A stretch of DNA of 64,000 nucleotides from Priestia megaterium NBRC 15308 = ATCC 14581 (GTDB taxonomy: Bacteria > Bacillota > Bacilli > Bacillales > Bacillaceae_H). Below the pieces are notes generated by a model. It was not told where the DNA came from. It saw nothing but the letters and a program-made list of their open reading frames with translations, and searched no databases. The stretch covers positions 4,086,501-4,150,500 of the forward strand of contig NZ_CP009920.1 of assembly GCF_000832985.1 (NCBI RefSeq), read 5' to 3'. Positions within the stretch are counted from its first letter, which is position 1, and every line of letters starts with the position of its first letter. Shown piece after piece: positions 1 through 64,000 of the stretch. Position numbers and translations under genes: made by a program.

Positions 1-606
1 GCAGACGTTGCTAGAAGGCCTTCTAATACACCGCAAGAACATGATAAATATCTTGCTATTGTGGAAGAAGAAGCGGAAAGAATTTCACAGTTAGTCAAAG
101 ATTTGTTTCAGCTGGCGCAGCTGGATCAGCATACGTTTTTTATTCAAAAACAAAAAGTAGAACTGGCTACGTATTTGCACACCATATGCGCGCATTTTCA
201 TTTAGCTTTAAAAGAAAAAGAGATGGATCTGGACATAAGCTGCTCTCAAGGTCTTTACATTTTACTAGATCCTGAAAGATTTCAGCAAGTGATTATCAAT
301 TTACTTGATAACGCAATGAAATATTCAAAAGAAGGGACTAAAATTGATTTGATTGTAAAAAAATCAGCTGAATCATTGACAATAACTCTTAAAGATCAAG
401 GAATAGGCATTCCAGAACAAGATCTGCCTTACGTATTTGACAAGCTATATCGAGTGGAAAAATCTCGCTCGAGAAAAAGCGGAGGATACGGATTAGGCTT
501 ATCAATTGTAAAGGAGATTGTAGAAGCTCATGGAGGAGAGATAACAATCATAAGCGAGAGGGGAAAAGGAACGACCGTAGAGATTGTATTAAGAGAGGAT
601 GGATAG
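1..606 (+). CDS. Sensor histidine kinase, C-terminal part (5' end outside window)
   Basis: The reading frame is open from base 1, so the gene begins upstream of the window. What remains is the end of the dimerisation helix followed by a full HATPase domain. The N box (NLLDNAMKYSKEG), the G1 box (DQGIGIP) and the F/G2 region (YVFDKLYRVEKS, then GYGLGLSIVKEIVEAHGG) are intact. The phospho-accepting histidine lies outside the window. The protein would autophosphorylate and pass phosphate to the response regulator whose gene overlaps or abuts its stop. The signal cannot be read because the sensor part is missing. The neighbouring copper genes make metal or envelope stress possible, but CsoR is the obvious copper sensor here. 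Confidence 0.9.
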   Translation, partial: ADVARRPSNTPQEHDKYLAIVEEEAERISQLVKDLFQLAQLDQHTFFIQKQKVELATYLHTICAHFHLALKEKEMDLDISCSQGLYILLDPERFQQVIINLLDNAMKYSKEGTKIDLIVKKSAESLTITLKDQGIGIPEQDLPYVFDKLYRVEKSRSRKSGGYGLGLSIVKEIVEAHGGEITIISERGKGTTVEIVLREDG

Positions 607-607
607 G

Positions 608-1288
608 ATGGCCACTATTTTATTAGTAGATGATGAAGCAAGGATGCTGGATTTACTAGAACTTTATCTGCTGCCAAACGGATTTACATGTATAAAATTT
701 GAAAGGGGCACAGAAGCGCTGCGCTATCTTTATGAAGGTAACAAAGCAGATTTGATGTTATTAGATATTATGATGCCAAGCGAAGATGGGTGGGAGATTT
801 GTCAAAAAGTAAGAAAAATGTCTGATCTACCGGTCATTATGCTCACAGCCCGCAGCCAAACGTTAGATGTAGTAAAAGGATTAAATATAGGGGCAGACGA
901 CTATATTACTAAACCGTTTAGCGAAGAAGAATTGGTTGCACGCATCAGCGCGGTTCTTAGACGTTCCTTAAAAGAAAAGAATGAAATCACCTATAAAGGC
1001 TTAGTATGGAGCAAGGAAGACCACGTATTACAATATAAAAATCAGTACATTCAAGTGACCCCTAAAGAGTTTGAATTAGTGGGATTACTTCTTCAGCATT
1101 TAAATCGTGTGTTCAGCCGGGACGACTTGCTTGTGTTAGTGTGGGGATATGAGGCTGAGATTGGAGATCGTACTATTGACTCTCACGTGCGAAATGTTCG
1201 GGATAAGCTTAGAAAAGCGGGTTTTCCTGTAGACGAATACCTGCAAACCGTATGGGGAATAGGCTATAAGTGGGTTGATGTTAGTTGA
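608..1288 (+). CDS. OmpR-family response regulator
   Basis: A two-domain regulator of about 226 residues. The receiver domain has the acidic pair D8/D9 (LLVDDE), the phospho-acceptor D53 in LLDIMMP and the conserved lysine in YITKPF. The C-terminal winged helix has the typical ending (RTIDSHVRNVRDKLRK, then TVWGIGYKW). An ATG at 599 overlaps the kinase stop. The ATG at 608 sits about 9 bases after a GAGAGG ribosome site and gives the usual MATILLVDDE start, so I prefer it. The gene is co-transcribed with the upstream kinase. Its targets cannot be read from sequence. Confidence 0.92.
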   Translation: MATILLVDDEARMLDLLELYLLPNGFTCIKFERGTEALRYLYEGNKADLMLLDIMMPSEDGWEICQKVRKMSDLPVIMLTARSQTLDVVKGLNIGADDYITKPFSEEELVARISAVLRRSLKEKNEITYKGLVWSKEDHVLQYKNQYIQVTPKEFELVGLLLQHLNRVFSRDDLLVLVWGYEAEIGDRTIDSHVRNVRDKLRKAGFPVDEYLQTVWGIGYKWVDVS

Positions 1289-1347
1289 AAATGATATGAG
1301 CATAGCTATCGAAATTGGTGAAAAGATAAAGTAAGCGACCTTTTCCC

Positions 1348-1377
1348 TTTACATAGGGTAGGGGGGTATAGTATGAT
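1348..1377 (+). promoter_or_regulatory. csoR promoter with copper operator in the spacer
   Basis: TTTACA at 1348-1353 and TATGAT at 1372-1377 are separated by 18 bases, a plausible sigma-A promoter. The spacer carries GGGTAGGGGGGTAT (1356-1369), a G-rich CsoR-type half-site ending in GGTAT like the operator before copA. Operator within the promoter spacer fits repression by apo-CsoR and relief by Cu(I). The promoter assignment is inference. Confidence 0.6.
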
Positions 1378-1401
1378 GAAGTCATGAAGGGAGGATGTTA
1401 G

Positions 1402-1734
1402 ATGGTCGAAGCGAATCACATGAACAGTGAAGAAAAATGTTGTACGATAAATAGTGAAAGAAAAAGTCACCATTCTCCAGAAGTGAAAAAAAATCTAACA
1501 AGCCGATTAAATCGAATTGAAGGACAAATTCGAGGAATTAAAGGATTAATCGAAAAAGATACGTATTGTGACGACGTGATTACTCAAATCGCAGCTGCGC
1601 AGTCTGCTTTAAATAGTGTAAGTAAAATTTTGCTTGAAGGTCACTTGAAGCATTGCATTGTAGAACGTGTGCAAGATGGTGATGAAGAAGTAGTGGATGA
1701 ATTATTAACAACCATTAAACGATTAATGAAATAA
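1402..1734 (+). CDS. csoR: Copper-sensing transcriptional repressor CsoR
   Basis: A 110-residue all-helical DUF156/CsoR protein. The Cu(I) ligands of the family are visible: Cys in DTYCDDV and the His and Cys in LKHCIV. The conserved RLNRIEGQIRGI helix precedes them. The N-terminal 30 residues are a Lys/His/Cys-rich tail (EEKCC, SHHS), a common extension. In the family, copper binding releases the repressor from GC-rich operators. The gene opens a csoR-copZ-copA cluster, with G-rich operator sequences both before itself and before copA. An AGGGAGG ribosome site lies 7 bases before the ATG. RcnR/FrmR relatives are possible by fold, but the C-H-C pattern and copZ/copA neighbours make CsoR secure. 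Confidence 0.93.
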   Translation: MVEANHMNSEEKCCTINSERKSHHSPEVKKNLTSRLNRIEGQIRGIKGLIEKDTYCDDVITQIAAAQSALNSVSKILLEGHLKHCIVERVQDGDEEVVDELLTTIKRLMK

Positions 1735-1748
1735 AGGAGATGCTAAAA

Positions 1749-1955
1749 ATGGAAAACGTAACATTATCGGTACAAGGAATGTCTTGCGGTCATTGCGTCA
1801 AAGCTGTTGAAGGCGGCGTAGGCGAACTTAATGGCGTTAAAAGCGTAGAAGTAAGCTTAGAAGATGCAAAAGTAACAGTTGCATTTGATCCAAGTCAAGT
1901 AACGGTCGAAGATATTAAAGAAGCTATCGATGACCAAGGTTATGACGTAGCATAA
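1749..1955 (+). CDS. copZ: Copper chaperone CopZ
   Basis: A 68-residue single heavy-metal-associated (HMA) domain with the Cu(I)-binding MxCxxC motif (GMSCGHC) near residue 10 and the typical FDPSQV and DQGYDV stretches. It carries Cu(I) to CopA in the cytoplasm. An in-frame ATG at 1740 overlaps the ribosome site AAAGGAG (1733-1739). The ATG at 1749 has proper spacing and gives the standard MENVTLSVQGM start, so I chose it. The gene follows csoR by 14 bases and is surely co-transcribed. Confidence 0.93.
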   Translation: MENVTLSVQGMSCGHCVKAVEGGVGELNGVKSVEVSLEDAKVTVAFDPSQVTVEDIKEAIDDQGYDVA

Positions 1956-1963
1956 ACAGCATC

Positions 1964-1985
1964 GCGTGCGAATACCTTCGCACGC
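1964..1985 (+). terminator. GC-rich hairpin between copZ and copA
   Basis: GCGTGCGAA (1964-1972) and TTCGCACGC (1977-1985) form a perfect 9-bp stem with a 4-base loop. The following T-tract is weak (TTGATTT). It could be a partial terminator or an mRNA-stabilising 3' end that makes copZ more abundant than copA. Confidence 0.55.
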
Positions 1986-2000
1986 TTGATTTAGGAAAAA

Positions 2001-2023
2001 TATATACCCCTAATAGGTATATA
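2001..2023 (+). promoter_or_regulatory. CsoR operator upstream of copA
   Basis: TATATACC (2001-2008) and GGTATATA (2016-2023) are perfect 8-base inverted arms around CCTAATA. The site reads ATACCCCTAATAGGTAT, which resembles the CsoR boxes known before Bacillus copZA. It lies 18 bases before the copA start, suggesting that copA can be controlled separately from csoR-copZ. Confidence 0.7.
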
Positions 2024-2040
2024 ACAGGAGGCGAAGCGTG

Positions 2041-4458
2041 ATGAGTGACAAACAAAAAGAAGCCACCTTGCAAATTACGGGTATGACATGTGCAGCGTGT
2101 TCTAACCGAATTGAAAAAGGATTAAAAAAAATAGAAGGTGTAAAAGAAGCAAACGTAAATTTGGCTTTGGAAAGATCTACTATCATATTTGATCCGTCTA
2201 AAACAAGTCCACAGGCCTTTGAAGAAAAAATCGAAAAGCTTGGGTACGGAGTTGTAAGTGAAAAAGTCGAATTTGCTATTACGGGCATGACATGCGCCGC
2301 TTGTTCGACTCGTATTGAAAAAGGGTTAAACAAATTAGAAGGCGTGACAAAGGCAAGTGTTAACCTTGCTTTAGAAACGGCTTCTGTTGAATACAGCCCT
2401 TCTCAAATAGCTCCGCAAGATATAACGCAGCGAGTTGAAAAGCTTGGATACGGAGCAAAGCTAAAGTCGGAAGAAAAAGAAGAAGAGCAAAGCTATAGAG
2501 AAAAAGAACTGAGTAAACAAAAAGGAAAATTTTGGTTTTCATTTATTTTAAGCGTACCGTTATTATGGGCAATGGTTAGTCATTTTACGTTTACGTCGTT
2601 TATTCCTTTACCTCATATGCTGATGAATCCATGGGTTCAGCTCGCTTTAGCTACGCCTGTTCAATTCGTGGTAGGGAAGCAATTTTATGTAGGCGCATTT
2701 AAAGCTCTGCGTAACAAAAGTGCCAACATGGATGTTTTAGTAGCACTAGGCACAAGCGCAGCTTATTTTTACAGTCTATACTTTTCTCTTAAATCACTGG
2801 GGTCATCTGCTCATACGAATCAGCTTTACTATGAAACGAGCGCTATATTGATTACGCTGATTCTTTTAGGGAAATTATTTGAAGCAAACGCCAAAGGCCG
2901 TTCTTCAGAGGCAATTAAAAAGATGATGGGCTTACAGGCTAAAACGGCCGTTGTCATAAGAGGCGGAGCGGAAGTTGAAATTCCAGTGGAAGAAGTCCAA
3001 AAAGGCGAAGTTATTTTTATTAAGCCTGGTGAAAAAGTGCCTGTAGACGGGGAGATTATTGAAGGGCAATCGGCCTTAGATGAGTCCATGCTGACAGGTG
3101 AAAGTGTACCGGTAGATAAAAACATTGGAGATAAAGTAATTGGAGCTACACTCAATAAAAATGGTTTTCTAAAAATAAAAGCTACAAACGTTGGCAGGGA
3201 GACGGCGCTTGCGCAAATTATTAAAGTAGTAGAAGAAGCGCAGGGTTCTAAAGCGCCTATTCAGCGATTAGCTGATTATATCTCAGGTATATTCGTGCCA
3301 ATTGTAGTCGGAATTGCACTTCTTACTTTCTTTGTTTGGTATATTTGGATTGCGCCTGGCGAATTTGCACCGGCTTTAGAAAAGCTTATTGCCGTATTAG
3401 TGATTGCATGTCCATGCGCGTTAGGCTTAGCTACTCCAACTTCCATTATGGCGGGGTCGGGCCGCGCAGCAGAATTTGGTATTTTGTTTAAAGGCGGCGA
3501 GCATTTAGAAGCAACGCATAAAATCGATACGATTCTTTTAGATAAAACGGGAACTGTTACAAATGGAACTCCCGAGTTAACCGATGTACGTATTGCACAA
3601 GGCTACGAAGAAAATGAGCTATTGCAGTTAGTTGCATCGGCTGAGCGTTTGTCGGAGCATCCTCTCGCTCAAGCACTCGTAGCAGGTATAAAAAATAAAG
3701 GTATAGAGATTCAAGATCCGTTATCTTTTGAAGCTATTCCAGGGTATGGAGTGAAAGCAACTGTACAAGAGCGAAAGCTGTTAGTGGGAACAAGAAAGCT
3801 TATGAATCAACATAAAGTGAATATTGATACAGCCTTAGAAGAAATGACAAATTTAGAACGAGAAGGAAAAACGGCTATGCTCGTTGCTCTTGACGGAAAG
3901 TATGCCGGCATGCTTGCTGTCGCAGATACCATTAAAGCGACTTCTAAAGAAGCAGTTTCCAGGTTAAAAGAAATGGGCTTAGAAGTGATGATGATTACAG
4001 GTGATAATCGTCAAACAGCTCAGGCTATTGGGATGCAAGCGGGTATTGAGCACGTTATAGCAGAAGTGTTGCCAGAAGGCAAAGCAGAAGAAGTGAAAAA
4101 GCTTCAGCAGCAAGGTAAAAAAGTCGCAATGGTAGGAGACGGTATTAATGATGCTCCTGCACTTGCGCTAGCTGATATTGGAATGGCCATCGGAACAGGA
4201 ACGGATGTAGCGATGGAAGCCGCTGATATTACGTTGATGCGAGGAGACTTGATGAGCATTGCAGATGCGATTGAAATGAGTAGAAAAACGATTTCTAATA
4301 TTAAGCAAAATTTATTCTGGGCAATGGGCTACAACACGCTTGGTATTCCAATTGCAGCAGTTGGGCTGTTAGCCCCTTGGGTCGCTGGAGCCGCGATGGC
4401 CTTTAGTTCTGTATCGGTTGTATTAAATGCACTGCGATTGCAGAGAGTGAGGCTATAA
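2041..4458 (+). CDS. copA: Cu(+)-exporting P1B-type ATPase CopA
   Basis: An 805-residue copper pump. Two N-terminal HMA domains each carry MTCAACS (C17/C20 and C85/C88). These are followed by the membrane helices and actuator motif TGES, the transmembrane CPC metal site (IACPCALG, about residue 457), the phosphorylation motif DKTGT (D501), the HP motif (SEHPLA) and the hinge [10 protein letters not shown]. It expels cytoplasmic Cu(I) using ATP and receives metal from CopZ. GTG 2038 and ATG 2041 are both in frame. The AGGAGG at 2026-2031 is better spaced for 2041. The gene is preceded by its own CsoR-like operator and followed by a 24-codon ORF. Confidence 0.95.
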
Positions 4459-4461
4459 GAT

Positions 4462-4536
4462 ATGAAAAAATGGATCGTCTCAGCTATTTTGTACGTGCTC
4501 GCAGTCATAGCAGTATATGCTATTTGGGCAATATAA
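4462..4536 (+). CDS. 24-aa single-span membrane peptide after copA
   Basis: An ORF of 24 codons starts 3 bases after the copA stop, with a GTGAGG ribosome-site-like stretch 9 bases before its ATG. The peptide starts MKKW and is otherwise almost entirely hydrophobic (residues 5-24), so it could form one membrane helix. Its position suggests co-translation with CopA and a possible small-subunit role like other transporter-associated microproteins. I do not recognise a family. Function is unknown, and translation is inferred only from spacing and composition. Confidence 0.5.
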   Translation: MKKWIVSAILYVLAVIAVYAIWAI

Positions 4537-4588
4537 ACTAAAAAATATTAGAGTCATCGAGTCATTCTCGGTGAAAGTGATCTAAAAG

Positions 4589-4622
4589 CAAAGCTGCTAA
4601 AGAATATTCTTTAGCAGCTTTG
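4589..4622. terminator. Bidirectional terminator (perfect 17-bp palindrome)
   Basis: CAAAGCTGCTAAAGAAT (4589-4605) is followed directly by its reverse complement (4606-4622). It ends the copper operon on the plus strand and contains the stop codon of the minus-strand gene that ends at 4597, so it serves both. Confidence 0.75.
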
Positions 4623-5025
4623 TTAAGTGCAAGGAATTTTTTTGATTCAATTCATACCCTTTAAGATGAAGGTCTTCTGGGTGTTTTTGCTGAGCAATTA
4701 ACACATCACGTCCATCATCCATAATCCAAATGAAATAATGACGGCTAGAACCATCTCCATAGGTAATGGTCATTTTGCAATCGATGCTCCCAGCAGATTC
4801 TTCATCTAAGAGAAGTTTCATATGCTGCGCTTTTTTTATACTGTTAGTGAATGCATTCATATCTTGTTCATCGATAAATGTTTTGAGCGTTTTCATTTTA
4901 ATGGACGTTACTTCTATTTTTTGTACGCTAGATGAGAGAGTGGAGTGTGCGGAAGCAAAAGGGGCTCCTATCACCAAGCTAAACGCAAGTAACAGTGAGG
5001 ACAGAGCAAAGCGTATTTTTAGCAT
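4597..5025 (-). CDS. Secreted protein of unknown function
   Basis: A 142-residue protein with a clear signal peptide: a basic start, the hydrophobic stretch SSLLLAFSLVIGA and an AxA-type cleavage site (FASA-HS) near residue 27. The mature part of about 115 residues has alternating strands and helices (KMTITYGDGSSRHYFIWIMDDG), with one cysteine. I do not recognise a family. It lies convergent to the copper operon and shares its terminator. The ribosome site AAGGAGG is well placed on the minus strand. It is likely released or attached to the wall. Nothing in it suggests metal binding. Confidence 0.75.
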   Translation of the reverse strand: MLKIRFALSSLLLAFSLVIGAPFASAHSTLSSSVQKIEVTSIKMKTLKTFIDEQDMNAFTNSIKKAQHMKLLLDEESAGSIDCKMTITYGDGSSRHYFIWIMDDGRDVLIAQQKHPEDLHLKGYELNQKNSLHLTKLLKNIL

Positions 5026-5253
5026 GTTTCTTTCCTCCTTTTATTTTTATATTTTTTCCTTATGGTAAGTGATTCATACGAGGGCCTTTTTTAGGCACAG
5101 GAATTATTCGTGCCCAATTACCTTCATCTTCACAAAATCTGCACAAATTCTGGCTACAATAAAGAAAAGAAGAAGAGTAGGCAAAGGTAAGTTGTTTCTA
5201 ATGATTAAATGATTTTTATTTTAAAGTTTATTATGTGGAAAAGAGGGACTGTT

Positions 5254-5811
5254 ATGAAAAAACAGCTATTTATTCTTGGGGCATCTGTCATTATTGGACT
5301 AAGCGGATGCGGAAACGATTCTAGTCATGAAAAGCCTTCAGCTGACAAAAATGAATCCATGCACGATCACTCAGAGATGAATCACTCTAGTTCAGGAGAG
5401 GTTCCAAAAGGATTAAAAAAAGCAGAGAATCCAACATATAAAGTTGGAGATAAAGCCGTTATAAAAGCAGATCATATGAAAGGCATGAACGGGGCTGAAG
5501 CAACGATTGTTGGTGCTTACGATACTACGGCCTATACCGTTTCGTATACGCCAAAGACTGGCGGAAAAAAAGTAAAAAATCATAAGTGGGTTATTCAAGA
5601 AGAAATAAAAGGTGCGGGTAACGAGCAGTTAAAGCCAGGTAGCGAAGTAACGCTTGAAGCAGATCATATGAAAGGTATGAAAGGGGCAAAAGCAACGATT
5701 GATTCAGCCGAAAAAACAACGGTATACATGGTAGACTACGCACCGACTACAGGCGGAGAGAAAGTAAAAAATCACAAGTGGGTAACCGAAAGTGAACTTT
5801 CAGCCAAATAG
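5254..5811 (+). CDS. ydhK: YdhK-family lipoprotein with two DUF1541 repeats
   Basis: A 185-residue lipoprotein. The signal peptide ends in the lipobox LSGC, so it is anchored to the outer face of the membrane. A His/Met/Asp-rich linker (MHDHSEMNHSS) comes next and could bind metal. Two tandem copies of a module of about 60 residues follow, each carrying ADHMKGM and ending KVKNHKWV. This is the DUF1541 domain of the YdhK family. In-frame codons upstream reach 5209, but GAGGG before the ATG at 5254 and the signal peptide fix the start there. The His/Met content and neighbouring cop genes suggest a copper-related envelope role, which is inference. Confidence 0.85.
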   Translation: MKKQLFILGASVIIGLSGCGNDSSHEKPSADKNESMHDHSEMNHSSSGEVPKGLKKAENPTYKVGDKAVIKADHMKGMNGAEATIVGAYDTTAYTVSYTPKTGGKKVKNHKWVIQEEIKGAGNEQLKPGSEVTLEADHMKGMKGAKATIDSAEKTTVYMVDYAPTTGGEKVKNHKWVTESELSAK

Positions 5812-5827
5812 ACTGTTAGTGAAAAAA

Positions 5828-5990
5828 GAGGCTAGTACAAAAGTGTTTTAGGTGAAGGAAGATCCGAACGATGAATCGAGATTCTTGATTGAGAATCTCG
5901 ATTCATCGTTCGGATTTTTTCGTTGTTATGGTGAATGTAGGTGGTTGCTTCTAGCTGTAGTTTGGATTGATTTTTTTATGACTCAATCTC
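5828..5990 (+). repeat. Dispersed 3'-end repeat, copy R1 (includes terminator)
   Basis: Begins GAGGCTAGTACAAAA, 17 bases after the ydhK stop. It contains a hairpin with perfect 24-base arms (5862-5885 and 5892-5915, starting ATCCGAACGATGAATCG) followed by six T. It then runs through GTTATGGTGAATGTAGG and CTTCTAGCTG and ends at ATGACTCAATCTC. The hairpin is an intrinsic terminator for ydhK. Six related copies lie elsewhere in the window. Confidence 0.85.
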
Positions 5991-6140
5991 TTTTTGTTTA
6001 CTTCTTGTTTTATGTTTTATCATGAGGGATTTCTTGCATGATGGATGAAGAAAACGCATGTTTCTTTCAAAAGAAGTTGTGGTATTAAGTAGAATGCTAC
6101 GGTAATAAAACGAACAAACTACTGATGAAAGGAGCTAGCT

Positions 6141-7448
6141 ATGAGTGAACATACAGTAAAGCGAACAGGACGCACACGATGGTTCATTTCATCTTTGTTA
6201 AGCAGTATGATTATTTTAAATTATTTTGATCGTGTAGCGGTGTCAGTGGCCGCTCCTGCAATACAAGATGCATTTCACTTAACGGGAACAGAGCTCGGAA
6301 TTGTCTTTTCTATTTATACGTATTCTTATACGATCATGCAAATACCTGCCGGAAGCTTGCTTGATCGGTTCGGAGTAGCATGGGTAACAAGAGTGGGTAT
6401 GGTGATTTGGAGTTTATTAACGATGTCCATGGCATTTTTGCAAGGAAAACTTCTTCTCTATATCGTTCGATTTTTAATAGGAATAATGAGTGCTTCAGCT
6501 TTTCCAGCAGCGTCGAAAGCTACGTCTCTATGGTTTCCTCCAAACGAAAGAAGCTTGCCAAATTCTTTGTTTGATTCAGCGGCAAAATTTTCAAATGTAC
6601 TTGGCGCGCCTCTTGTGGCATTTCTCATCACTAAATTTGATTGGCGCACAGCATTTTTATCCATTGGAATGATAAACGTGCTGTTTACGCTGCTGTTTTG
6701 GTTTTATTACGAAAAACCAGAAAAGCATAGACGCATATCAGATGATGAGCTGAAGTATATTCAAGAAAATAATTTAAATGCGAACGATGAACAAACATCA
6801 AAATTTTTACATACCTTAAAAGTCTTATTTACAAATCGAAAAGTTTGGGGGCTAATGATTGGGTTTACAGGCTATGGATATACGTTTAATTTACTGTTAA
6901 CGTGGCTGCCAACTTTTTTAAAAGAGAAATACGGCATGGATATCATGTCATCGGGTCTGCTTACGGCAGTCCCTTGGCTAATTGCTACATTTGCTGGCAT
7001 TTTAGTTGGCGGTTGGCTTGTTGATTACCTCATAAAAAAAGGATATAACAGTCAAAAAGTATATCGCACGATCATTGTTGTAGGATTATGCTTAGGGTTT
7101 GTTTTTTTAGGTTCTATTTTCACCAATAGTGTTGTAGTAGCGATGATTTGTATCTCGATTGGACTGGCAGGTATATCTGCAACTGCACCAATCGGCTGGT
7201 CAATTTCTGCTGAAATTGCGCCTGCAGGCTCCATTTCTCTTCTCAGTTCTATTGTTAATTTAGCTAATAATTTGTTTGGTGGAATTATAGCTACAGCTTT
7301 AACGGGATATCTTTTGGATAAAACCGGTTCTTTTAATCTAAGCTTTATTGTAGCGGGAATTGTATTGTTGCTAGGCTTAATTTTTTATATTTATGTGTTG
7401 GGAGATATTAAACAAATTAAAATTCCAAAAAAACAAAGTACGAAGTAA
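6141..7448 (+). CDS. MFS transporter, anion:cation symporter (ACS) type
   Basis: 435 residues with 12 predicted membrane segments. Hallmarks of the sugar-acid/hexuronate-like ACS group are visible: NYFDRVAVSVAAP in helix 1, the loop motif GSLLDRFGVAW, and a long central cytoplasmic loop. A GAAAGGAG ribosome site precedes the ATG. The substrate is not decidable from sequence, though hexuronates, glucarate or other organic anions are typical. It is flanked by the R1 repeat and its own terminator, so it is a single-gene unit. The 150 bases between R1 and this gene hold no other recognisable element. Confidence 0.85.
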   Translation: MSEHTVKRTGRTRWFISSLLSSMIILNYFDRVAVSVAAPAIQDAFHLTGTELGIVFSIYTYSYTIMQIPAGSLLDRFGVAWVTRVGMVIWSLLTMSMAFLQGKLLLYIVRFLIGIMSASAFPAASKATSLWFPPNERSLPNSLFDSAAKFSNVLGAPLVAFLITKFDWRTAFLSIGMINVLFTLLFWFYYEKPEKHRRISDDELKYIQENNLNANDEQTSKFLHTLKVLFTNRKVWGLMIGFTGYGYTFNLLLTWLPTFLKEKYGMDIMSSGLLTAVPWLIATFAGILVGGWLVDYLIKKGYNSQKVYRTIIVVGLCLGFVFLGSIFTNSVVVAMICISIGLAGISATAPIGWSISAEIAPAGSISLLSSIVNLANNLFGGIIATALTGYLLDKTGSFNLSFIVAGIVLLLGLIFYIYVLGDIKQIKIPKKQSTK

Positions 7449-7476
7449 AACCCCATGACACGCTATGGGGTTTTAC
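7445..7476 (+). terminator. Intrinsic terminator after the MFS gene
   Basis: GTAAAACCCCAT and ATGGGGTTTTAC pair perfectly over 12 bp around an 8-base loop, directly after the stop codon, and are followed by TTTT. Confidence 0.85.
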
Positions 7477-7741
7477 TTTTGATTATAAATAACGACCTTG
7501 CTCATGCACTTAGGGATGTGAAAAAGTCTAGTCTTCTGATCTGATGCTATTAAAAGGAGAAACAAGATGAATTGGTTTGTTTGAAACATATGATAGGGAC
7601 TTGTTTTAAAACAGAATTGTTGGTATAGCATGTTCTTAAAAAGGTTAAGATGATTTTTATGAAGAAATTCTGTGTCTATTTTTGTGATTTCAGCAGAAGT
7701 AGATATAAACCGCACTATAAAAAATAGAAAGGCAGAGGAAC

Positions 7742-7921
7742 ATGAATCATAAAGAAAGTGAAAACAATACTGAGTTAAATCAAAGTCATTTGTTAAAGGA
7801 GCCTCAACGTATAGAATTATCTAAGTATCAAATTTTAAAAGCACTGATACCTGTTATTATACTTGGGATTGTCGTTTTAGTTGCCGTATTACAAAATGAT
7901 GGTCTTCTTAATTGGATTTAG
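7742..7921 (+). CDS. 59-aa single-pass membrane protein
   Basis: A 60-codon ORF with an AGAGG ribosome site just upstream. The first 33 residues are polar and acidic. Residues 35-50 form one hydrophobic helix (IPVIILGIVVLVAVL) and a short tail follows. I do not recognise the family. It stands alone between the MFS gene and a ferredoxin gene in the same direction. No function is assigned. Confidence 0.6.
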   Translation: MNHKESENNTELNQSHLLKEPQRIELSKYQILKALIPVIILGIVVLVAVLQNDGLLNWI

Positions 7922-7995
7922 GCATGCAATAAAAAGAAACTGCATATAGTATAATTCAAATCGCTTGTACACAGTAGAGGGAAAGAGGGAGATAC

Positions 7996-8316
7996 ATGCC
8001 AAGAGTAACCGTTTTAGGATATGGAAGTTTTGAAGTGGCAAAAGGAAAAAAGCTTGTCTTGGCACTCGAAGACAACGGTATAAATATTCTTCATCGATGC
8101 GGCGGGAAAGCTAAATGCACGACTTGCAGGGTAGAAGTGCTTGAAGGTGAATATTGTGATTTAACACACGCAGAGAAAAATGCATACTCAGAAAGTTCAA
8201 TTGAAGATCACTTGCGCTTATCATGTCAAATTCGTGTAAATGAAGATATCACCGTTCGGCCCATATTAACGGTAGAGAACTCAGGGCGAGAAGCAGGACC
8301 TCGACCCGCAGAGTAG
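7996..8316 (+). CDS. 2Fe-2S ferredoxin (plant/adrenodoxin fold)
   Basis: A 106-residue protein with the [2Fe-2S] signature CGGKAKCTTC plus a fourth cysteine in LRLSCQIR. The N-terminal strand pair (VTVLGYGSFEVAKGKKL) and the C-terminal RPIL strand complete the fold. It acts as a soluble electron carrier. No oxygenase or reductase lies beside it, so its partner is not evident. A GGGAGA ribosome site precedes the ATG, and a strong terminator follows. Confidence 0.88.
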   Translation: MPRVTVLGYGSFEVAKGKKLVLALEDNGINILHRCGGKAKCTTCRVEVLEGEYCDLTHAEKNAYSESSIEDHLRLSCQIRVNEDITVRPILTVENSGREAGPRPAE

Positions 8317-8328
8317 TCCTGTAATCGC

Positions 8329-8367
8329 AAAAAGCAGCGTGTGGAATGTTCAGCATGCTGCTTTTTT
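8329..8367 (+). terminator. Intrinsic terminator after ferredoxin gene
   Basis: AAAAAGCAGC (8329-8338) pairs with GCTGCTTTTT (8357-8366), ending in a T-tract. Confidence 0.85.
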
Positions 8368-8384
8368 CATTTTTATTAAAAAAT

Positions 8385-8422
8385 AACAAGAACAGCTGCG
8401 GGGAGAAAAAGCTGTTCTTGTT
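8385..8422 (-). terminator. Terminator of the minus-strand PG-binding gene
   Basis: AACAAGAACAGC (8385-8396) and GCTGTTCTTGTT (8411-8422) form perfect 12-bp arms. Read on the minus strand they are followed by TTATTTTTT, about 120 bases past the stop of the gene ending at 8540. Confidence 0.7.
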
Positions 8423-8539
8423 CAAGTAAAATACCTACGGAATGATTCCTTTAAATTTTAGCATTCTGTAAGAGAAGTAGTAAATCACTCAAAAGAGTAA
8501 TTATGAAGGCTTTTTTCGAACCGTTATTTGTAAATAGGT

Positions 8540-9106
8540 TTAATTGGATGCTTCAATCACATCTCCATTTTTGTAAATATGATACCACCCTATGGTACCT
8601 GATCCGCCTTGATCCATCCAGTCTTTGTTTTTTGCTACGAATCTGTAGTAAGCTTTATCGTTGTTATCTTTCCGTAAGCGGTCGTCTGTACTGAAGACAA
8701 TGTTGTCACCGAGTTCTTTTTTACCGAATGTAATAGCTGTGCTGACAGGAAATTGCTTTCTTTCTACCTTGTTCTCATCTAAAGCTGCCCATGTTAAGGG
8801 GCCAACAATACCATCTGGAGACAAGCTGTGATCGGTTTGAAATTCTTTTACTACGTTTTGTGTCTGCGTACCGAAAATTCCATCAACTGATGTGTTATAC
8901 TTCACATCTTTTAAGCTTTGCTGTAAGTCCTTTACGTAGCTAGAGTGAGAACCTTTACGAAGCGTAGGCCTTGTTTCTGCTTTAGTTTCAATTCTTTGTG
9001 AGTAGGTATCTTTAGCAGCTGCTTCAGTAGTTGGAGTGCTGAATGCTACGCATGTTGTTACAAGGGTGAGAGTAGAAAGCATGATAAGTGTTTTTTTCGT
9101 TAACAT
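8540..9106 (-). CDS. Secreted peptidoglycan-binding domain protein
   Basis: 188 residues with a signal peptide (MLTKKTLIMLSTLTLVTTC, cleavage probably near TEAAA). A PG_binding_1 domain spans roughly residues 48-110 (LRKGSHSSYVKDLQQSL, VDGIFGTQTQNVVKEFQ, DGIVGPLTWAALD). The last 75 residues (TFGKKELGDN to WYHIYKNGDVIEASN) look like an extracellular beta domain that I cannot name. AAGGAGG lies 7 bases before the ATG. It probably binds the cell wall. No catalytic domain is visible. Confidence 0.8.
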   Translation of the reverse strand: MLTKKTLIMLSTLTLVTTCVAFSTPTTEAAAKDTYSQRIETKAETRPTLRKGSHSSYVKDLQQSLKDVKYNTSVDGIFGTQTQNVVKEFQTDHSLSPDGIVGPLTWAALDENKVERKQFPVSTAITFGKKELGDNIVFSTDDRLRKDNNDKAYYRFVAKNKDWMDQGGSGTIGWYHIYKNGDVIEASN

Positions 9107-9338
9107 GAAATAACCTCCTTGTTTTTAGCAACTATTTGTCGCTTTTCATGAGTTTTATAACTAATCAGTAGCTATAAAGTCAATTTATTATAGCGCAGAC
9201 AGTTTTCTATTTGTTTTTATATTCCTATGATTATATAAGATAGTCATAAAAAACTAGTGAAGTAGATAAATCGTTCTACGTTTTCACTATAATTTCATTT
9301 TTCTCTGGTACAGTACGGAGGGAAAAAACAGCAGGTTT

Positions 9339-9432
9339 GAGCGTCTTGTGTACCTAGAGTATGTCTTACTCTATAACGCTCATAATAAACGAATGAAAAG
9401 ACTGCAAAGGGAATTTAGATCTCTTTGCAGTC
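9339..9432 (+). ncRNA. Candidate structured RNA upstream of yibE
   Basis: In the 379-base gap before the YibE gene, GAGCGT (9339-9344) pairs with ACGCTC (9376-9381). Inside it, TAGAGTA (9355-9361) pairs with TACTCTA (9367-9373). A second hairpin, GACTGCAAAG (9400-9409) with CTTTGCAGTC (9423-9432), follows and is trailed by CTCTTCATGTTC, a poor T-tract. A weaker hairpin lies at 9256-9288. The nested stems are too regular to ignore, but no known RNA family is recognised. It may be a small RNA or a 5' leader. Confidence 0.35.
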
Positions 9433-9485
9433 TCTTCATGTTCAAGAGCTCTGCGTTCAAATAATAACCAGAAAGGAATTATGTG

Positions 9486-10649
9486 ATGTCACCTCTGTAT
9501 TCCCAGCATATAAGGAATCTTTTTTCGAAGCAAAAGTTTAATAAATTATCGCGTAAACAAATCTTTCTCTATATACTAGGAATTTGCTGTTTGTGTATAG
9601 CGCTAATAGTAACAAACCACAATTATTCGCTTTATAAAAAACCGATAGCGGAGGTAGTGAAGACGAATGTTGTAGAACAAAATAAATCTACTGATTTAAA
9701 TCACAACAAAGATACCGTATATTCTCAAAAAATTGTTGCTAAAATCATGAACGGAAAATATAAAGGGAAGCTTATCCATTTAGAGAATACGTACTCATAC
9801 TCAGGTGCTTATGATCAAAAGTACACTGTCGGAACAGATCTTTTTGTCTCCTTAGAAAAGAATTCACAGCATGCTTTAAGCGGCACGATTGAAGGAGTGA
9901 AGCGGGACACGCAGGTTACCGCTGTCGCGGGCTTATTTATACTGATTTTGCTGGCTATTGGAAGAAAGCAAGGTTTTTATTCGATCATTAGCTTATTTAT
10001 TAATATTGTCCTTTTAATCGGGGCCCTTAATGTATATTTAGCACTAGGGAATGTGAGCTTGCTAGCTGTATGTATTGTAGCTGTCGTTCTTTTTACAGTT
10101 ATTTCTTTGTTATTAGTAAGCGGTAATCAAGAAAAAACGCATGTAGCGATTATTTCAACTTTAATAGGTACATTTGTTTCTCTTTTAATCGCGTATGGTG
10201 TCATGCAACTGACAGATTCTAATGGCCTTCATTATGAAGGAATGGAGTTTGTGACGATTCCTCCTCAAAAAATATTTATGAGTGAGGTACTAATAGGATC
10301 TTTAGGAGCTGTTATGGATGTAGCGATTACGATTACTTCTTCTGTTTATGAACTATATGAAAAGAATAAAGAGATAGCGCACAAAGACTTACTGAAATCG
10401 GGCAAGGAAATTGGCGGAGACATTATGGGAGCCATGACGAATATTTTATTTTTTTCATATATAAGTGGAACAATTCCAATGGTTCTTCTTTATTTAAAAA
10501 ACGGTTCTCCTTTAGGATACACGTTTTCAATGAATTTCTCGTTAGAGTTAATTCGTGCTCTTACTGGCAGCATTGGCATTGTTTTAACGATTCCAATTAC
10601 ACTCTATCTTTCGATTCTTTTTATTTTTAGGAAGGGGAACAGAAAGTGA
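9486..10649 (+). CDS. YibE/F-family membrane protein (first of pair)
   Basis: About 387 residues. An N-terminal anchor helix (about residues 28-44) is followed by an extracytoplasmic domain of about 100 residues. Six or seven membrane helices come after, with the family motif SLGAVMDVAITITSSVYEL. This matches the YibE/YibF family of unknown function, often found as a pair in Firmicutes. GTG 9483 and ATG 9486 are possible starts. AGAAAGGAA spacing favours 9486. It overlaps the next gene by 4 bases. Transport or sporulation-related roles have been guessed for the family, but none is shown here. Confidence 0.85.
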   Translation: MSPLYSQHIRNLFSKQKFNKLSRKQIFLYILGICCLCIALIVTNHNYSLYKKPIAEVVKTNVVEQNKSTDLNHNKDTVYSQKIVAKIMNGKYKGKLIHLENTYSYSGAYDQKYTVGTDLFVSLEKNSQHALSGTIEGVKRDTQVTAVAGLFILILLAIGRKQGFYSIISLFINIVLLIGALNVYLALGNVSLLAVCIVAVVLFTVISLLLVSGNQEKTHVAIISTLIGTFVSLLIAYGVMQLTDSNGLHYEGMEFVTIPPQKIFMSEVLIGSLGAVMDVAITITSSVYELYEKNKEIAHKDLLKSGKEIGGDIMGAMTNILFFSYISGTIPMVLLYLKNGSPLGYTFSMNFSLELIRALTGSIGIVLTIPITLYLSILFIFRKGNRK

Positions 10650-11422
10650 ACGTTTTACTGTTGCTTGCTCTTATTTTATTTATTCTGATGAGTATGGTGG
10701 GGGGAAAAAAAGGAATTAGATCTTTCCTTGCTTTGTTCTTGAATTTTGGCGTTATTTTTCTAACCATTCTCTTTATGCTGTCTATAAAAAATACGATTAT
10801 TGTTACGTTGATCGCTTGTACAATCATTAGCTGCATTAATTTATTTTATATTAATAAATTCAATCATAAAACGCTTGCTGCGTTTGTTTCAACGATTATT
10901 ACCTTAGCCGTTTTAGTGTTCTTTATTTTTATCATTGAACATCATGCCATGATTCAAGGGTTTGGAGAAGAACAAGAAGAAGAAATTAACGCTTTTTCAC
11001 TTTACGTTGGAATTGACTTTGCTAAAATAGCCATTTGTACAATTATTATGGGAGCCATAGGAGCGATCATTGATATTTCGCTATCTATTTCATCTTCTAT
11101 GAATGAATTATTTGTTCATGACCCGTCCGTAACTAAAAAAAATCTCTTCAATTCAGGACTGAAAATCGGAAGAGATATTTTAGGCACTACAACCAATACA
11201 CTGTATTTTGCATTTGTAGGGGGATATTTGACTTTAATTATATGGTTTAAGAGATTGTCGTATTCGTTTGGAGATATTATCAATTCAAAAACCTTTTGTG
11301 CAGAAGTCATTTCTATCTTAAGCGGAGGCATTGGTGTAGCCATTATTATTCCAATTACTTCGTGGATTAGTGCCTCTATTTTTTTACAAAAAAGAGAAAA
11401 AGCGAACCATATGTACAAATAA
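10646..11422 (+). CDS. YibE/F-family membrane protein (second of pair)
   Basis: A 258-residue membrane protein translated from a GTG that overlaps the preceding stop (GTGA), with GAAGGGG upstream. It lacks the extracytoplasmic domain of its partner but keeps the core motif AIGAIIDISLSISSSMNEL, which parallels the first protein. The two are therefore paralogues that probably form a hetero-complex. About seven membrane helices. Function unknown. Confidence 0.85.
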   Translation: MNVLLLLALILFILMSMVGGKKGIRSFLALFLNFGVIFLTILFMLSIKNTIIVTLIACTIISCINLFYINKFNHKTLAAFVSTIITLAVLVFFIFIIEHHAMIQGFGEEQEEEINAFSLYVGIDFAKIAICTIIMGAIGAIIDISLSISSSMNELFVHDPSVTKKNLFNSGLKIGRDILGTTTNTLYFAFVGGYLTLIIWFKRLSYSFGDIINSKTFCAEVISILSGGIGVAIIIPITSWISASIFLQKREKANHMYK

Positions 11423-11442
11423 AAAAAGAAAAATTATAAGGA

Positions 11443-11485
11443 AATGCCCATCCAACTGGTAGTCAGTAATATTTGGATGGGCATT
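11443..11485 (+). terminator. Intrinsic terminator of the yibE-yibF pair
   Basis: AATGCCCATCCAA (11443-11455) pairs perfectly with TTGGATGGGCATT (11473-11485). The T-tract is short. Confidence 0.75.
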
Positions 11486-11566
11486 CACATTATTGGTGGA
11501 ATGTTGAAAAGAAGCTTAATGTAGGCTGGAAGTTATAGTTGAACGAAGGATTATTCTCTATTTTTC

Positions 11567-12268
11567 TCACTGATAGATAATATGAAAAGGCCAGGAAGCA
11601 GAATTTACAGGAGAAGCAGCTTTTACAAGGACGGTCTCACCGTTTGCTGGAAGCAGATTTTTAAACACATAAATTCTATGCTCACCTCTTGGAGATCCAG
11701 GTCCTCTGGAGGTTTTTTGGTGTATAATATTTCGCTCATTTTTTGGATCGAGTATCCAATGTGCGTACCAAATCTGCCGTAAAAATTGTCTATTTGTACT
11801 TTGCGAACGTTCATCAAATATACAGTGATTCACTTGGCCTGTCCAATATAGATATCGCCCGTTTCCTATATGCCATTCATCTCCTATCCGATATCTGATT
11901 CCTACACATTCACCAGGATAGATAATATCAGGGATATTATAATGATTCTCTCTTTGACAGCTAGGGTCACTATATTGTGTATAAGGCGTAACTTCTACTT
12001 TTTCTAACTGATTTTTTCTAAAATACAAATACTGCTGCGTGACTTGCCCTGTCGTTCGGTTTACGGCTCGGTGGCTGAGAAGAATACCATTATAAGTCTG
12101 TAACTTTGTGTTATCGATGCTTCTTGTAACCGTTAAGGTACCAGCATTTGAGCTTATGACGCCGCCTACTAACCTTCCATTATGAACACAGTACCCGTTT
12201 CTGCAAGAGGCACCGGCATTAGCTCGATATAGAACTCCTACGCATGTCCCACTATTAATTAAAGTCAA
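11567..12268 (-). CDS. Unknown protein with two copies of a ~100-aa module
   Basis: A 233-residue protein starting at a TTG, 6 bases after GAGGTGA on the minus strand. It has no signal peptide. Two internal repeats are visible. SGTCVGVLYRANAG (about residue 6) and PGECVGIRYRIGDE (about residue 117) begin similar modules, each with a G-x-C-V-G-x-x-Y-R core followed by a GxY/GRY turn and a basic strand. I do not recognise the family. The gene lies 72 bases downstream of the TIR-like gene on the same strand and is probably co-transcribed, so the two may work together. Confidence 0.65.
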   Translation of the reverse strand: MTLINSGTCVGVLYRANAGASCRNGYCVHNGRLVGGVISSNAGTLTVTRSIDNTKLQTYNGILLSHRAVNRTTGQVTQQYLYFRKNQLEKVEVTPYTQYSDPSCQRENHYNIPDIIYPGECVGIRYRIGDEWHIGNGRYLYWTGQVNHCIFDERSQSTNRQFLRQIWYAHWILDPKNERNIIHQKTSRGPGSPRGEHRIYVFKNLLPANGETVLVKAASPVNSASWPFHIIYQ

Positions 12269-12340
12269 TTATATTCACCTCGCATTCCATCTTGTTTTAT
12301 AGAAATAGCTTTCGAAAGTGCTCTTCGTTTGAAGTGATTT

Positions 12341-13021
12341 CTATAGATCATCCGGGCCGTATCGATAGGAAGGCTGTGTTTGAATAAAGTAGCCATTTCG
12401 CACTTGAGCCACCCAGTTTTGAAATATTTCTCTCCATTCAACACGGTCAAAAAACTCATCAAGAGGTTTTGTAGAATCCCATTCAATAATAAAGAAAGGA
12501 ACTACTGATGGATTCCAAACGCCTATACTATTGACACCTGATTCTTTGATAAGAAGTAAAGGCAGGCCTCGTTGGTAACCCATGCTTGGCTCTATTTGTA
12601 AAAACGGAGCTCCTTCCCATGATGGGGGCGGAGGTGTACCGCCGGGAATATTCGTCATGGTATAATTGGCAAAGACTTGCTGCATATTCACCGCGATTAA
12701 CCCATAGCTAGAGAGTATCATTCGGCGAACGCTTGTTATTGTTTTATTAGGATATTGCTCTGTATCGGGCAGTGTACGAGGGAAAAGAAGAACACGTTCA
12801 ATTTCATCAATTAAACGATTAAGAAATCTTGTTTGAGTAGTATTAAGCATAGAAGGGTGGCTGAGGAATACAGGGATTTTAAAAGCTCTGTCGGCTGTAT
12901 TTTTCAAAGGAATTTTAGTGGAAGCAGAGGGCGATACTTTATTGTCTCTAAGAGAGTAAGGCTTGTCTACATAATATTTACCATCTTGAGGGTTATAATA
13001 GGAATAATGTTTTTTTATCAT
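12341..13021 (-). CDS. TIR-like / nucleotide-hydrolase-fold protein (putative)
   Basis: About 226 residues without a signal peptide. After a tail of about 50 residues comes a Rossmann-like domain. IPVFLSHPSML resembles the first strand of TIR/SEFIR proteins (VFxSxS). Then come an amphipathic helix (RFLNRLIDEIERVL), RTLPDT and SSYGLIAVNM. FLQIEPSMGYQRGLPLLLIK carries a conserved-looking Glu and a G-L-P-x-L strand. I recall this E-P-x-M-x-x-Q-x-G-L-P pattern from a family of stand-alone bacterial proteins whose fold suggests nucleotide or NAD cleavage. That is memory and inference, not a match I could run. ATG 13027 is adjacent to AGAAAGG. ATG 13021 is better spaced. Confidence 0.5.
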   Translation of the reverse strand: MIKKHYSYYNPQDGKYYVDKPYSLRDNKVSPSASTKIPLKNTADRAFKIPVFLSHPSMLNTTQTRFLNRLIDEIERVLLFPRTLPDTEQYPNKTITSVRRMILSSYGLIAVNMQQVFANYTMTNIPGGTPPPPSWEGAPFLQIEPSMGYQRGLPLLLIKESGVNSIGVWNPSVVPFFIIEWDSTKPLDEFFDRVEWREIFQNWVAQVRNGYFIQTQPSYRYGPDDL

Positions 13022-13316
13022 AATCATCCTTTCTTATTTTTCTCTATATTTTATGCGGATCGACAAAATAAGTATGTATGTTTGTCCAAGGACATTAGGA
13101 GCATTTTTACGAGAAAATATACCTATAGTATTATGTGCTAGATTTTGTTTAGATTAGTAGGGGAAAAATAACTTCTTTAAATCCTCAGACAACTGCTAAA
13201 TCACTTTTAGTTTATTAAAAAATTGTAAAATATTTAGAAATCAATTATAGTAATGAGCATTAATACATAAGCACATTATTATCTATCAACTGAAAGGGAG
13301 TAGGAGGTATTCATTA

Positions 13317-13667
13317 ATGAGCACAAAATCTATAGATAGTATTGAAAAGGCAGCCCAAATCTTAAAATTATTGGGAGATAAAACAAGGCTTTCGATGGTT
13401 AAATTAATAGAGAACAATGAATGCTGTGTTTGTGAGTTCGTAGATATCTATCAAGCTAGCCAACCTTCAATTAGTCAGCATTTACGAAAATTAAGAGATG
13501 CTGAACTTGTGAAGGAAAGAAGAAAAGGGCAATGGGTTTTTTATTCTCTTAATAAAGAAAGCCAGTACTATGAGTTTGTTCTGGGCATACTTGAATCTGT
13601 ACCAAGTCAGGACGAACGTTTAAAAGAGCTGGAAAAACAAGGACTGCGTATTAGTTGTTGTGAATAA
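13317..13667 (+). CDS. arsR: ArsR-family arsenic-responsive repressor
   Basis: A 116-residue winged-helix repressor. The metalloid-binding motif ECCVCEF sits in the recognition-helix region (about residue 40), as in ArsR (ELCVCDL type). The helix SQPSISQHLRKLRDAEL binds DNA. An additional cysteine pair lies at the C-terminus (ISCCE). It is expected to repress its own operon until As(III) binds. AGGAGG precedes the ATG. The next gene, 15 bases on, encodes the arsenite permease. The 289-base gap upstream holds the promoters of this gene and of the divergent TIR-like gene. I could not fix an operator there. Confidence 0.92.
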   Translation: MSTKSIDSIEKAAQILKLLGDKTRLSMVKLIENNECCVCEFVDIYQASQPSISQHLRKLRDAELVKERRKGQWVFYSLNKESQYYEFVLGILESVPSQDERLKELEKQGLRISCCE

Positions 13668-13682
13668 TTGGAGGTTTAAAAA

Positions 13683-14981
13683 GTGGCATCAGTTGTACTA
13701 GCATCATTGATTTTTTTAGTAACATTAATTTTTGTCATTTGGCAGCCGAAAAATTTATCAATCGGCTGGTCGGCTTGCGGGGGAGCTATGATTGCTTTAC
13801 TGGCAGGCGTTGTTGATTTTCAAGACGTTCTTGAGGTAACCAGCATTGTGTGGAATGCGACTCTTACGTTTATTGCTATTATTATTATTTCTTTAATTTT
13901 AGATGAAATTGGTTTCTTTGAATGGGCAGCGCTTCATATGGCTAGAGCTGCAGGAGGGAACGGCGTGCGTATGTTTGTTTACGTGTCTCTTCTTGGAGCC
14001 GTTGTAGCAGCGCTATTTGCTAATGACGGAGCAGCGTTAATTTTAACACCCATTGTACTAGCCATGGTTCGGGCATTAAAGTTCGACGATAAAATGGTTT
14101 TTCCGTTTATTATCGCAAGTGGATTTATTGCAGATACAACGTCGCTGCCCCTTGTTGTTAGTAACTTAGTAAATATCGTATCAGCCGACTTCTTTGGTAT
14201 TAGCTTTTCTGAATTTGCATCACGCATGATTGTTCCAGATTTGGTTTCTCTGTTTGCAAGTATTATGGTCTTATATCTGTATTTCCGCAAAAGAATTCCT
14301 AAGAAATACAATGTAGCAGATTTACAGAAGCCAGTGGATGCCATCAAAGATGAAAAGATGTTTCGGTTATCTGGAATTGTCTTAGTTTTGTTAGTGCTAG
14401 GCTATTTAATTGGAGAATTCTTTAGCGTCCCTGTTTCGATTATTGCAGGTATTATTGCTATTCTGTTTTTGATGATGGCTAAAAAAAGCCGAGCGGTTCA
14501 TACAAAAAAAGTGTTACAGGGAGCTCCATGGGCGATTGTCTTTTTCTCTATCGGCATGTATGTTGTTGTATACGGCTTGCGTAATGCTGGTTTAACAGAA
14601 ATTCTGGCTGATGTAATCCAAGCAACGGCTAGTCATGGACTGTTTGCAGCAACAATTGGTATGGGATTCACTGCGGCTATTCTTTCATCGATTATGAACA
14701 ATATGCCAACCGTTATGATTGATGCACTAGCAATCGATGCCACACACGCAGCTGGAACAATCAAGGAAGCGCTCGTTTATGCAAACGTTATTGGATCGGA
14801 TTTAGGTCCGAAAATTACCCCGATTGGTTCTTTAGCGACGCTTTTGTGGCTTCATGTTCTTTCAACAAAAGGCGTGAAAATTTCATGGGGAACGTATCTT
14901 AAAACGGGTATTATCTTAACGATTCCGACATTGTTTATTACGCTTGTTGGTTTGTATATTTGGTTATTGATTATTTCATAA
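13683..14981 (+). CDS. arsB: Arsenite efflux permease ArsB
   Basis: A 432-residue ion-transporter superfamily protein with about 11-12 membrane helices, starting at GTG 15 bases after arsR with TGGAGG upstream. Typical ArsB stretches are [13 protein letters not shown] in the first half and [14 protein letters not shown] with [19 protein letters not shown] in the second. It exports arsenite (and antimonite) from the cell. There is no arsC reductase in this operon, so it either handles As(III) directly or a reductase lies elsewhere. Confidence 0.93.
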
Positions 14982-15051
14982 CACGTCCCAAAGGAGATCT
15001 GTTTTAGTCGATATGATAATGGCTGTTGCCAGAAAAATTCAGATATGTATC

Positions 15052-15083
15052 AAAGCTGTAGAAAATGATCTACAGCTTTTTTA
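15052..15083 (+). terminator. Intrinsic terminator of arsR-arsB
   Basis: AAAGCTGTAGA (15052-15062) pairs with TCTACAGCTTT (15069-15079), followed by TTTT. Confidence 0.85.
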
Positions 15084-15246
15084 TTGAAAAGCTATAACGG
15101 ACAGCGACACGTTTTTAAAATGAGATAGGTATCTCTCATCTAAACTACTTTTCTCCTCATTCATACTCCAACAGCTCTTTCTATGATAAAATAATAAAAC
15201 TGACTAAGTGTCACATGGAAATTTGAAATGTAAGGTGATTAAATAC

Positions 15247-17400
15247 ATGAAGTTAATTATTGCAGAAAAGCCGGATCAAGGGTCAACGCTCGCTTCACAG
15301 TTTAAGCCGAAGCGTCACGACGGCTATTTAGAGATTCCACCGAATGAAGTGTTTACAGACGGAGCATATGTAACGTGGGCAGTGGGTCATTTATGTCAGC
15401 TTGTGAGTCCCGAAGATTATAAGCCGGAGTGGAAAAAGTGGTCAATTGACACGCTGCCGATGATTCCAGACCGCTTTCAATATGAAGTGACGCGCTCAAA
15501 AGCAAAGCAGTTTCAAGTGGTAAAAAAACTGCTTAAAAAGCCGACGGTCACAGAAATTATACATGCGGGAGATGCGGGGCGCGAAGGAGAATTAATCGTT
15601 CGTAATATCATTCAGCTGTCAGGTGTGCATAAGCCGATGAAACGATTGTGGATTTCTTCTTTAACGCCAAAAGCCATTTATGATGGGTTTCAGCAGTTAA
15701 AAGACGAAAGTGATACGCGTAACCTTTATTATGAAGCCTATACAAGAGCATGTGCAGATTGGGTCGTTGGGATGAATGCTTCACGGGTGTATAGCATTTT
15801 GTTAAAAAAGCATGGTATGTCAGATGTTTTTTCGGCAGGGCGCGTGCAGACGCCAACTCTTGCTTTGATCGTGAAGCGTGAAAAAGAAATTGATAACTTT
15901 AAATCAGAGCCTTTTTGGGAAGTGCTTGCTAAGTTTGATATTGAAGGAAAGAAGTATGAAGGCAAATGGCATCAAGACGGAGAATCGCGTCTTAAAGAAA
16001 AAGAAATGGCCTATAAAATTGCTCAGTTTTGCGAAGGAAAAGACGCGGAAGTTCATGAACTCGTAACGGAGCGAAAAGAGTTCCAGCCGCCTTTATTATT
16101 TAACCTATCATCACTTCAAGCAACCGCCAATAAAGCGTTTAAGTTTTCTCCTAAAAAGACGCTTGATGTGCTGCAAGGGCTGTACCAGAAAGGAATTGTT
16201 TCTTATCCACGATCAGACTCAAACTATGTAACAGAAGGAGAAGCGGAAACGTTTCCTGAGATTTTAGAAAAACTGAGTGCTTTTTCTGAATACGAACATT
16301 TATTTCCGCTTCCGTACGCTTCAATTCTAGGAAATAAACGCTATGTAAATGCAAAAAAAGTGAGCGATCACTATGCGATTATTCCAACGGAACAAGTGAA
16401 GGACCCCAGCAAACTGTCAGGAGACGAACAGAAAATTTACGACCTAGTCGTAAGACGTCTAATTGCGGCACACTATGAAAAAGCGATTTTCGACTATACA
16501 ACGATTACGACACTCGTGGAAAAGCGAGCAGCTTTTATTTCAAAAGGAAAGCAGCAAATTCAAGAAGGCTGGCGCAAAGTAATTTTTCAAAACGAGAAAG
16601 ACGACGACGTTATTCTTCCGAATGTCCAAGAAGGGGAAGAAGGAAAAGTTGTTAAAGTAGACGTGAAAGAAGGTAAAACACAGCCCCCAAAACGCTACAC
16701 GGAAGGTCAGTTGATTACGCTGATGAAGACAGCAGGCAAGCATTTGGATAATGATGAGCTGGAGAAAATTTTAGCAAAGTCAGAAGGGTTAGGGACTGAA
16801 GCTACGCGTGCGGGAATCATTACAATGCTTAAAGACCGTAAATATATTGATGTGAAAAAAAACCAAGTGTTTGCGACTGATAAAGGAAAGGTATTGATTG
16901 ACGCGATTGGCGATAAAATTTTAGCTTCACCAGAAATGACGGCTAAGTGGGAGCAGCGTTTAGCTGAAATTGGAGAAGGAGCAGCATCGGCCGCTGCTTT
17001 TATGGAACAAACAAAAAAGCTGTCAGCTAAAATTATCGAAGACGCTGTCGAAGCAGAAAGTAAGTGGAACTTCAGCGGATACGACACTGAATCCATTCAG
17101 CGAAAAGGAAAAGGCAAAGGTAAAAGCTTCTCTTCTAAATCGTTTGGTTCGTGTAAGGTTTGCGACGGAAAAGTAGTCGATAAAGGTTCATTTTACGGAT
17201 GCTCAAACTATGCAAAAACCAAATGCACGTTTACCGTATCGAAAAAGATTTTAGGTAAAACAGTCACCCAAGCTAATTTAAAAAAACTGTTAAGCGAAGG
17301 ACAGACAGATTTGATTGAAGGCTTTAAAAAAGGCGATAAAACCTTTAATGCCAAGTTAGAATGGAAAGAAAATAAAGTACAGTTTTTATTTGAAAAATAG
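15247..17400 (+). CDS. topB: DNA topoisomerase III
   Basis: A 717-residue type IA topoisomerase. The Toprim domain shows IIAEKPDQG at the N-terminus and the acidic motif AGDAGREGE. The catalytic tyrosine is in GIVSYPRSDS (about Y320). Further conserved segments are SAGRVQTPTL and GLGTEATRA. A C-terminal zinc-ribbon-like segment (CKVCDGK, then YGCSNY) follows residue 640. It relaxes and decatenates DNA during replication and repair. The open frame extends to 15208, but AAGGTGAT and the family N-terminus MKLIIAEKP place the start at 15247. It is monocistronic with its own terminator. Confidence 0.95.
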   Translation: MKLIIAEKPDQGSTLASQFKPKRHDGYLEIPPNEVFTDGAYVTWAVGHLCQLVSPEDYKPEWKKWSIDTLPMIPDRFQYEVTRSKAKQFQVVKKLLKKPTVTEIIHAGDAGREGELIVRNIIQLSGVHKPMKRLWISSLTPKAIYDGFQQLKDESDTRNLYYEAYTRACADWVVGMNASRVYSILLKKHGMSDVFSAGRVQTPTLALIVKREKEIDNFKSEPFWEVLAKFDIEGKKYEGKWHQDGESRLKEKEMAYKIAQFCEGKDAEVHELVTERKEFQPPLLFNLSSLQATANKAFKFSPKKTLDVLQGLYQKGIVSYPRSDSNYVTEGEAETFPEILEKLSAFSEYEHLFPLPYASILGNKRYVNAKKVSDHYAIIPTEQVKDPSKLSGDEQKIYDLVVRRLIAAHYEKAIFDYTTITTLVEKRAAFISKGKQQIQEGWRKVIFQNEKDDDVILPNVQEGEEGKVVKVDVKEGKTQPPKRYTEGQLITLMKTAGKHLDNDELEKILAKSEGLGTEATRAGIITMLKDRKYIDVKKNQVFATDKGKVLIDAIGDKILASPEMTAKWEQRLAEIGEGAASAAAFMEQTKKLSAKIIEDAVEAESKWNFSGYDTESIQRKGKGKGKSFSSKSFGSCKVCDGKVVDKGSFYGCSNYAKTKCTFTVSKKILGKTVTQANLKKLLSEGQTDLIEGFKKGDKTFNAKLEWKENKVQFLFEK

Positions 17401-17406
17401 AGGGAT

Positions 17407-17438
17407 AAAAAGCGTTTGCTAAAGAGCAAGCGCTTTTT
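17407..17438 (+). terminator. Intrinsic terminator of topB
   Basis: AAAAAGCG-TTTGCT and AGCAAG-CGCTTTTT form a stem around AAAG directly after the stop codon. Confidence 0.85.
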
Positions 17439-17513
17439 GCATGCGAAGAAACAGGATTTCTCCAGCTTTTCTAGAATTTCTTACATAGCTTATTTATGTA
17501 AAGGATGAGATTG

Positions 17514-17912
17514 ATGAAACGAACGGGTAAAGGGATGATTCCGTTTTGGGATTATATTGGCATTGAAGAAACGCTGCTTGAAAAAGGATATGCGGAGTTA
17601 AAAATCACGATTCAGCCGCAGCTTCTGCAAGGAAGGGGAACGGTTCATGGAGGCGTTATTGCCACGCTTATCGATGCGGCGGTTGGTTCAGCTGTGCGGT
17701 CTTCTCTTTCTGAGGCTGAAAGTGCCAGTACAGTTGAATTAAAAGTAAATTACACAAGGCCGGGTATAGGTGAATATTTAGTTGCTAAATCCACACTGTC
17801 TCATCGCGGCAAAACGCTTGCTGTTGGAGAAGTGAAAATTGAAGACAGCAGCGGTAAGCTTGTTGCGCTTGGCAGTGCAACATATATGATTTTTTCAGCA
17901 AAAAAAGCTTAG
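17514..17912 (+). CDS. PaaI/hotdog-fold thioesterase
   Basis: A 132-residue single hotdog domain. GRGTVHGGVIATLIDAAVG is the typical active-site segment (HGG..A..D), followed by TVELKVNYTRP and the GKTLAVGEV strand. It likely hydrolyses acyl- or aryl-CoA thioesters in the cytoplasm as a tetramer. The exact substrate is unknown. ATG 17505 overlaps the AAAGG ribosome site, so ATG 17514 is preferred. The last codons (FSAKKA) lie inside a perfect palindrome shared with the convergent NUDIX gene. Confidence 0.87.
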   Translation: MKRTGKGMIPFWDYIGIEETLLEKGYAELKITIQPQLLQGRGTVHGGVIATLIDAAVGSAVRSSLSEAESASTVELKVNYTRPGIGEYLVAKSTLSHRGKTLAVGEVKIEDSSGKLVALGSATYMIFSAKKA

Positions 17913-17935
17913 GATTCTAAGCTTTTTTTGCTGAA
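17894..17935. terminator. Bidirectional palindromic terminator encoding both C-termini
   Basis: TTCAGCAAAAAAAGCTTAG (17894-17912) and its exact reverse complement (17917-17935) flank a 4-base loop. Each arm contains the last codons of one of the two convergent genes, so both proteins end in SAKKA. U-tracts arise on both strands. Confidence 0.8.
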
Positions 17936-18543
17936 TGCAGCTGCTGGCTAATGAATGCAATGATCGTTTTATAGTAAGCTTTGGGATGAGGAGCAAATTC
18001 ACTTTTATGGGCTGTACGGTGAATCGGCTCTTTTTTATTTGTTATCCCTTCAATGATCAGTTCTGTTTGATTTCCAAGCCACAGTTCGCAAAAGTGAGAA
18101 AACGGCGCTTTTATAAGCCCTGATACTTCTTCTTGCTGCAACGTAAACGCATTAAGAGGGTAAGAGCTGTAGTATAAAAATACGTGTGCAAACTCTTTGT
18201 CAATATAATGCGGCTCAGATACTTCATATTTAAATACATCTAAAGGAAGCAATTCATCAAACGAAATATTTACGCCAAGCTCTTCGTGAATTTCTCTTAC
18301 ACCGTCCACAGCGGTTTCTGTATGAAGCAAATGTCCGGCAGCTGTGATATCAAGCGCACCGGGATAATCTTGTTTTTGTTCGCTGCGAATTTGAAAATAA
18401 ATATAGTCTATATCATTTTCACGGCTGACAAACCAGCAGTGAAACGCTTCGTGCCAATAGCCGTTTTCGTGAACTTCTTTGCGAGACGCTGTTCCTATGC
18501 GCTCTTGTTGGTCGTTAAATACGGTTAACACTTCATCGTTCAT
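17917..18543 (-). CDS. NUDIX hydrolase (isopentenyl-isomerase-like architecture)
   Basis: 208 residues. The NUDIX box is present as GHLLHTETAVDGVREIHEEL (GX5EX7REUXEE pattern, about residues 70-90). The N-terminal EVLTVFNDQQERIGTASR and EAFHCWFVSR segments resemble the NUDIX group related to isopentenyl-diphosphate isomerase and YfcD. It should hydrolyse a nucleoside-diphosphate-linked substrate, and its identity is not predictable. The gene is convergent with the thioesterase and shares its terminator. Confidence 0.85.
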   Translation of the reverse strand: MNDEVLTVFNDQQERIGTASRKEVHENGYWHEAFHCWFVSRENDIDYIYFQIRSEQKQDYPGALDITAAGHLLHTETAVDGVREIHEELGVNISFDELLPLDVFKYEVSEPHYIDKEFAHVFLYYSSYPLNAFTLQQEEVSGLIKAPFSHFCELWLGNQTELIIEGITNKKEPIHRTAHKSEFAPHPKAYYKTIIAFISQQLHSAKKA

Positions 18544-18690
18544 TATAAAACCCCCATTTGTTTCCTACTTCTTTCTGCTCTAACCTGCCATGAAAGTTAT
18601 GTAAATAATGGAAGGTGAAAATCTGCGTTGATCCATATAAATATGCACAAAATAAAAGATACATCAATTTTAGTAAAGAAGGTGCATGCG

Positions 18691-19371
18691 TTGAATCATT
18701 GGATGGAAGTGGTACTTCGTTCAGTGCTGATTTTACTTGGCTTGTTTTTTATCACAAAGCTGTTGGGGAAAAAACAGTTATCCAAACTTTCTTTTTTTGA
18801 ATATATCGTTGGCATTACAATTGGAGATATTGCAGGAACAATTTCAATGGATGTAGATTTACAGGCAAGTCACGGGGTAGTCGCAATTTTAGTGTGGGCA
18901 TCGTTTCTTATTTTTGTATCAAACGTATCGTTAAAAAGTATAAGCTTTCGAAAAGCGGTGGAAGGGACAACAACGATCCTCATTAAAGAAGGAAAAATTC
19001 TTGAGGGAAATGTAAAAAAAGAAAAATATACAGTAGATGAGCTCATGGAGCAGCTTCGGAAAAAAGACATCTTTTACGTAGAAGACGTAGCTTTTGCTAT
19101 GCTCGAAACCAACGGGGAATTAAGCGTGCTGTTAAAAAAAGAAAAGCAAAACGTTACGAGAGAAGATTTATTAATAAAAGGAGAGGCGACACGATTACCT
19201 CAAACGATTATCATGGACGGAAATATAATGAAAGAAGCCGTTCATGAGCTGGGATATAGCGTAGCGTGGGTTAAAGAGCAGCTCAAAAAGAAAGGTGCTG
19301 CAGTCGATAAGGTATTTTTAGGTCAAGCAGACTCAGCAGGTCATCTGTATCTTGATTATTATGAAGATTAA
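18691..19371 (+). CDS. DUF421 membrane protein (YetF/YrbG type)
   Basis: About 227 residues. Three N-terminal membrane helices contain LGKKQLSKLSFFEYIVGITI, the family hallmark. A cytoplasmic domain of about 140 residues follows (SFRKAVEGTTTILIKEGKI, later YVEDVAFAMLETNGELSVL). In B. subtilis, YetF-type proteins are spore or envelope proteins of uncertain role. The open frame reaches 18628, but AGAAGG at 18677-18682 lies 8 bases before the TTG at 18691, giving LNHWMEVVLRS. ATG 18703 is the alternative. The R2 repeat begins immediately after the stop codon. Confidence 0.82.
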   Translation: MNHWMEVVLRSVLILLGLFFITKLLGKKQLSKLSFFEYIVGITIGDIAGTISMDVDLQASHGVVAILVWASFLIFVSNVSLKSISFRKAVEGTTTILIKEGKILEGNVKKEKYTVDELMEQLRKKDIFYVEDVAFAMLETNGELSVLLKKEKQNVTREDLLIKGEATRLPQTIIMDGNIMKEAVHELGYSVAWVKEQLKKKGAAVDKVFLGQADSAGHLYLDYYED

Positions 19372-19583
19372 GGATGGGACAAAAGCATTTTCCCCTAAGT
19401 GAAAAACGAACCATTAATCAACATGTTTGATTAGTGGTTCGTTTTTTGTGATGGTGAATATAGTTTTATTTGTTTCGTTCCTTCTAGCAGTTGCACGGAA
19501 ATCAACTGCGGTGTAATAAGCAGTCCAGCTCATGTATCTCATTTGTTCGTCTTTAGGTTGGATTCATTTAGTTATGTTTCAAC
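19372..19583 (+). repeat. Dispersed 3'-end repeat, copy R2
   Basis: Starts GGATGGGACAAAAG right after the DUF421 stop. The hairpin CGAACCATTAATCAA with TTTGATTAGTGGTTCG (19408-19442) is followed by TTTTTT. It then shares ATGGTGAATATAG, CTTCTAGCAGTTG, ACGGAAATCAACTG, CATGTATCTCATTTGTTCGT and the end GTTATGTTTCAA with the other copies. The stem sequence differs from R1 but complementarity is kept. Confidence 0.8.
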
Positions 19584-19584
19584 C

Positions 19585-21102
19585 TTAGCGTGGATCTACT
19601 TCTTGTCCGGATTTTATATCCATTACTTTAAGGTTATTTTGAGGCGCTTTAATATCTTTACTTGCAGGCGCTGCTTTTTTATTTTCCACCCAGTCTACTA
19701 ACAAATCAAAAGATTGATGGGCATATGGAAGCAGGGGCTGAAGCTCTTGATTTGGATCCGTTTGTTTATTCCATACTAAGCTGTCAACGTGATTTCCGTT
19801 TTTAACGGTATAAAGGCGATGAAGATTTGTCTTGCCGGCTTTTTTAACGAGCTTTTCATAGCCTTCCGCGTGAATAGACGGGAAGATAAGTGAGTCGAGA
19901 GAGCCAGTCATACTAATAAGAGGCACATCAATGTCGCCCGTATTTTCTACTTTTGCTACATTTTCTTTTACACTTTTTGGACGAGTTTGATAGCGATAAT
20001 TTTCAAAGATATAATCCCATGAGCGATCACGTAGACCTGCTGAAGTAAAGTTTAAATAGTTGTGCCAGTTTGTTCTTCCTGGAGCAGTTGGATCAAAGTG
20101 ATCACGGTAAATGTTTAATGTGACCGCCCAGTACACTTGATCATGATAATTCCATAATTTTTCTGATCCTTTTGGAAGACCTGCTTTATACATTTGTTTA
20201 ATGGCTTTTTGCTGTTCTTTTCCCGTTCCGTACAGCGCTTCTTCTGCGTTGTTGACAACAGGTGTTAGTGAGCTAATTAAATTGGGCGCTTTTGCACTCC
20301 ATAATACGCCTTCCCAATCGACGCCCCCATCAAATAAACGAGGCTCTTTTGTTTGCTTTGGATCATCATGTTCAAGTGCGTATCTGACAACGTATCCACC
20401 GTTTGAAATGCCAATTGCATACGTCGGTACTTTATGATTGTTTCGAATCAAATCGCTTGCAGGATTTTTTCGATTGGACGGGTTGATTAGCTTGTCTGAA
20501 TAATGAGTAGTCAAGTATTGCTGGGCAGCTTTTGTCAGTTGACGATAGCGCATATTCCATTCTGCTACGCTGTCGTCATCGTTAGCGAGTGCATTTTTTA
20601 CTTTAGCAAAAGGATCGTTAGGGTCACTTTCTCCTTGCGTTCCTTTATCGGTGGCTGCAAATGCATAGCCTTTTTTAAGAACGTAATCGCTGAATAATAA
20701 ATCGGTGGACGTTTCGTTGCGCGTGGCAGGAATGCCGGCTACTACAAGTTTTCCGTTCCAGTTATCAGGAACACGGACGACGAACTGAGCGTCTTCAAAA
20801 ATGCCATTTACTTGGGTTCCTTTGACCGCAGCGGGCTGATTGATTCGATACCAGCCCGATCCATCTTCAGGTTTCCCCCAGTTATAAGGAGTAAGCCCAA
20901 TATTGCCATAGAGCGTAGCCTGCTGATATTGAGCGGGGTTTTTAGTGGTGAGCCAATTCCCGTTCGCTCCGTCAAAATAGGTTTCTGCTGACTGATCAGC
21001 ATTTGGGATTACATCTGTGTTGTTAGAAGCTTCAGCAAGAGATCCTGAAGCTGAAAAACAAAGAGCAGCAGAAAAAGTAAGCGCTATCATTTTTCGTTTC
21101 AC
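19585..21102 (-). CDS. Secreted alpha/beta hydrolase (tannase / hydroxybutyrate-oligomer hydrolase-like)
   Basis: 505 residues with a signal peptide ([20 protein letters not shown], cleavage near AEAS). The nucleophile elbow is GISNGG (Ser about residue 233). The likely acid and base are in [10 protein letters not shown] and NGNHVDSL. The long N-terminal part and the wide spacing of the triad resemble tannase/feruloyl-esterase and 3-hydroxybutyrate-oligomer hydrolase families rather than small lipases. It is probably an extracellular esterase. A role in polyhydroxybutyrate or plant-ester breakdown is a guess. AGGAGGAAG precedes the ATG. Confidence 0.75.
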
Positions 21103-21396
21103 GTTTCTTCCTCCTCATAAAAATACTACATACCTTTTAAATAAATTCCATAAAAAAGAAAAATGTCCTGTTTTAAAATCAGTTTGGAGGAAATATTTTT
21201 CATTTGTTTCTAAGCTGTTTGTGTCTAACAAACAGGTAAACTGCATCCAATTCTCTAGTTTCTTTTTAAGCTGCTTATATTATATAATGAAACAAGGATT
21301 AAAAAAGACAGGGTAAAACAATCGATTAAATAAGTATAAAAGATATGAAGAACGTTTCTATAAAACGTTTATCTTAGAGGGCAAGGGAGTAGGTCT

Positions 21397-22308
21397 ATGA
21401 GCAGCTTTAACAGTCAGTTTTTGTATTCCGTTACAATCATTCTATTAGGATACATACTAAAACGAACAAACCTCCTTCAGCAAAAAGACGGGGAAGCTTT
21501 AGCCAGAATTATTTTTAATATTACAATGCCTTGCTTGATTATTGTCACATTCAGCAGTATTAAAATTGATGGATCGCTTATCTTACTATTAGTTATTGGG
21601 ATTGTCTATGGCTTGCTGTTAGCTGCTGTAGGGGTTTTTGTTTTTCGAAAAGATGAGCGAAAAGTGAAAGGCATGCTGACGATGATGATTCCAGGATTTA
21701 ATATTGGAATGTTTGCTTATCCACTAGTAGAAGGTATCTGGGGAAAAGAAGGGCTTAAATACTTTGGTATGTTTGATGTCGGAAATGCCTTTGTTATTTT
21801 TGTTTTATGCTATGTGATTGGCAGCTACTACTCAGGAGATAATATTGACATTGAATTTAAAAAGATTTTATATAAAGTATTAAAATCAATGCCGCTTCTT
21901 ACCTATGTAATCATTTGTCTTCTTGCGATTATAGGCATTCATTTACCATCATACGTATTAGACGTTTCAGGAATTATCTCGAAAGCGAATATGCCGCTCT
22001 CTCTTTTGCTTTTAGGCGTATATTTAAATTTCTCGTTCCAAAAAAGCTACTTGAAAAAAATTATTATGTTTTTAAGTATCCGCTACGTAATCGGACTCGG
22101 CGTAGGAATTGCGCTGTTTTTCCTGCTTCCATTTGAAGATATGTTCCGGTATACAATCTTAGTTTGCTTCATTCTACCGGTAGCGGGTTCAGTTTTACCT
22201 TACGCAGTAGAATTCAAATACGATCAAAAATTTGTCGGCACCGTGTCAAATATGACGATTCTGCTGAGCTTTTTGCTGCTGTGGGGAATGACAAACATTT
22301 TAATGTAA
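21397..22308 (+). CDS. AEC-family (auxin efflux carrier-like) transporter
   Basis: 303 residues with about 10 membrane helices in two halves. GYILKRTNLLQQKDGEALAR at the N-terminus and FNITMPCLIIVTFSS match the bacterial AEC/malonate-permease group. GMFAYPLVEGIWGKEGLKY is the other conserved segment. Such proteins move small organic acids. The actual substrate is unknown. It is a single-gene unit ending in a strong terminator. The 294 bases upstream, back to the esterase gene, hold the promoters only. Confidence 0.83.
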   Translation: MSSFNSQFLYSVTIILLGYILKRTNLLQQKDGEALARIIFNITMPCLIIVTFSSIKIDGSLILLLVIGIVYGLLLAAVGVFVFRKDERKVKGMLTMMIPGFNIGMFAYPLVEGIWGKEGLKYFGMFDVGNAFVIFVLCYVIGSYYSGDNIDIEFKKILYKVLKSMPLLTYVIICLLAIIGIHLPSYVLDVSGIISKANMPLSLLLLGVYLNFSFQKSYLKKIIMFLSIRYVIGLGVGIALFFLLPFEDMFRYTILVCFILPVAGSVLPYAVEFKYDQKFVGTVSNMTILLSFLLLWGMTNILM

Positions 22309-22313
22309 ATAGC

Positions 22314-22345
22314 AAAGGACGCTCACACTTGTGAGCGTCCTTTTT
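22314..22345 (+). terminator. Intrinsic terminator of the AEC gene
   Basis: AAAGGACGCTCAC and GTGAGCGTCCTTT form a perfect 13-bp stem around ACTT, followed by TT. Confidence 0.88.
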
Positions 22346-22433
22346 GATGAAAAAAGGATATTCCCAAATAAACAGAGGTAAGCTAGGAGAAGAGAAAATC
22401 CATCATACATACAACCTGACGGGAGGAAAAAAA

Positions 22434-23933
22434 GTGGAGTCCTTAACTTTTGTTTTATTTGGCGCAACGGGTGATTTAGCAAAAAGAAAAATCTTTCCCG
22501 CTCTTTATAATTTATTTACAGACAAAAAGCTCCCTGATGCTATTTCTATTATTGGATCGGGGTACGAGCAGATGTCTCATGAGGATTTTAAAGAGCGTGT
22601 AAAGCAATCTATAAACGATTTTTCGAGACGGAAAATGGAAAGTAACGAAGAAGATTTTTTGTCCCTGTTTCATTATCAAGCAGTAGACGCAAGCAAAACA
22701 GAAGATTACGAACAGCTGCTGAAACTTGTGAATGAGCAAGAAACAACTCATGGAAGTAAAGGAAATCGTTTGTTTTATTTGTCCGTAGCACCCGAATACT
22801 TCGATGTAATTGCTCTGCATATAAAAAAAAGCGGCTTGGATCAAACCAGCGGCTGGAAGCGTCTTATGATTGAAAAGCCGTTTGGACATGATCTTGTTTC
22901 AGCAAGGGAGCTTAATGAAAAGCTAACCAGTACTTTTAAAGAAGAAGAAATTTATCGAATTGATCATTATTTAGGTAAACCGATGGTACAAAATTTAGAA
23001 GCACTTGAATTTACGAACCCCGTGCTGCAATCGCTGTGGAATAATAAACACATTGCAAATGTCCAAATTACGGCAAGTGAAACAGTCGGTGTTGAAAATC
23101 GTGCAGGGTATTATGATCATACGGGGGCCATACGCGACATGATTCAAAATCATATGCTACAGCTTCTCATGATGACAGCTATGCATCTTCCAAAACGAAT
23201 TTGCTCAGAAAACATTTTAGAAGAAAAGCAAAAAGTAATGGAGTCACTGAGGAAAATTCAAGCGAAAGAAGTAGCTCGCGATGTTGTACGAGGGCAATAC
23301 GGAAGCGGAGAAATCGATCACAAATCTGTTAGAGGATACAAAGAAGAGCCTGGCGTAGAAGCAGACTCTAACAATGATACGTTTGTGGCAGCACGTTTAT
23401 GGATTGATAATCCATTTTGGAAAGGCGTTCCTTTTTATATTCGAACGGGCAAACGAATGAAAGAAAAATCAACTCGCATCGTCGTAGAATTTAAAGATTC
23501 TTTAAAAGGTCTGTACGAAACTCCTTATGACAAAGTAGCACCAAACTTATTTATTATTGAAATTAGTCCAAGCGAAAACGTCGCTTTGCAGCTTAACAGC
23601 AAAAATCCATTAAAAAATGGTGTTATTGAGCCGGTTCGTATTACGTTTTCAAGAGAAGAAGAAAGTGTACCGGAAGCATATGAACGAATTATTTACGACG
23701 CATTAATCGGCGACTCTACATTTTTTGCTCATTGGAAAGAAGTAGAGCTATCTTGGCAGTGGGTGCAGCCTGTATTAGATGCATTTGAAGCTGACATGCT
23801 GCCGCTTTATGAATATCCATCGGGTTCACAAGGTCCTGAAGAAGCCCAGGAATTAGTTGAACAAGAAGGCTTTAAGTGGTGGCTTGATGACGATGAACAT
23901 GGGGAAGCACCTGGAGTGTTTTTACCTATTTAA
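22434..23933 (+). CDS. zwf: Glucose-6-phosphate 1-dehydrogenase
   Basis: A 499-residue enzyme of the oxidative pentose phosphate pathway, which oxidises glucose-6-phosphate to 6-phosphogluconolactone with NADP. The nucleotide-binding motif GATGDLAKRK lies near residue 10. The active-site signature RIDHYLGKP (about residue 175) contains the catalytic His region, and VPFYIRTGKRM is conserved. An open frame runs back to 22344, but GGGAGG 7 bases before GTG 22434 and the family N-terminus settle the start there. The R3 repeat follows 5 bases after the stop. Confidence 0.95.
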   Translation: MESLTFVLFGATGDLAKRKIFPALYNLFTDKKLPDAISIIGSGYEQMSHEDFKERVKQSINDFSRRKMESNEEDFLSLFHYQAVDASKTEDYEQLLKLVNEQETTHGSKGNRLFYLSVAPEYFDVIALHIKKSGLDQTSGWKRLMIEKPFGHDLVSARELNEKLTSTFKEEEIYRIDHYLGKPMVQNLEALEFTNPVLQSLWNNKHIANVQITASETVGVENRAGYYDHTGAIRDMIQNHMLQLLMMTAMHLPKRICSENILEEKQKVMESLRKIQAKEVARDVVRGQYGSGEIDHKSVRGYKEEPGVEADSNNDTFVAARLWIDNPFWKGVPFYIRTGKRMKEKSTRIVVEFKDSLKGLYETPYDKVAPNLFIIEISPSENVALQLNSKNPLKNGVIEPVRITFSREEESVPEAYERIIYDALIGDSTFFAHWKEVELSWQWVQPVLDAFEADMLPLYEYPSGSQGPEEAQELVEQEGFKWWLDDDEHGEAPGVFLPI

Positions 23934-23938
23934 AAAAA

Positions 23939-24089
23939 GAGGCTAGGACAAAATTTTTTTCGTTGAAGAAAGATCCGAACGATAAATCGAGATTCTTGAT
24001 GGAGGCTCTCGATTCATCGTTCGGATTCTTTTATTTATGTATCTCATTTGTTCGTCTTTGGATTGAATGAGTTTAGTTATGTCTCAATC
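23939..24089 (+). repeat. Dispersed 3'-end repeat, copy R3
   Basis: Starts GAGGCTAGGACAAAA after zwf. The hairpin starts GATCCGAACGATAAATCGAG and closes with CTCGATTCATCGTTCGGATTC (23972-24028). The copy ends TTAGTTATGTCTCAATC and lacks the internal GC-rich core. Its last bases overlap the stop region of the minus-strand GntR gene: the TGA of that gene is contributed by the conserved repeat end. Confidence 0.85.
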
Positions 24090-24752
24090 GCTTTTGGTGT
24101 TTAATCGTTTTTGTAAATGAACAAGGTCATGATGTAAATGTTTTTGCATATGTTCAACAGCTTTTAAACTGCGTTTTTTCATAAAGGTGAACACTTGCTG
24201 ATGCTCATCTAAAATCTCAGCAGCGCGTCCTTTACCTTTAAAATTAAGCACCCGACAAAAATAAATCAATACATTTACGCTATCGAGCTGTTTTTTTAGA
24301 TGTTTATTATGACTGGATTGAAGAATCAGCTGATGAAAATGTTCATTTAGCTCAATAAGTCGAGAATCCTCGGCTCCTTGCTTTATTTCCTCAGCGGTTC
24401 TATCTAACAGCTGCTCAATGAAAAGAAGCTCTTCATCAGAAGCGCGAGTAATACACAGCTCAATGGCTAAAGACTCTAAAGCCGTACGAATTTGATAAAT
24501 TTCTTCTACGTCTTCAGGAGACAGGGAATAAACAATAAAGCCTGTTTTTTGATCTGCAACTAAAAGGCCGTCTTTTTCTAATAAACGCATTGCTTCTCTT
24601 ATCGGAGAGCGGCTAACCCCAAATGCTTTAGCTAGCTGGGTTTCATTGATTCGCTGGCCCGGTTTATATTCACCGTTCACAATCATTTGCTTAATTTTTT
24701 CATAAAATTGAAGATAGTATGGTAACGGCTTATGTAAATCAAAATTGTTCAT
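24084..24752 (-). CDS. GntR-family (FadR/FCD) transcriptional regulator
   Basis: 222 residues. The winged helix has GQRINETQLAKAFGVSRSPI and EAMRLLEKDGLL. The C-terminal FCD ligand domain carries Asp/His metal-site residues (ELNEHFHQLILQ). Such regulators usually respond to an organic acid and control the divergent gene, here a tartrate/malate-type dehydrogenase. A perfect CGGTCGACCG palindrome lies between them. CGAGGT before ATG 24752 (MNNFDLHK) makes this start better than the upstream ATG at 24779. Confidence 0.88.
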   Translation of the reverse strand: MNNFDLHKPLPYYLQFYEKIKQMIVNGEYKPGQRINETQLAKAFGVSRSPIREAMRLLEKDGLLVADQKTGFIVYSLSPEDVEEIYQIRTALESLAIELCITRASDEELLFIEQLLDRTAEEIKQGAEDSRLIELNEHFHQLILQSSHNKHLKKQLDSVNVLIYFCRVLNFKGKGRAAEILDEHQQVFTFMKKRSLKAVEHMQKHLHHDLVHLQKRLNTKSD

Positions 24753-24863
24753 TGATATACCTCGTTTATTTATAATCATTTATTTCCTAATTATAATACG
24801 CTTGTTAATAAGAGTCATAATAATTTTGAATTTTTGAAGAGAATGAGTATATTCAGAATTTTC

Positions 24864-24892
24864 TTGATGAAAGCGTTCTTTTTACGTATAAT
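24864..24892 (+). promoter_or_regulatory. Sigma-A promoter of the tartrate/malate dehydrogenase gene
   Basis: TTGATG (24864-24869) and TATAAT (24887-24892) are separated by exactly 17 bases. Confidence 0.75.
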
Positions 24893-24913
24893 CAAATAGA
24901 TAATACCAGTCGA

Positions 24914-24923
24914 CGGTCGACCG
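24914..24923. promoter_or_regulatory. Palindromic operator, probably for the GntR regulator
   Basis: CGGTCGACCG is a perfect 10-base palindrome about 15 bases downstream of the predicted transcription start, with an additional GTCGAC at 24909-24914. Position and symmetry fit a repressor site in the region between the divergent genes. Confidence 0.5.
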
Positions 24924-24961
24924 ATAGGTTTTTTACATAAAAAGACGCAGGGGGATTTTTG

Positions 24962-26017
24962 ATGAAAACGTTAAAAATAGCGAACATACCAGGAGATGGA
25001 GTAGGAAAAGAAGTTGTGCCGGAGGCGGTTAGGGTCCTTCATACGATTGCAGATCTTCACGGGGGGTTAAAATTTGAATTTACAGAATTTCCTTGGAGCT
25101 GTGATTATTATTTAAAGTACGGACAGATGATGCCGGAAGATGGGCTAAAGCAGCTTCAACACTTTGACGGAATTTTTTTAGGAGCCGTAGGAAATTTAAA
25201 TCTTGTGCCAGATCACGTGTCGCTATGGGGTCTGCTCATTAAGATTCGTCGAGAATTTCAGCAGGTAATTAATATTCGTCCAGCCAAGAGGTTAAAAGGC
25301 ATTGCATCTCCACTAATGAACCCAAACGATTTTGATTTAATTGTTGTTCGTGAAAATAGTGAAGGAGAATACAGTGAAGTAGGAGGCCGGATTTATCAAG
25401 GAGAAGATCAAATTTCTATTCAAAATGCGGTTTTTTCTCGAAAAGGAACAGAACGAGCGATGCGCTACGCATTTGAATTAGCTTCTAAAAGAAAAGCAAA
25501 AGTTACAAGCGCAACTAAGTCAAATGGAATTGTTCATTCCATGCCGTTTTGGGACGAAGTGTTTCAAGATGTTGCCAAGAGTTATCCTCATATTGAAACA
25601 GACTCACAGCACATCGATGCGCTGGCGGCTTTTTTCGTTACAAATCCAAGTCGTTTTGATGTCATTGTGGCAAGCAATTTATTTGGAGATATTTTAACAG
25701 ATATCGGAGCTGCTATTATGGGAAGTATTGGCGTTGCTCCTGCTGCAAACATTAATGTGAACGGAAAATATCCTTCGATGTTTGAACCGGTACACGGGTC
25801 TGCTCCTGATATTGTCGGAAAAGGAATTGCAAACCCAATCGGACAGATTTGGACGGCTAAAATGATGTTGGATCATTTTGGTGAACAAGAAGTAGGCAGT
25901 CATTTATTAGAGGTTATCGAGCAAGTGACAGAATCGGGCATCATTACACCAGATGTTGGAGGCAGCGCAACTACTAGTGAAGTAACGGATCAAATTATTT
26001 CTCATTTAAAGAAGTGA
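24962..26017 (+). CDS. Tartrate dehydrogenase / D-malate dehydrogenase (decarboxylating)
   Basis: 351 residues of the isocitrate/isopropylmalate dehydrogenase superfamily. IPGDGVGKEVVPEAVRVL starts the fold. FLGAVGNLNLVPDHVSLWG and VVRENSEGEYSEVGGRIY are typical of the TtuC/YcsA/DmlA branch rather than LeuB. SNLFGDILTDIGAAIMGSIG and FEPVHGSAPDI supply metal and NAD contacts. It oxidatively decarboxylates D-malate and/or tartrate. TTG 24959 precedes ATG 24962. AGGGGGA spacing suits 24962. It is divergent from a GntR regulator that probably controls it. Confidence 0.87.
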   Translation: MKTLKIANIPGDGVGKEVVPEAVRVLHTIADLHGGLKFEFTEFPWSCDYYLKYGQMMPEDGLKQLQHFDGIFLGAVGNLNLVPDHVSLWGLLIKIRREFQQVINIRPAKRLKGIASPLMNPNDFDLIVVRENSEGEYSEVGGRIYQGEDQISIQNAVFSRKGTERAMRYAFELASKRKAKVTSATKSNGIVHSMPFWDEVFQDVAKSYPHIETDSQHIDALAAFFVTNPSRFDVIVASNLFGDILTDIGAAIMGSIGVAPAANINVNGKYPSMFEPVHGSAPDIVGKGIANPIGQIWTAKMMLDHFGEQEVGSHLLEVIEQVTESGIITPDVGGSATTSEVTDQIISHLKK

Positions 26018-26028
26018 AGGTTCTAAAA

Positions 26029-26225
26029 GAGGCTAGGACAAAAGAATATTAGACGAAGTGAAAAACGAACCATTGATCAAAGTGTTTGATTCATGGTTTG
26101 TTTTTTTTTGTGGTAAACGTAGGTCTCATGTGTGTAGGTCTTTCTAGCAGTTGGTTGGAGGGCAAGGCGAAGATTCCCGCGAAAAGCGAAGCCTTGGACG
26201 GAAATCAAAATCGATAAATACATGT
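26029..26225 (+). repeat. Dispersed 3'-end repeat, copy R4 (short GC core)
   Basis: Starts GAGGCTAGGACAAAAG 11 bases after the dehydrogenase stop. The hairpin AACGAACCATTGATCAA pairs with TTGATTCATGGTTTGTT (26064-26102) and is followed by a T-run. TCTAGCAGTTGGTTGGAGGG then leads into a shortened GC core (26149-26206, with GATTCCCGCGAAAAGCG and ACGGAAATCAAAAT). The 3' end with ATGTCTCAATC is missing. With the remaining 127 bases it fills the gap before the next gene. Confidence 0.78.
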
Positions 26226-26352
26226 TGACACTTACATATATGAACCCTATAATAGTTTGAGTTGAGATAATTCGTATACATATTATTTCTAGACTATGAT
26301 TTAGTTTGTTTTAATAAATAGATACGAATAAACAAATAAAAGGAGGAAAATC

Positions 26353-27561
26353 ATGCAGAAATCGAAATTATGGACAAAAGATTTTTTAGCGGTCTCATTG
26401 ACCAGCTTTTTTGTTTTTGTCATTTTTTATATGTTAACTGTCACATTGCCGCTGTTTGCAACAGATGAACTTCATGCAAGTAAACAAAGCCTAGGGCTAA
26501 TTGTGACAATCTTTTTAGTGTCCGGTATTGTGTTCAGACCGCTAGCCGGTAAGTGGATGACAACATTAGGACAAAAGAAAGTACTATTAATAGGTGTCTT
26601 TATCTTTTTAATTGGTTCTATTTTATATATGAATATTCACTCATTATCTGCGCTGCTGCTGCTGCGTGTGCTTCATGGTATTGGTTTTGGAATGAGCACA
26701 ACTGCTACAGGAGCAATCGTTGCAAATGTAATCCCAGAACAGAGAAAAGGAGAAGGGATGGGGTACTATGCGACGTTTATGAACTTAGCGATGGTAGTAG
26801 GTCCGTTTGTAGGCTTAACGTTAACAAATACTTTGAGTCATACAGCGGTCTTTACCGTTGCGGTTGTATCTTCTGTTTTAGCAGTATTATGCAGTCTAGT
26901 ACTTCGTGTACCTGATGTCCAAGCTTCTTCTGCAACAAATGAAATACAGCCAGCCAAAGGTCTTGCGGCGTTTTTTGAATACCGTTCGCTGCCTATTTCT
27001 GTTGCTGGCCTTGTGGTAGCTTTTTCATATGCAAGTGTTATTTCGTTTGTGTCTATGTATGCAAAAGAAATGGGCTTTACGCAAGCCTCAAGCTTTTTCT
27101 TTGTTGTATACGCGGTGTGCTTATTAGCTTCTAGACCTTTTACTGGAAAATGGTTTGATCAATACGGAGAAAACAGCGTGGTATATCCGTCCATTTTATC
27201 TTTAGCTATCGGTATCTTTTTACTTAGCCAAGCGACAACAAGCTGGGTGTTTTTATTAGCTGGAGCATTGATTGGATTAGGCTTTGGAACGATTACATCA
27301 AGTTTTCAATCCATTGCTGTAAAAAAAGCTTCTCCTCATCGCCGAGGTGTCGCCACAGCTACGTTTTTTGTGTTTTTTGACTCTGGAATGGGTTTAGGGT
27401 CCTTTTTATTAGGCATTTTATCTACAGCAGCCGGGTATAAAGGAATGTATGTATTCTGTTCTGTTGTTGCTCTTTTAGCTATAGCAGTATACCTTGTATT
27501 GCACGGTCGAAAAAGCCAGAAACAGCGCATTATTTCTCAAAATGAATCATTAGGAAAATAA
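26353..27561 (+). CDS. MFS transporter (drug-efflux type)
   Basis: 402 residues with 12 membrane helices. The loop 2-3 motif is GKWMTTLGQKKVLLIG and motif C-like glycines occur in helix 5 (MVVGPFVGLTL). This pattern places it among DHA1-type efflux carriers, with an unknown substrate. AGGAGG lies 7 bases before the ATG. It stands alone, ending at its own terminator. Confidence 0.83.
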   Translation: MQKSKLWTKDFLAVSLTSFFVFVIFYMLTVTLPLFATDELHASKQSLGLIVTIFLVSGIVFRPLAGKWMTTLGQKKVLLIGVFIFLIGSILYMNIHSLSALLLLRVLHGIGFGMSTTATGAIVANVIPEQRKGEGMGYYATFMNLAMVVGPFVGLTLTNTLSHTAVFTVAVVSSVLAVLCSLVLRVPDVQASSATNEIQPAKGLAAFFEYRSLPISVAGLVVAFSYASVISFVSMYAKEMGFTQASSFFFVVYAVCLLASRPFTGKWFDQYGENSVVYPSILSLAIGIFLLSQATTSWVFLLAGALIGLGFGTITSSFQSIAVKKASPHRRGVATATFFVFFDSGMGLGSFLLGILSTAAGYKGMYVFCSVVALLAIAVYLVLHGRKSQKQRIISQNESLGK

Positions 27562-27570
27562 CATAAATAA

Positions 27571-27605
27571 AAAAAGGCGTGCTCAAGGGGAGCATGCCTT
27601 TTTTA
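27571..27605 (+). terminator. Intrinsic terminator of the MFS gene
   Basis: AAAAAGGCGTGCTC pairs with GAGCATGCCTTTTT, with one mismatch, and is followed by T residues. Confidence 0.83.
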
Positions 27606-27685
27606 TTTATGGAGCTCTAAAGAAAACGAAAACGGCTGTGAGTATATCGATATAGAAGCCCTCCTGATTTCTTTAGAGATTTCTT

Positions 27686-28009
27686 TTATTCCACTTCTTC
27701 TTTTGTAATCCACTCACTGGACCATGTCTGAATTTCCTGAATTACCGGCGCTAGTGCTAATCCTTTGTCGGATAATGAATACTCGATTCGAACAGGAGTT
27801 TCCGGAATAACTGTACGAATGACGATTCCTTCATGCTCTAATTCTTTTAAGCGCTCGGATAAGAGCCTTCCGCTTACTGGAAGTGCTTCTTGCATTTGAG
27901 AAAACCGCTGTGAGCCGGAAAGTAGCTGAAAAATGATCAAACTCGTCCAACGTTTCGTTAGTATAGTAACAGCCTTTTCAAAACGTGGGCAGAGTGCTAA
28001 ACCGTCCAT
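27686..28009 (-). CDS. HxlR/DUF24-family transcriptional regulator
   Basis: A 107-residue winged-helix protein: CPRFEKAVTILTKRWTSLII carries the family N-terminal cysteine (C7), followed by RFSQMQEALPVSGRLLSERL. Members with this single Cys (YodB, HypR, CatR, HxlR) sense electrophiles, quinones or formaldehyde by thiol chemistry. That C7 does so here is inference. It is divergent from ribA-ribD, and the gap between them holds TTACT-N3-AGTAA palindromes that fit the operators of this family. Confidence 0.87.
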   Translation of the reverse strand: MDGLALCPRFEKAVTILTKRWTSLIIFQLLSGSQRFSQMQEALPVSGRLLSERLKELEHEGIVIRTVIPETPVRIEYSLSDKGLALAPVIQEIQTWSSEWITKEEVE

Positions 28010-28070
28010 GTTATTACCTCCATTCTCTTCCTATATTATAAAACAAAGTCAGCATTTTATCTAGTGTTGT

Positions 28071-28083
28071 GTAATTTAATTAC
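28071..28083. promoter_or_regulatory. Operator-like palindrome 1 (GTAAT-N3-ATTAC)
   Basis: GTAATTTAATTAC is a perfect palindrome about 60 bases before the HxlR start, suitable for autoregulation. Confidence 0.4.
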
Positions 28084-28151
28084 TTAAAGATTATAAATTA
28101 CTTTACGTATTTATATTTTGATTATATAATTTATATAATTATAAAAGTTAA

Positions 28152-28164
28152 TTACTAAAAGTAA
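28152..28164. promoter_or_regulatory. Operator-like palindrome 2 (TTACT-N3-AGTAA)
   Basis: TTACTAAAAGTAA lies about 20 bases upstream of the predicted ribA -35. It is the same sequence as palindrome 3 read on the other strand. Confidence 0.5.
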
Positions 28165-28182
28165 CAAAAAGAGCATAAAAGC

Positions 28183-28211
28183 TTTACAAGATAAATGTAT
28201 CGTCATATAAT
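28183..28211 (+). promoter_or_regulatory. Sigma-A promoter of ribA-ribD
   Basis: TTTACA (28183-28188) and TATAAT (28206-28211) with a 17-base spacer. The implied 5' leader is about 145 bases. I see no FMN-riboswitch signature in it. Confidence 0.7.
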
Positions 28212-28231
28212 ACTTTAAGCAAGTAAAGTCA

Positions 28232-28246
28232 CTTACTTTTAGTAAG
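28232..28246. promoter_or_regulatory. Operator-like palindrome 3 (CTTACT-N3-AGTAAG)
   Basis: CTTACTTTTAGTAAG has perfect 6-base arms and sits about 15-30 bases downstream of the expected ribA transcription start, a good place for repression. Confidence 0.55.
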
Positions 28247-28364
28247 CAGATACATCAATTAAAAAAGATAAATGTAGTGAATTGCTAAAAAAATGGTTGT
28301 TCATGTGAGAGATTGAGCACAATGTGAAAATAGTAGATAAGTGAAAGACACATAAGAGGAGGAA

Positions 28365-29114
28365 ATGACTGTGATTAACCAAAAAGTTGTTTCAATTTTA
28401 AAAGATAAAATTAACGTAGTAAAAAATGAAGACCATTTTATTTATATAGTAGGACCTATTACGCTTCCTGTGAATCTGGATGGCGAGACACAAGTATTTA
28501 GTTGGTATTCATGGTTGCGTTCTGATAATGTAAAAGAAGGATCTTTAAGTACGGAAGAGCTTATTGAAAAAATGCAAGGAGCTAATTTAGCTGACATGCA
28601 GCAATCTAGTGTTCTTGTGTACGGAGATTTTCAAGAATCGCATGAGGCACTCATTCGTATGCACAGTATCTGCCATACGGGAGATATATTCGGAAGCAAA
28701 CGCTGCGACTGCGGTTTTCAATTAAAACAATCAATGAAAATGATCGTCGAAAATGGGAGCGGAGCGCTATTTTATTTAGCAAATCATGAGGGACGCGGCA
28801 TTGGACTATTCAGCAAAGCAATGGCATACGTTCTTCAAGAAAACGGATTTGATACGGTAGAAGCGAATGAAGGGTTAGGATTTGAAGATGATACTCGCAG
28901 CTATAGTGATGCCATCAGCGTGTTAAAAGTGCTGCGCCAAAAACCGGTTACGCTGATTACCAATAATCCGAAAAAGCTAATCGCGCTTGAGAAAAATGGC
29001 GCACTTTTATCAGGGCGCGTTCCACTTTGGGGAGATGTATCGCAGTTTAATGAAAAGTATTTGGATACTAAAGTTAAACGTTCAGGACATTTAAAAGAGG
29101 AGGTTCTTCTTTGA
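28365..29114 (+). CDS. ribA: GTP cyclohydrolase II
   Basis: 249 residues. The zinc-site pattern MHSICHTGDIFGSKRCDCG gives the three cysteines of GTP cyclohydrolase II, and GRGIGLFSKAMAYVLQ is the conserved GRGIGL loop. It opens GTP to the first riboflavin-pathway pyrimidine. It lacks the DHBP-synthase (RibB) half that many Bacillus RibA proteins carry. ATG 28365 lies only 2 bases after AGAGGAGG. GTG 28371 is better spaced and may be the true start. It overlaps ribD by 4 bases, and no ribE or ribH follows. Confidence 0.88.
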   Translation: MTVINQKVVSILKDKINVVKNEDHFIYIVGPITLPVNLDGETQVFSWYSWLRSDNVKEGSLSTEELIEKMQGANLADMQQSSVLVYGDFQESHEALIRMHSICHTGDIFGSKRCDCGFQLKQSMKMIVENGSGALFYLANHEGRGIGLFSKAMAYVLQENGFDTVEANEGLGFEDDTRSYSDAISVLKVLRQKPVTLITNNPKKLIALEKNGALLSGRVPLWGDVSQFNEKYLDTKVKRSGHLKEEVLL

Positions 29115-30202
29115 TCAATCACGAATTTTATATGAATATAGCTTTACAAAACGCAAAATCAACAAAAGGACAAACAGAGCCAAATCCGCTTGTAGGATCG
29201 GTCATTGTAAACGATAATCGAATCGTTGGAATTGGTACGCATTTAAAAGCTGGCGAACCGCACGCTGAAATTCACGCGCTGCGAATGGCTGGCGAACAAG
29301 CAAAAGGAGCGACTGCTTACGTAACGCTAGAGCCTTGTTCACACCACGGACGTACAGGTCCTTGTGCTGAAGCGCTAGTTGAAGCGGGTGTAAAAAAAGT
29401 GGTCATAGCAACTTTAGACCCCAATCCTTTAGTAGCAGGTAATGGGGTCGAAATTTTAGAAAACGCAGGCATTGAGGTTATAACAGGTGTATGTGAAGAA
29501 GAGTCACGTCAAATGAATGAGGTCTTCAATAAGTATATTGTAACGAAGAAGCCGTTTGTTTCATTAAAGTCAGCGATTACGTTAGACGGTAAAATAGCAA
29601 CTGCTTCTTCTCACAGCAAGTGGATTACGTCTGAGGAAGCTCGTTTGGATGTACATCAGCTACGTCATGAAACAGCGGGTATCTTAGTAGGGGTGAATAC
29701 GGTCATTAAGGACAACCCCGAACTGACAACTCGCATTGAAGGCGGCCGCAGTCCAATTCGTATTGTGATGGATTCAAAGCTGCGCATGCCGCTTGAATCT
29801 AAGCTAGCAACGGATTCTTTAGCTCCAACGTGGATATTTACAAGTCAGGGCTATTCAAAAGAAAAAAAAGAACAACTCGAAAAGCAAGGCGTCGAAGTAT
29901 TTGTTACAAGCGGTGAGGACAAAGTAAATCTTGAAGATATGCTTTCTATACTAGGTGAGAAATTTGTGTCGTCTCTTTTAATTGAAGGAGGGGGCGAAGT
30001 GAATGCCGCATTCTTGGAAAATCGTTTAATTGATAAATTGGTGCTGTATATGGCTCCAAAGCTTTCAGGAGGAAAAGAAGCTCCTACTTTCCTAGAAGGA
30101 AAAGGCGTAGAGAAAATGTGGGACGCAGTGGACGTGGAGCGTCTTTCTGTGACGTCAATCGGCAAAGACTTTAAATTTGTTGGATATCCTGTTTATAAAT
30201 AA
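29111..30202 (+). CDS. ribD: Bifunctional pyrimidine deaminase/reductase RibD
   Basis: 363 residues starting from TTG with AGAGGAGG upstream. The N-terminal deaminase has the zinc motif HAE (EPHAEIHALRM) and PCSHHGRTGPC. The reductase begins near residue 148 (KPFVSLKSAITLDGKIATA) and ends with LLIEGGGEVNAAFLE. It performs the second and third steps of riboflavin synthesis on the product of RibA. The pair sits apart from a normal rib operon and beside an HxlR regulator. It may supply a deazaflavin-like or antibiotic pathway or stress-induced flavin, but this is open. Confidence 0.92.
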   Translation: MINHEFYMNIALQNAKSTKGQTEPNPLVGSVIVNDNRIVGIGTHLKAGEPHAEIHALRMAGEQAKGATAYVTLEPCSHHGRTGPCAEALVEAGVKKVVIATLDPNPLVAGNGVEILENAGIEVITGVCEEESRQMNEVFNKYIVTKKPFVSLKSAITLDGKIATASSHSKWITSEEARLDVHQLRHETAGILVGVNTVIKDNPELTTRIEGGRSPIRIVMDSKLRMPLESKLATDSLAPTWIFTSQGYSKEKKEQLEKQGVEVFVTSGEDKVNLEDMLSILGEKFVSSLLIEGGGEVNAAFLENRLIDKLVLYMAPKLSGGKEAPTFLEGKGVEKMWDAVDVERLSVTSIGKDFKFVGYPVYK

Positions 30203-30212
30203 AAATGTGAAT

Positions 30213-30399
30213 GAGAATGGAACAAAAATATGTTAGTTGAAGGAAGATCCGAACGATTTATCGTTCGGATTTTTTGCTGTTATGGTGAACATAGGTTTCA
30301 TGTATGCAGGTGCTTTTAGCGGTGTAACAAGTGATCTATATTAGCTTATTCATCCTATTTGTTCATCTGTAGACTGGATTGATTTCGTTATGTCTCAAT
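30213..30399 (+). repeat. Dispersed 3'-end repeat, copy R5
   Basis: Starts GAGAATGGAACAAAAA 10 bases after ribD. A short hairpin, ATCCGAACGAT with ATCGTTCGGAT (30247-30270), is followed by TTTTT. GTTATGGTGAACATAGG and the end GATTTCGTTATGTCTCAA match the other copies. The next 198 bases are AT-rich promoter region for the following gene. Confidence 0.8.
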
Positions 30400-30597
30400 A
30401 TTATTTTTCCACAGGATTTTTTAGAGAAGAGAAATAATACACTATTTTACTCTTATAGATTAATTTGCTATTATAGGGAATGGTCAATTTCGAAACATTG
30501 TATAAATTTTTAACATGTTTACTGTTGACTATCTAAATAAAATCACTATATGTTTATAGAGAGAATATATTATGTGAAAGTAAGGGTGAGAAAAGAG

Positions 30598-31473
30598 ATG
30601 AGAGAGTATAGAATTGGGAGTGTTATGAGAGACCTTCGCAAAATGGCAGGGTTGACACAACAAGAATTATCAAGAGACATTTGTACACAAGCGCAAATCA
30701 GCAAAATTGAAAACGGTGAAGAATATCCATCAAGCATTACCCTCTATAAAATTTCTAAGCGCCTTGGCGTAGATGTTAACTACTTTTTTGATAGTGTAGA
30801 ATCACCTCGACTTGATTACGTAGATGCGGTTCAATCATTAATTCGTCAATATATTCGTCAGAGAGATTATGATGCTATTCATAATATCATTGTAAAAGAA
30901 AAAGAAAGTCCGCTGTTTCAAAATCCGCTGAACAAGCAATTTTTAATGTGGCACGAAGGTATTTGCGTGTATTACATTCATCATAATAAAGAAGATGCGC
31001 TGTCTAAAATGTACCAAGCGATCGAGCTTACTAAGCAATCGGCAACGTTTTATAAAGAAAGAGAAATTGAAATTTTAAATAGCATTGGAATTATTCTTTA
31101 TGAAGAGAAAGAGTATGAACAGGCTCTAGATACATATCAAACAGCACTCAAAAGCTTAAATGAGCTGCCCCAAACAAAAGACGAAAATATAAAAATTAGA
31201 ATTTTAAATGCACTTGCCAAAACGCTTGGAGATATGAGTAACTATGATGAATCATTAATATATAGCAACCGAGGAATCGATTTGTGCATTAGTAATGAAT
31301 CAATGTATTTATTTGGAGAACTTCATTACCAAGCAGGAGAGAGTTTGATCAAATTAGGTAAAATTGAACAAGGTAAAGAATATATGGAAAAGTCTATGAC
31401 CATTTTCACCCTGCAACGAAATGAGCGATTCGTCAAGCTAGTAGAAAAAGAACTTGAAGCTCTATTTGTTTAA
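30598..31473 (+). CDS. PlcR-like transcriptional regulator (HTH + TPR, RRNPP family)
   Basis: 291 residues. An N-terminal Xre-type helix-turn-helix (GSVMRDLRKMAGLTQQELSR to SKIENGEEYPS, residues about 5-60) is followed by about five TPR-like helical pairs (for example ILNSIGIILYEEKEYEQALD). Length and layout match PlcR of B. cereus, and the HTH aligns well with it. RRNPP proteins bind a re-imported peptide in the TPR cavity. A 39-codon exported peptide gene follows 150 bases downstream on the same strand, as papR follows plcR. The frame is open to 30550. ATG 30598 after GGGTGAG is preferred. Targets are unknown. Confidence 0.85.
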   Translation: MREYRIGSVMRDLRKMAGLTQQELSRDICTQAQISKIENGEEYPSSITLYKISKRLGVDVNYFFDSVESPRLDYVDAVQSLIRQYIRQRDYDAIHNIIVKEKESPLFQNPLNKQFLMWHEGICVYYIHHNKEDALSKMYQAIELTKQSATFYKEREIEILNSIGIILYEEKEYEQALDTYQTALKSLNELPQTKDENIKIRILNALAKTLGDMSNYDESLIYSNRGIDLCISNESMYLFGELHYQAGESLIKLGKIEQGKEYMEKSMTIFTLQRNERFVKLVEKELEALFV

Positions 31474-31503
31474 AATATTCCTATCATTATAATTTTTGAG
31501 AAA

Positions 31504-31558
31504 TTTCTATCAAAATGGAGAAAATCCATGGTTTTAAGGTGATAAATGCTGATAGAAA
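31504..31558 (+). promoter_or_regulatory. Inverted repeat between regulator and peptide gene
   Basis: TTTCTATCA (31504-31512) and TGATAGAAA (31550-31558) are exact reverse complements with a 37-base gap. A second small hairpin (TGGAGAAAATCCA) lies inside. It could end the regulator transcript or bind the regulator upstream of the peptide promoter. Confidence 0.4.
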
Positions 31559-31623
31559 GGAATTCATCTACTTTTATCCTGTGATACACTAGAGTCAAAT
31601 CAAAGAAAGAGGAGGAAATAATT

Positions 31624-31743
31624 ATGAAAAAAGTATTAGTCGGTATGGCATTAGCGTTTACATTAGTAGCAGGTGTTGCTTCAGTTGGAACAAGCGTGGC
31701 AACAGGAGATTTTTCAACATTAGGTCTTCCTAGCCAACATTAA
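31624..31743 (+). CDS. Exported signalling-peptide precursor (PapR-like, putative)
   Basis: A 39-residue ORF with a strong GAGGAGG ribosome site 9 bases upstream. Residues 1-24 form a classic signal peptide (MKKVLVG, then a hydrophobic core) with small residues near a cut (GTSVA). The tail after about residue 27 is GDFSTLGLPSQH. This build (secreted pro-peptide of 35-50 residues next to a TPR regulator, with the active part at the C-terminus) matches PapR/NprX/Phr precursors. The mature peptide is probably within the last 5-9 residues. The pairing is inference from position and architecture. A strong terminator follows directly. Confidence 0.7.
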   Translation: MKKVLVGMALAFTLVAGVASVGTSVATGDFSTLGLPSQH

Positions 31744-31747
31744 TAAG

Positions 31748-31779
31748 AAAAAGCCGTGCTAAGAAGCACGGCTTTTTTT
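31748..31779. terminator. Terminator of the peptide gene (also ends a minus-strand gene)
   Basis: AAAAAGCCGTGCT and AGCACGGCTTTTT pair over 13 bp around AAGA. The last bases overlap the stop of the small minus-strand gene, so it probably works both ways. Confidence 0.85.
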
Positions 31780-31924
31780 ATTGTGTTTTACTTGACTGAT
31801 CTTTGTTGCGTTTGTTTCCCTTTGAATTATCCCCGCTTGAAATTTCTTCACCCATTTCTACAAGGTGGTGCTGTGTTTTTGGATTACTTTGATTAGCGCT
31901 TCCTTTGTTATTCTTTTTAGTCAT
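31778..31924 (-). CDS. 48-aa hydrophilic small protein
   Basis: A 49-codon ORF on the minus strand with AAGGAG 7 bases before the ATG. It is rich in Lys, Asn, Ser and Gln (starts MTKKNNKGSANQSNPK, ends DQSSKTQ), without hydrophobic stretches. The composition resembles minor small acid-soluble spore proteins, but I cannot assign a named family. Its stop lies in the shared terminator with the peptide gene. Confidence 0.6.
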   Translation of the reverse strand: MTKKNNKGSANQSNPKTQHHLVEMGEEISSGDNSKGNKRNKDQSSKTQ

Positions 31925-31936
31925 CTTCATTCTCCT

Positions 31937-32161
31937 TTAAAACGATGGCAATGCATCGAGATTATTTGTTTTGTCATGGTCAGGAATGCTGCGAATATAC
32001 GTACCGCCGTCTTTCCCTACAAACGTACTCACATGCTCAACGTCCCCGGCTTCTACTTTCTTTAACGCTGCTTCATAGGCTAAAACGTCTCCTGAAGCCG
32101 TTTGGAATTCTAAGAGGTCACCGTCTGCATTTTTACGTACTGCAACGAAACGTTCTTTCAT
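31937..32161 (-). CDS. DUF3892 family protein
   Basis: 74 residues: MKERFVAVRKNADGDLLEFQ, then YEAALKKVEAGDVEHV, then the ending IRSIPDHDKTNNLDALPSF, which is the DUF3892 pattern. The family has no known function and is common in Bacilli. An upstream in-frame GTG (32173) abuts the AAGGAAGGTG ribosome site, so ATG 32161 is preferred. The 13-base spacing to the next minus-strand gene suggests one transcript. Confidence 0.75.
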   Translation of the reverse strand: MKERFVAVRKNADGDLLEFQTASGDVLAYEAALKKVEAGDVEHVSTFVGKDGGTYIRSIPDHDKTNNLDALPSF

Positions 32162-32265
32162 ACAAATAAACACCTTCCTTTACATCTATATGGTTGCTGA
32201 AATAGTCGTTTTTATTCATTGTAAAAAGTGATAAGGTAAAGAAAAGAGTGCAAAGGGGATAAAAA

Positions 32266-32946
32266 ATGACAACATTTAATTGGCATGATCAAGCTCAAGG
32301 CGAGTGGAACCAAAAAGTATCATTTTGGAATAGCCGAAGTGAAGAAATGTGGAAAAACGGAAGCCGGAAAACAGTGATTCCATTCATTCAAAAACATCTT
32401 AAAAAAGGCGCTTTGCTAGCAGACGTCGGCTGCGGTGATGGGTTTGGGACGTCTCTTCTAGCCGCTTCTGGATATAAAGCAATCGGTCTTGATTTATCAG
32501 AAGAAATGATTCAAAAAGCATCTCAACTGCATAAAAGTGAAAATTTGTCGTTCGCTCAAGCTGATATTATGAAGCTCCCGCTGTCTTCTGAATCAGTAGA
32601 AGGGGTTATGGTAATCAACGCCTTGGAATGGACGGAGCACCCGCGATTAGCTCTGAAGGAATTGCACCGAGTTGTAAAAACAGGAGGATATGCATGTGTA
32701 GGTATTCTTGGACCAACTGCTCAGCCTCGTACCAATAGTTTTCAAAGACTATATGGTGAAGACGTTATTTGCAATACGATGATGCCGTGGGAGTTTGAAC
32801 AGCTTGCAAAAGAAAATGGATGGGAAGTAATCGATGGCGAAGGTGTATATAAGCGAAATGTTACAGATAAGCTGATTGGACAGCTCCCAAATGAATTAAA
32901 GCAAGCCTTAACGTTTCTATGGCTATTTATGCTCAAGAAACAATAA
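32266..32946 (+). CDS. Class I SAM-dependent methyltransferase
   Basis: 226 residues with a methyltransferase-11 core. Motif I is LLADVGCGDGFGTSLL (about residues 48-63), the acidic loop is IGLDLSEEM, then AQADIMKLPL and the post-II strand VEGVMVINALEWTEHP. The target is not predictable. It resembles small-molecule (UbiE/BioC-like) enzymes. There is no operon partner apart from a small gene 65 bases on. Confidence 0.85.
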   Translation: MTTFNWHDQAQGEWNQKVSFWNSRSEEMWKNGSRKTVIPFIQKHLKKGALLADVGCGDGFGTSLLAASGYKAIGLDLSEEMIQKASQLHKSENLSFAQADIMKLPLSSESVEGVMVINALEWTEHPRLALKELHRVVKTGGYACVGILGPTAQPRTNSFQRLYGEDVICNTMMPWEFEQLAKENGWEVIDGEGVYKRNVTDKLIGQLPNELKQALTFLWLFMLKKQ

Positions 32947-33011
32947 AAACAGCACACCTCTCCTTATATGTAGCTGTACAAAGGGTACACTACAAACTGG
33001 AGGTGAGTGAC

Positions 33012-33140
33012 ATGAGTAAAATTAAAAAAGACCGCTCAAAATCAGAGCTAGGTTCACCAAATGTAGAAGGACAAGGGACGACCACTTCTGAACAAGGTGT
33101 TCAAAGCAGTTCAGCTAACAAAAAGCAGAAGCGTTCATAA
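33012..33140 (+). CDS. YuzL-like small protein
   Basis: 42 residues, MSKIKKDRSKSELGSPNVEG followed by QGTTTSEQGVQSSS and a basic end KKQKRS. This matches the small YuzL-like family of Bacillus as I remember it. The function is unknown. It is a hydrophilic, probably spore-associated protein. TGGAGGTGA lies upstream of the ATG at 33012. The longer frame starting at 32919 has no ribosome site. Confidence 0.68.
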   Translation: MSKIKKDRSKSELGSPNVEGQGTTTSEQGVQSSSANKKQKRS

Positions 33141-33149
33141 CAAAAATAA

Positions 33150-33192
33150 AACGAATTTGCAGGGAGAACAACGAGCTCCCTGCAAGTTCGTT
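33150..33192 (+). terminator. Intrinsic terminator after the YuzL-like gene
   Basis: AACGAATTTGCAGGGAG pairs with CTCCCTGCAAGTTCGTT, with one mismatch, around a loop of about 9 bases. Confidence 0.8.
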
Positions 33193-33227
33193 CTATTTAT
33201 GGGGTCAGTTTTATAAATAAGAAGGTA

Positions 33228-33257
33228 TTGTGTGCAAGATTATAGATAGCTTATAAT
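33228..33257 (+). promoter_or_regulatory. Candidate promoter of the structured leader
   Basis: TTGTGT (33228-33233) and a perfect TATAAT (33252-33257) with an 18-base spacer. Transcription would start near 33264. Confidence 0.5.
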
Positions 33258-33274
33258 AAAATCTGAGCCAATAA

Positions 33275-33474
33275 TTGTAATTTTATACAAGCTTGGTTTA
33301 CAGCCGATGTAAAGTGGAGGTGTAATAAATGGTAAATAAAAGATGTTTACCGGATACTGCAGCGTCTCATGCAAAGCCTGATATTAGAAAGGCGATACTT
33401 TGCATGGGGTGGACGGTTTAGTAATAGACATCGCCTAACCGCGCATATCTCATTTCTAATATATACGGCTTTGC
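33275..33474 (+). ncRNA. Structured 5' leader with competing stems (candidate cis-regulatory RNA)
   Basis: Serial hairpins: TTGTA/TACAA (33275-33290) and TTTACA/TGTAAA (33297-33313). A long paired element follows. GCAAAGCC (33371-33378) pairs with GGCTTTGC (33467-33474) and ATATTAGAAA (33381-33390) with TTTCTAATAT (33453-33462). Inside, GGCGAT (33391-33396) pairs with ATCGCC (33430-33435). An alternative stem, ATGCAAAG (33369-33376) with CTTTGCAT (33398-33405), would break the first. Such mutually exclusive folds are typical of riboswitches and attenuators. No known RNA class is recognised. It sits directly before the Mor-like regulator gene. Confidence 0.5.
33329..33421 (+). CDS. 30-aa upstream ORF inside the structured leader (putative)
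   Basis: A 31-codon ORF with a strong GTGGAGG ribosome site 6-8 bases before the ATG (starts MVNKRCLPDTAASHAKP). It overlaps the left arms of the long stem, so ribosome movement could decide which fold forms. The peptide resembles nothing I know. It may be a leader peptide rather than a functional protein. Confidence 0.4.
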   Translation: MVNKRCLPDTAASHAKPDIRKAILCMGWTV

Positions 33475-33515
33475 CCCTTATTGTATAAGCAAAACCACAT
33501 AAGGAGCTGGCAGAA

Positions 33516-33785
33516 ATGACGTATGTAAAAGCAACAAATATTTTACCTGAAGAGCTGATTAGTGAAATTCAAAAATACATTCAAGGAGAAACCATTTATA
33601 TTCCAAAGCCGCAGAAGGAAAAAAGAAAATGGGGAACTTGCTCTGGTGGAAGAAAGTTGATTGACGAGCGAAACGAACGGATTAAGAATTTGTTTGAAAA
33701 AGGAACTTCAATTGAGGAACTAGCCCGTGAATACTTTTTATCAACCGAAACCATCAAAAAAATTGTATATAAAAAGCAACGGTAG
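33516..33785 (+). CDS. CD3324-family (Mor-like) putative transcription factor
   Basis: 89 residues. The N-terminal half has ATNILPEELISEIQKYIQGE and IYIPKP, then KRKWGTCSGGRKLIDERN. The C-terminal half forms a helix-turn-helix (SIEELAREYFLSTETIKKIV). This matches the CD3324/Mor-type small regulators of Firmicutes. Targets are unknown. AAGGAG lies 10 bases before the ATG. A structured leader with an upstream ORF precedes it. Confidence 0.78.
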   Translation: MTYVKATNILPEELISEIQKYIQGETIYIPKPQKEKRKWGTCSGGRKLIDERNERIKNLFEKGTSIEELAREYFLSTETIKKIVYKKQR

Positions 33786-33790
33786 AAATC

Positions 33791-33822
33791 AAGCGCTGGC
33801 AACTGAATGCCCGCGCTTTTTT
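33791..33822 (+). terminator. Intrinsic terminator of the Mor-like gene
   Basis: AAGCGC-T-GGCA and TGCC-C-GCGCTT form a stem with one mismatch around ACTGAA, followed by TTTT. Confidence 0.82.
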
Positions 33823-33920
33823 AGGTATAGTTTATTTCTGATTTATTTTTTACATTTCATAAAAGGAATTCGTACGGTAAAGTAAAAATTAGCTAATTAA
33901 ATGAAGAAGGAGTGAAGAAC

Positions 33921-34565
33921 GTGGAAGCGTTTATAAGAAATGATCAATATAATTTTATCAAAAGCCAAACGCAAATTCTTATCAATGGGCATGGAACAGT
34001 AAACAATTCTGATGTGCTGCAGGCTTTAAAAGCTCTTGCAAAAGAAAAAGTATTAAATGTGTTTGAGGTTCTTAGCGAGGAACAGGAAGAATTACTGCTG
34101 TCAGTTGCTGAAGTTAGAAATAAGGAGCAAGCAGAGGTGTTTTTAGAAACAATAAAGCCTTACGTGATTCCATTTAAATCTTTTACAGAAGCTGGCGTGA
34201 AAAAGCTGTTTCCAAAAGTGAAAAAGTTAAAAGTTCCTTCTGCTGATAGCATTGATCTAACGAGCATTTCCTATGTCAGCTGGATCGATAAAGGCTCAAA
34301 CAGAAAGTTTATCGTAGCGCAGGAGCCGTATACCCAGAAGTTAAAAGGCATTCAAGGAACGTTTAAACCTATCAACCAGAAAGGAATATGCACGCTTTGC
34401 CACAGCTACGAGGAAGTCGGTATGTTCACTGCTGAAATCAAAGGAACTGTTCAAGGGACATTTACACAACGAGGAAATTATATTTGTCAAGATAGCGAAG
34501 CATGTAATCAAAATCTGCTTACCTTAGAGCGGCTTCATGACTTTATATTAAGGCTCAGTAAATAA
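33921..34565 (+). CDS. FusB/FusC-like elongation factor G-binding protein
   Basis: About 214 residues. A helical N-terminal domain (residues 1-80) is followed by a C-terminal domain with a four-cysteine zinc finger: CTLC (about residue 154) and YICQDSEAC (about residue 192). This layout matches PF07299/FusB proteins, which bind EF-G and free stalled ribosomes, and some of which give fusidic acid resistance. Chromosomal Bacillus members often have a house-keeping role. GTG 33912 abuts AAGGAG, so GTG 33921 is preferred. Monocistronic with a terminator. Confidence 0.85.
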   Translation: MEAFIRNDQYNFIKSQTQILINGHGTVNNSDVLQALKALAKEKVLNVFEVLSEEQEELLLSVAEVRNKEQAEVFLETIKPYVIPFKSFTEAGVKKLFPKVKKLKVPSADSIDLTSISYVSWIDKGSNRKFIVAQEPYTQKLKGIQGTFKPINQKGICTLCHSYEEVGMFTAEIKGTVQGTFTQRGNYICQDSEACNQNLLTLERLHDFILRLSK

Positions 34566-34594
34566 CATGCGGCTAATAAGAAGAATACAAAAAG

Positions 34595-34638
34595 AGAAGG
34601 TTCAGCCTCTATACTTTTGGTGAGACTGAGCCTTCTTT
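34595..34638 (+). terminator. Intrinsic terminator of the FusB-like gene
   Basis: AGAAGGTTCAG (34595-34605) pairs with CTGAGCCTTCT (34626-34636). The minus-strand sulfurtransferase gene ends 4 bases on and may use it too. Confidence 0.75.
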
Positions 34639-34641
34639 GTG

Positions 34642-35493
34642 CTATCTTGTTTTCTCAATGGGATTGTCACGATAGCTAATCCAATCGCTCCAGCTGCCGG
34701 CATATAATTTTACATTTGGAAAACCTGCTGATTTTAAAGCTAAAACGTTCGGGCAAGCAGATACACCCGATCCGCAGTATACAATGATTTCAGCATGAGA
34801 ATCAATAGCTGAAAACATTTCCTTCCACTCTTTATCTGTTTTCCACAAACCTTCTGAAGTTAACACATCTTGCCAGAAAGAATGAATGGCGCCTGGGATA
34901 TGTCCTGCCACAAAATCAATGGGTTCTTCTAAGCCGAGATATCTCCTTTTTTCACGAGAGTCGATCAGAATAACATTAGGGTTATGAAGATTCTCTTTTA
35001 CGTATTCAACTCCTGCAAGTCCCCAATCTTGTTGAACGAAAGGTACAAACGTTTGAGGAGAAGCTTCTGGTACGTTCTTCGTTGTTTCATATCCCGATTG
35101 CTTCCAGTTATTAAAACCTCCATTTAAAATTTTTACGTCTTCAATTCCTATATATCGCAGTAGCCACCATGCTCTTGAAGCCATCATTCCGTTTTGTTCA
35201 TCATAAACGACGACTTTTGAATCAGCATTAATTCCTAAGCTGCCGAGCTTTTGAGCTAGCTTTTGAACGTCAGGCAGCGGGTGTCTGCCTCCGAGAGAAG
35301 CAGCTGCAGAAGACAAATCTTTTTCTAAATCCAAATAATGAGCATCCGGGAGGTGCTCATTTTGATAAGCGCTTGCACCTGCCTCAGAATTCCCAAGGGT
35401 AAATCGGCAGTCAAGCAACACAATGGAGTGTTGGGGTTGCTGTAATGCAGTATGTAAGTCAACTGGTGAAATAATAGTATTCATAACATTCAC
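34642..35493 (-). CDS. Two-domain sulfurtransferase (rhodanese)
   Basis: 283 residues with two rhodanese domains. The N-terminal one is inactive (VVVYDEQNGMMASRAWW has no Cys at the loop). The C-terminal one has the catalytic loop VYCGSGVSACPN (Cys about residue 241). The interdomain linker and GGRHPLPD fit thiosulfate or 3-mercaptopyruvate sulfurtransferases. A CGSGV(T/S)A loop is typical of the mercaptopyruvate branch, but specificity is not certain. AAGGA lies before the ATG at 35493. Confidence 0.88.
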   Translation of the reverse strand: MNVMNTIISPVDLHTALQQPQHSIVLLDCRFTLGNSEAGASAYQNEHLPDAHYLDLEKDLSSAAASLGGRHPLPDVQKLAQKLGSLGINADSKVVVYDEQNGMMASRAWWLLRYIGIEDVKILNGGFNNWKQSGYETTKNVPEASPQTFVPFVQQDWGLAGVEYVKENLHNPNVILIDSREKRRYLGLEEPIDFVAGHIPGAIHSFWQDVLTSEGLWKTDKEWKEMFSAIDSHAEIIVYCGSGVSACPNVLALKSAGFPNVKLYAGSWSDWISYRDNPIEKTR

Positions 35494-35729
35494 ATCCTTT
35501 TACCAAAATTCTAGTTGAAATAACTAAAAATGAAAAGCGTTATATGTAAATTACGGCAAAGCTATTTTGTTTTCCTTCAATTATTCCCCGTAGAATAATT
35601 AACCATTTTAACGCTTATCTGGTGCAGAGCGAAATGCTCCTGTGCTACAGTTATAATAAGAGTTACATAGTGTAAGTCAAACGCTCAGCGTAATGTTATA
35701 CCTACTATTGATGAGAAGGAGAGAGAAAG

Positions 35730-36479
35730 ATGCAAACAAATGAAAAGAAAGAATTTAAACTGATCGCACTAGATATGGATGGAACGCTGCTGAACAATCA
35801 GCAAGAAATTTCTAAAGAAAATCGTGAGGCCATTGCTAAAGCCCAAGAACAAGGTGTTCATGTGGTGCTCAGCACGGGGCGCTCCCTTTTAACATGCCGT
35901 GAATATGCGCAGTCTCTTCAGCTATCTTCTTACCTGATTACAGTGAACGGAAGTGAAATTTGGGATGAATCTGGAGAGCTTGTAGAACGAAAGTTAATTG
36001 ATGCTTCTTCCATCGAGAAGATGTGGAATTTAACGCAAGAGCATAAGCTTAACTTTTGGGCGGTGACTACGGATAAAGTATGGAGAGACGAATTTCCAGA
36101 AGATATTGCCTCACAGGAATGGCTGAAGTTTGGCTACGATATTCCAGATGATGCTTTACGAGAAGAAGTGCTGAAACAAATAGCAGGCATTTCAGATTTT
36201 GAAATTAGCAACTCTAGTTTAACGAATCTAGAAATTAATGCACTTGGTATTAATAAAGCAAAAGGGATCATGACTGTATGTGAACGTTTGGGCATTACAA
36301 TGGATGAAGTCATTGCTATGGGAGACAGCTTAAATGATATGGCTATGATTGAAGCGGCAGGGTGTGGAATCGCTATGGGAAATGCTCAGGAAGCTGTAAA
36401 AGAAGCAGCGGACTGGGTGACAGATACAAATGTCAATAACGGAGTAGCGAAGGCTATCAGCCACTGGGTGCTGAAATAA
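35730..36479 (+). CDS. Cof-type HAD phosphatase
   Basis: 249 residues. HAD motif I is ALDMDGTLLN (nucleophile Asp about residue 15), motif II is STGR, motif III Lys lies in INKAKGIM and motif IV is GDSLNDMAMI. A C2-type cap lies between motifs II and III. It belongs to the Cof/YkrA-like group that hydrolyses sugar phosphates or pyridoxal/FMN-type phosphates. The real substrate is not evident. Well-placed GGAGAG ribosome site. No partner genes. Confidence 0.87.
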   Translation: MQTNEKKEFKLIALDMDGTLLNNQQEISKENREAIAKAQEQGVHVVLSTGRSLLTCREYAQSLQLSSYLITVNGSEIWDESGELVERKLIDASSIEKMWNLTQEHKLNFWAVTTDKVWRDEFPEDIASQEWLKFGYDIPDDALREEVLKQIAGISDFEISNSSLTNLEINALGINKAKGIMTVCERLGITMDEVIAMGDSLNDMAMIEAAGCGIAMGNAQEAVKEAADWVTDTNVNNGVAKAISHWVLK

Positions 36480-36601
36480 CAGCAGCTCTCCATGTTGCAC
36501 AACTCAACTGCTTCCCGCATAAACTGATACTGGATGCTTCCCTTAGAGTTCGTCTTATACGTCTATATAAGGAGAAGCCATCTAGTTAAGGAGTGGGGAG
36601 T

Positions 36602-37297
36602 ATGAGTGATTTATCATTAGACAAGCTGTTACAAAAAGCAGAAAATAAGTTGCAAGATGTACATGAAATAGTGCAAGAAAAAGCGTACGAGCTCATTGGG
36701 CAATCATATAAAGAAAGCATATTTGTTAGTATCACTGAAGGATTTAGATCGATAGAGCATCAGCACAAACTATATTCACAAGGCCGAACAACACCAGGAA
36801 GTATTGTGACTAATGCCAAAGGCGGGTATTCTTATCATAACTATGGACTAGCTTTTGACATTGCGCTGCTTGATAACGACGGAAGAGTTGACTGGACCAT
36901 TGATCGAAGATGGAACAAAGCGGGAGAGATAGGAAAAAGGATTGGGTTGGAATGGGGAGGAGATTGGACAAGCTTAAAAGATTACCCTCATTTTCAATAT
37001 ACATTCGGTTTATCTTTGTCGGAGCTTCGAAGTGGAAAAGGACCTAAAAAACAGGCGCCAAAGGCTTCAAGCATGTTAATTAAATACGGAGATCGAGGAA
37101 ATCACGTACAGTTAATTCAGCGTATGCTTATTCACTTAGGTTATTCTCTTTTTGGAGGCGCAGACGGTATATTCGGGTCTTCTACTTTCAAAGCGGTAAA
37201 AGCTTTTCAACAAGCACTTTATCTGCAGGTAGATGGAATAGTTGGACCGAAGACACTCGAAAAACTCTACAATAATTTTAATAAAACTATGTTCTAA
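36602..37297 (+). CDS. M15 L-alanyl-D-glutamate peptidase with PG-binding domain
   Basis: 231 residues. The peptidase_M15C domain (residues about 30-150) shows EGFRSIEHQHKLYSQGR, the zinc ligands in YSYHNYGLAFDIAL (His, Asp) and PHFQY. A C-terminal PG_binding_1 domain (IKYGDRGNHVQLIQRML, ADGIFGSSTFKAVKAFQ) binds the wall. There is no signal peptide, as in phage-type endolysins and CwlK-like enzymes. It cleaves the L-Ala-D-Glu bond in peptidoglycan stem peptides. GTG 36593 abuts the ribosome site, so ATG 36602 is preferred. A 19-base repeat at its 3' end recurs at 39957. Confidence 0.87.
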   Translation: MSDLSLDKLLQKAENKLQDVHEIVQEKAYELIGQSYKESIFVSITEGFRSIEHQHKLYSQGRTTPGSIVTNAKGGYSYHNYGLAFDIALLDNDGRVDWTIDRRWNKAGEIGKRIGLEWGGDWTSLKDYPHFQYTFGLSLSELRSGKGPKKQAPKASSMLIKYGDRGNHVQLIQRMLIHLGYSLFGGADGIFGSSTFKAVKAFQQALYLQVDGIVGPKTLEKLYNNFNKTMF

Positions 37298-37299
37298 AT
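37281..37299 (+). repeat. 19-bp direct repeat, left copy
   Basis: ATAAAACTATGTTCTAAAT spans the last codons and stop of the M15 peptidase gene and is identical to 39957-39975. Location at a gene's 3' end resembles attachment-site duplications, but no integrase is present. Confidence 0.6.
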
Positions 37300-37320
37300 A
37301 ACCATAAAAAAACGATAACG

Positions 37321-37371
37321 AGAAAAGGAAGAAAGGAGATGGATGGAAATCGTCTCCTTTCTTCCTTTTCT
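37321..37371 (+). terminator. Terminator after the M15 peptidase gene
   Basis: AGAAAAGGAAGAAAGGAGA (37321-37339) pairs perfectly over 19 bp with its complement at 37353-37371, with a 13-base loop. Confidence 0.8.
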
Positions 37372-37420
37372 GTAGTTATAGTAGAAAAACTGAAATTTAT
37401 AAAGAAATAAAAAGGATTTT

Positions 37421-37585
37421 CTAAGCGTAAGAAACGTTCACGTGATCTAACTGGATAACATTGCTCAACAACACGATATCTTTATATATTTCACTTTTTA
37501 CAGAGGCGTTTGAACAGTTTTGATAGTCTTTCAACAAGCGGCCAAGTTCTTTAATAAATAACAACGTCTCTTGTTCATTAATCAT
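37421..37585 (-). CDS. 54-aa cytoplasmic small protein
   Basis: A 55-codon minus-strand ORF with CAAGGAG 9-10 bases before the ATG. It is mostly helical (MINEQETLLFIKELGRLLKD), with one cysteine and no membrane segment. The build recalls short Bacillus regulatory or Spo0E-like peptides, but the Spo0E signature SQELD is absent, so I leave it unnamed. Confidence 0.6.
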   Translation of the reverse strand: MINEQETLLFIKELGRLLKDYQNCSNASVKSEIYKDIVLLSNVIQLDHVNVSYA

Positions 37586-38010
37586 AGTCAAAACTCCTTG
37601 TTTAGAAATGAATCCAGGTCATTATATAGGAATTCTATCATATCTATACGCACCTGTTGACAAAAAAAGTTCGTCAATTTTTTTGTGAGAAGAAGAAATT
37701 TAGGGATATGTGGAATGGGTTCGACTCTCTCATTTTATCTATATGCAGCTTGTCTAAAAATATGAGAGTAGTTATAGTAATATTTACTCCTAATCATGCA
37801 ACTTAAAACCTATTTTAGAGGTTATCCGTAAATTCCCTCTATTGTAGAGCGATGGAACAAAAAAAGAATGCCTCTTTTTGTATCTTTAGTACGATAACGT
37901 TTTGAAGAAATAAGGCATATTTTTGAGTATTAAGATGGATTTGAATTAGATCTTTTGACACGCTCTTTTTGTAGGAGAGGCATATTTACTTTCTATCAAG
38001 GGAAATCGTA
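37586..38010. other. Gap of ~425 bases without a recognisable gene
   Basis: AT-rich sequence with stop codons in all frames at short spacing. It holds the promoter of the small minus-strand gene (near TTGTCA...TGATAG on the minus strand) and a short direct repeat AGGCATATTT (37913 and 37976). Nothing else stands out. Confidence 0.5.
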
Positions 38011-38051
38011 AAGCTCCAAAGCGTTTCTAAATCAGAAACGCTTTGGAGCTT
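38011..38051. terminator. Palindromic terminator of the deacetylase gene
   Basis: AAGCTCCAAAGCGTTTCT (38011-38028) and its exact complement (38034-38051) form an 18-bp stem with a 5-base loop, reaching into the stop codon of the minus-strand deacetylase gene. Confidence 0.8.
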
Positions 38052-38787
38052 AATTTTTTGGATAAGGGATGTGCAAAAGTTCTGGGACGGTCACAAAATG
38101 ATATCCTTCTTGCTTAAGCCTAGGAATGATGGTATCGAGCGACTTTGCGGTGTTAGAAAGGTCCATGGTCCAATGGCCGCCGTCGTGCATCAAAACAATT
38201 GTTCCGGCGTGCATGTTCTTAAATACATTATTGGTGATTTCCGCTTCTGGAATTTGCTTCCAGTCTAATGAATCAGAAGACCAGTTAATCGCATAGACAT
38301 TTTCATTTGGCAGCTCGTTGATCATTTCTTGCGTTAAATTTCCATATGGAGGACGAAACAGCTGTGTTTCAAAACCGGTAATGTTTTTAATAATAGCCTG
38401 AGTTTTGGCAATTTCCCAGTGAAACTTTTCAGTAGATTCCTTTAGTAAATTGGGGTGCCAATAGGTATGAATCCCAACAGCATGACCTTCAGCTACCATT
38501 CTTTTCACCAGCTCAGGGTGTTCGTGAGCTTTTGCCCCAATAAGAAAAAAGGTTGCTTTAATACCATGCTTTTTCAACTGATCCAATACATGTGGAGTGA
38601 AGCGTGGATCCGGTCCATCATCAAATGTTAGGGCGGTTTGCTTTAGTTGGTTATTACCTTGATAAAGCAAACGGTCACGCACAGCTACATTTTTTACTTG
38701 TTCCGCTTTACATAGTGCAGGAAGGGCTCCATTGAATAAAAAGCACAGTGTAAAAAGCAGTATGCTAATTCTTCGTATCATGTACAT
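38050..38787 (-). CDS. Secreted polysaccharide deacetylase (PdaA/CE4 type)
   Basis: 245 residues with a signal peptide (RRISILLFTLCFLFNGALPA). The NodB/CE4 domain has motif 1 TFDDGPD (catalytic base and metal Asp), motif 2 HTYWHPN (H-x3-H metal ligands), motif 3 RPPYGN, motif 4 DWKQIP and motif 5 IVLMHDGG. It removes acetyl groups from peptidoglycan or chitin-like sugars outside the cell. AAAGGAG lies 5 bases before ATG 38787, which is preferred over the open frame to 38808. Confidence 0.9.
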   Translation of the reverse strand: MYMIRRISILLFTLCFLFNGALPALCKAEQVKNVAVRDRLLYQGNNQLKQTALTFDDGPDPRFTPHVLDQLKKHGIKATFFLIGAKAHEHPELVKRMVAEGHAVGIHTYWHPNLLKESTEKFHWEIAKTQAIIKNITGFETQLFRPPYGNLTQEMINELPNENVYAINWSSDSLDWKQIPEAEITNNVFKNMHAGTIVLMHDGGHWTMDLSNTAKSLDTIIPRLKQEGYHFVTVPELLHIPYPKN

Positions 38788-38941
38788 GCACGCTCCTTTC
38801 GAGGGCAAAGTATAACGTTATGATACCCGATTAAAAATTTTGTATGAAGCTGAATTTCCCTTTTGTGTCAAAGCGTATGATATGCATGAAACAGCGTACT
38901 ATAATAAACAGTTACTATTAGGTGAAGAAAGGAAAAAGCAG

Positions 38942-39352
38942 ATGAAAAAAATAATGATTGCCGTAGCATTGATTTTTTCGCTAAGTTTATCTCCCTTAGC
39001 TGAATATATTTCCTATCATGATGACTATAACGTAAGTGCAAGGTCGTACCGTTCGGGGAAGCGGTCCTTTAATAGACAGCCAAGCATTAGACAAAATGAG
39101 CCGAGGTCTAATTTTTCAAACCGCAGAAATGGAACTGTAAATCGAGGATTTACCCGTTCAAAACGAGGAGGATTCGCCCGTGGACTGCTTTATGGCGGCC
39201 TGGCAGGGATGTTATTTGGGGGTTTGCTTGGTCATATGGGTGCACTGGGCGGGATTTTTGGGTTGTTAATTAACATTTTAGCTATTGTGCTTATAATTAA
39301 TTTAATTCTGCGTTTATTCCGCCCTTCTCGTCGCGACAATAATTGGAGGTAG
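38942..39352 (+). CDS. Small membrane protein with Gly-rich segment (Tim44-like N-part)
   Basis: 136 residues. An N-terminal signal or anchor (MKKIMIAVALIFSLSLSPLA) is followed by an Arg/Ser/Asn-rich region with RSYRSGKRSFNRQPS. Next comes a Gly-rich hydrophobic part with two helices (GGLAGMLFGGLLGHMGALGG and LLINILAIVLIINLIL) and a basic tail. Arg-Ser-rich plus Gly-rich helices match the N-terminal region of bacterial Tim44-domain membrane proteins, whose soluble C-domain is missing here. Function unknown. The frame is open to 38840, but GAAAGGA favours ATG 38942. Confidence 0.7.
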   Translation: MKKIMIAVALIFSLSLSPLAEYISYHDDYNVSARSYRSGKRSFNRQPSIRQNEPRSNFSNRRNGTVNRGFTRSKRGGFARGLLYGGLAGMLFGGLLGHMGALGGIFGLLINILAIVLIINLILRLFRPSRRDNNWR

Positions 39353-39436
39353 ACCGTAATTGCTGTCATAAACTAACAAGAAAGCTCCATATAAATAAGA
39401 AAACGCTTTCTATAGTTAATCGAAAGGATGAAACGT

Positions 39437-39625
39437 ATGTCAGCAAACAGACAGCGCAGCAAATACCTGGCGTTTTGCACAGAATGCGGTCTCCCAAACA
39501 GGTTAACATTGTTTCTTCTAAGACAGTACGTTGCGACAGACGAATATAGCGGATTTTATTGTGGGAATTGCGGAATTCGAAACGAATTTCCAGATTCGGT
39601 CATTGAATACATTAAAGAACTTTAA
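39437..39625 (+). CDS. 62-aa zinc-ribbon protein
   Basis: A short protein with two CxxC knuckles (FCTEC about residue 15 and YCGNC about residue 44), suggesting a zinc ribbon. The AAAGG ribosome site lies 9 bases before ATG 39437. An upstream in-frame ATG at 39428 overlaps it. Unknown function. The R6 repeat begins right after its stop. Confidence 0.65.
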   Translation: MSANRQRSKYLAFCTECGLPNRLTLFLLRQYVATDEYSGFYCGNCGIRNEFPDSVIEYIKEL

Positions 39626-39627
39626 AA

Positions 39628-39943
39628 AAAGCTGGGACAAGAAAATCCGAACGTGTTTGATTCTCCATCAAGAATCAAACGCGTTCGGATTTTTTTATTG
39701 GTAGGGTGAACGTAGGCTGTATGTAGGTGCTTCTAGCTGTTGATTGGAGGGTAAGGTAAAGACTTCTGCGGGAAAAGCGGAAGAGGTGAGACCCTGAAGG
39801 AGCATAAGCGGCGAGGAGGCTCATCGCCCGCCCGCGGAAAGCGACGTCTTGCACCGAAATCAACAGGGGTGAAACAAGCGATCCATATTAGACCATTTAT
39901 CTCGTTTGTTTATTTGTAGATCGATTTCGTTATGTCTTAATCT
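39628..39943 (+). repeat. Dispersed 3'-end repeat, copy R6 (longest, full GC-rich core)
   Basis: Starts AAAGCTGGGACAAG after the zinc-ribbon gene. Hairpin 39644-39692 (AATCCGAACG-T-GTTTGATTCT with its complement) is followed by seven T. The GC-rich core at 39739-39864 is bounded by GTTGATT and AATCAAC and contains the pairing arms AAGACTTCTGCGGG and CCCGCGGAAAGCGACGTCTT. The copy ends TCGTTATGTCTTAATCTC. It appears to be the complete form. The other copies look like deletion derivatives. Cores of this type are, from memory, widely scattered in Bacillaceae genomes. Confidence 0.85.
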
Positions 39944-39956
39944 CTTTATTTATTTG

Positions 39957-39975
39957 ATAAAACTATGTTCTAAAT
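39957..39975 (+). repeat. 19-bp direct repeat, right copy
   Basis: ATAAAACTATGTTCTAAAT, identical to the 3' end of the M15 peptidase gene 2.7 kb upstream. The bases between this and the next gene (39976-40163) hold no gene that I can support. Confidence 0.6.
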
Positions 39976-40163
39976 GCAAAATAAAAAGAAAAACATAGCT
40001 GTGCACAAAGATGACTAAATAAGTTTCTTTGTTAAGGATAATCAATAAATTCCTCCCTTCAGGCTTGCTGATTAGGAGCAGTGCACAACGATCTATAAGA
40101 AGAATAGATATAATGAATAACTGTAAGACCTAGCTAACATTTTTGATTGCAGAAAATCGGTTG

Positions 40164-40192
40164 AACCATACTTTAGAAGGAAGCATATACTA
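40164..40192 (+). promoter_or_regulatory. Sigma-K-type promoter of the GerPA-like cluster
   Basis: AACC (40164-40167), 16 bases, then CATATACTA (40184-40192), a full match to the remembered sigma-K consensus mACm-N16-CATANNNTA. It lies 34 bases before the first gene of the cluster. Confidence 0.65.
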
Positions 40193-40225
40193 CATTAAAA
40201 TTTTAGAAAACGGAGGAATTGACTA

Positions 40226-40468
40226 ATGCCTGTTTCCGTCATTTTCAACCAAATAAATGTGGTAAGTATGGTTTCCAATTCAGTAATTGCTTCGGGTCAA
40301 AATAGCCAGCCAGATTGGAATTCCCAAGGTAAATTTAACTTAGGAAACGGATTCTCTGTAAATTCAGCTATATTGGGCAGTACGAATATCATTAATGATC
40401 AAGATGTTTGCGACACTCCAATTACTCAGCCGGAAAATATTAATCCTCAGCCAGTTTCTCAATTCTAG
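40226..40468 (+). CDS. GerPA/GerPF-like small spore protein (copy A)
   Basis: 80 residues. The core FNQINVVSMVSNSVIASGQN, then W, then GNGFSVN and INDQDVCDTP aligns with its neighbours: NVxxxxxxSGxFxGxNxQxxW, GFGxIxGxxN and a DxD end. This pattern resembles the GerPA/GerPF family, whose members help germinants cross the spore coat. CGGAGG lies 9 bases before the ATG, and a sigma-K-type promoter is placed upstream, so expression late in the mother cell is expected. Confidence 0.68.
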   Translation: MPVSVIFNQINVVSMVSNSVIASGQNSQPDWNSQGKFNLGNGFSVNSAILGSTNIINDQDVCDTPITQPENINPQPVSQF

Positions 40469-40498
40469 GGAAAAAGAAGATGAAAGAAGTTGAAAAAG

Positions 40499-40732
40499 TT
40501 GATTATAAAATTTACTAATCTTAATGTTACGTATATTTCTACTAATTCTGGTATTTTCACGGGGGAAAATACTCAATCAGATTGGCAAGTAAATTGGAAA
40601 AGTAATACGGGGTTTGGTGAAATAATCGGCTATAATAACTTTGCCTCTCAAATTGTAAATATCATTAACGATAATGACGTCGTTGATTCCTATTTTTCTG
40701 AAAATATAGATGGATCGGCGAAAATATATTAG
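40499..40732 (+). CDS. GerPA-like small spore protein (copy B)
   Basis: About 77 residues with the best form of the shared core: NVTYISTNSGIFTGENTQSD, W, then GFGEIIGYNNF and IINDNDVVDSYF. It lies 30 bases after copy A on the same transcript. The start is uncertain: TTG 40490 or TTG 40499 are in frame. GAAAGAAG (40482-40489) suits 40499. Probably a spore-coat or germination protein. A strong terminator follows. Confidence 0.65.
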   Translation: MIIKFTNLNVTYISTNSGIFTGENTQSDWQVNWKSNTGFGEIIGYNNFASQIVNIINDNDVVDSYFSENIDGSAKIY

Positions 40733-40742
40733 TAAGAGATTT

Positions 40743-40770
40743 AAACCATCTTTTATACAGATGGTTTTTT
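40743..40770 (+). terminator. Intrinsic terminator after copies A and B
   Basis: AAACCATCT and AGATGGTTT pair around TTTATAC, followed by TTT. Confidence 0.83.
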
Positions 40771-40909
40771 GCTAGCTTATTTTAGGGTGTAATCGTAGCT
40801 ATTAACATAGACTAAAAGGTAATGACAGGAATACTTTTATCGTAAACGGAGTAAGTATCATAGAAAAGACGTAAAAGCTCACATGATTAAAGAGACGTTC
40901 AATTTGAGG

Positions 40910-40938
40910 CAAACAGATAAGAATGTAAACATAAGATA
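40910..40938 (+). promoter_or_regulatory. Sigma-K-like promoter of copy C
   Basis: CATAAGATA (40930-40938) fits the -10 pattern CATANNNTA. CAAA 16 bases upstream matches the -35 except for one base. Confidence 0.45.
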
Positions 40939-40999
40939 ATGTATTTTCAGTTTTATATTGAATCAGACGAAGCAAACTTCTATCTGTGAGGGGTTGTCT

Positions 41000-41197
41000 A
41001 TGACTAATATTCACTATCAATCGATTAAAGTAAATAAAATCCAAAACAGTTCAGGCCTATTTTACGGCGTTAATATTCAATATAAATGGAATCATAAAAG
41101 TCAAATTTCTGACGGTTTCGGAAAAATAGTTGGTGATTCTAATAAAATTTTAAATAATACCACCGTGACGAAAATTTCTAAAAAGAATGATGACTAA
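41000..41197 (+). CDS. GerPA-like small spore protein (copy C)
   Basis: 65 residues: KVNKIQNSSGLFYGVNIQYK, W, then SDGFGKIVGDSNKILNN. It is the shortest member and lacks the DxxD tail, ending KISKKNDD. GAGGGG lies 6 bases before the ATG. The frame is open to 40958. It is convergent with copy D, with only 10 bases between the stops and no obvious terminator. Confidence 0.62.
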   Translation: MTNIHYQSIKVNKIQNSSGLFYGVNIQYKWNHKSQISDGFGKIVGDSNKILNNTTVTKISKKNDD

Positions 41198-41207
41198 AAG
41201 CGTAGAG

Positions 41208-41453
41208 TCAAGCTTCCTTTTCAGCCTGCTCAAAAGAATCATTTACATCATCTTCACCAAGAACAAGGTGTGTGTTATAGGATAGTTGGTTATCATCTCC
41301 GGAAATTGTGCCGAAACCTGAATTACTGCTGATGATCGTAGTTTCCCAATTTTGCTGAACATTTTTCCCTATAAAAACTCCTGCATTGTTTTTAACCGCA
41401 TTTACGGTGAGATCATCAAAAACGATCTGAGGAGAACGAAGATGTATTTTCAT
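41208..41453 (-). CDS. GerPA-like small spore protein (copy D, minus strand)
   Basis: 81 residues: FDDLTVNAVKNNAGVFIGKN, then QQNW, NSGFGTISGDDNQLSYN and GEDDVNDSFE. The frame is open to 41492, but GGGAGG just before ATG 41453 (MKIHLRSP) marks the start. On the minus strand CACC-N16-CATATAATA lies upstream, a full sigma-K match. It is divergent from the coiled-coil gene (copy E). Confidence 0.65.
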   Translation of the reverse strand: MKIHLRSPQIVFDDLTVNAVKNNAGVFIGKNVQQNWETTIISSNSGFGTISGDDNQLSYNTHLVLGEDDVNDSFEQAEKEA

Positions 41454-41474
41454 AATTCCTCCCGATACATATGA

Positions 41475-41503
41475 GACATTAATAGAAGTCATCTAATACA
41501 CTA
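41475..41503 (+). promoter_or_regulatory. Sigma-K-like promoter of copy E
   Basis: GACA (41475-41478), 16 bases, AATACACTA (41495-41503): one mismatch in each element of the sigma-K consensus. It overlaps the divergent promoter of copy D. Confidence 0.4.
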
Positions 41504-41530
41504 TTATATGTTGTAGATGGGCTAAAGGTG
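41502..41530 (-). promoter_or_regulatory. Sigma-K-type promoter of copy D
   Basis: On the minus strand CACC (41527-41530), 16 bases, then CATATAATA (41502-41510), agreeing with mACm-N16-CATANNNTA at every defined base. Confidence 0.62.
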
Positions 41531-41556
41531 TTAAATCAAATAAGGGGTCAAACTCT

Positions 41557-42273
41557 ATGGATGAAAAGGTGCTGAATATACTCCAAAACATTGAAAAAAG
41601 GCTTACAGATTTAGAAAAAAACATGAATGAACTTTCAAAAAAAACGGTTCATTCTTTTCATTTAGATATAGAGAACGTTCAAACACTAAACTTGGACGAA
41701 CTGTCTTATTATTTAGAGCATATTGATGTAAAGGAACTTAGTGGAACGTTGAATATTGGCAATACTTTTCCTTCGCAAACGAATCAATATCAAGTGCCGG
41801 GAAAGAAAGGTAAAAAAACAACAAATGAATCTGATGTCAATCGAAAATCGGGTAGTCAGAATAATAAAGAAAAGGGTCCTTCTGAAATATCAGTTAAAAT
41901 TAATGAAAGAAGTGTCCCTTATACGCTAATCCATACGGAAGAAATGAGGGAGTCTGATCAAGCTCTAGAGTCAACTTTTAGCATAGGTGACATCCACATT
42001 GGCACAATTGAAGATGCTTCAGCTGTGAATTTTGGCAATAACTTTCCGACAAACTTCAGAAGTCATAAAAAAGTGAGTCAAGGATTTGGCAATATTTTAG
42101 GCAATCAAAATGACATTCATGACATCTTATCCTCTTTGGAAGAAAAAGATATATCAGAAGTGTACAATGAAAATCAAGACGGTAAGCCGCCTGAGTGGCT
42201 GGACACAATGATAGAAGAACAAAAGAAGGAAATGGGTGAAACCGGCCTAAATGGAGATGAAAAGGGAGAGTGA
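41557..42273 (+). CDS. Coiled-coil protein with GerPA-like core (copy E, GerPC-like build)
   Basis: 238 residues. Residues 1-32 form a coiled coil (MDEKVLNILQNIEKRLTDLE) like that at the start of GerPC. Around residues 65-75, SGTLNIGNTFPSQ is a degenerate form of the motif. A polar Lys/Asn/Ser linker follows. The C-terminal part (about residues 140-210) has IGTIEDASAVNFGNNFPTN, then SQGFGNILGNQNDIHD, which aligns with copies A-D. It is therefore a larger member that could act as the hub for the small proteins in the spore coat. AGGGG lies 10 bases before the ATG. Confidence 0.62.
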   Translation: MDEKVLNILQNIEKRLTDLEKNMNELSKKTVHSFHLDIENVQTLNLDELSYYLEHIDVKELSGTLNIGNTFPSQTNQYQVPGKKGKKTTNESDVNRKSGSQNNKEKGPSEISVKINERSVPYTLIHTEEMRESDQALESTFSIGDIHIGTIEDASAVNFGNNFPTNFRSHKKVSQGFGNILGNQNDIHDILSSLEEKDISEVYNENQDGKPPEWLDTMIEEQKKEMGETGLNGDEKGE

Positions 42274-42290
42274 ATAGGAGGGTAAAAACT

Positions 42291-42347
42291 TTGGGTTCTA
42301 AGGTAAGTGTTGTTGATGCGAAACTTCTGAAAGAAAGCTTTAATTGA
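42291..42347 (+). CDS. 18-aa ORF with strong ribosome site (putative peptide)
   Basis: TTG 42291 lies 8 bases after GGAGGG, 17 bases past copy E. It encodes an 18-residue peptide (GSKVSVVDAKLLKESFN after the start) ending in TGA. It may be a truncated gene remnant or a true small peptide. Only the ribosome site supports translation. Confidence 0.3.
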   Translation: MGSKVSVVDAKLLKESFN

Positions 42348-42369
42348 GAAAAAAAGAAAAGTGAGTAAT

Positions 42370-42406
42370 AAAAAACCTGCTACTTGTTTGGAGTAGCAGG
42401 TTTTTT
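42370..42406 (+). terminator. Intrinsic terminator after the spore cluster
   Basis: AAAAAACCTGCTAC pairs perfectly with GTAGCAGGTTTTTT around a 9-base loop. Confidence 0.87.
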
Positions 42407-42487
42407 AGTTTGTTTCTCAGCTGCTGCAGTTTTAACATAAAAAAGAGCATGCGTAATTTAATTGAACACCGGGACAGATCGGTTCTT

Positions 42488-43399
42488 TCATTCCCACAGA
42501 TAAGGAGTCTCTTGGTAAACATAATAGTTCAACCAATTCATAAACAATAGGTTGGCATGAGAGCGCCAAGTTTTTAAAGGTTTTTTGTCGGGATCATTGT
42601 TTGGGAAATAGTGTTCCGGAAGCTTTGGCTCTAGTCCTTTTTCTGTATCTCGAAGAAATTCTTCCTGCAGTGTTTGAACGTCGTACTCTGGGTGCCCTGT
42701 AACGAAAACAAACTTTTCGTCTTTAGACATCGCCATATACACGCCTGCTTCTTCAGAATAGGAAAGAAGCTCAAGGCCAGGATGATTTTGTACTTCATTC
42801 ATGTCTACATCAGTGTGACGGGAATGAGGAGAATAAAAGACATCATCAAATCCTCGCAGCAGCTTAATTGGTTCTTCACTCGATACAACATGTGTAAATA
42901 CACCCGTGCATTTATCAGAAAGAGGTCGCTTGTCAATGCCGAAGTGATGATAAAGCCCGGCTTGAGCTCCCCAACAGATATGAAGGGTAGAAGTCACATT
43001 TGTTTTACACCAATCCATAATTTCTTGAAGTTCTTTCCAGTAGTTTACTTCTTCAAATGGTATATGTTCTACAGGTGCTCCTGTAATAATCATTCCGTCA
43101 TATTTTCGTTCTTTAATTTGTTCAAACGTTTTATAAAACTGATCTAGGTGATTTTTACTCGTTGTTTTTGCTTTATGGCTTGCCGTGTAAAGAAGTGTAA
43201 TATGCACTTGCAGCGGTGAGTTCCCGAGTAAACGTAATAATTGCGTTTCAGCTTTTTCTTTTTCCGGCATTAAGTTTAGGATAACAATATTAAGCGGGCG
43301 AATTTCTTGGTTAACCGCGCGCACGTCGTCCATAATGAAAATTCTCTCTTTTTCTAAAATTTCTTTTGCCGGAAGATCACGTGGAATATTAATAGGCAA
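42488..43399 (-). CDS. metA: Homoserine O-acyltransferase MetA (acetyl-CoA type by residue 111)
   Basis: 303 residues, the usual MetA length, starting [11 protein letters not shown]. The catalytic cysteine is C142 in HICWGAQAG. The His-Glu of the triad lies in VTGHPEYD (about 236-238). Residue 111 is Glu ([12 protein letters not shown]). In studied MetA proteins Glu111 goes with acetyl-CoA use and Gly111 with succinyl-CoA, so this enzyme is expected to make O-acetylhomoserine for methionine synthesis. No S-box (SAM riboswitch) is visible upstream. AGGAGG precedes the start. It is a single gene here, in a region syntenic with B. subtilis metA. Confidence 0.93.
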
Positions 43400-43750
43400 T
43401 AAAATTCCTCCTATTCGATTTCGAAGTAATGACGCGTATAAATGTTCTTTCTCACGTGAAAATGAGGTTCAACATTTATGTACAATATACTATTATAGGA
43501 ATATACAGAATATTAAGCAATTGAATTTTGAAAAAAAAGAGCATTAATATGCGTAATGGCTAAAATGAAATGGTACAATAAGGTTAAACTGGAGTGTTGC
43601 TATGCTTTTTTAGCGTGACTGAAACTCATTAAAATTTATAGCGCAGTCGTTCCTGTATTTAGTAAACTTCATATCTCCCCCAAAAAACGGATTTTATCCT
43701 TTTTTGATGAAGTGTTTAAAAAGAATTCTCAGCAGAAAAGGGGTTATTAT
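43400..43750. other. Intergenic region between metA and fhs
   Basis: 351 AT-rich bases holding the divergent promoters. TACAAT at 43574-43579 is a possible -10 for fhs. No riboswitch consensus or small gene with a ribosome site is seen. Confidence 0.5.
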
Positions 43751-45439
43751 ATGACAACTAAGAAGCAAATAAAAAGTGATTTGCAAATTGCACAAGAGGC
43801 AACGATTAAACCGATTAAAGAGATTGCCGAGCAGCTAGATATTTTAGAGGGCGAGTTAGAGCCGTACGGACATTATAAAGCAAAGCTTTCTTTGTCCGTT
43901 ATGGAACGTTTACACACAAAACAAGATGGAAAAGTGATTTTAGTTACAGCTATTAATCCAACTCCAGCAGGAGAAGGGAAGTCGACAGTGACGGTTGGCT
44001 TAGCTCAGGCATTACATAGATTAGGTAAAAAAGCGATTGTAGCCATGCGTGAACCATCTCTTGGTCCGGTAATGGGAATTAAAGGAGGTGCCGCTGGAGG
44101 CGGTTATGCTCAAGTGCTTCCAATGGAGGATATTAACTTGCACTTTACCGGAGACCTGCATGCCATCACAACAGCTAACAATGCGCTGGCAGCTATTTTA
44201 GATAACCATATACATCAAGGCAATGAATTGCGTATTGATACACGTAAAATCACGTGGAAACGAGTGGTGGATTTAAACGACCGCGCGCTGCGTCAGGTTG
44301 TCGTTGGGTTAGGTGGTCCGATGCAAGGTGTTCCTCGAGAAGATGGATTTGATATTACGGTTGCATCAGAAATTATGGCTATTTTCTGCTTAGCGTCAGA
44401 TTTACAAGACTTGAAGCGTCGCTTAGCGTCTATTGTGGTAGCTTATAACATAGACAATGAGCCTGTAACGGTTGCAGACTTAGGTGCACAAGGAGCGCTT
44501 ACTCTTCTTTTAAAAGATGCGATTAAACCAAACCTTGTACAGACGTTGGAACATACTCCAGCCCTCATTCACGGAGGTCCTTTTGCTAATATTGCCCACG
44601 GCTGCAATAGCGTCATTGCAACAAAAATGGCTGCAAAACTAGGCGACTATGTAGTAACGGAAGCGGGATTTGGGGCAGATTTAGGCGCAGAAAAATTCCT
44701 AAATATTAAAGCTCGTATGGCAGATATTAAACCAGAAACGGTAGTAATCGTTGCGACAATTCGCGCTCTGAAAATGCATGGAGGCGTTCCTAAAGAGCGT
44801 TTAAATGAAGAAAACATTGAGGCTTTAGAAGCGGGAATTGAAAATCTTGAAAAACATATTGAAACGATTCAGGCATTCGGCGTTCCTTATGTTGTAGCCG
44901 TGAACCGCTTTGTAACAGATTCAAAAGATGAAGTAGAAGCGCTTATGAATTGGTGTGCTTCAAAGAATGTTCCCGTTGCTTTAACAGAAGTATGGGAAAA
45001 AGGTGGAGAAGGCGGCGTCATGCTTGCTGAAAAAATTCTTGAAGTCATGAACGAGATAGAAAGTCAGTTTTCGCCTCTTTACGATGTGTCAGCTTCGATT
45101 CAAGAAAAAGTAGAAGCTATTGCTAAAACCGTCTACGGAGCACAAGGCGTAGATTTTGCTCCAAAAGCGTTAAAGCAAATACAGCAATTTGAAGCAAACG
45201 GATGGGATCACCTGCCAATCTGTATGGCCAAAACACAGTATTCGTTAAGTGATGATCAGACGAAGCTTGGGCGACCAACTGATTTTAAGATTACGGTGAG
45301 GGAATTCCGTCCTTCGCTCGGAGCTGGCTTTCTCGTTGCGCTAACAGGTTCAATTATGACAATGCCTGGACTTCCAAAAAAACCTGCTGCGCTCAATATG
45401 GATATTGACGAGAATGGACATGCACTAGGGATTTTTTAA
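43751..45439 (+). CDS. fhs: Formate--tetrahydrofolate ligase
   Basis: 562 residues. The P-loop-like [19 protein letters not shown] (about residues 65-85) and [20 protein letters not shown] are signatures of 10-formyl-THF synthetase. It joins formate to tetrahydrofolate with ATP, feeding purine and formyl-Met synthesis. The frame is open to 43712, but AAAGGGG 7 bases before ATG 43751 gives the family start. Single-gene unit ending in the R7 repeat. Confidence 0.95.
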
Positions 45440-45444
45440 GAGAA

Positions 45445-45614
45445 GAGGCTAGGGTAAGAGTATTTTAGTTGAAGGAAAATCCGAACGATGAAGCAAGATT
45501 CTTGATGAAGAATCAAACTCGTTCGGATTTTTTCATAGTTATGGTAAAAATAAGTTTCATGGGTGTAGTGGCTTCTAGATGTAGATTGGGTGGACTTAGT
45601 AGTGTCTCAATCTC
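45445..45614 (+). repeat. Dispersed 3'-end repeat, copy R7
   Basis: Starts GAGGCTAGGGTAAGAG 5 bases after fhs. The hairpin AATCCGAACGA...TCGTTCGGATT lies at 45478-45533, followed by TTTT. GTTATGGTAAAAATAAG, CTTCTAGATG and the end GTGTCTCAATCTC match the other copies. The GC-rich core is absent. Confidence 0.8.
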
Positions 45615-45712
45615 ATTCTTGCAATATAAAATAACAGGTATTTTATGAATTAATTTGGCAAGAAAGAAGAAGAGCTGACTGTTCGCATTTTATAAAAAAG
45701 GAAGTAGTTGAA

Positions 45713-46231
45713 ATGTTTGATCCAATTGTATTTGATAATTTAAAAGTGGTTGTAGAAGGAGAGATCTATGATCTTGACTTATCTGGGCAAGTATCTGTTA
45801 CGAATCGCGAAGATTTTGTAGACTTAGCTCAATTTACTCGAACGTACCGCATTTCTTTTCAACCGCATTTTTGCTGTACCGCGTCCCTAACTTTATCAAC
45901 CGACTTAGACAACATTCATGCGGAATTAACGCCTTCCCGTGTAGAAAAACCAGGGTGTACAGTTTATATTCATTTTCAGCTAAAAAAACAAAAACCGTTT
46001 GAAGAAGCTGAGTTTCGAAATATACAGGAAATGTGTGAGAGGATCTGGGGAACAACAAGAGTTGTGAAGCAGCGTATTACTCATGAAGTTGGAGGAAGCG
46101 AATATGAAAACAATATTGCGGTAACCTTTAACCGATTTATTTACGAAGATCAAGTAGGAGATTTAATCGAGATGATTGATTATATGCTGCAAACGACTGA
46201 TCAGCTAAAGGTTCTTTACGACAAATCATAA
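45713..46231 (+). CDS. Conserved hypothetical protein
   Basis: 172 residues without signal peptide or membrane segment. It begins MFDPIVFDNLKVVVEGEIYD and contains RISFQPHFCCTASLTLSTDL, a strand-rich region, and a helical C-terminus (QVGDLIEMIDYML). I do not recognise a domain. A GGAAG ribosome site precedes the ATG. It lies between the R7 repeat and bsaA. Probably a conserved Bacillaceae cytoplasmic protein. Confidence 0.75.
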   Translation: MFDPIVFDNLKVVVEGEIYDLDLSGQVSVTNREDFVDLAQFTRTYRISFQPHFCCTASLTLSTDLDNIHAELTPSRVEKPGCTVYIHFQLKKQKPFEEAEFRNIQEMCERIWGTTRVVKQRITHEVGGSEYENNIAVTFNRFIYEDQVGDLIEMIDYMLQTTDQLKVLYDKS

Positions 46232-46292
46232 GAGCGTTTCAGTTGTACTTCAGAAATGAAGTGAATTACAATAGGAAAAAGGAGGCGTTTTG

Positions 46293-46769
46293 ATGAGCGT
46301 GTATGAATACTCTGCAAAAACAATTAAAGACGAAGACGTATCGCTATCTAACTATCAAGGTGACGTGCTGTTGATTGTGAATACAGCTAGCAAATGCGGC
46401 TTCACCCCTCAATATAAAGATTTGCAGGCGCTGTACGAAGAAGAAAAAGAAAATGGCCTAACGGTTTTAGGTTTTCCTTGCAATCAGTTCGGTGGTCAAG
46501 AGCCAGGAAGTTCAAATGATATTGAACAATTTTGTGAGTTAAACTATGGCGTTTCGTTTCCGATGTTTGCAAAAGTAGATGTAAAAGGGGAGCACGCACA
46601 CCCGTTATTTACATACTTAGCAGAACAAGCACCGGGCCTGCTAGGTTCCAAAGGGATAAAATGGAATTTTACAAAGTTTTTAGTGAATCGTCAAGGTGAA
46701 GTCGTGAAGCGATACGCACCTCAAACTGCACCAAAAGATATTCAAAAAGATATAAAAGAATTGCTGTAA
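46293..46769 (+). CDS. bsaA: Glutathione peroxidase-family thiol peroxidase
   Basis: 158 residues, Cys-type GPx. The tetrad is visible: C35 in NTASKCGFTPQ, Q69 in GGQEPG, and W124/N125 in KWNFTKFL. The second conserved cysteine lies in FPCNQFGG. In bacteria such enzymes generally use thioredoxin to reduce hydroperoxides. ATG 46293 follows TTG 46290. AGGAGG spacing suits the ATG. The following ypgQ and ypgR genes mirror B. subtilis gene order. Confidence 0.92.
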   Translation: MSVYEYSAKTIKDEDVSLSNYQGDVLLIVNTASKCGFTPQYKDLQALYEEEKENGLTVLGFPCNQFGGQEPGSSNDIEQFCELNYGVSFPMFAKVDVKGEHAHPLFTYLAEQAPGLLGSKGIKWNFTKFLVNRQGEVVKRYAPQTAPKDIQKDIKELL

Positions 46770-46893
46770 AAGCAGGTGGATTTCCATCTGTTTTTTATTT
46801 TTCAGCAAGGATTTTCAGAGGGTGCTTAGCTGTCAGTGAGACGAGCGCCTTACTTTGTGCTAAAATAATGGTGGATATAATTGAGGTGAGCAA

Positions 46894-47547
46894 ATGAATA
46901 AAATAGCGGAAACGGAAAAGTGGGTTCAAGCAAAGCTTGCGAACGACACGACGGGTCATGACTGGCAGCATATCGATCGCGTGCGTCGAAATGCAGTGCT
47001 TTTATATAAAAAAGAAGGCGGCAATCGGGAAGTTATCGAACTAGCTGCACTTTTACACGATGTTGTAGATGATAAGCTAGTGGAAGATGTTGAAAAGGCG
47101 TACGAAGAAGTGTGGGAGTGGCTGAAGAGTCATCAGGTAGAAGAAGAGAACTGCAAGCATATCGTTCACATTTTACAAACGATGTCATTTAAAGGCGGAA
47201 ACCGTCCGGCTATGGCTACGCTTGAGGGTCAAATTGTTCAAGATGCAGATCGTTTAGATGCGATCGGTGCAATTGGTATCGCACGTACGTTTATGTATGC
47301 AGGTGCTAAAGGCACGGCTTTGTATGATGAAAACATTGCTGTACGAAGTGAGATGACGGAAGAAGAATACAGACACGGGAAATCAACGGCTATTGCACAT
47401 TTTTATGAAAAGTTATTAAAGCTCACTGCGTTAATGAATACTCAAACAGCACGGTCTCTAGCGCAAGAGCGACATACATATATGAAAGAATTTTTAGTTC
47501 AATTTAAGAAAGAGTGGAATTATCATTATGAAAATGCTGACTGTTGA
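46894..47547 (+). CDS. ypgQ: HD-domain phosphohydrolase YpgQ
   Basis: 217 residues with the HD signature: H in GHDWQHIDRV, HD in ALLHDVVDD and D in VQDADRLDAIGA. This matches B. subtilis YpgQ/YedJ, manganese-dependent enzymes active on nucleoside triphosphates or pyrophosphate-type substrates. GAGGTGAG precedes the ATG. Its 3' end overlaps the next gene by 20 bases, so translation of the two is coupled. Confidence 0.88.
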   Translation: MNKIAETEKWVQAKLANDTTGHDWQHIDRVRRNAVLLYKKEGGNREVIELAALLHDVVDDKLVEDVEKAYEEVWEWLKSHQVEEENCKHIVHILQTMSFKGGNRPAMATLEGQIVQDADRLDAIGAIGIARTFMYAGAKGTALYDENIAVRSEMTEEEYRHGKSTAIAHFYEKLLKLTALMNTQTARSLAQERHTYMKEFLVQFKKEWNYHYENADC

Positions 47548-49426
47548 AAACTTAACAAAAACATATGGAGAAAAAGAGCTGTTTCATCAGCTAACATTTA
47601 CAATTACGGAAAATGAGCGAATCGGCTTAATCGGTGTAAACGGAACAGGAAAATCGACGCTTCTTAAAATTATCGCAGGTCTAGAGCTCGGAGACGAAGG
47701 AGATATTGTTCATGCTAAAGACTACAGCGTGACCTATTTACCTCAGCATCCTGATTTTGATGAGGACTTAACGGTTTTGGAGCAAGTTTTCAGCGGAGAT
47801 ACGCCTCTTCTTAACTTACTAAAAAACTATGAGCTAGCTCTGTATGCGTTAGAGCAAGATTCTGCAAACGAGAAAAACCAGCAAACGTTGTACGATTTAC
47901 AGCAGAAAATGGATGCGATGAACGCGTGGGAAGCTAATTCTAACGCACAGTCGATCTTAACGAAGCTGGGAATTTCAAATATGAGTGCAAAAATCGGTGA
48001 GCTTTCAGGTGGACAGAAAAAGCGCGTGTCAATTGCGCAAAGCCTAATTCAAACACCTGATTTATTAATTTTAGATGAGCCGACTAACCACTTGGATTAT
48101 GAGACGGTTAAATGGATCGAAGAATATTTATCCAAATATCAAGGAGCCGTATTGCTTGTTACTCATGATCGCTATTTCTTGGATGCTGTTACAAACCGAA
48201 TTTTCGAGTTAGACGGTGGGAATTTATATAGCTATAAAGGAAACTATGCTGCTTTTCTAGAAGGAAAAGCGATTCGAGAAGAGCAGGAAAAGGCAACTCA
48301 AGCAAAATTAAGCAACTTATATCGCAATGAATTGGCTTGGATTCGCCGAGGAGCAAAAGCGCGTACGACTAAGCAAAAAGCGCGTATTCAACGATTTGAT
48401 GAATTAGAGGGGAAGCTCGATTCTTCTGAAAAAGAATCACTGGATTTAAGTTTAGCAGGCAGCCGCCTTGGGAAAAAAGTGTTTGAATTAAAAGATGTGT
48501 CTAAGACGTATGAAAATAAAATCATTCTTTCAGACTTTACGCACATTGTGAAAAAACAAGACCGGATTGGAATTGTCGGAAAAAATGGAAGCGGAAAGTC
48601 TACACTTTTGAATATGATTGCAGGGCGAATTGAGCCGGATAGCGGTGAAATTGACAGAGGACAAACGGTTAAAGTTGCTTACTATACCCAAGAAAGCGAC
48701 GATATGGACTTAAATCAACGCATGCTTGATTATATTAAAGAATCGGCAGAAGTTGTGCATACGACGGATGGGAAAATGATCTCTGCGTCGCAAATGCTCG
48801 AGAGATTTCTATTTCCTTCACATACGCACGGAACACCAATTCAAAAGTTGTCCGGAGGAGAGCGCCGTCGTTTATACTTATTGAAATTATTAATGACATC
48901 GCCAAATGTTTTGCTTCTAGATGAGCCGACTAATGATTTGGATACTCAAACGCTAACGGTGCTTGAAGACTACCTCGAAGAATTTCCAGGTGTCGTTATC
49001 ACCGTATCACATGATCGCTATTTCTTGGATAAAGTAGCAGATTACTTACTAGTTTTTGAAGGAGAAGGAAACATTTCGATTTATTTTGGCGCTTATACGG
49101 ATCAATTGGAAGAAGCGATGAAGAAGAAACAGGCAATAGTTCAGCAGGCTAAAGTGAAAGAAGAAAAGCCAAAACAGCCGGAGAAAACGAAAAAGCGTCG
49201 CTTAACGTATAAAGAACAAAAAGAATGGGAAGAAATCGAAGGTAATATTGCAGCAAAAGAAGAAGAAATTGAACGCTTAACAAGTGAAATTGAACAGGTG
49301 GGCAGTGATTATACAAAAGCGCATAACCTATCGTTAGAACAAGAAAAAGCAAATGAAGAATTAAGTACACTGCTTGATCGCTGGGCAGAGCTTTCAGAGC
49401 TGATTGAAGAAATTGAAAACGCGTAA
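47528..49426 (+). CDS. ABC-F ATPase (YfmR/Uup type)
   Basis: 632 residues with two ABC domains and no membrane part. Walker A: GVNGTGKSTLL and GKNGSGKSTLL. Signatures: LSGGQKKRVSIAQ and LSGGERRRLYLL. Walker B with DEPTNHLD and DEPTNDLD. The inter-domain linker is charged and a C-terminal coiled coil occupies the last 70 residues. This arrangement fits YfmR/Uup, translation factors acting on stalled ribosomes (polyproline stretches). ATG 47528 or 47534 can start. It overlaps ypgQ. In B. subtilis this gene is not between ypgQ and ypgR as I recall. Confidence 0.88.
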   Translation: MKMLTVENLTKTYGEKELFHQLTFTITENERIGLIGVNGTGKSTLLKIIAGLELGDEGDIVHAKDYSVTYLPQHPDFDEDLTVLEQVFSGDTPLLNLLKNYELALYALEQDSANEKNQQTLYDLQQKMDAMNAWEANSNAQSILTKLGISNMSAKIGELSGGQKKRVSIAQSLIQTPDLLILDEPTNHLDYETVKWIEEYLSKYQGAVLLVTHDRYFLDAVTNRIFELDGGNLYSYKGNYAAFLEGKAIREEQEKATQAKLSNLYRNELAWIRRGAKARTTKQKARIQRFDELEGKLDSSEKESLDLSLAGSRLGKKVFELKDVSKTYENKIILSDFTHIVKKQDRIGIVGKNGSGKSTLLNMIAGRIEPDSGEIDRGQTVKVAYYTQESDDMDLNQRMLDYIKESAEVVHTTDGKMISASQMLERFLFPSHTHGTPIQKLSGGERRRLYLLKLLMTSPNVLLLDEPTNDLDTQTLTVLEDYLEEFPGVVITVSHDRYFLDKVADYLLVFEGEGNISIYFGAYTDQLEEAMKKKQAIVQQAKVKEEKPKQPEKTKKRRLTYKEQKEWEEIEGNIAAKEEEIERLTSEIEQVGSDYTKAHNLSLEQEKANEELSTLLDRWAELSELIEEIENA

Positions 49427-49489
49427 ACAAGTCGTTAGACTGAGTATAAGCCACATGCTACAATTTTAATGAGAGGAGTACGATACGAC

Positions 49490-50614
49490 ATGAACATTAA
49501 ATCAATTGAGCCAACGCCAAGTCCGAATACAATGAAAATTAATTTAGACGAAGTGTTATCAGGCGGAAAAAGCAATAACTATACGGAAAAGAATGCTGAA
49601 GCGGCCCCGGAAGTTGTTCAAGATATTTTAAAAGTAGAAGGGGTAAAAGGAGTCTACCACGTAGCGGACTTCTTAGCAGTAGAGCGAAATGCCAAATATG
49701 ATTGGAAGCAAATTTTGCCGCAAGTTCGTGCAGCGTTTGGTGAAGATTTGCAAAGTAACAGTGAACAACACAAAATGAATGAGCATTTTGGTGAAGTCAA
49801 TGTGTCCGTTCAAATGTTCAAAAACGTACCGATGCAAGTCAAATTAACGGACGGAAATGAAGAAAAGCGTTTTGGCCTGCCCGAACGATTCGCAAAAGCG
49901 GTAGCAGAGCTTCAAAGCTTTTCAGATAATGTAGTGTTAGAACGGAAATGGAAAGAACAAGGCGTTCGTTACGGAGAGTTAGCGGCTATCGGAGACGAAG
50001 TAGTCGAAGAATTAGCAGCAGCATATCCTCAAGAAAGATTAACTCGCCTTGTAGCCAATGCACAAGAAGAAAAAGAAGGCGGAAAAGTTGTACAGCCGCG
50101 TAAAACCTATAAAGTTACAGAAGAGATGCTAGAAGACAAAGATTGGTCAGTGCGCTATGCTCATTTAGAACAAATGGATCCGACAGAAGCTGATTTAGAC
50201 GTTTTAAATAAAGCGCTTGATGATGAAAAAGCATCTATTCGCCGCTTAGCTACCGTCTATTTAGGAATGATTGAATCAAAAACGGTACTACCTTATTTAT
50301 ACAAAGCATTAAAAGATAAATCAGTCACTGTGCGCCGTACTGCTGGAGACTGCATGTCAGATTTAGGCTTTGAAGAAGGTATTCCGGCAATGTGTGAAGC
50401 TCTTAGTGATAAAAACAAGCTTGTGCGCTGGCGTGCAGCTATGTATTTATACGAAGTAGGGGACGAGACAGCTCTTCCTGCATTAAAAGCAGCAGAGAAT
50501 GATAAAGAATTTGAGGTAGACTTACAAATCAAGCTAGCGATCGAACGTATCGAAGGCGGAGAAGAAGCAAAAGGTTCTGTTTGGAAACAAATGACAGAAA
50601 GCAGAAAAGCATAA
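49490..50614 (+). CDS. ypgR: YpgR / conserved virulence factor C-like HEAT-repeat protein
   Basis: 374 residues. The N-terminal 85 residues resemble the Nfu N-terminal domain (SIEPTPSPNTMKINLDEVL, then VEGVKGVYHVADFLAVER). The C-terminal half has HEAT-like repeats (DDEKASIRRLATVYLGMI, KDKSVTVRRTAGDCMSDL, SDKNKLVRWRAAMYLYEV). This is the YpgR/CvfC build. The role is unclear: the Staphylococcus counterpart affects virulence and the Nfu-like part hints at iron-sulfur handling. The frame is open to 49469. GAGAGGAG favours ATG 49490. Confidence 0.87.
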   Translation: MNIKSIEPTPSPNTMKINLDEVLSGGKSNNYTEKNAEAAPEVVQDILKVEGVKGVYHVADFLAVERNAKYDWKQILPQVRAAFGEDLQSNSEQHKMNEHFGEVNVSVQMFKNVPMQVKLTDGNEEKRFGLPERFAKAVAELQSFSDNVVLERKWKEQGVRYGELAAIGDEVVEELAAAYPQERLTRLVANAQEEKEGGKVVQPRKTYKVTEEMLEDKDWSVRYAHLEQMDPTEADLDVLNKALDDEKASIRRLATVYLGMIESKTVLPYLYKALKDKSVTVRRTAGDCMSDLGFEEGIPAMCEALSDKNKLVRWRAAMYLYEVGDETALPALKAAENDKEFEVDLQIKLAIERIEGGEEAKGSVWKQMTESRKA

Positions 50615-50645
50615 AAAAGATCATTCACTTGAATGATCTTTTTTT
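50613..50645. terminator. Bidirectional terminator between ypgR and the deacetylase gene
   Basis: AAAAAAGATCATTC pairs perfectly with GAATGATCTTTTTT around ACTT. It overlaps both stop codons. Confidence 0.85.
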
Positions 50646-51528
50646 ATGACTGCTTTGCAGTAGCAGTTGGAAACTGCATAGGCTGCATGGTGTTATCAAT
50701 TTTAATAGGCTGATAGCCGGACTGTTTTAAGTAAGTCAAAATAGTCGGCAGAGACTGTGCAGTAAAGGATTTGTCATGAAATAAAATGACGGGTGTTCTT
50801 CCATTGGAGTTAACCCCTTGAATATGAGGTTCAAGGCCCTGAATAATTCTAGGTGCAGAACGAAGTGCCCAGTCTTCACTGTCTACATTCCAGTCCCATA
50901 ATTTAAAGTGGCTTAGCAACTCTGTACGGTGTGGCTCTTTTAAATAAGGAACGCTGCCGTAAGGAACGCGGATTAACTTACTGTCAACACCGGTTACTTT
51001 CTTAACTGTTGCTTGACACTCCTGCATTTCTTTTAGCGCAGCGCCGTCTTTACTATACATGACATGAATATCATGGGAGACGCCGTGACAGCCGATGGCA
51101 TGACCTTCTTGTGCTACTTTTTTAGCAATTTCAGGGTGAGCGTCAATTTGATGCTTTAACATAAAGAAAGTTGCTTTTACGTTATATTGACGCAAAGCAT
51201 CTAAAATATGAAGAGTATCAGGTGTTGGACCATCGTCAAACGTAAGATAAACAGGCTGTGTAAGAGCTTGATTTTGATCGTTCACCGTATTTCCTACATA
51301 CATATTATGGTGAAGTGTATTAAGCAGCTTCTCAGGCTGTGCTGAAGATGCAGCTTCTTTCAGCGGCAATGCAGTAGATGCTAAGACTTGCTGAGATGAA
51401 GCAGATTCACTTCCTTTGGCTTCTGTAATAAAAAACAAAGAAGCGACAATCACTAACACTAAAGACAGAAATGCATAAAATCGTTTGTTTGGCTTAAATC
51501 GTTGGTTCGGTTTAAATCGCTGGTTCAA
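50644..51528 (-). CDS. Membrane-anchored polysaccharide deacetylase
   Basis: 294 residues. The N-terminus is a short tandem repeat (NQRFKPNQRFKPNKRF) before a membrane anchor (FLSLVLVIVASLFFI). A Ser/Ala-rich linker leads to the CE4 domain: TFDDGPTP (motif 1), HGVSHDIH (H-x4-H-like metal ligands), RVPYGS (motif 3, with Val instead of the usual Pro), DWNVDSEDW and ILFHDKS. It should act on peptidoglycan or another polysaccharide outside the cell. Two deacetylases in one window (see 38050) suggest different sugars or growth phases. Confidence 0.88.
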   Translation of the reverse strand: MNQRFKPNQRFKPNKRFYAFLSLVLVIVASLFFITEAKGSESASSQQVLASTALPLKEAASSAQPEKLLNTLHHNMYVGNTVNDQNQALTQPVYLTFDDGPTPDTLHILDALRQYNVKATFFMLKHQIDAHPEIAKKVAQEGHAIGCHGVSHDIHVMYSKDGAALKEMQECQATVKKVTGVDSKLIRVPYGSVPYLKEPHRTELLSHFKLWDWNVDSEDWALRSAPRIIQGLEPHIQGVNSNGRTPVILFHDKSFTAQSLPTILTYLKQSGYQPIKIDNTMQPMQFPTATAKQS

Positions 51529-51769
51529 TTTGAAAATCCTTTCTACTAAACTACTATTTACTACTATAGTACAAAAAATGGAATATTAATAGTAAAAATC
51601 GACATTTTTATGGAAAAAACTTAGATGATATGACCCGGTTTTGATCTTTTTTTGTCAAATGAAAAAGGAGAACGGGACAACGATGAGGATTTGAAGAGTG
51701 AGTAGCTAGATTTTTCCTGGTTTTTATAGTATGCTTTTAGCGTGAATGATTGTTAGGAGGAATGTTAAT

Positions 51770-52207
51770 ATGTCAATGGCATATGAAGAATATATGCGTC
51801 AGTTAGTTAAACCAATGCGTCAAGAATTAACTCAAGCTGGTTATGAAGAATTAACAACAGAAGAAGCAGTAGTTGATTTTATGGAAAATGTTGAAGGAAC
51901 AACTTTTGTTGTCGTTAATTCAGTTTGTGGGTGTGCTGCTGGTTTAGCACGTCCTGCAGCGACACAAGCGTATTTACAGTCTGAGCAAAAACCAAATCAA
52001 GTGGTAACAGTTTTTGCCGGTCAAGATAAGGAAGCAACAGCTAAAATGCGTGAATATTTTGGGGACATTGAGCCTTCATCACCGTCTATGGCGCTTTTAA
52101 AAGGAAAAGAAGTCGTTCATTTTATTCCTCGACACGAAATTGAAGGTCAGCCGTTAGAAGTTATTTTTGAAAACATTTTAAATGGTTTTAAGCAGCACTG
52201 TTCATAA
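51770..52207 (+). CDS. brxA: Bacilliredoxin BrxA (YphP)
   Basis: 145 residues with the thioredoxin-fold motif CGC in NSVCGCAAGLARPA (about residues 53-55). This is the bacilliredoxin family, which removes bacillithiol from S-bacillithiolated proteins. The frame is open to 51746, but AGGAGG 9 bases before ATG 51770 and the start MSMAYEEYM decide it. It is followed by ypiP as in B. subtilis. Confidence 0.93.
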   Translation: MSMAYEEYMRQLVKPMRQELTQAGYEELTTEEAVVDFMENVEGTTFVVVNSVCGCAAGLARPAATQAYLQSEQKPNQVVTVFAGQDKEATAKMREYFGDIEPSSPSMALLKGKEVVHFIPRHEIEGQPLEVIFENILNGFKQHCS

Positions 52208-52272
52208 AATGTCCTGCTTTTGTCACATCTAGTATATAGATTTTTAGAGAAAAATCGCATATACTTTATAAG

Positions 52273-52300
52273 AAAAAGGATGTCTATAGACATCCTTTTT
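52273..52300 (+). terminator. Intrinsic terminator of brxA
   Basis: AAAAAGGATGTC pairs with GACATCCTTTTT around TATA. Confidence 0.87.
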
Positions 52301-52335
52301 CTTTATGTAAATAGCCAAAGAGTGTAGGGGGAGTT

Positions 52336-53121
52336 ATGAAAGTGATTGTTACGACTGCTGGTCGAACAAATGAACAGATGATTGTAAAAGCCAAACAAGT
52401 AGCCACTGATTTAAGTATACCTTTTGTAACAAGAGAGAAGAAATCCGTTGCAGATCTTCAGAATCTTCAAGCTGCAGACGTGCTGGTTGTCGGTAAGAAT
52501 AGAGTAGAATTGCATGTCCAAAATGAAGAGGAGCCTATTTTTTTTCATCCAAATTCCGCTATGTTTAGAGTGAAGAGATGGCTGCGAGGAGAACGTGATC
52601 CGTTTATTGAAGCTGCTAGTTTGGAAAAAGGAATGAGCGTGCTTGACTGTACACTTGGTCTTGCATCGGATAGTATGATGGCGAGCGCAGCGGTAGGGAA
52701 AAGCGGAAAAGTTGTCGGACTAGAAGGCAACCGCTATGTAGCTTATTTAGTCAAACAAGGACTCTTAAATTGGGAAAGTGACGTACAAGAGTTGAATGAT
52801 GCAATGAAGCGTATAAACGTGGTTCATCAAAATTTTGAATCGTTTTTGGCGTGTTGTGAAGATAATTCTTTTGATGTTGTCTACTTTGATCCTATGTTTC
52901 AAGAGCAAATTGAGGAATCGAATGGAATTAACGGTATTAAAGCAATAGCACTGTATACCACGCTGACGCCCATGGCTATACAAGAAGCAAAAAGAGTAGC
53001 CAAACAAAAGGTCGTGCTAAAAGATCATTGGAAAAGCAGTCGTTTTGAAGAGCATGGATTTACCGTGCAAAAACGAAAAACATCAAAATTTCATTACGGG
53101 ACAATTGATATACAAAAATAA
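52336..53121 (+). CDS. ypiP: SAM-dependent methyltransferase-like protein YpiP
   Basis: 261 residues. An N-terminal domain of about 75 residues (VIVTTAGRTNEQMIVKAKQV) precedes a methyltransferase fold with motif I MSVLDCTLGLASDSMMA and motif IV DVVYFDPMF. The DPMF motif is typical of rRNA-guanine (RsmJ-like) enzymes, so an RNA target is plausible. It matches B. subtilis YpiP in position between yphP and ypjP. A GGGGGAG ribosome site precedes the ATG. Confidence 0.87.
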   Translation: MKVIVTTAGRTNEQMIVKAKQVATDLSIPFVTREKKSVADLQNLQAADVLVVGKNRVELHVQNEEEPIFFHPNSAMFRVKRWLRGERDPFIEAASLEKGMSVLDCTLGLASDSMMASAAVGKSGKVVGLEGNRYVAYLVKQGLLNWESDVQELNDAMKRINVVHQNFESFLACCEDNSFDVVYFDPMFQEQIEESNGINGIKAIALYTTLTPMAIQEAKRVAKQKVVLKDHWKSSRFEEHGFTVQKRKTSKFHYGTIDIQK

Positions 53122-53156
53122 ACAAAAAAGTAAAAAGAATCACGCTCATTGAAAAG

Positions 53157-53202
53157 ACTTCCAAAACCTTTTAGGAATTAAAAAGTTTTGGAAGTTTTTT
53201 TT
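53157..53202 (+). terminator. Intrinsic terminator of ypiP
   Basis: ACTTCCAAAAC pairs with GTTTTGGAAGT and is followed by seven T. The remaining 300 bases before ypjP hold its promoter (TTACAATACC near 53420) and a weak GGTT/AACC hairpin (53301-53323), but no gene that I can support. Confidence 0.85.
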
Positions 53203-53501
53203 GTGAATTTCATCTAAAGTTCATAAAAGTATGATATATTTTTGAACATAAAAATACTTTTGTGTTTAAGCATCCAGCAAAAAAGGAATATCTTGTATAG
53301 GTTTCCGCTCGGTGTGACAACCTCAAACAGAAGAAGGAAGGTGCTAACTAAAAAGTCGTCGAATGCCCGTAGACAGCATAAATGAATAAGCAAATATAGG
53401 TAAAAAATTAATAAGTATGTTACAATACCTAGTGAGTTATGACAATGAATTTTACGATATGAAAAGACCATATGGGAAAAGATGAGAAAGGAAAGATACG
53501 A

Positions 53502-54104
53502 ATGCCTAGATGGATAAAAAGAATGCTAGTTGTATTTATTACAGTATTTACATTTGGGCTTGTCACTCCACCAGAATATTTATACGTTGATGATGCAAAA
53601 GCGGACAAGCAACATAAAGCAGGGTATGTAAGAGAAACAACTCCTGTCACAGCTGTTATAGAAGATATTCATTTGCCATATGAAGAACCAAAATATGAAG
53701 ACGTTTCATCATTTGTTACGTATGCAATGGAATCAGCTGAAAAACAGTCAGTGGAAAAATTCGGAACAAAAATTGGACCTGTCATTGAAGATGAATTTCG
53801 TCAAGCAGTGTTACCTAAAATTGAAGAAGTGCTGACCGACATTGGCACTGAACGTGAACAGTCAATTCAGAATCTCGAGATAAGCGAGCATCCTGCTGCT
53901 GGCTACGGTGAAAAGATTTTCCATGTATATGACCGGGAAACCGGTCAGGACTTAATACGATTTCATGTACGGCGTGAAAATCCTCCAAAAGATGGATACT
54001 GGTTTAATTTTCACTATCATGCGGCTGCAGATAATTTTCAGAAGCATTATGATTTAGGGAAAATTTATTGGAACCGAAACATGCCGCCTAAATGGTTTAG
54101 CTGA
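53502..54104 (+). CDS. ypjP: YpjP-like protein
   Basis: 200 residues. An N-terminal anchor or signal (RMLVVFITVFTFGLVTPPEY) is followed by an extracytoplasmic domain with FGTKIGPVIEDEFRQAVLP and the characteristic end YWFNFHYHAAADNFQKHYDL and YWNRNMPPKWF. This matches YpjP of B. subtilis in length and position. Function unknown. The open frame begins at 53472. GAAAGGAAAG suits ATG 53502. Confidence 0.87.
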   Translation: MPRWIKRMLVVFITVFTFGLVTPPEYLYVDDAKADKQHKAGYVRETTPVTAVIEDIHLPYEEPKYEDVSSFVTYAMESAEKQSVEKFGTKIGPVIEDEFRQAVLPKIEEVLTDIGTEREQSIQNLEISEHPAAGYGEKIFHVYDRETGQDLIRFHVRRENPPKDGYWFNFHYHAAADNFQKHYDLGKIYWNRNMPPKWFS

Positions 54105-54131
54105 TAATAGACACAACATTCTGCGATTTCG

Positions 54132-54163
54132 AAATGTTAGCTTTTTTAAGCTAGCATTTTTTT
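54132..54163 (+). terminator. Intrinsic terminator of ypjP
   Basis: AAATGTTAGCTT pairs with AAGCTAGCATTT, with one G-U pair, followed by Ts. Confidence 0.82.
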
Positions 54164-54292
54164 ACGTCTAAAACCGTTAGGGTCTAAATAAGCTGAAACA
54201 TTAGCACAACGATAAAAAAATCGTTTATAATGAAGTCAGACTTCTTACCATAGAATAGTGAGAAGGAACGAATAGATGCTGGAGGTAACACA

Positions 54293-54607
54293 ATGAAACA
54301 ATTTACGGAAGAAAAACAATTTCGCGAACAAATTAAGAACGAAACACTAAGCGTTGGGATTTTTACGACAACGTGGTGTCCTGATTGCAAACGTTTGGAT
54401 ATGTTCATTGATGAAATCGTTGATGAAAATACAGATAAAGCATGGTTTAAAATTGACAAGGATGAGTTTGAAGAACTTTCTGCTGAAAACAATGTAATGG
54501 GTATTCCTTCTCTTCTTGTATATAAAAACGGTGAAAAAATTGCACACTTGCACAGTGCAAATGCTAAAACGCCTGAAGCGGTCCGTGAATTTTTAGCAAC
54601 TCTTTAA
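54293..54607 (+). CDS. Thioredoxin-like protein
   Basis: A 104-residue thioredoxin fold with the active site WCPDC in TTTWCPDCKRL (about residues 28-32) and the cis-proline in MGIPSLLVYKNGE. The CPDC motif differs from classical thioredoxin (CGPC), which implies a different redox potential or partner. It resembles the small Bacillus thioredoxin-like proteins. GGAGGTAACA precedes the ATG. Confidence 0.88.
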   Translation: MKQFTEEKQFREQIKNETLSVGIFTTTWCPDCKRLDMFIDEIVDENTDKAWFKIDKDEFEELSAENNVMGIPSLLVYKNGEKIAHLHSANAKTPEAVREFLATL

Positions 54608-54613
54608 TTCCTT

Positions 54614-54646
54614 AAGCTGCGAGAGCATTCTTGCAGCTTTTTTTTG
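54614..54646 (+). terminator. Intrinsic terminator of the thioredoxin-like gene
   Basis: AAGCTGC and GCAGCTT form the stem around a 12-base interior, followed by eight T. Confidence 0.83.
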
Positions 54647-54658
54647 TGAGAATGGCTA

Positions 54659-54687
54659 TTTCCATTTTTCCATGAGTGGGGTATACT
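54659..54687 (+). promoter_or_regulatory. Promoter of the cobalamin operon
   Basis: TTTCCA (54659-54664), a 17-base spacer and TATACT (54682-54687), about 25 bases before the riboswitch stem. Confidence 0.55.
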
Positions 54688-54711
54688 AGGACAAGTGAAT
54701 AATCGTAAAGC

Positions 54712-54819
54712 AATAAGGTCTCAATTTAAAGATTGAGTGAAAAGGGAAGTCTGGTGAAAAACCAGCGCGGTCCCGCCACTGTAAGCGCTTTGTGCGTAAG
54801 TCAGGAGACCTGCCTTATT
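54712..54819 (+). ncRNA. Cobalamin (AdoCbl) riboswitch
   Basis: Conserved segments are all present: AAGGGAAGTCTGGTGAAAA, CCAGCGCGGTCCCGCCACTG, TAAGCGC and the B12 box AAGTCAGGAGACCTGCC. The outer stem AATAAGG (54712-54718) pairs with CCTTATT (54813-54819). Adenosylcobalamin binding should reduce expression of the downstream uptake and salvage genes through the terminator at 54919. Confidence 0.95.
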
Positions 54820-54848
54820 GTTAGCTGTGAAACCTTCGAGGAAGGGTG

Positions 54849-54950
54849 AAGCAGGGTAATGAACATACATATCAAGTATAGTGAACGGATTCTTTTCCTG
54901 CTTATCTTGACGTTACCTGCTTTGCTTTCAATTGAAAGTAAAGCTTTTTT
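54849..54950 (+). terminator. Riboswitch expression platform: terminator and competing stem
   Basis: The terminator GCTTTGCTTTCA...AAAGTAAAGC (54919-54944) is followed by TTTTTT. AAGCAGGGTAA (54849-54859) can pair with TTACCTGCTT (54913-54922), which takes away the left arm of the terminator. This is the expected antiterminator for an off-switch. Confidence 0.75.
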
Positions 54951-55089
54951 ATTTTGAAGCTGCCGGCGAGCAGTATACATAGTCAAAGCGGAAAAACGGG
55001 ATAGCGCTGCTTTTTGCATGATCATTTGCTTTTTCTTTAACGTGGAGGTTTCGTATTCACAATGAACAATATATAGGGGGAGTATTTAG

Positions 55090-56049
55090 ATGAAAAAATG
55101 GCTTTCGTATTCCATTATTGCACTGTTAGTCATCGTACTTGCTGCATGCGGTGCAGGCAGCCAAAGCAACAGTGATAAAAAAACGAAGCAAGATACGGCA
55201 CAAACGTCACAAGCTGCATTTCCAGTGAAGGTAAAAGACGCGCGTGATAAAGAAATTACGTTGAAAAAACAGCCTAAGAAAATTGTTTCCTTAATGCCAA
55301 GTAATACGGAAATTGTATATGCCCTTGGCCTTGAAAAAGAATTAGTCGGTGTTACAAGCAACGATGATTATCCTAAAAGCGTAAAGAAAAAAGCGCAGGT
55401 AGGAGATATGAACGTTAATGCGGAAAAAGTTATTGCTTTAAATCCTGATTTAGTGCTAGCACACGCTTCAAGTATGGGCGTTTCGGATGAAGTATTTAAA
55501 CAAATTGAAAGTGCGGGTATTCCGGTATTTGTTGTAAAAGATTCAACAACGTTTGACACGGTTTATGATTCTATTACGCAAATCGGTAAATTAACAGGTA
55601 AAACAAAAGAAGCTAATCAAACAATTAAAGACATGAAAGAAAAAGTAGCTTCAATTGAGAAAAAAGCAAAAACGATTTCAAAAGAAGATCGTAAAAAAGT
55701 ATGGATAGAGGTATCAGGAGCTCCTGAGATTTATACAACAGGAAAAGGTACGTTCATGAACGAAATGCTTACTATGATCGGTGCTGATAACGTAGCGGCT
55801 AGTGAAAAGGGTTGGGTTAAGTTTTCTGAAGAGCAAGTTGTTAAGTTAAACCCTGACGTTATTATCGCAACGTATGATGCAGATAAAAATGAGATTATGA
55901 AGCGTCCCGCTTGGAGCAGCATGACTGCTGTAAAAGAGGGTAACATCGAGAAGGTTGATCAAAACAAAATCAACCGCTTAGGACCTCGTATTGTAGATGG
56001 CTTAGAGGACTTAGCAAAAGCAGTATACCCTGAGGTGTACAATAAATAA
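55090..56049 (+). CDS. btuF: Cobalamin-binding ABC transporter lipoprotein BtuF
   Basis: 319 residues with a lipoprotein signal (LSYSIIALLVIVLAAC, lipobox LAAC). Two lobes of the helical-backbone binding fold follow: KKIVSLMPSNTEIVYALGLE and the second-lobe end GPRIVDGLEDLAKAVYPE. It captures B12/cobinamide outside the membrane. A GGGGGAG ribosome site precedes the ATG. It is the first gene after the riboswitch. No btuC permease or btuD ATPase gene follows, so the membrane partners must lie elsewhere. Confidence 0.92.
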   Translation: MKKWLSYSIIALLVIVLAACGAGSQSNSDKKTKQDTAQTSQAAFPVKVKDARDKEITLKKQPKKIVSLMPSNTEIVYALGLEKELVGVTSNDDYPKSVKKKAQVGDMNVNAEKVIALNPDLVLAHASSMGVSDEVFKQIESAGIPVFVVKDSTTFDTVYDSITQIGKLTGKTKEANQTIKDMKEKVASIEKKAKTISKEDRKKVWIEVSGAPEIYTTGKGTFMNEMLTMIGADNVAASEKGWVKFSEEQVVKLNPDVIIATYDADKNEIMKRPAWSSMTAVKEGNIEKVDQNKINRLGPRIVDGLEDLAKAVYPEVYNK

Positions 56050-56050
56050 G

Positions 56051-56099
56051 AAGAGGGACCATATTCCAGTTCGAATTGAAAAGGGGATTGGTCCCTTTT
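56051..56099 (+). other. Hairpin covering the cbiZ start region
   Basis: AAGAGGGACCA (56051-56061) pairs with TGGTCCCTTTT (56089-56099). It buries the likely ribosome site of cbiZ and the ATT at 56063 and could damp its translation or partly terminate after btuF. Confidence 0.55.
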
Positions 56100-56746
56100 C
56101 ACATCTTAAAATTGAAGAACGGCCTGAGCTTTTAATCATGAAAACCGAGACTTCTTATAAAACATACAGCTCAGGGGTTTTAGGAACAGGCATTACGGAA
56201 ACGGACACCTTTTACAATCGATTTGTTCACAAAGACTATTATTCAGATACTCCTTCTTTGGAGTATGAGCAATATTTGATGAAAGAAAATGTGCGCCATG
56301 AGCAAATCGTAGGGTTAATGACAGCCGTTTGGTTAAAAGAAAGAGCGATTTACTGTTATGAAGGCTACGGAGTAAGAGTAGCTTCCGTGATAACGGCTGG
56401 AGTAGGAAACGCAGTAGATATTACAGCTGACGAAGCTGTCCCGTTCTATTCTTCTCCCGGTACAATTAATATGTTTTTTTTCGTGGAAGGTACGCTTACG
56501 GATGCAGCGTTTTTACAGCTTTTTATTGCGGCCACAGAAGCTAAAACAAAAACGCTGTCACAGCTGGGTGTCATAGATCCGGCTACAAAGACGATTGCTA
56601 CGGGGACATCTACGGACAGCATCTCAGTTGCAGCGTCTCAGCAAGGACCATTATATGAATATGCAGGCTCTATGACCGCTTTAGGGCAAGCGGTAGCCAA
56701 GCTGGTGAAAATAAGCTTAGAGCAGGGACTTAAGGGAAAGAGGTGA
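56063..56746 (+). CDS. cbiZ: Adenosylcobinamide amidohydrolase CbiZ
   Basis: The CbiZ domain is clear: SSGVLGTGI, VGLMTAVWLKERAI and SVITAGVGNAVDIT, then a C-terminal SISVAASQQGP segment. It cuts the aminopropanol side chain from pseudo-cobamides so that they can be rebuilt. The first ATG (56138) falls inside a conserved strand. Upstream codons in frame (ERPELLIMKTETSYKTYSSG) look like genuine CbiZ. There is no ATG, GTG or TTG in frame before it, but ATT 56063 lies 6 bases after AGAGG. The start is therefore uncertain, possibly AUU. It is followed by cbiB after 4 bases. Confidence 0.82.
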   Translation: MPVRIEKGIGPFSHLKIEERPELLIMKTETSYKTYSSGVLGTGITETDTFYNRFVHKDYYSDTPSLEYEQYLMKENVRHEQIVGLMTAVWLKERAIYCYEGYGVRVASVITAGVGNAVDITADEAVPFYSSPGTINMFFFVEGTLTDAAFLQLFIAATEAKTKTLSQLGVIDPATKTIATGTSTDSISVAASQQGPLYEYAGSMTALGQAVAKLVKISLEQGLKGKR

Positions 56747-56750
56747 AGAA

Positions 56751-57737
56751 ATGAGTATTACACAAGCGATAATTGCACACATGACGGCCATGACGATTGC
56801 TTTACTAATTGACCGAATTATAGGCGATCCCGAAAATTGGCCGCATCCCGTTCGCTGGTTTGGCAAATGGATTTATTGGATAGATTCTAGATTAAATAAA
56901 GGTGCAGGAAGACGATTTAAAGGATTGCTTCTTGTGATAAGTATGGCTGTGCTCGCAGGAGTTGTTCCCTTTTTGTTCCTCCATGCTTTGTACGGAGTTC
57001 ATTTTATAGCAGGTGTTTTAGTAGAGGGCGTAATGATTGCGACTACTATATCCACTCGTTCTTTAAGCGAAGCTGCCTATAAGGTACAAAAGCCGCTTCA
57101 GCTAGGAGATATGGAGAAAGCTAGATATGAAGTAAGTATGATTGTGGGACGAGATACAGATCGTTTGTCAGAAGGAGAAATTGCCAGAGCGACGGTAGAG
57201 ACCGTGGCTGAAAATACAAGTGATGGTATTACAGCTCCGCTTTTTTATGCATTTATAGGAGGAGGAGCCCTAGCCTTTTTTTACCGAGCTATTAACACAT
57301 GTGATTCGATGGTTGGGTACAAAAATGACCGCTACTTTCTGTTCGGCTACTTTAGTGCAAAAACCGATGACGTATTAAACTATATTCCAAGTCGGTTAAC
57401 TGCAGTGGTGATGACGGCTGTTAATGTAGCAAAAAGCCAGTATTCTCTTGGGCATGTAACGAGTTTGATTAAGCGTGATGCTAAGAAGCATCCCAGCCCA
57501 AATAGCGGATACGGGGAAAGCGCAGTGGCTGCTCTGTTAGGTATTCAACTCGGCGGGCTTAATACATATAAAGGCATAGAATCTAATCGTGCAAAAATGG
57601 GTGAACCACTCATTCCTCTGCAAGCCGGTCATATTGAACAAGCTGTTTTCATTATGAAAAGGACGGTCTATGCTACGTGGTTATTATATCTTTTGTTAGG
57701 AGGAGTTATTAGTGCTATTACCTACACATGGAGCTAA
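56751..57737 (+). CDS. cbiB: Adenosylcobinamide-phosphate synthase CbiB
   Basis: 328 residues with several membrane helices. LLIDRIIGDPENWPHPVRWF (near the start), TVETVAENTSDGITAPLFYA and NTCDSMVGYKNDRY are signatures of CbiB/CobD. It attaches aminopropanol phosphate to adenosylcobyric acid. It overlaps the following aminotransferase-like gene, whose product makes the aminopropanol phosphate. Confidence 0.93.
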   Translation: MSITQAIIAHMTAMTIALLIDRIIGDPENWPHPVRWFGKWIYWIDSRLNKGAGRRFKGLLLVISMAVLAGVVPFLFLHALYGVHFIAGVLVEGVMIATTISTRSLSEAAYKVQKPLQLGDMEKARYEVSMIVGRDTDRLSEGEIARATVETVAENTSDGITAPLFYAFIGGGALAFFYRAINTCDSMVGYKNDRYFLFGYFSAKTDDVLNYIPSRLTAVVMTAVNVAKSQYSLGHVTSLIKRDAKKHPSPNSGYGESAVAALLGIQLGGLNTYKGIESNRAKMGEPLIPLQAGHIEQAVFIMKRTVYATWLLYLLLGGVISAITYTWS

Positions 57738-58791
57738 TCCTAATGTCTTTTTAAAAGCAATAGGGGCTGAGAATTTGTCGCATATAAAAGACTTTAGCGT
57801 GAATACAAATCCTTTAGGGGCTCCCCTTGTGCTTCACGAAAAGTGGAACGAATTCAAGGGTGCAGCGTTTAGTTATCCTGACCCTCAAGTAACGGAGCTG
57901 AAAAATAAACTTGCAGCTCATCATCATGTTTCAGCTGCTCAAGTGCTGCCTACAAATGGCGCCGCTGAAGCGTTTTTCCTTATTGCTTCGTTATTTTCAG
58001 GAGAGAAAGCAGGGATTGTACAGCCGACTTTCGTTGAATATGAACAGGCAAGTAAAGCTTATGGATGTGAAGTGACATACGTTCCTTTAGCTGAAGAAAA
58101 TGGCTGGAGCTGGGATATAGAGTTGATTATGAGTATTCTTCCGGACATAAAAGTACTGTGGATTTGTCATCCAAATAATCCAACGGGCGTTATGTATAGT
58201 CATGAGGAATGGATGAAAGTAGTAAAAGCTGCTGCTCATCATGGTACATACTTAATGATTGATGAGGCATTTATTGATTTTGTCGAACATCAGCCTTCAT
58301 TTGATTCTCTTATTCTGGATTATGAGCATATCATTGTTGTGCGTTCCATGACAAAGATGTTTAATATTGCCGGGGTTCGTCTTGGCTATATTTTGGCAAA
58401 TGAAAAAATCATTAGCAAGATGGCTAAAAAGCAGCCTCCTTGGAGTGTAAATGGATTGTCGCAGCAAATAGGCATGATATGTGTGGATGAAAAAGATTTT
58501 GTAAAAGAAACCGTACATTATATTAAACAAGAACGGGAACGGACCTTGAGTGAACTAAAGGAATGGGGGCTTTTGGTTTCTCCTTCTCAAACAAACTATT
58601 ATCTTTGCAGCGTTCCGTCTTCTATTAAAACGCGCGAATGGCTTGTCTATTTAGCAAGCCATGGCGTGGTAGCTCGTCATACTGAAAACTTTCCATTTTT
58701 AAATGGACGCTATATCCGTTTGGCTGTGAAAACGAAAGAAGAAAATGACTATTTACTTAACGTAATCAAACAAGGACTTGATGAAATATGA
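57712..58791 (+). CDS. cobD: Threonine-phosphate decarboxylase CobD (PLP-dependent)
   Basis: 359 residues, a fold-type I PLP enzyme. NTNPLGAP at the N-terminus, HPNNPTGVMYS, DEAFIDF (Asp on the PLP nitrogen) and the PLP lysine in RSMTKMFNIAGVRLGY (about residue 219) fit L-threonine-O-3-phosphate decarboxylase, a relative of histidinol-phosphate aminotransferase. It gives (R)-1-amino-2-propanol phosphate for CbiB. The GTG start lies inside cbiB, preceded by AGGAGG. Confidence 0.9.
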   Translation: MLLPTHGANPNVFLKAIGAENLSHIKDFSVNTNPLGAPLVLHEKWNEFKGAAFSYPDPQVTELKNKLAAHHHVSAAQVLPTNGAAEAFFLIASLFSGEKAGIVQPTFVEYEQASKAYGCEVTYVPLAEENGWSWDIELIMSILPDIKVLWICHPNNPTGVMYSHEEWMKVVKAAAHHGTYLMIDEAFIDFVEHQPSFDSLILDYEHIIVVRSMTKMFNIAGVRLGYILANEKIISKMAKKQPPWSVNGLSQQIGMICVDEKDFVKETVHYIKQERERTLSELKEWGLLVSPSQTNYYLCSVPSSIKTREWLVYLASHGVVARHTENFPFLNGRYIRLAVKTKEENDYLLNVIKQGLDEI

Positions 58792-59348
58792 TCATCTTTA
58801 TTAGCGGAGGCGTTCGAAGCGGAAAATCAAGTGCAGCGGAGAACATGGTTCAAACTTTTTGTACAAAGCGCACTGTTTATATTGCCACAAGCAGGCAAAC
58901 AGATAAGGAAATGCAAAAACGCATCCAGCTTCATCAAAAAGAACGCCAAGCAGCGAACACGCCTTGGGTAACGATCGAGCAGTCTGTAGATTTACAACAA
59001 ATTCTGCCAAATCTTCAAAGTGATGATGCTATACTTTTGGATTGTGTCACGAACTGGCTTGCCAATGAGCTTTTTTTAACAGAAAAAAGGTGGCAAACAA
59101 AAGAAGGGAAACAAGCGGTTTTTCGTCATATGACAGAAACGCTCGATAAGCTGTTTGCGCAGTCTCAGACGGTTGTGCTAGTATCTAATGAACTGTTTGA
59201 AGCGGGCGTATTAGAAGAGCCCACATATAGCTATATGAAGATATTAGGGAAATTACATCAGTATATTGTAGAAAAAGCAGATGTGGCTATTTGTGTAGAA
59301 GCGGGAATCTATCGTTTTAAAAAAGGAAAGGAATGTGTAGATATATGA
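58788..59348 (+). CDS. cobU: Adenosylcobinamide kinase / guanylyltransferase CobU
   Basis: 186 residues. The P-loop is FISGGVRSGKSSAAE. The region RIQLHQKER has the histidine that carries GMP. LLDCVTNWLANELF is the kinase B motif and VLVSNELFEAGV follows. It phosphorylates adenosylcobinamide and makes the GDP derivative used by CobS. It overlaps the preceding and following genes by 4 bases, a tight operon. Confidence 0.93.
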   Translation: MIIFISGGVRSGKSSAAENMVQTFCTKRTVYIATSRQTDKEMQKRIQLHQKERQAANTPWVTIEQSVDLQQILPNLQSDDAILLDCVTNWLANELFLTEKRWQTKEGKQAVFRHMTETLDKLFAQSQTVVLVSNELFEAGVLEEPTYSYMKILGKLHQYIVEKADVAICVEAGIYRFKKGKECVDI

Positions 59349-60118
59349 AAGAATGGATAGCCATACTACGGATTTCTCTCCAGTTTTTTACGATCTTACC
59401 ACTAGCTAAAACTGTTCAATGGACTGAAAAAAGAACGGCACGCTCACTTTTTGTACTGCCTTGGATTGGTATGTTACTAGGCTTGATGTTTTATAGCTTT
59501 TTACAGCTGCTTCAATCTTCACCTATCACTACGATTGTTGATAGTATTTTAGTTTTGCTTTTACCGCTTGTTTTAACGGGTGGCCTTCATTTAGACGGCT
59601 GGATGGACGTAAGCGATGCGTATTTTTCTCATCAGTCAAAGGGAAAAAAACTGCAGATTTTAAGTGATCCGCACGTTGGGTCTTTTGCTATTCTTTCTCT
59701 TATGGTTCTGCTGCTGCTGCGTTTTAGTGCGATCTATGAATTAGTGTCTCTTTCTTCTTTATCAATTTGGGCATGCTTAATTGTCTTTACCCTTCCAAGA
59801 ATTGGAGCAGCCTTTTCGTTGATGAGAGATAAGCCCGCTAAAGATACGGGTCTGGCTGCTTATTTTCAACAAGGAGTCACCAAACGGTCTATTTACGGAT
59901 TTATCATCATGAGCCTATTCTTAGTTGCTATTTTCGTTATTTTTATGGACAATAAATTCATTATTCTTTTCTTTGCCGGTTTTTTATGGCTCTGGATACG
60001 ATTTTATCGTTCGCAGTTTGGTGGCGTAACAGGAGATGTTATAGGGGCAACCATTGAAGGAGGAGAAACATTTTTATGGATAATTCTTTGGTTATCACAT
60101 GTATTCGTCACGGCATGA
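59345..60118 (+). CDS. cobS: Adenosylcobinamide-GDP ribazoletransferase CobS
   Basis: 257 residues with six to seven membrane helices. LTGGLHLDGWMDVSDAYFSH carries the metal-binding acidic motif (HLDGxxD), and GGVTGDVIGATIE lies near the end. It joins the lower-ligand riboside to the cobinamide ring in the last step. ATG 59333 is also in frame. The start MKEWIAILR at 59345 fits the family and overlaps cobU by 4 bases. Confidence 0.92.
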   Translation: MKEWIAILRISLQFFTILPLAKTVQWTEKRTARSLFVLPWIGMLLGLMFYSFLQLLQSSPITTIVDSILVLLLPLVLTGGLHLDGWMDVSDAYFSHQSKGKKLQILSDPHVGSFAILSLMVLLLLRFSAIYELVSLSSLSIWACLIVFTLPRIGAAFSLMRDKPAKDTGLAAYFQQGVTKRSIYGFIIMSLFLVAIFVIFMDNKFIILFFAGFLWLWIRFYRSQFGGVTGDVIGATIEGGETFLWIILWLSHVFVTA

Positions 60119-60690
60119 CGCTTGAAAATCAACAGAAAAAATATATAGGGTGGAGTGATCCGCCTTTAAGTATAGAAGGGAAAAATGAATTGAAAGAGCT
60201 TTTTCTAGAACCTCAGCTCGTTATTTCCAGTGACTTAAAAAGGGCGCTAGAAACAAGTGCAGTTGTTTTTCCAAAATCTCAGGTGGTTAAAAATAAAAAT
60301 TGGCGTGAGCTGCATTTTGGAGATTGGGAAGAGAAGACGTATGAAGATTTAAAAAACATACGGGCGTATAGAAATTGGATTGATCACTGGACAGAACATA
60401 CGCCTCCGAATGGTGAAAGCTTCTCAAACTTTTCAAACCGAGTTTGGGCAGCGTGGGAAGAAGCGGTCGATTTGGCGGCCAGTCAGCAATTGCGTCACAT
60501 TGCTATTGTGTCGCATGGCGGCCCACTGCGTTTACTTGCATCCCATTTTAAACAGACAGCGTCGCTTTGGGATGTTTCTTTTTCTTATGGAGAAGGTTTT
60601 TCAGTAGCGTGTACATACAAACAGGCAAAGGAGAGAAGAGCATGCATTTCGTATTCGGCGGTGCATTTACCGGCAAAAGAAAATGGGTGA
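60076..60690 (+). CDS. cobC: Histidine phosphatase CobC (alpha-ribazole phosphatase)
   Basis: 204 residues. CIRHGMT is the RHG motif with the phospho-histidine. ISSDLKRALETS, FGDWEEKTYEDL and IVSHGGPLRLL are the other phosphatase elements. In this operon it probably removes phosphate from alpha-ribazole or adenosylcobalamin phosphate. It begins inside cobS (43-base overlap) after AAGGAGGAG. Confidence 0.88.
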   Translation: MDNSLVITCIRHGMTLENQQKKYIGWSDPPLSIEGKNELKELFLEPQLVISSDLKRALETSAVVFPKSQVVKNKNWRELHFGDWEEKTYEDLKNIRAYRNWIDHWTEHTPPNGESFSNFSNRVWAAWEEAVDLAASQQLRHIAIVSHGGPLRLLASHFKQTASLWDVSFSYGEGFSVACTYKQAKERRACISYSAVHLPAKENG

Positions 60691-61067
60691 AGCAGCATTA
60701 TGCCAGTGAGTCGGTAAAATGGCATTATTTGTATGAAGACCCTGTTTTACCAGTGCTTGAGTTCGAAGAAAGTTACATAGTGCTAGAAGGATTTGAGCAC
60801 TATGTTAAGGAATTAATACATAGCGAGTTGGAGTCTCCGCACCTTGTTGTTAAAAAGTTAATACAGAAGTGGAGAGACAGCGGTGTATGGGAAAAGTTAA
60901 TAGTGATTGGAACTGAAGTCGGCAAAGGGATTGTTCCTTTAGATCCAACAGAGCGGCAGTGGAGAGATGAATGCGGGTATGCGTATCAGCATTTAGCGGC
61001 ACATGCCCGGAAAGTAGATCACATTTGGTACGGAATTGCTAATCGATTGAAGGAGGAAATACAATGA
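60642..61067 (+). CDS. CobU paralogue with degenerate P-loop
   Basis: 141 residues. The start HFVFGGAFTGKRKWV aligns with the CobU P-loop GGVRSGKS, but Ser/Thr after GK is replaced by Arg. The C-terminal VGKGIVPLDPTERQWRDEC and AHARKVDHIWYGIANRLK match the CobU end. The middle part with the GMP-histidine region and the kinase B motif is shortened or changed. It is likely a non-catalytic or specialised partner of CobU. The open frame to 60567 is not needed: AAGGAGAG fixes ATG 60642. Confidence 0.78.
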   Translation: MHFVFGGAFTGKRKWVKQHYASESVKWHYLYEDPVLPVLEFEESYIVLEGFEHYVKELIHSELESPHLVVKKLIQKWRDSGVWEKLIVIGTEVGKGIVPLDPTERQWRDECGYAYQHLAAHARKVDHIWYGIANRLKEEIQ

Positions 61068-61633
61068 ACATTTACACAAAAACAGGGGACAAAGGGCAGA
61101 CAAGCTTAATTGGAGGACGAGTAAATAAAGATGATATTCGAGTGGAAGCATACGGTACGATTGATGAGCTAAATGGCTTTGTAGGTCAAGCGATTTATCA
61201 GCTGGATGAAACAACATTAAAAGATGTAAAAGAAGAGCTAATTACGATTCAACATGAGCTATTTGACTGTGGAAGTGATTTAGCATTTGCAAAAGATGAT
61301 CATCCGTACAAAGTAACAAACGACATGATATCAGTACTTGAAAAGCGCATTGATGTCTATATGTCAGAAGCGCCGGCCATTGAGCGTTTTATTTTACCTG
61401 GAGGCACACCTGCAGCGACAACGCTTCACATTTGCCGGACGATTACACGCCGCGCAGAACGGCTTGTTGTTGGCGTGCAGCGTGAGTATAAAATTAATGC
61501 GGCGGTGCTTCAGTATTTAAATCGTTTATCCGATTACTTCTTTGCTGCGGCTCGAATCGCTAACGCGCGAGAAAATGTACAAGATGTAGAGTATATTCGC
61601 AGTGCCAAAGTATTCAAACAGCCTAAAAAATAA
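61064..61633 (+). CDS. Cob(I)alamin adenosyltransferase, PduO type
   Basis: 189 residues, helical PduO fold. The N-terminal TKTGDKGQTSLIGG binds ATP. EAYGTIDELNGFVG and RAERLVVGV, then LNRLSDYFFAAARIAN complete the site. It transfers the adenosyl group to reduced cobalamin and cobinamide. It resembles B. subtilis YvqK, which also stands with btuF-type genes. It overlaps the preceding gene by 4 bases and closes the operon. Confidence 0.93.
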   Translation: MNIYTKTGDKGQTSLIGGRVNKDDIRVEAYGTIDELNGFVGQAIYQLDETTLKDVKEELITIQHELFDCGSDLAFAKDDHPYKVTNDMISVLEKRIDVYMSEAPAIERFILPGGTPAATTLHICRTITRRAERLVVGVQREYKINAAVLQYLNRLSDYFFAAARIANARENVQDVEYIRSAKVFKQPKK

Positions 61634-61638
61634 GGTAT

Positions 61639-61672
61639 AAAAAACGGTCGAGCTAAAAGCGATCGTTTTTTT
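61639..61672 (+). terminator. Terminator of the cobalamin operon
   Basis: AAAACG-G-TCG and CGA-T-CGTTTT form a stem around AGCTAAAAG, followed by TTT. Confidence 0.82.
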
Positions 61673-61767
61673 ATGAGCTATTTCGATAGGCAAAATAAAA
61701 CTATAAAAAAGAGGTAAATGCATCTATAATGATAAGAGACAGAGAGATAAAGAAAAGAGGTTGAGAA

Positions 61768-62694
61768 ATGAATCAAGATTCTAAGCGAGCAGGTATTGTT
61801 TATACAGCCAGCGCTTACGTTATGTGGGGGCTTTTTCCGCTTTACTGGAAGCTTCTTGGCGAGGTGAATGCGAATGAAATACTCGCTCACCGTGTCATAT
61901 GGTCATTTGTTTTTATGCTTTTACTTTTGCTTGTGACAAAGCAAATGAGTGCTTTAAAGAAGACGCTTGGTTTATTATTTCGTAATACGAAACAAGCGGT
62001 CATTTTATTTGTGGCTTCAGTGCTGATCAGCATCAACTGGTTCGTTTACATTTGGGCGGTTAACCATAATCATATTATTGAAACAAGTTTAGGTTACTAC
62101 ATCAACCCGCTCGTTAGTATTTTACTTGGTATAGTCGTTTTAAAAGAGAAGCTTAATTTTTGGCAGGGTGCTTCTGTTGGATTAGCTGCTATAGGTGTTA
62201 TCGTTATGACAGTTACATACGGGCATATCCCATGGGTATCATTAAGCTTAGCGTTTAGCTTTGGTTTGTACGGACTTGTAAAAAAGACTATTCAATTAGA
62301 AGCAAAAGTAGGATTAACGATTGAAACGATGATGGTTGCACCTATTGCGGTTATTTATTTTATTTTTCTTTTAGTGAAAGGATCTTCAAGTTTTTCTCTT
62401 CAGTCGCTTGATCTGAGTGCTCTTTTAATTGGAGGCGGTGTTGCTACAGCTATGCCACTACTATATTTCGCTAAGGGGGCCCCTCTTATTCCGCTATCGA
62501 TGGTCGGTTTTTTACAGTACATTGCTCCTACCATGACGCTTTTATTAGGGGTATTCGTGTATCATGAACCGTTTTCTAGCGTAGAGATGATTGCCTTTTT
62601 GTTCATTTGGAGCGGATCGGTTATGTTCATTTTATCTAAAACGAAGTTCATGAGTTCTCATCAGCCGAAATTCTTTAAAGGGCGCTCAGCTTAA
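61768..62694 (+). CDS. rarD: RarD/EamA-family membrane transporter
   Basis: 308 residues with ten predicted helices, two EamA halves. YVMWGLFPLYWKLLGEVNANEI is typical of RarD, as are INWFVYIWAVNHNHIIETSL and FLQYIAPTMTLLLGVFVYHEP. Substrates of RarD proteins are not established. AGAGGTTGAG precedes the ATG. Single-gene unit. Confidence 0.87.
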   Translation: MNQDSKRAGIVYTASAYVMWGLFPLYWKLLGEVNANEILAHRVIWSFVFMLLLLLVTKQMSALKKTLGLLFRNTKQAVILFVASVLISINWFVYIWAVNHNHIIETSLGYYINPLVSILLGIVVLKEKLNFWQGASVGLAAIGVIVMTVTYGHIPWVSLSLAFSFGLYGLVKKTIQLEAKVGLTIETMMVAPIAVIYFIFLLVKGSSSFSLQSLDLSALLIGGGVATAMPLLYFAKGAPLIPLSMVGFLQYIAPTMTLLLGVFVYHEPFSSVEMIAFLFIWSGSVMFILSKTKFMSSHQPKFFKGRSA

Positions 62695-62697
62695 CGG

Positions 62698-62735
62698 ACA
62701 AAAAAGCGGATATCTTTAGATATGCGCTTTTTTGT
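62698..62735 (+). terminator. Intrinsic terminator of rarD
   Basis: ACAAAAAAGCG and CGCTTTTTTGT frame an inner TATC/GATA stem. Confidence 0.85.
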
Positions 62736-62785
62736 TTGCCGTAAAGAAATAAAAACGGAGACGGGAAAGTCACCGTATGTATACT

Positions 62786-63112
62786 TTATAGCTTCCGCTT
62801 GAAATGAGCGTTCAACTGACCTTGAAGCATTTGGTTTTTTACTTCTTTCATTTTTCTCGCTTCATCTTTTTTGGCCAATTCTGTGCGTATTTCACTCGTT
62901 TGAACTCCTTCTTCTATGCGATCGGCAATATCCATTAATCGTTCGACGTCTGAAAACGAATATTTCCGGATACCCGTATTGGTTCGGTCCGGAAAGAGCA
63001 GGCTTCTTTTCTCGTAGTAGCGAATTTGTCTTTCTGATAAACCGGTTAATTCTTTTACAATCCCAATAGACATGACTTTTTTATCTCGATATGACGCTTC
63101 ATTCGTAGACAA
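62786..63112 (-). CDS. tnrA: Nitrogen regulator TnrA (MerR family)
   Basis: 108 residues. The MerR-type helix-turn-helix [20 protein letters not shown] and [20 protein letters not shown] is followed by a short C-terminal region ending [11 protein letters not shown], the glutamine-synthetase-binding tail seen in B. subtilis TnrA. Length, N-terminal YRDKKV and tail favour TnrA over GlnR. It regulates nitrogen genes under ammonium limitation. The start is TTG 63112 after GGGGTGA. Two perfect TGTNA-N7-TNACA boxes lie upstream, one about 49 bases before the expected transcription start. Confidence 0.92.
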
Positions 63113-63148
63113 TCTCCCTCACCCCTGAGTACGTAGTAGTATGTTATT

Positions 63149-63154
63149 ATTATA
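63149..63154 (-). promoter_or_regulatory. tnrA promoter -10 element
   Basis: TATAAT on the minus strand. The -35 is poor, as expected for a promoter activated by TnrA from a site centred near -49. Confidence 0.55.
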
Positions 63155-63182
63155 AAGGAAAAAAATACAAAAAATTATAACA

Positions 63183-63199
63183 TGTAATATATTCTAACA
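63183..63199. promoter_or_regulatory. TnrA/GlnR box 1
   Basis: TGTAATATATTCTAACA matches TGTNA-N7-TNACA at every defined base. Its centre is about 49 bases upstream of the expected tnrA transcription start, the position used for TnrA activation. Confidence 0.8.
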
Positions 63200-63226
63200 T
63201 ATATATGTTATATTATTGAATTATTA

Positions 63227-63243
63227 TGTGAGAAAAAGTGACA
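63227..63243. promoter_or_regulatory. TnrA/GlnR box 2
   Basis: TGTGAGAAAAAGTGACA also matches TGTNA-N7-TNACA exactly. It lies between tnrA and the divergent small gene and may serve either. Confidence 0.75.
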
Positions 63244-63409
63244 TAAATAATGAAATAGGGAAAAGAGTCCTATAAACTAATGATTAACTCGATCCCAAGT
63301 GGTTAACCATACAGGATAAAGCCTTGTGGTTAATCACTTGCTTTCAAAATGATGAATAGAAAATAAATGTGAGAATATACATAAATTCTAAAAGGAAAGG
63401 GCGTTTTAA

Positions 63410-63568
63410 ATGGCTGTGCAACAATTGAAAAAAGAAGAGATTATTGAGCTGGCAAAAGAAATTATTGAACTTGATTTGAAAAGAGATGAAAAATTTGAAG
63501 AGTTGACAGAGTTAGCCGGAAATCGTGCATATGAAATTTTGCGCAGAGTACAAAATGCCTGTTTATAA
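63410..63568 (+). CDS. 52-aa helical small protein
   Basis: A 53-codon ORF with GGAAAGGG upstream. The sequence is charged and helical (KKEEIIELAKEIIELDLKRD, then NRAYEILRRVQ), without membrane segment. Unknown function. Its 5' region contains an inverted repeat GTGGTTAACCA/TGGTTAATCAC (63299-63337) and the shared TnrA boxes, so nitrogen control is possible. An own terminator follows. Confidence 0.65.
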   Translation: MAVQQLKKEEIIELAKEIIELDLKRDEKFEELTELAGNRAYEILRRVQNACL

Positions 63569-63575
63569 GTAATAA

Positions 63576-63602
63576 AAAAATCCCGCTCTAGGCGGGATTT
63601 TT
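63576..63602. terminator. Terminator of the 52-aa gene
   Basis: AAAAATCCCGC and GCGGGATTTTT pair perfectly. The minus-strand GTPase gene ends inside it, so it probably acts on both strands. Confidence 0.85.
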
Positions 63603-64000
63603 AATTGGACTGCTGTTCAAGATTAAATAATTCTTGTTTCATCTTAGTGTGGTCGAGGTTTTCCCCTATAAAGACAAGAGTGGTGGGCAGCTTCATCATT
63701 TCTTTCATATATAGAGGCATGCCGTATGAATATTGAAACGAATACGTATCATCCGAATGAGTAAAGCGCATATAGCCTTTAATACGATAGATGGTATCTG
63801 GCATTTGGCGCAGCCAATTTTCAAATAATTCAAGATCCACGTTTTTTGTAAACTCATATACAAATGTTTTCAAATGAAGATGATCTTCAACATGAGCCTT
63901 ATGGTGCGGCTGTTTTTGAGACAGCTGAGCTCTTTGAATCAGGTCAAGCTTCACGCGGGAAAATGTCGTTAATAATGTTATTGCACGAGCGTTAATTGAT
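63601..64000 (-). CDS. CobW/P47K-family GTP-binding protein, C-terminal part
   Basis: The frame stays open to the end of the window (INARAITLLTTFSRVKLDL precedes the GTG at 63954), so the gene starts beyond 64000. The visible part is the CobW C-terminal domain (VYEFTKNVDLELFENWLRQM, then IYRIKGYMRF). The GTPase domain with its P-loop is outside the window. Family members are zinc or other metal chaperones (YciC/ZigA type). A Zur site, if present, would be outside. Confidence 0.87.
   Translation of the reverse strand, partial: SINARAITLLTTFSRVKLDLIQRAQLSQKQPHHKAHVEDHLHLKTFVYEFTKNVDLELFENWLRQMPDTIYRIKGYMRFTHSDDTYSFQYSYGMPLYMKEMMKLPTTLVFIGENLDHTKMKQELFNLEQQSN

Follow-up and report, generated by a model that had tools for sequence, protein, structure and literature searches.

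The closest described relatives of the gene pair reported here are the receptor PlcR and its pheromone PapR from the Bacillus cereus group. PapR7 has the sequence ADLPFEF, in which Pro4, Glu6 and Phe7 are critical (PMC6568020). The four PapR classes of B. cereus end in LPFE(F/Y), VP(F/Y)E(F/Y), MPFEF and, for group IV, LPFEH, and the PapR glutamate and C terminus are contacted by the PlcR gatekeeper residues K87, K89 and K197 (PMC5007282). Mutagenesis of the PlcR box, TATGnAnnnnTnCATA, revealed that G4 is essential for PlcR (PMC2464732). B. cereus also contains PlcRa, a PlcR-type paralogue which, like the receptor described below, has its own heptapeptide (CSIPYEY). In contrast to the Priestia pair, PapRa is a 93-residue protein encoded upstream with an internal signal, and no palindromic operator was found for PlcRa (PMC3519770).

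Three surveys of RRNPP systems (Felipe-Ruiz 2022, PMC9765709; Bernard 2023, PMC10075063; Moi 2025, PMC12700828) imply in their texts that PlcR-subfamily systems occur in other Bacillaceae. These texts, as distinct from the supplementary tables, name neither P. megaterium, an LPxQH code nor an element at -150; the Priestia pair may be among the supplementary entries. For P. megaterium, no PlcR-type signal was found described in the literature searched.

The regulator and its relation to PlcR

The pair lies in a window of 64,000 nucleotides, the whole stretch of DNA that was analysed, from the chromosome (5.3 Mb) of a genome in the Priestia megaterium group. A preliminary description of this DNA had named a 291-residue HTH and TPR regulator close to PlcR in length and HTH sequence, followed by a 39-residue secreted peptide gene with a ribosome site and a terminator, and both genes were confirmed (Table 1). 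A GGTGA-type ribosome site precedes the regulator start at 30598 and is kept in other Priestia, and an alternative upstream ATG is situated at 30550 (307 residues). The start at 30598 is preferred over the longer frame because both it and its ribosome site are conserved in relatives. Upstream of the regulator are ribBA- and ribD-like genes, whose position is kept in P. flexa and P. megaterium CH447_14T. Since these neighbors stay in place, the locus is fixed in the chromosome and not mobile.

Table 1. Features of the regulator-peptide locus, in window coordinates
Feature	Coordinates	Strand	Description
Receptor/regulator gene	30598..31473	+	291 aa; XRE-type HTH at about residues 6-66, five-TPR RNPP_C domain at 84-285
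Conserved dyad element, candidate operator at the pheromone promoter	31474..31494	+	Motif conservation, fixed placement
Likely -10 box TACACT of the pheromone gene	31585..31590	+	TACACT/TACAAT kept at the same place in orthologues
Ribosome-binding site AGGAGG of the peptide gene	31610..31615	+	
Pheromone propeptide gene	31624..31743	+	39 aa; MKKVLVGMALAFTLVAGVASVGTSVA Sec-type signal, then TGDFSTLGLPSQH
Predicted mature signal LGLPSQH, residues 33-39	31720..31740	+	PapR7 frame; xDLPxQH tandem repeats in relatives
Intrinsic terminator, both strands	31746..31779	+	15 pairs; fold z-score -7.5

Compared with Pfam, the regulator matches RNPP_C (2.7e-23; 83 bits, cut-off 26.5) and HTH_3 (6.5e-14; 52 bits, cut-off 23), and by sequence the best match among solved structures is PlcR (E 9.2e-25). 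An AlphaFold model built from a 64-row alignment (mean pLDDT 91.9, pTM 0.74) consists of the HTH followed by about ten TPR-type helices, with no 3HB. Its best structural match is the PlcR-PapR7-DNA complex (3u3w/2qfc; TM 0.77/0.80, Z 26.0), and the five-TPR fold of PlcR is matched over the full length. Lower matches include Rap (about 18-20), LGN (about 20) and NprR (Z 17.5). The RNPP_C/TPR peptide-binding domain and the HTH thus place the regulator, on sequence and model, in the RNPP/RRNPP family of pheromone receptors.

NprR, Rap and PlcR are all RNPP proteins with TPRs, and Rap and NprR do appear among the structural matches, so that a relative of NprR or Rap might be considered instead. 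Only PlcR, however, was matched over the whole length (Z 26; sequence 9e-25), and the 291 residues hold no extra TPRs. NprR and Rap are longer receptors with the hallmarks of nine TPRs and a 3-helix bundle, respectively. These hallmarks are absent from the 291-residue protein, and a closer kinship to either is extremely improbable.

In a tree of 104 proteins, rooted at the midpoint and with several long branches that are unsure, the regulator falls in a clade of 75 rows, and PlcR and L101 fall in a sister clade of 29 rows. Because this split (100/100) separates the regulator from the PlcR-holding clade, sequence comparison makes it a sister of PlcR and not a PlcR orthologue, with a peptide code and an operator of its own. 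The closeness to PlcR claimed earlier is correct for family and fold, but not for PlcR itself. The counterparts of the gatekeepers K87, K89 and K197 are R87, R89 and R201, a conservative replacement, and PlcR N201 corresponds to A205.

The regulator is identical over all 291 residues in three further Priestia genomes and 99% identical in a fifth genome, and one identical copy belongs to Priestia aryabhattai B8W22. The genome that holds the window encodes a second PlcR-like receptor, L002 (C6:4500821-4501669), with 46% identity to the regulator. Its HTH is weaker and degenerate, its pocket residues are near-identical, and no adjacent peptide gene was found in any Priestia examined. This paralogue may be an orphan receptor that listens to the LGLPSQH-type peptide of the main pair. 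Elsewhere in the genome, LPxQH followed by a stop occurs once, at C6:2779150, and the motif is no commoner than in the control.

The peptide gene, its predicted signal and the receptor pocket

Across five megaterium-group genomes the peptide ORF differs in 3 codons and in no amino acid. Because the changes are solely synonymous and the ORF is conserved beside the regulator in other Priestia species, it is a real gene. The Sec-type signal of the propeptide is likely cut after SVA. Among NCBIfam models, the leader has a weak likeness to the Phr_nterm and AimP leaders (E 0.1-0.2, below cut-off).

The regulator was found in all 16 genomes of the family, with a short secreted peptide gene directly downstream of every orthologue. 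A set of 74 named regulator loci was taken from GTDB genomes and searched with an automatic rule, comprising a ribosome site, a Sec-like N terminus and an [LIMF]PxxH/Y motif at most 600 bp from the regulator. A permissive tail pattern had 36/137 matches in control stretches and was dropped in favor of this stricter rule. A secreted LPxxH-type peptide gene is present within 600 bp at 50 of the 74 loci, compared with 1 of 277 control stretches situated a few kb away from them. The pairing is well above chance, and the regulator and the peptide gene are inherited together, which removes one of the grounds on which the preliminary description would have given up the pair. Peptides of the [LIMF]PxxH type occur beside the regulator in Priestia, Metabacillus, Mesobacillus, Cytobacillus, Peribacillus, Lederbergia, Robertmurraya, Aneurinibacillus, Salipaludibacillus, Pontibacillus and the Thermoactinomycetaceae. 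The peptide gene can also lie on the other side of the regulator, upstream and in divergent orientation, as it does in some lineages.

At the orthologous locus of the Priestia endophytica group (L016, L017), the peptides end in QYRH or EYRH without a Leu-Pro core and represent a fast-diverged signal. In the Priestia koreensis group (L098, L026), a second PlcR-like receptor, which is distant, is accompanied by a divergent propeptide with the C-terminal sequence DDELPFKH. Halobacillus and Chryseomicrobium have a close match to this tail (ELPFRH), and the likeness suggests horizontal spread.

The mature signal is predicted, from the sequence and by analogy with PapR7, to be the C-terminal LGLPSQH of about seven residues, and it is these last seven residues, and not the full 12-mer, that appear to be informative. 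In the PapR7 frame the tail keeps Leu3 and Pro4, with Gln in place of Glu at residue 6 and His at residue 7. Against the PapR code xx[LVM]P[FY]E[FYH], Leu3, Pro4 and His7 fit, and residues 5 and 6 do not. The code of most of the window clade is xxLPxQH, and the tails of the PlcR-clade relatives are DLPYEx, DLPHEV, DLPFED and similar. The tail had been described as different from known PapR peptides; residues 5 and 6 do differ, but Pro4 and the heptapeptide frame are retained (xxLPxQH versus xxLPFEF). No paper on LPSQH, LPTQH or LPNQH as pheromones was found in the literature searched. The signal is new to that extent, but as a new word in the PapR code and not as a separate code.

Tandem propeptides occur in Mesobacillus, Peribacillus and Lederbergia relatives, with 6-12 copies of the signal unit, for example VADLPSQHSQEGQT, in L038 (12 copies), L042, L049, L061 and L068 (10 copies each in the last two). 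This repetition marks xDLPxQH as the signal unit. Polyproteins of 7-12 xDLPxQH-type units were observed downstream of the regulator in L038, L039, L061, L068 and L075, one example being a pheromone polyprotein of 195 residues in Bacillus sp. ISL-37. The heptapeptide ADLPSQH is identical in several Mesobacillus-group species. Divergent peptides with EPGVMH or DPGSMH in Robertmurraya/Mesobacillus loci (L086, L088-L091, L094) keep the Pro and replace the Leu, and form a further dialect.

Covariation between the peptide and the receptor was examined over 75 receptor-peptide pairs, with peptide residue 6 scored as Glu or not. Receptor column 241 (E241 in the window, Q237 in PlcR) ranks first of 291 for predicting this residue. 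Peptides with Glu6 are paired with receptor Gln/Asn in 22/24 cases, and those with another residue 6 are paired with receptor Glu/Asp in 51/51. Overall, receptor E goes with peptide Q/N and receptor Q/R/K with peptide E/D, and 99% are assigned correctly; L081 (B. pinisoli) is an exception to the residue-6 rule. No paper on PlcR residue Q237 was found in the literature searched.

Small hydrophobic leader peptides are common, and an unrelated exported peptide such as a bacteriocin, a toxin or a cell-wall peptide could lie next to a regulator by chance. Such a neighbor is highly improbable here in view of the 50 loci against a single control, the conserved C-terminal code with its tandem arrays, and the covariation of peptide and pocket.

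The dyad element upstream of the peptide gene

A feature beyond the account in the preliminary description is a conserved dyad directly 3' of the regulator stop codon, AAAATATTCCTATCATTATAA, which is unchanged in P. aryabhattai and CH447_14T and differs by one letter, at an allowed position, in P. flexa. Its 16-bp core, TATTCCTATCATTATA (31476-31491), has the PlcR-box frame TAT-N10-ATA. Mismatches number 0 in Priestia and 0-1 in three Metabacillus, Peribacillus glennii and Pontibacillus. A de novo motif search of the region 200-50 bp before the peptide ATG recovered the dyad in 34/48 non-redundant loci, with an EM log-likelihood of 176 compared with 65-75 in 12 dinucleotide-shuffled sets. In 32 of these loci its distance to the downstream peptide ATG is 140-175 bp, and about the same range is found in both gene layouts. 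The peptide gene of Pontibacillus is divergent, yet the strand and distance of the dyad relative to it are unchanged.

The PlcR box TATGnAnnnnTnCATA itself is not matched in the window, where TATTCCTATCATTATA keeps the frame and G4 and C13 are replaced. Exact PlcR boxes are present upstream of the peptide gene in L101, L104 and L078. Among 32 receptor-operator pairs, HTH columns 36 and 32 tie for first place as predictors of operator base 4, telling G from any other base in 32/32; receptors of the R36/S32 type go with TATG, and K36/A32 receptors with TATT or TATA. L078 (Alkalihalobacillus macyae), whose place in the window clade has weak local support, shows a switch in every part at once: its peptide is DALPFEH, receptor residues 241 and 36 are Asn and Arg, and its box is TATGTATATCTTCATA. 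The covariation supports a peptide-pocket-operator model without proving it, because the contrast is mostly between two clades with few independent events. We regard the dyad as a candidate operator through which the regulator acts on the pheromone promoter.

On the minus strand, antisense to the regulator, a strong promoter-like match overlaps the dyad, TTGATA-N16-TATAAT (31513 to 31486, 11/12). This match would suit a reading of the dyad as some other promoter feature, such as an antisense promoter, or as the site of another factor. The antisense -35 part, however, is absent in P. flexa and Metabacillus, which retain the dyad. Where the peptide gene is divergent, the dyad is found with it and equally far from it, and operator base 4 changes with the recognition helix of the regulator. 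An antisense promoter was rejected, the promoter match not being conserved in other species, and the dyad as anything other than the operator of this regulator is quite unlikely.

The pheromone promoter appears to lack a good -35, as for an activated promoter. The dyad is about 95 bp upstream of the -10, and the sign of its effect is not readable from sequence. The regulator might be a repressor or dual regulator released by the peptide, as for PrgX and some Rgg proteins, with the dyad as the repression site; related RRNPP folds do include repressors, and Rgg2 and PrgX are among the lower structural matches. This opposite sign is unlikely: the protein most like the regulator by sequence, fold and operator frame is PlcR, an activator, and a far-upstream site with a promoter lacking a good -35 suits activation better. 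The most economical reading is auto-activation through the dyad.

Genome-wide scans in four Priestia genomes with ATATTCCTATYATTATAATT (3 mismatches) and TATTCCTATNATTATA (1 mismatch) gave 13 sites compared with 5, and 12 compared with 4, for reversed-pattern controls, a slight excess. No clear regulon emerged from these scans, and none is claimed because the excess is weak and most sites are in coding DNA or are kept among near-identical genomes only. An exact core, TATTCCTATGATTATA, is present at window positions 9220-9235, 129 bp before the gene of an exported peptidoglycan-binding protein (8540-9106, minus strand). It is kept in 5/5 megaterium-group genomes and is not found in more distant homologues. 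The gene is a candidate target only, and it was set aside together with the exported protein at C6:3149749, as the footprinted sites are conserved inside the megaterium group only.

Proposed mechanism and relation to known systems

The locus shares with PlcR-PapR an HTH and five-TPR receptor of the same length, a downstream peptide gene on the same strand, a Sec-type propeptide with a C-terminal signal, a heptapeptide frame with Leu3-Pro4, basic gatekeepers at PlcR positions 87, 89 and 197, and a dyad in the TAT-N10-ATA frame. In contrast, the Priestia receptor is only 26-30% identical and belongs to a sister clade. Its signal has Gln at residue 6 and His at residue 7 (PapR group IV is also His-ended), it has Glu in place of Gln at PlcR position 237, and HTH residue 36 is Lys instead of Arg. 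The operator, 140-175 bp ahead of the peptide ATG, is TATTCC/TATAAT instead of TATGnA, and the pair is without evidence of a virulence regulon. The systems in the survey texts belong to the same family, with a PlcR subfamily in Bacillaceae (PMC9765709, PMC10075063, PMC12700828) and multi-copy propeptides of up to six copies (PMC9765709), whereas relatives of the Priestia pair reach 10-12 copies. A PlcR-PapR-like pair outside the B. cereus group, as first proposed, is borne out by sequence, structure, co-inheritance, operator and covariation.

We interpret the locus, with a probability of roughly 0.88, as a two-gene autoinducing RRNPP pair that is sister to PlcR-PapR, in which a Sec-exported, Opp-imported pheromone would lead the receptor to activate the pheromone gene. 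By analogy with PlcR-PapR, the propeptide would be exported by Sec, trimmed outside the cell to its C-terminal seven or so residues, LGLPSQH, and re-imported via an oligopeptide permease; six SBP_bac_5 (Opp/Dpp-type) binding-protein genes are present in the genome. The peptide would bind the concave TPR surface with its conserved R87, R89, N161, K208 and R201, so placed that E241 faces the Q38-H39 end. R87, R89 and R201 would stand where PlcR has the lysines that contact the glutamate and the C terminus of PapR. The peptide-bound dimer may then bind the 16-bp dyad upstream of the pheromone gene and activate that gene in a positive loop, and it presumably binds further target promoters.

Systems outside the B. 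cereus group are not new in themselves, because the survey texts had already implied PlcR-subfamily systems in other Bacillaceae. What we did not find described is the LPxQH code of the clade, its operator with a fixed spacing, and the matched changes in the pocket and recognition helix. A wider reading, to which we assign even odds, is that the pair is one dialect of a pan-Bacillaceae family, sister of PlcR-PapR. This family would have a code linking 241 to residue 6 and 36 to base 4, and a dyad about 150 bp before the pheromone start in either orientation, and its three parts would co-evolve. Some of its lineages would amplify the signal in polyproteins with as many as 12 copies, and heptapeptides that are identical between species would allow cross-species signaling. 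If true, the ADLPSQH shared by several Mesobacillus-group species would be a case of the latter.

P. megaterium is a soil bacterium and an industrial and plant-associated work-horse. Its sensor very probably reads the neighboring mini-peptide, and the set of sensor, peptide and DNA switch, with matching changes, is common to many other Bacillus relatives. Should the prediction hold, one of its native regulators could be switched with a synthetic heptapeptide, in a host that is tractable and non-pathogenic. The pheromone, pocket and operator are three linked, evolving parts over dozens of genera, and therefore the specificity of pheromone for receptor and of receptor for DNA in PlcR-type sensors would be testable by simple swaps in harmless bacteria. 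Seen this way, the PlcR-PapR system of B. cereus is one branch of a signaling family that is older, broad and apparently not concerned with virulence.
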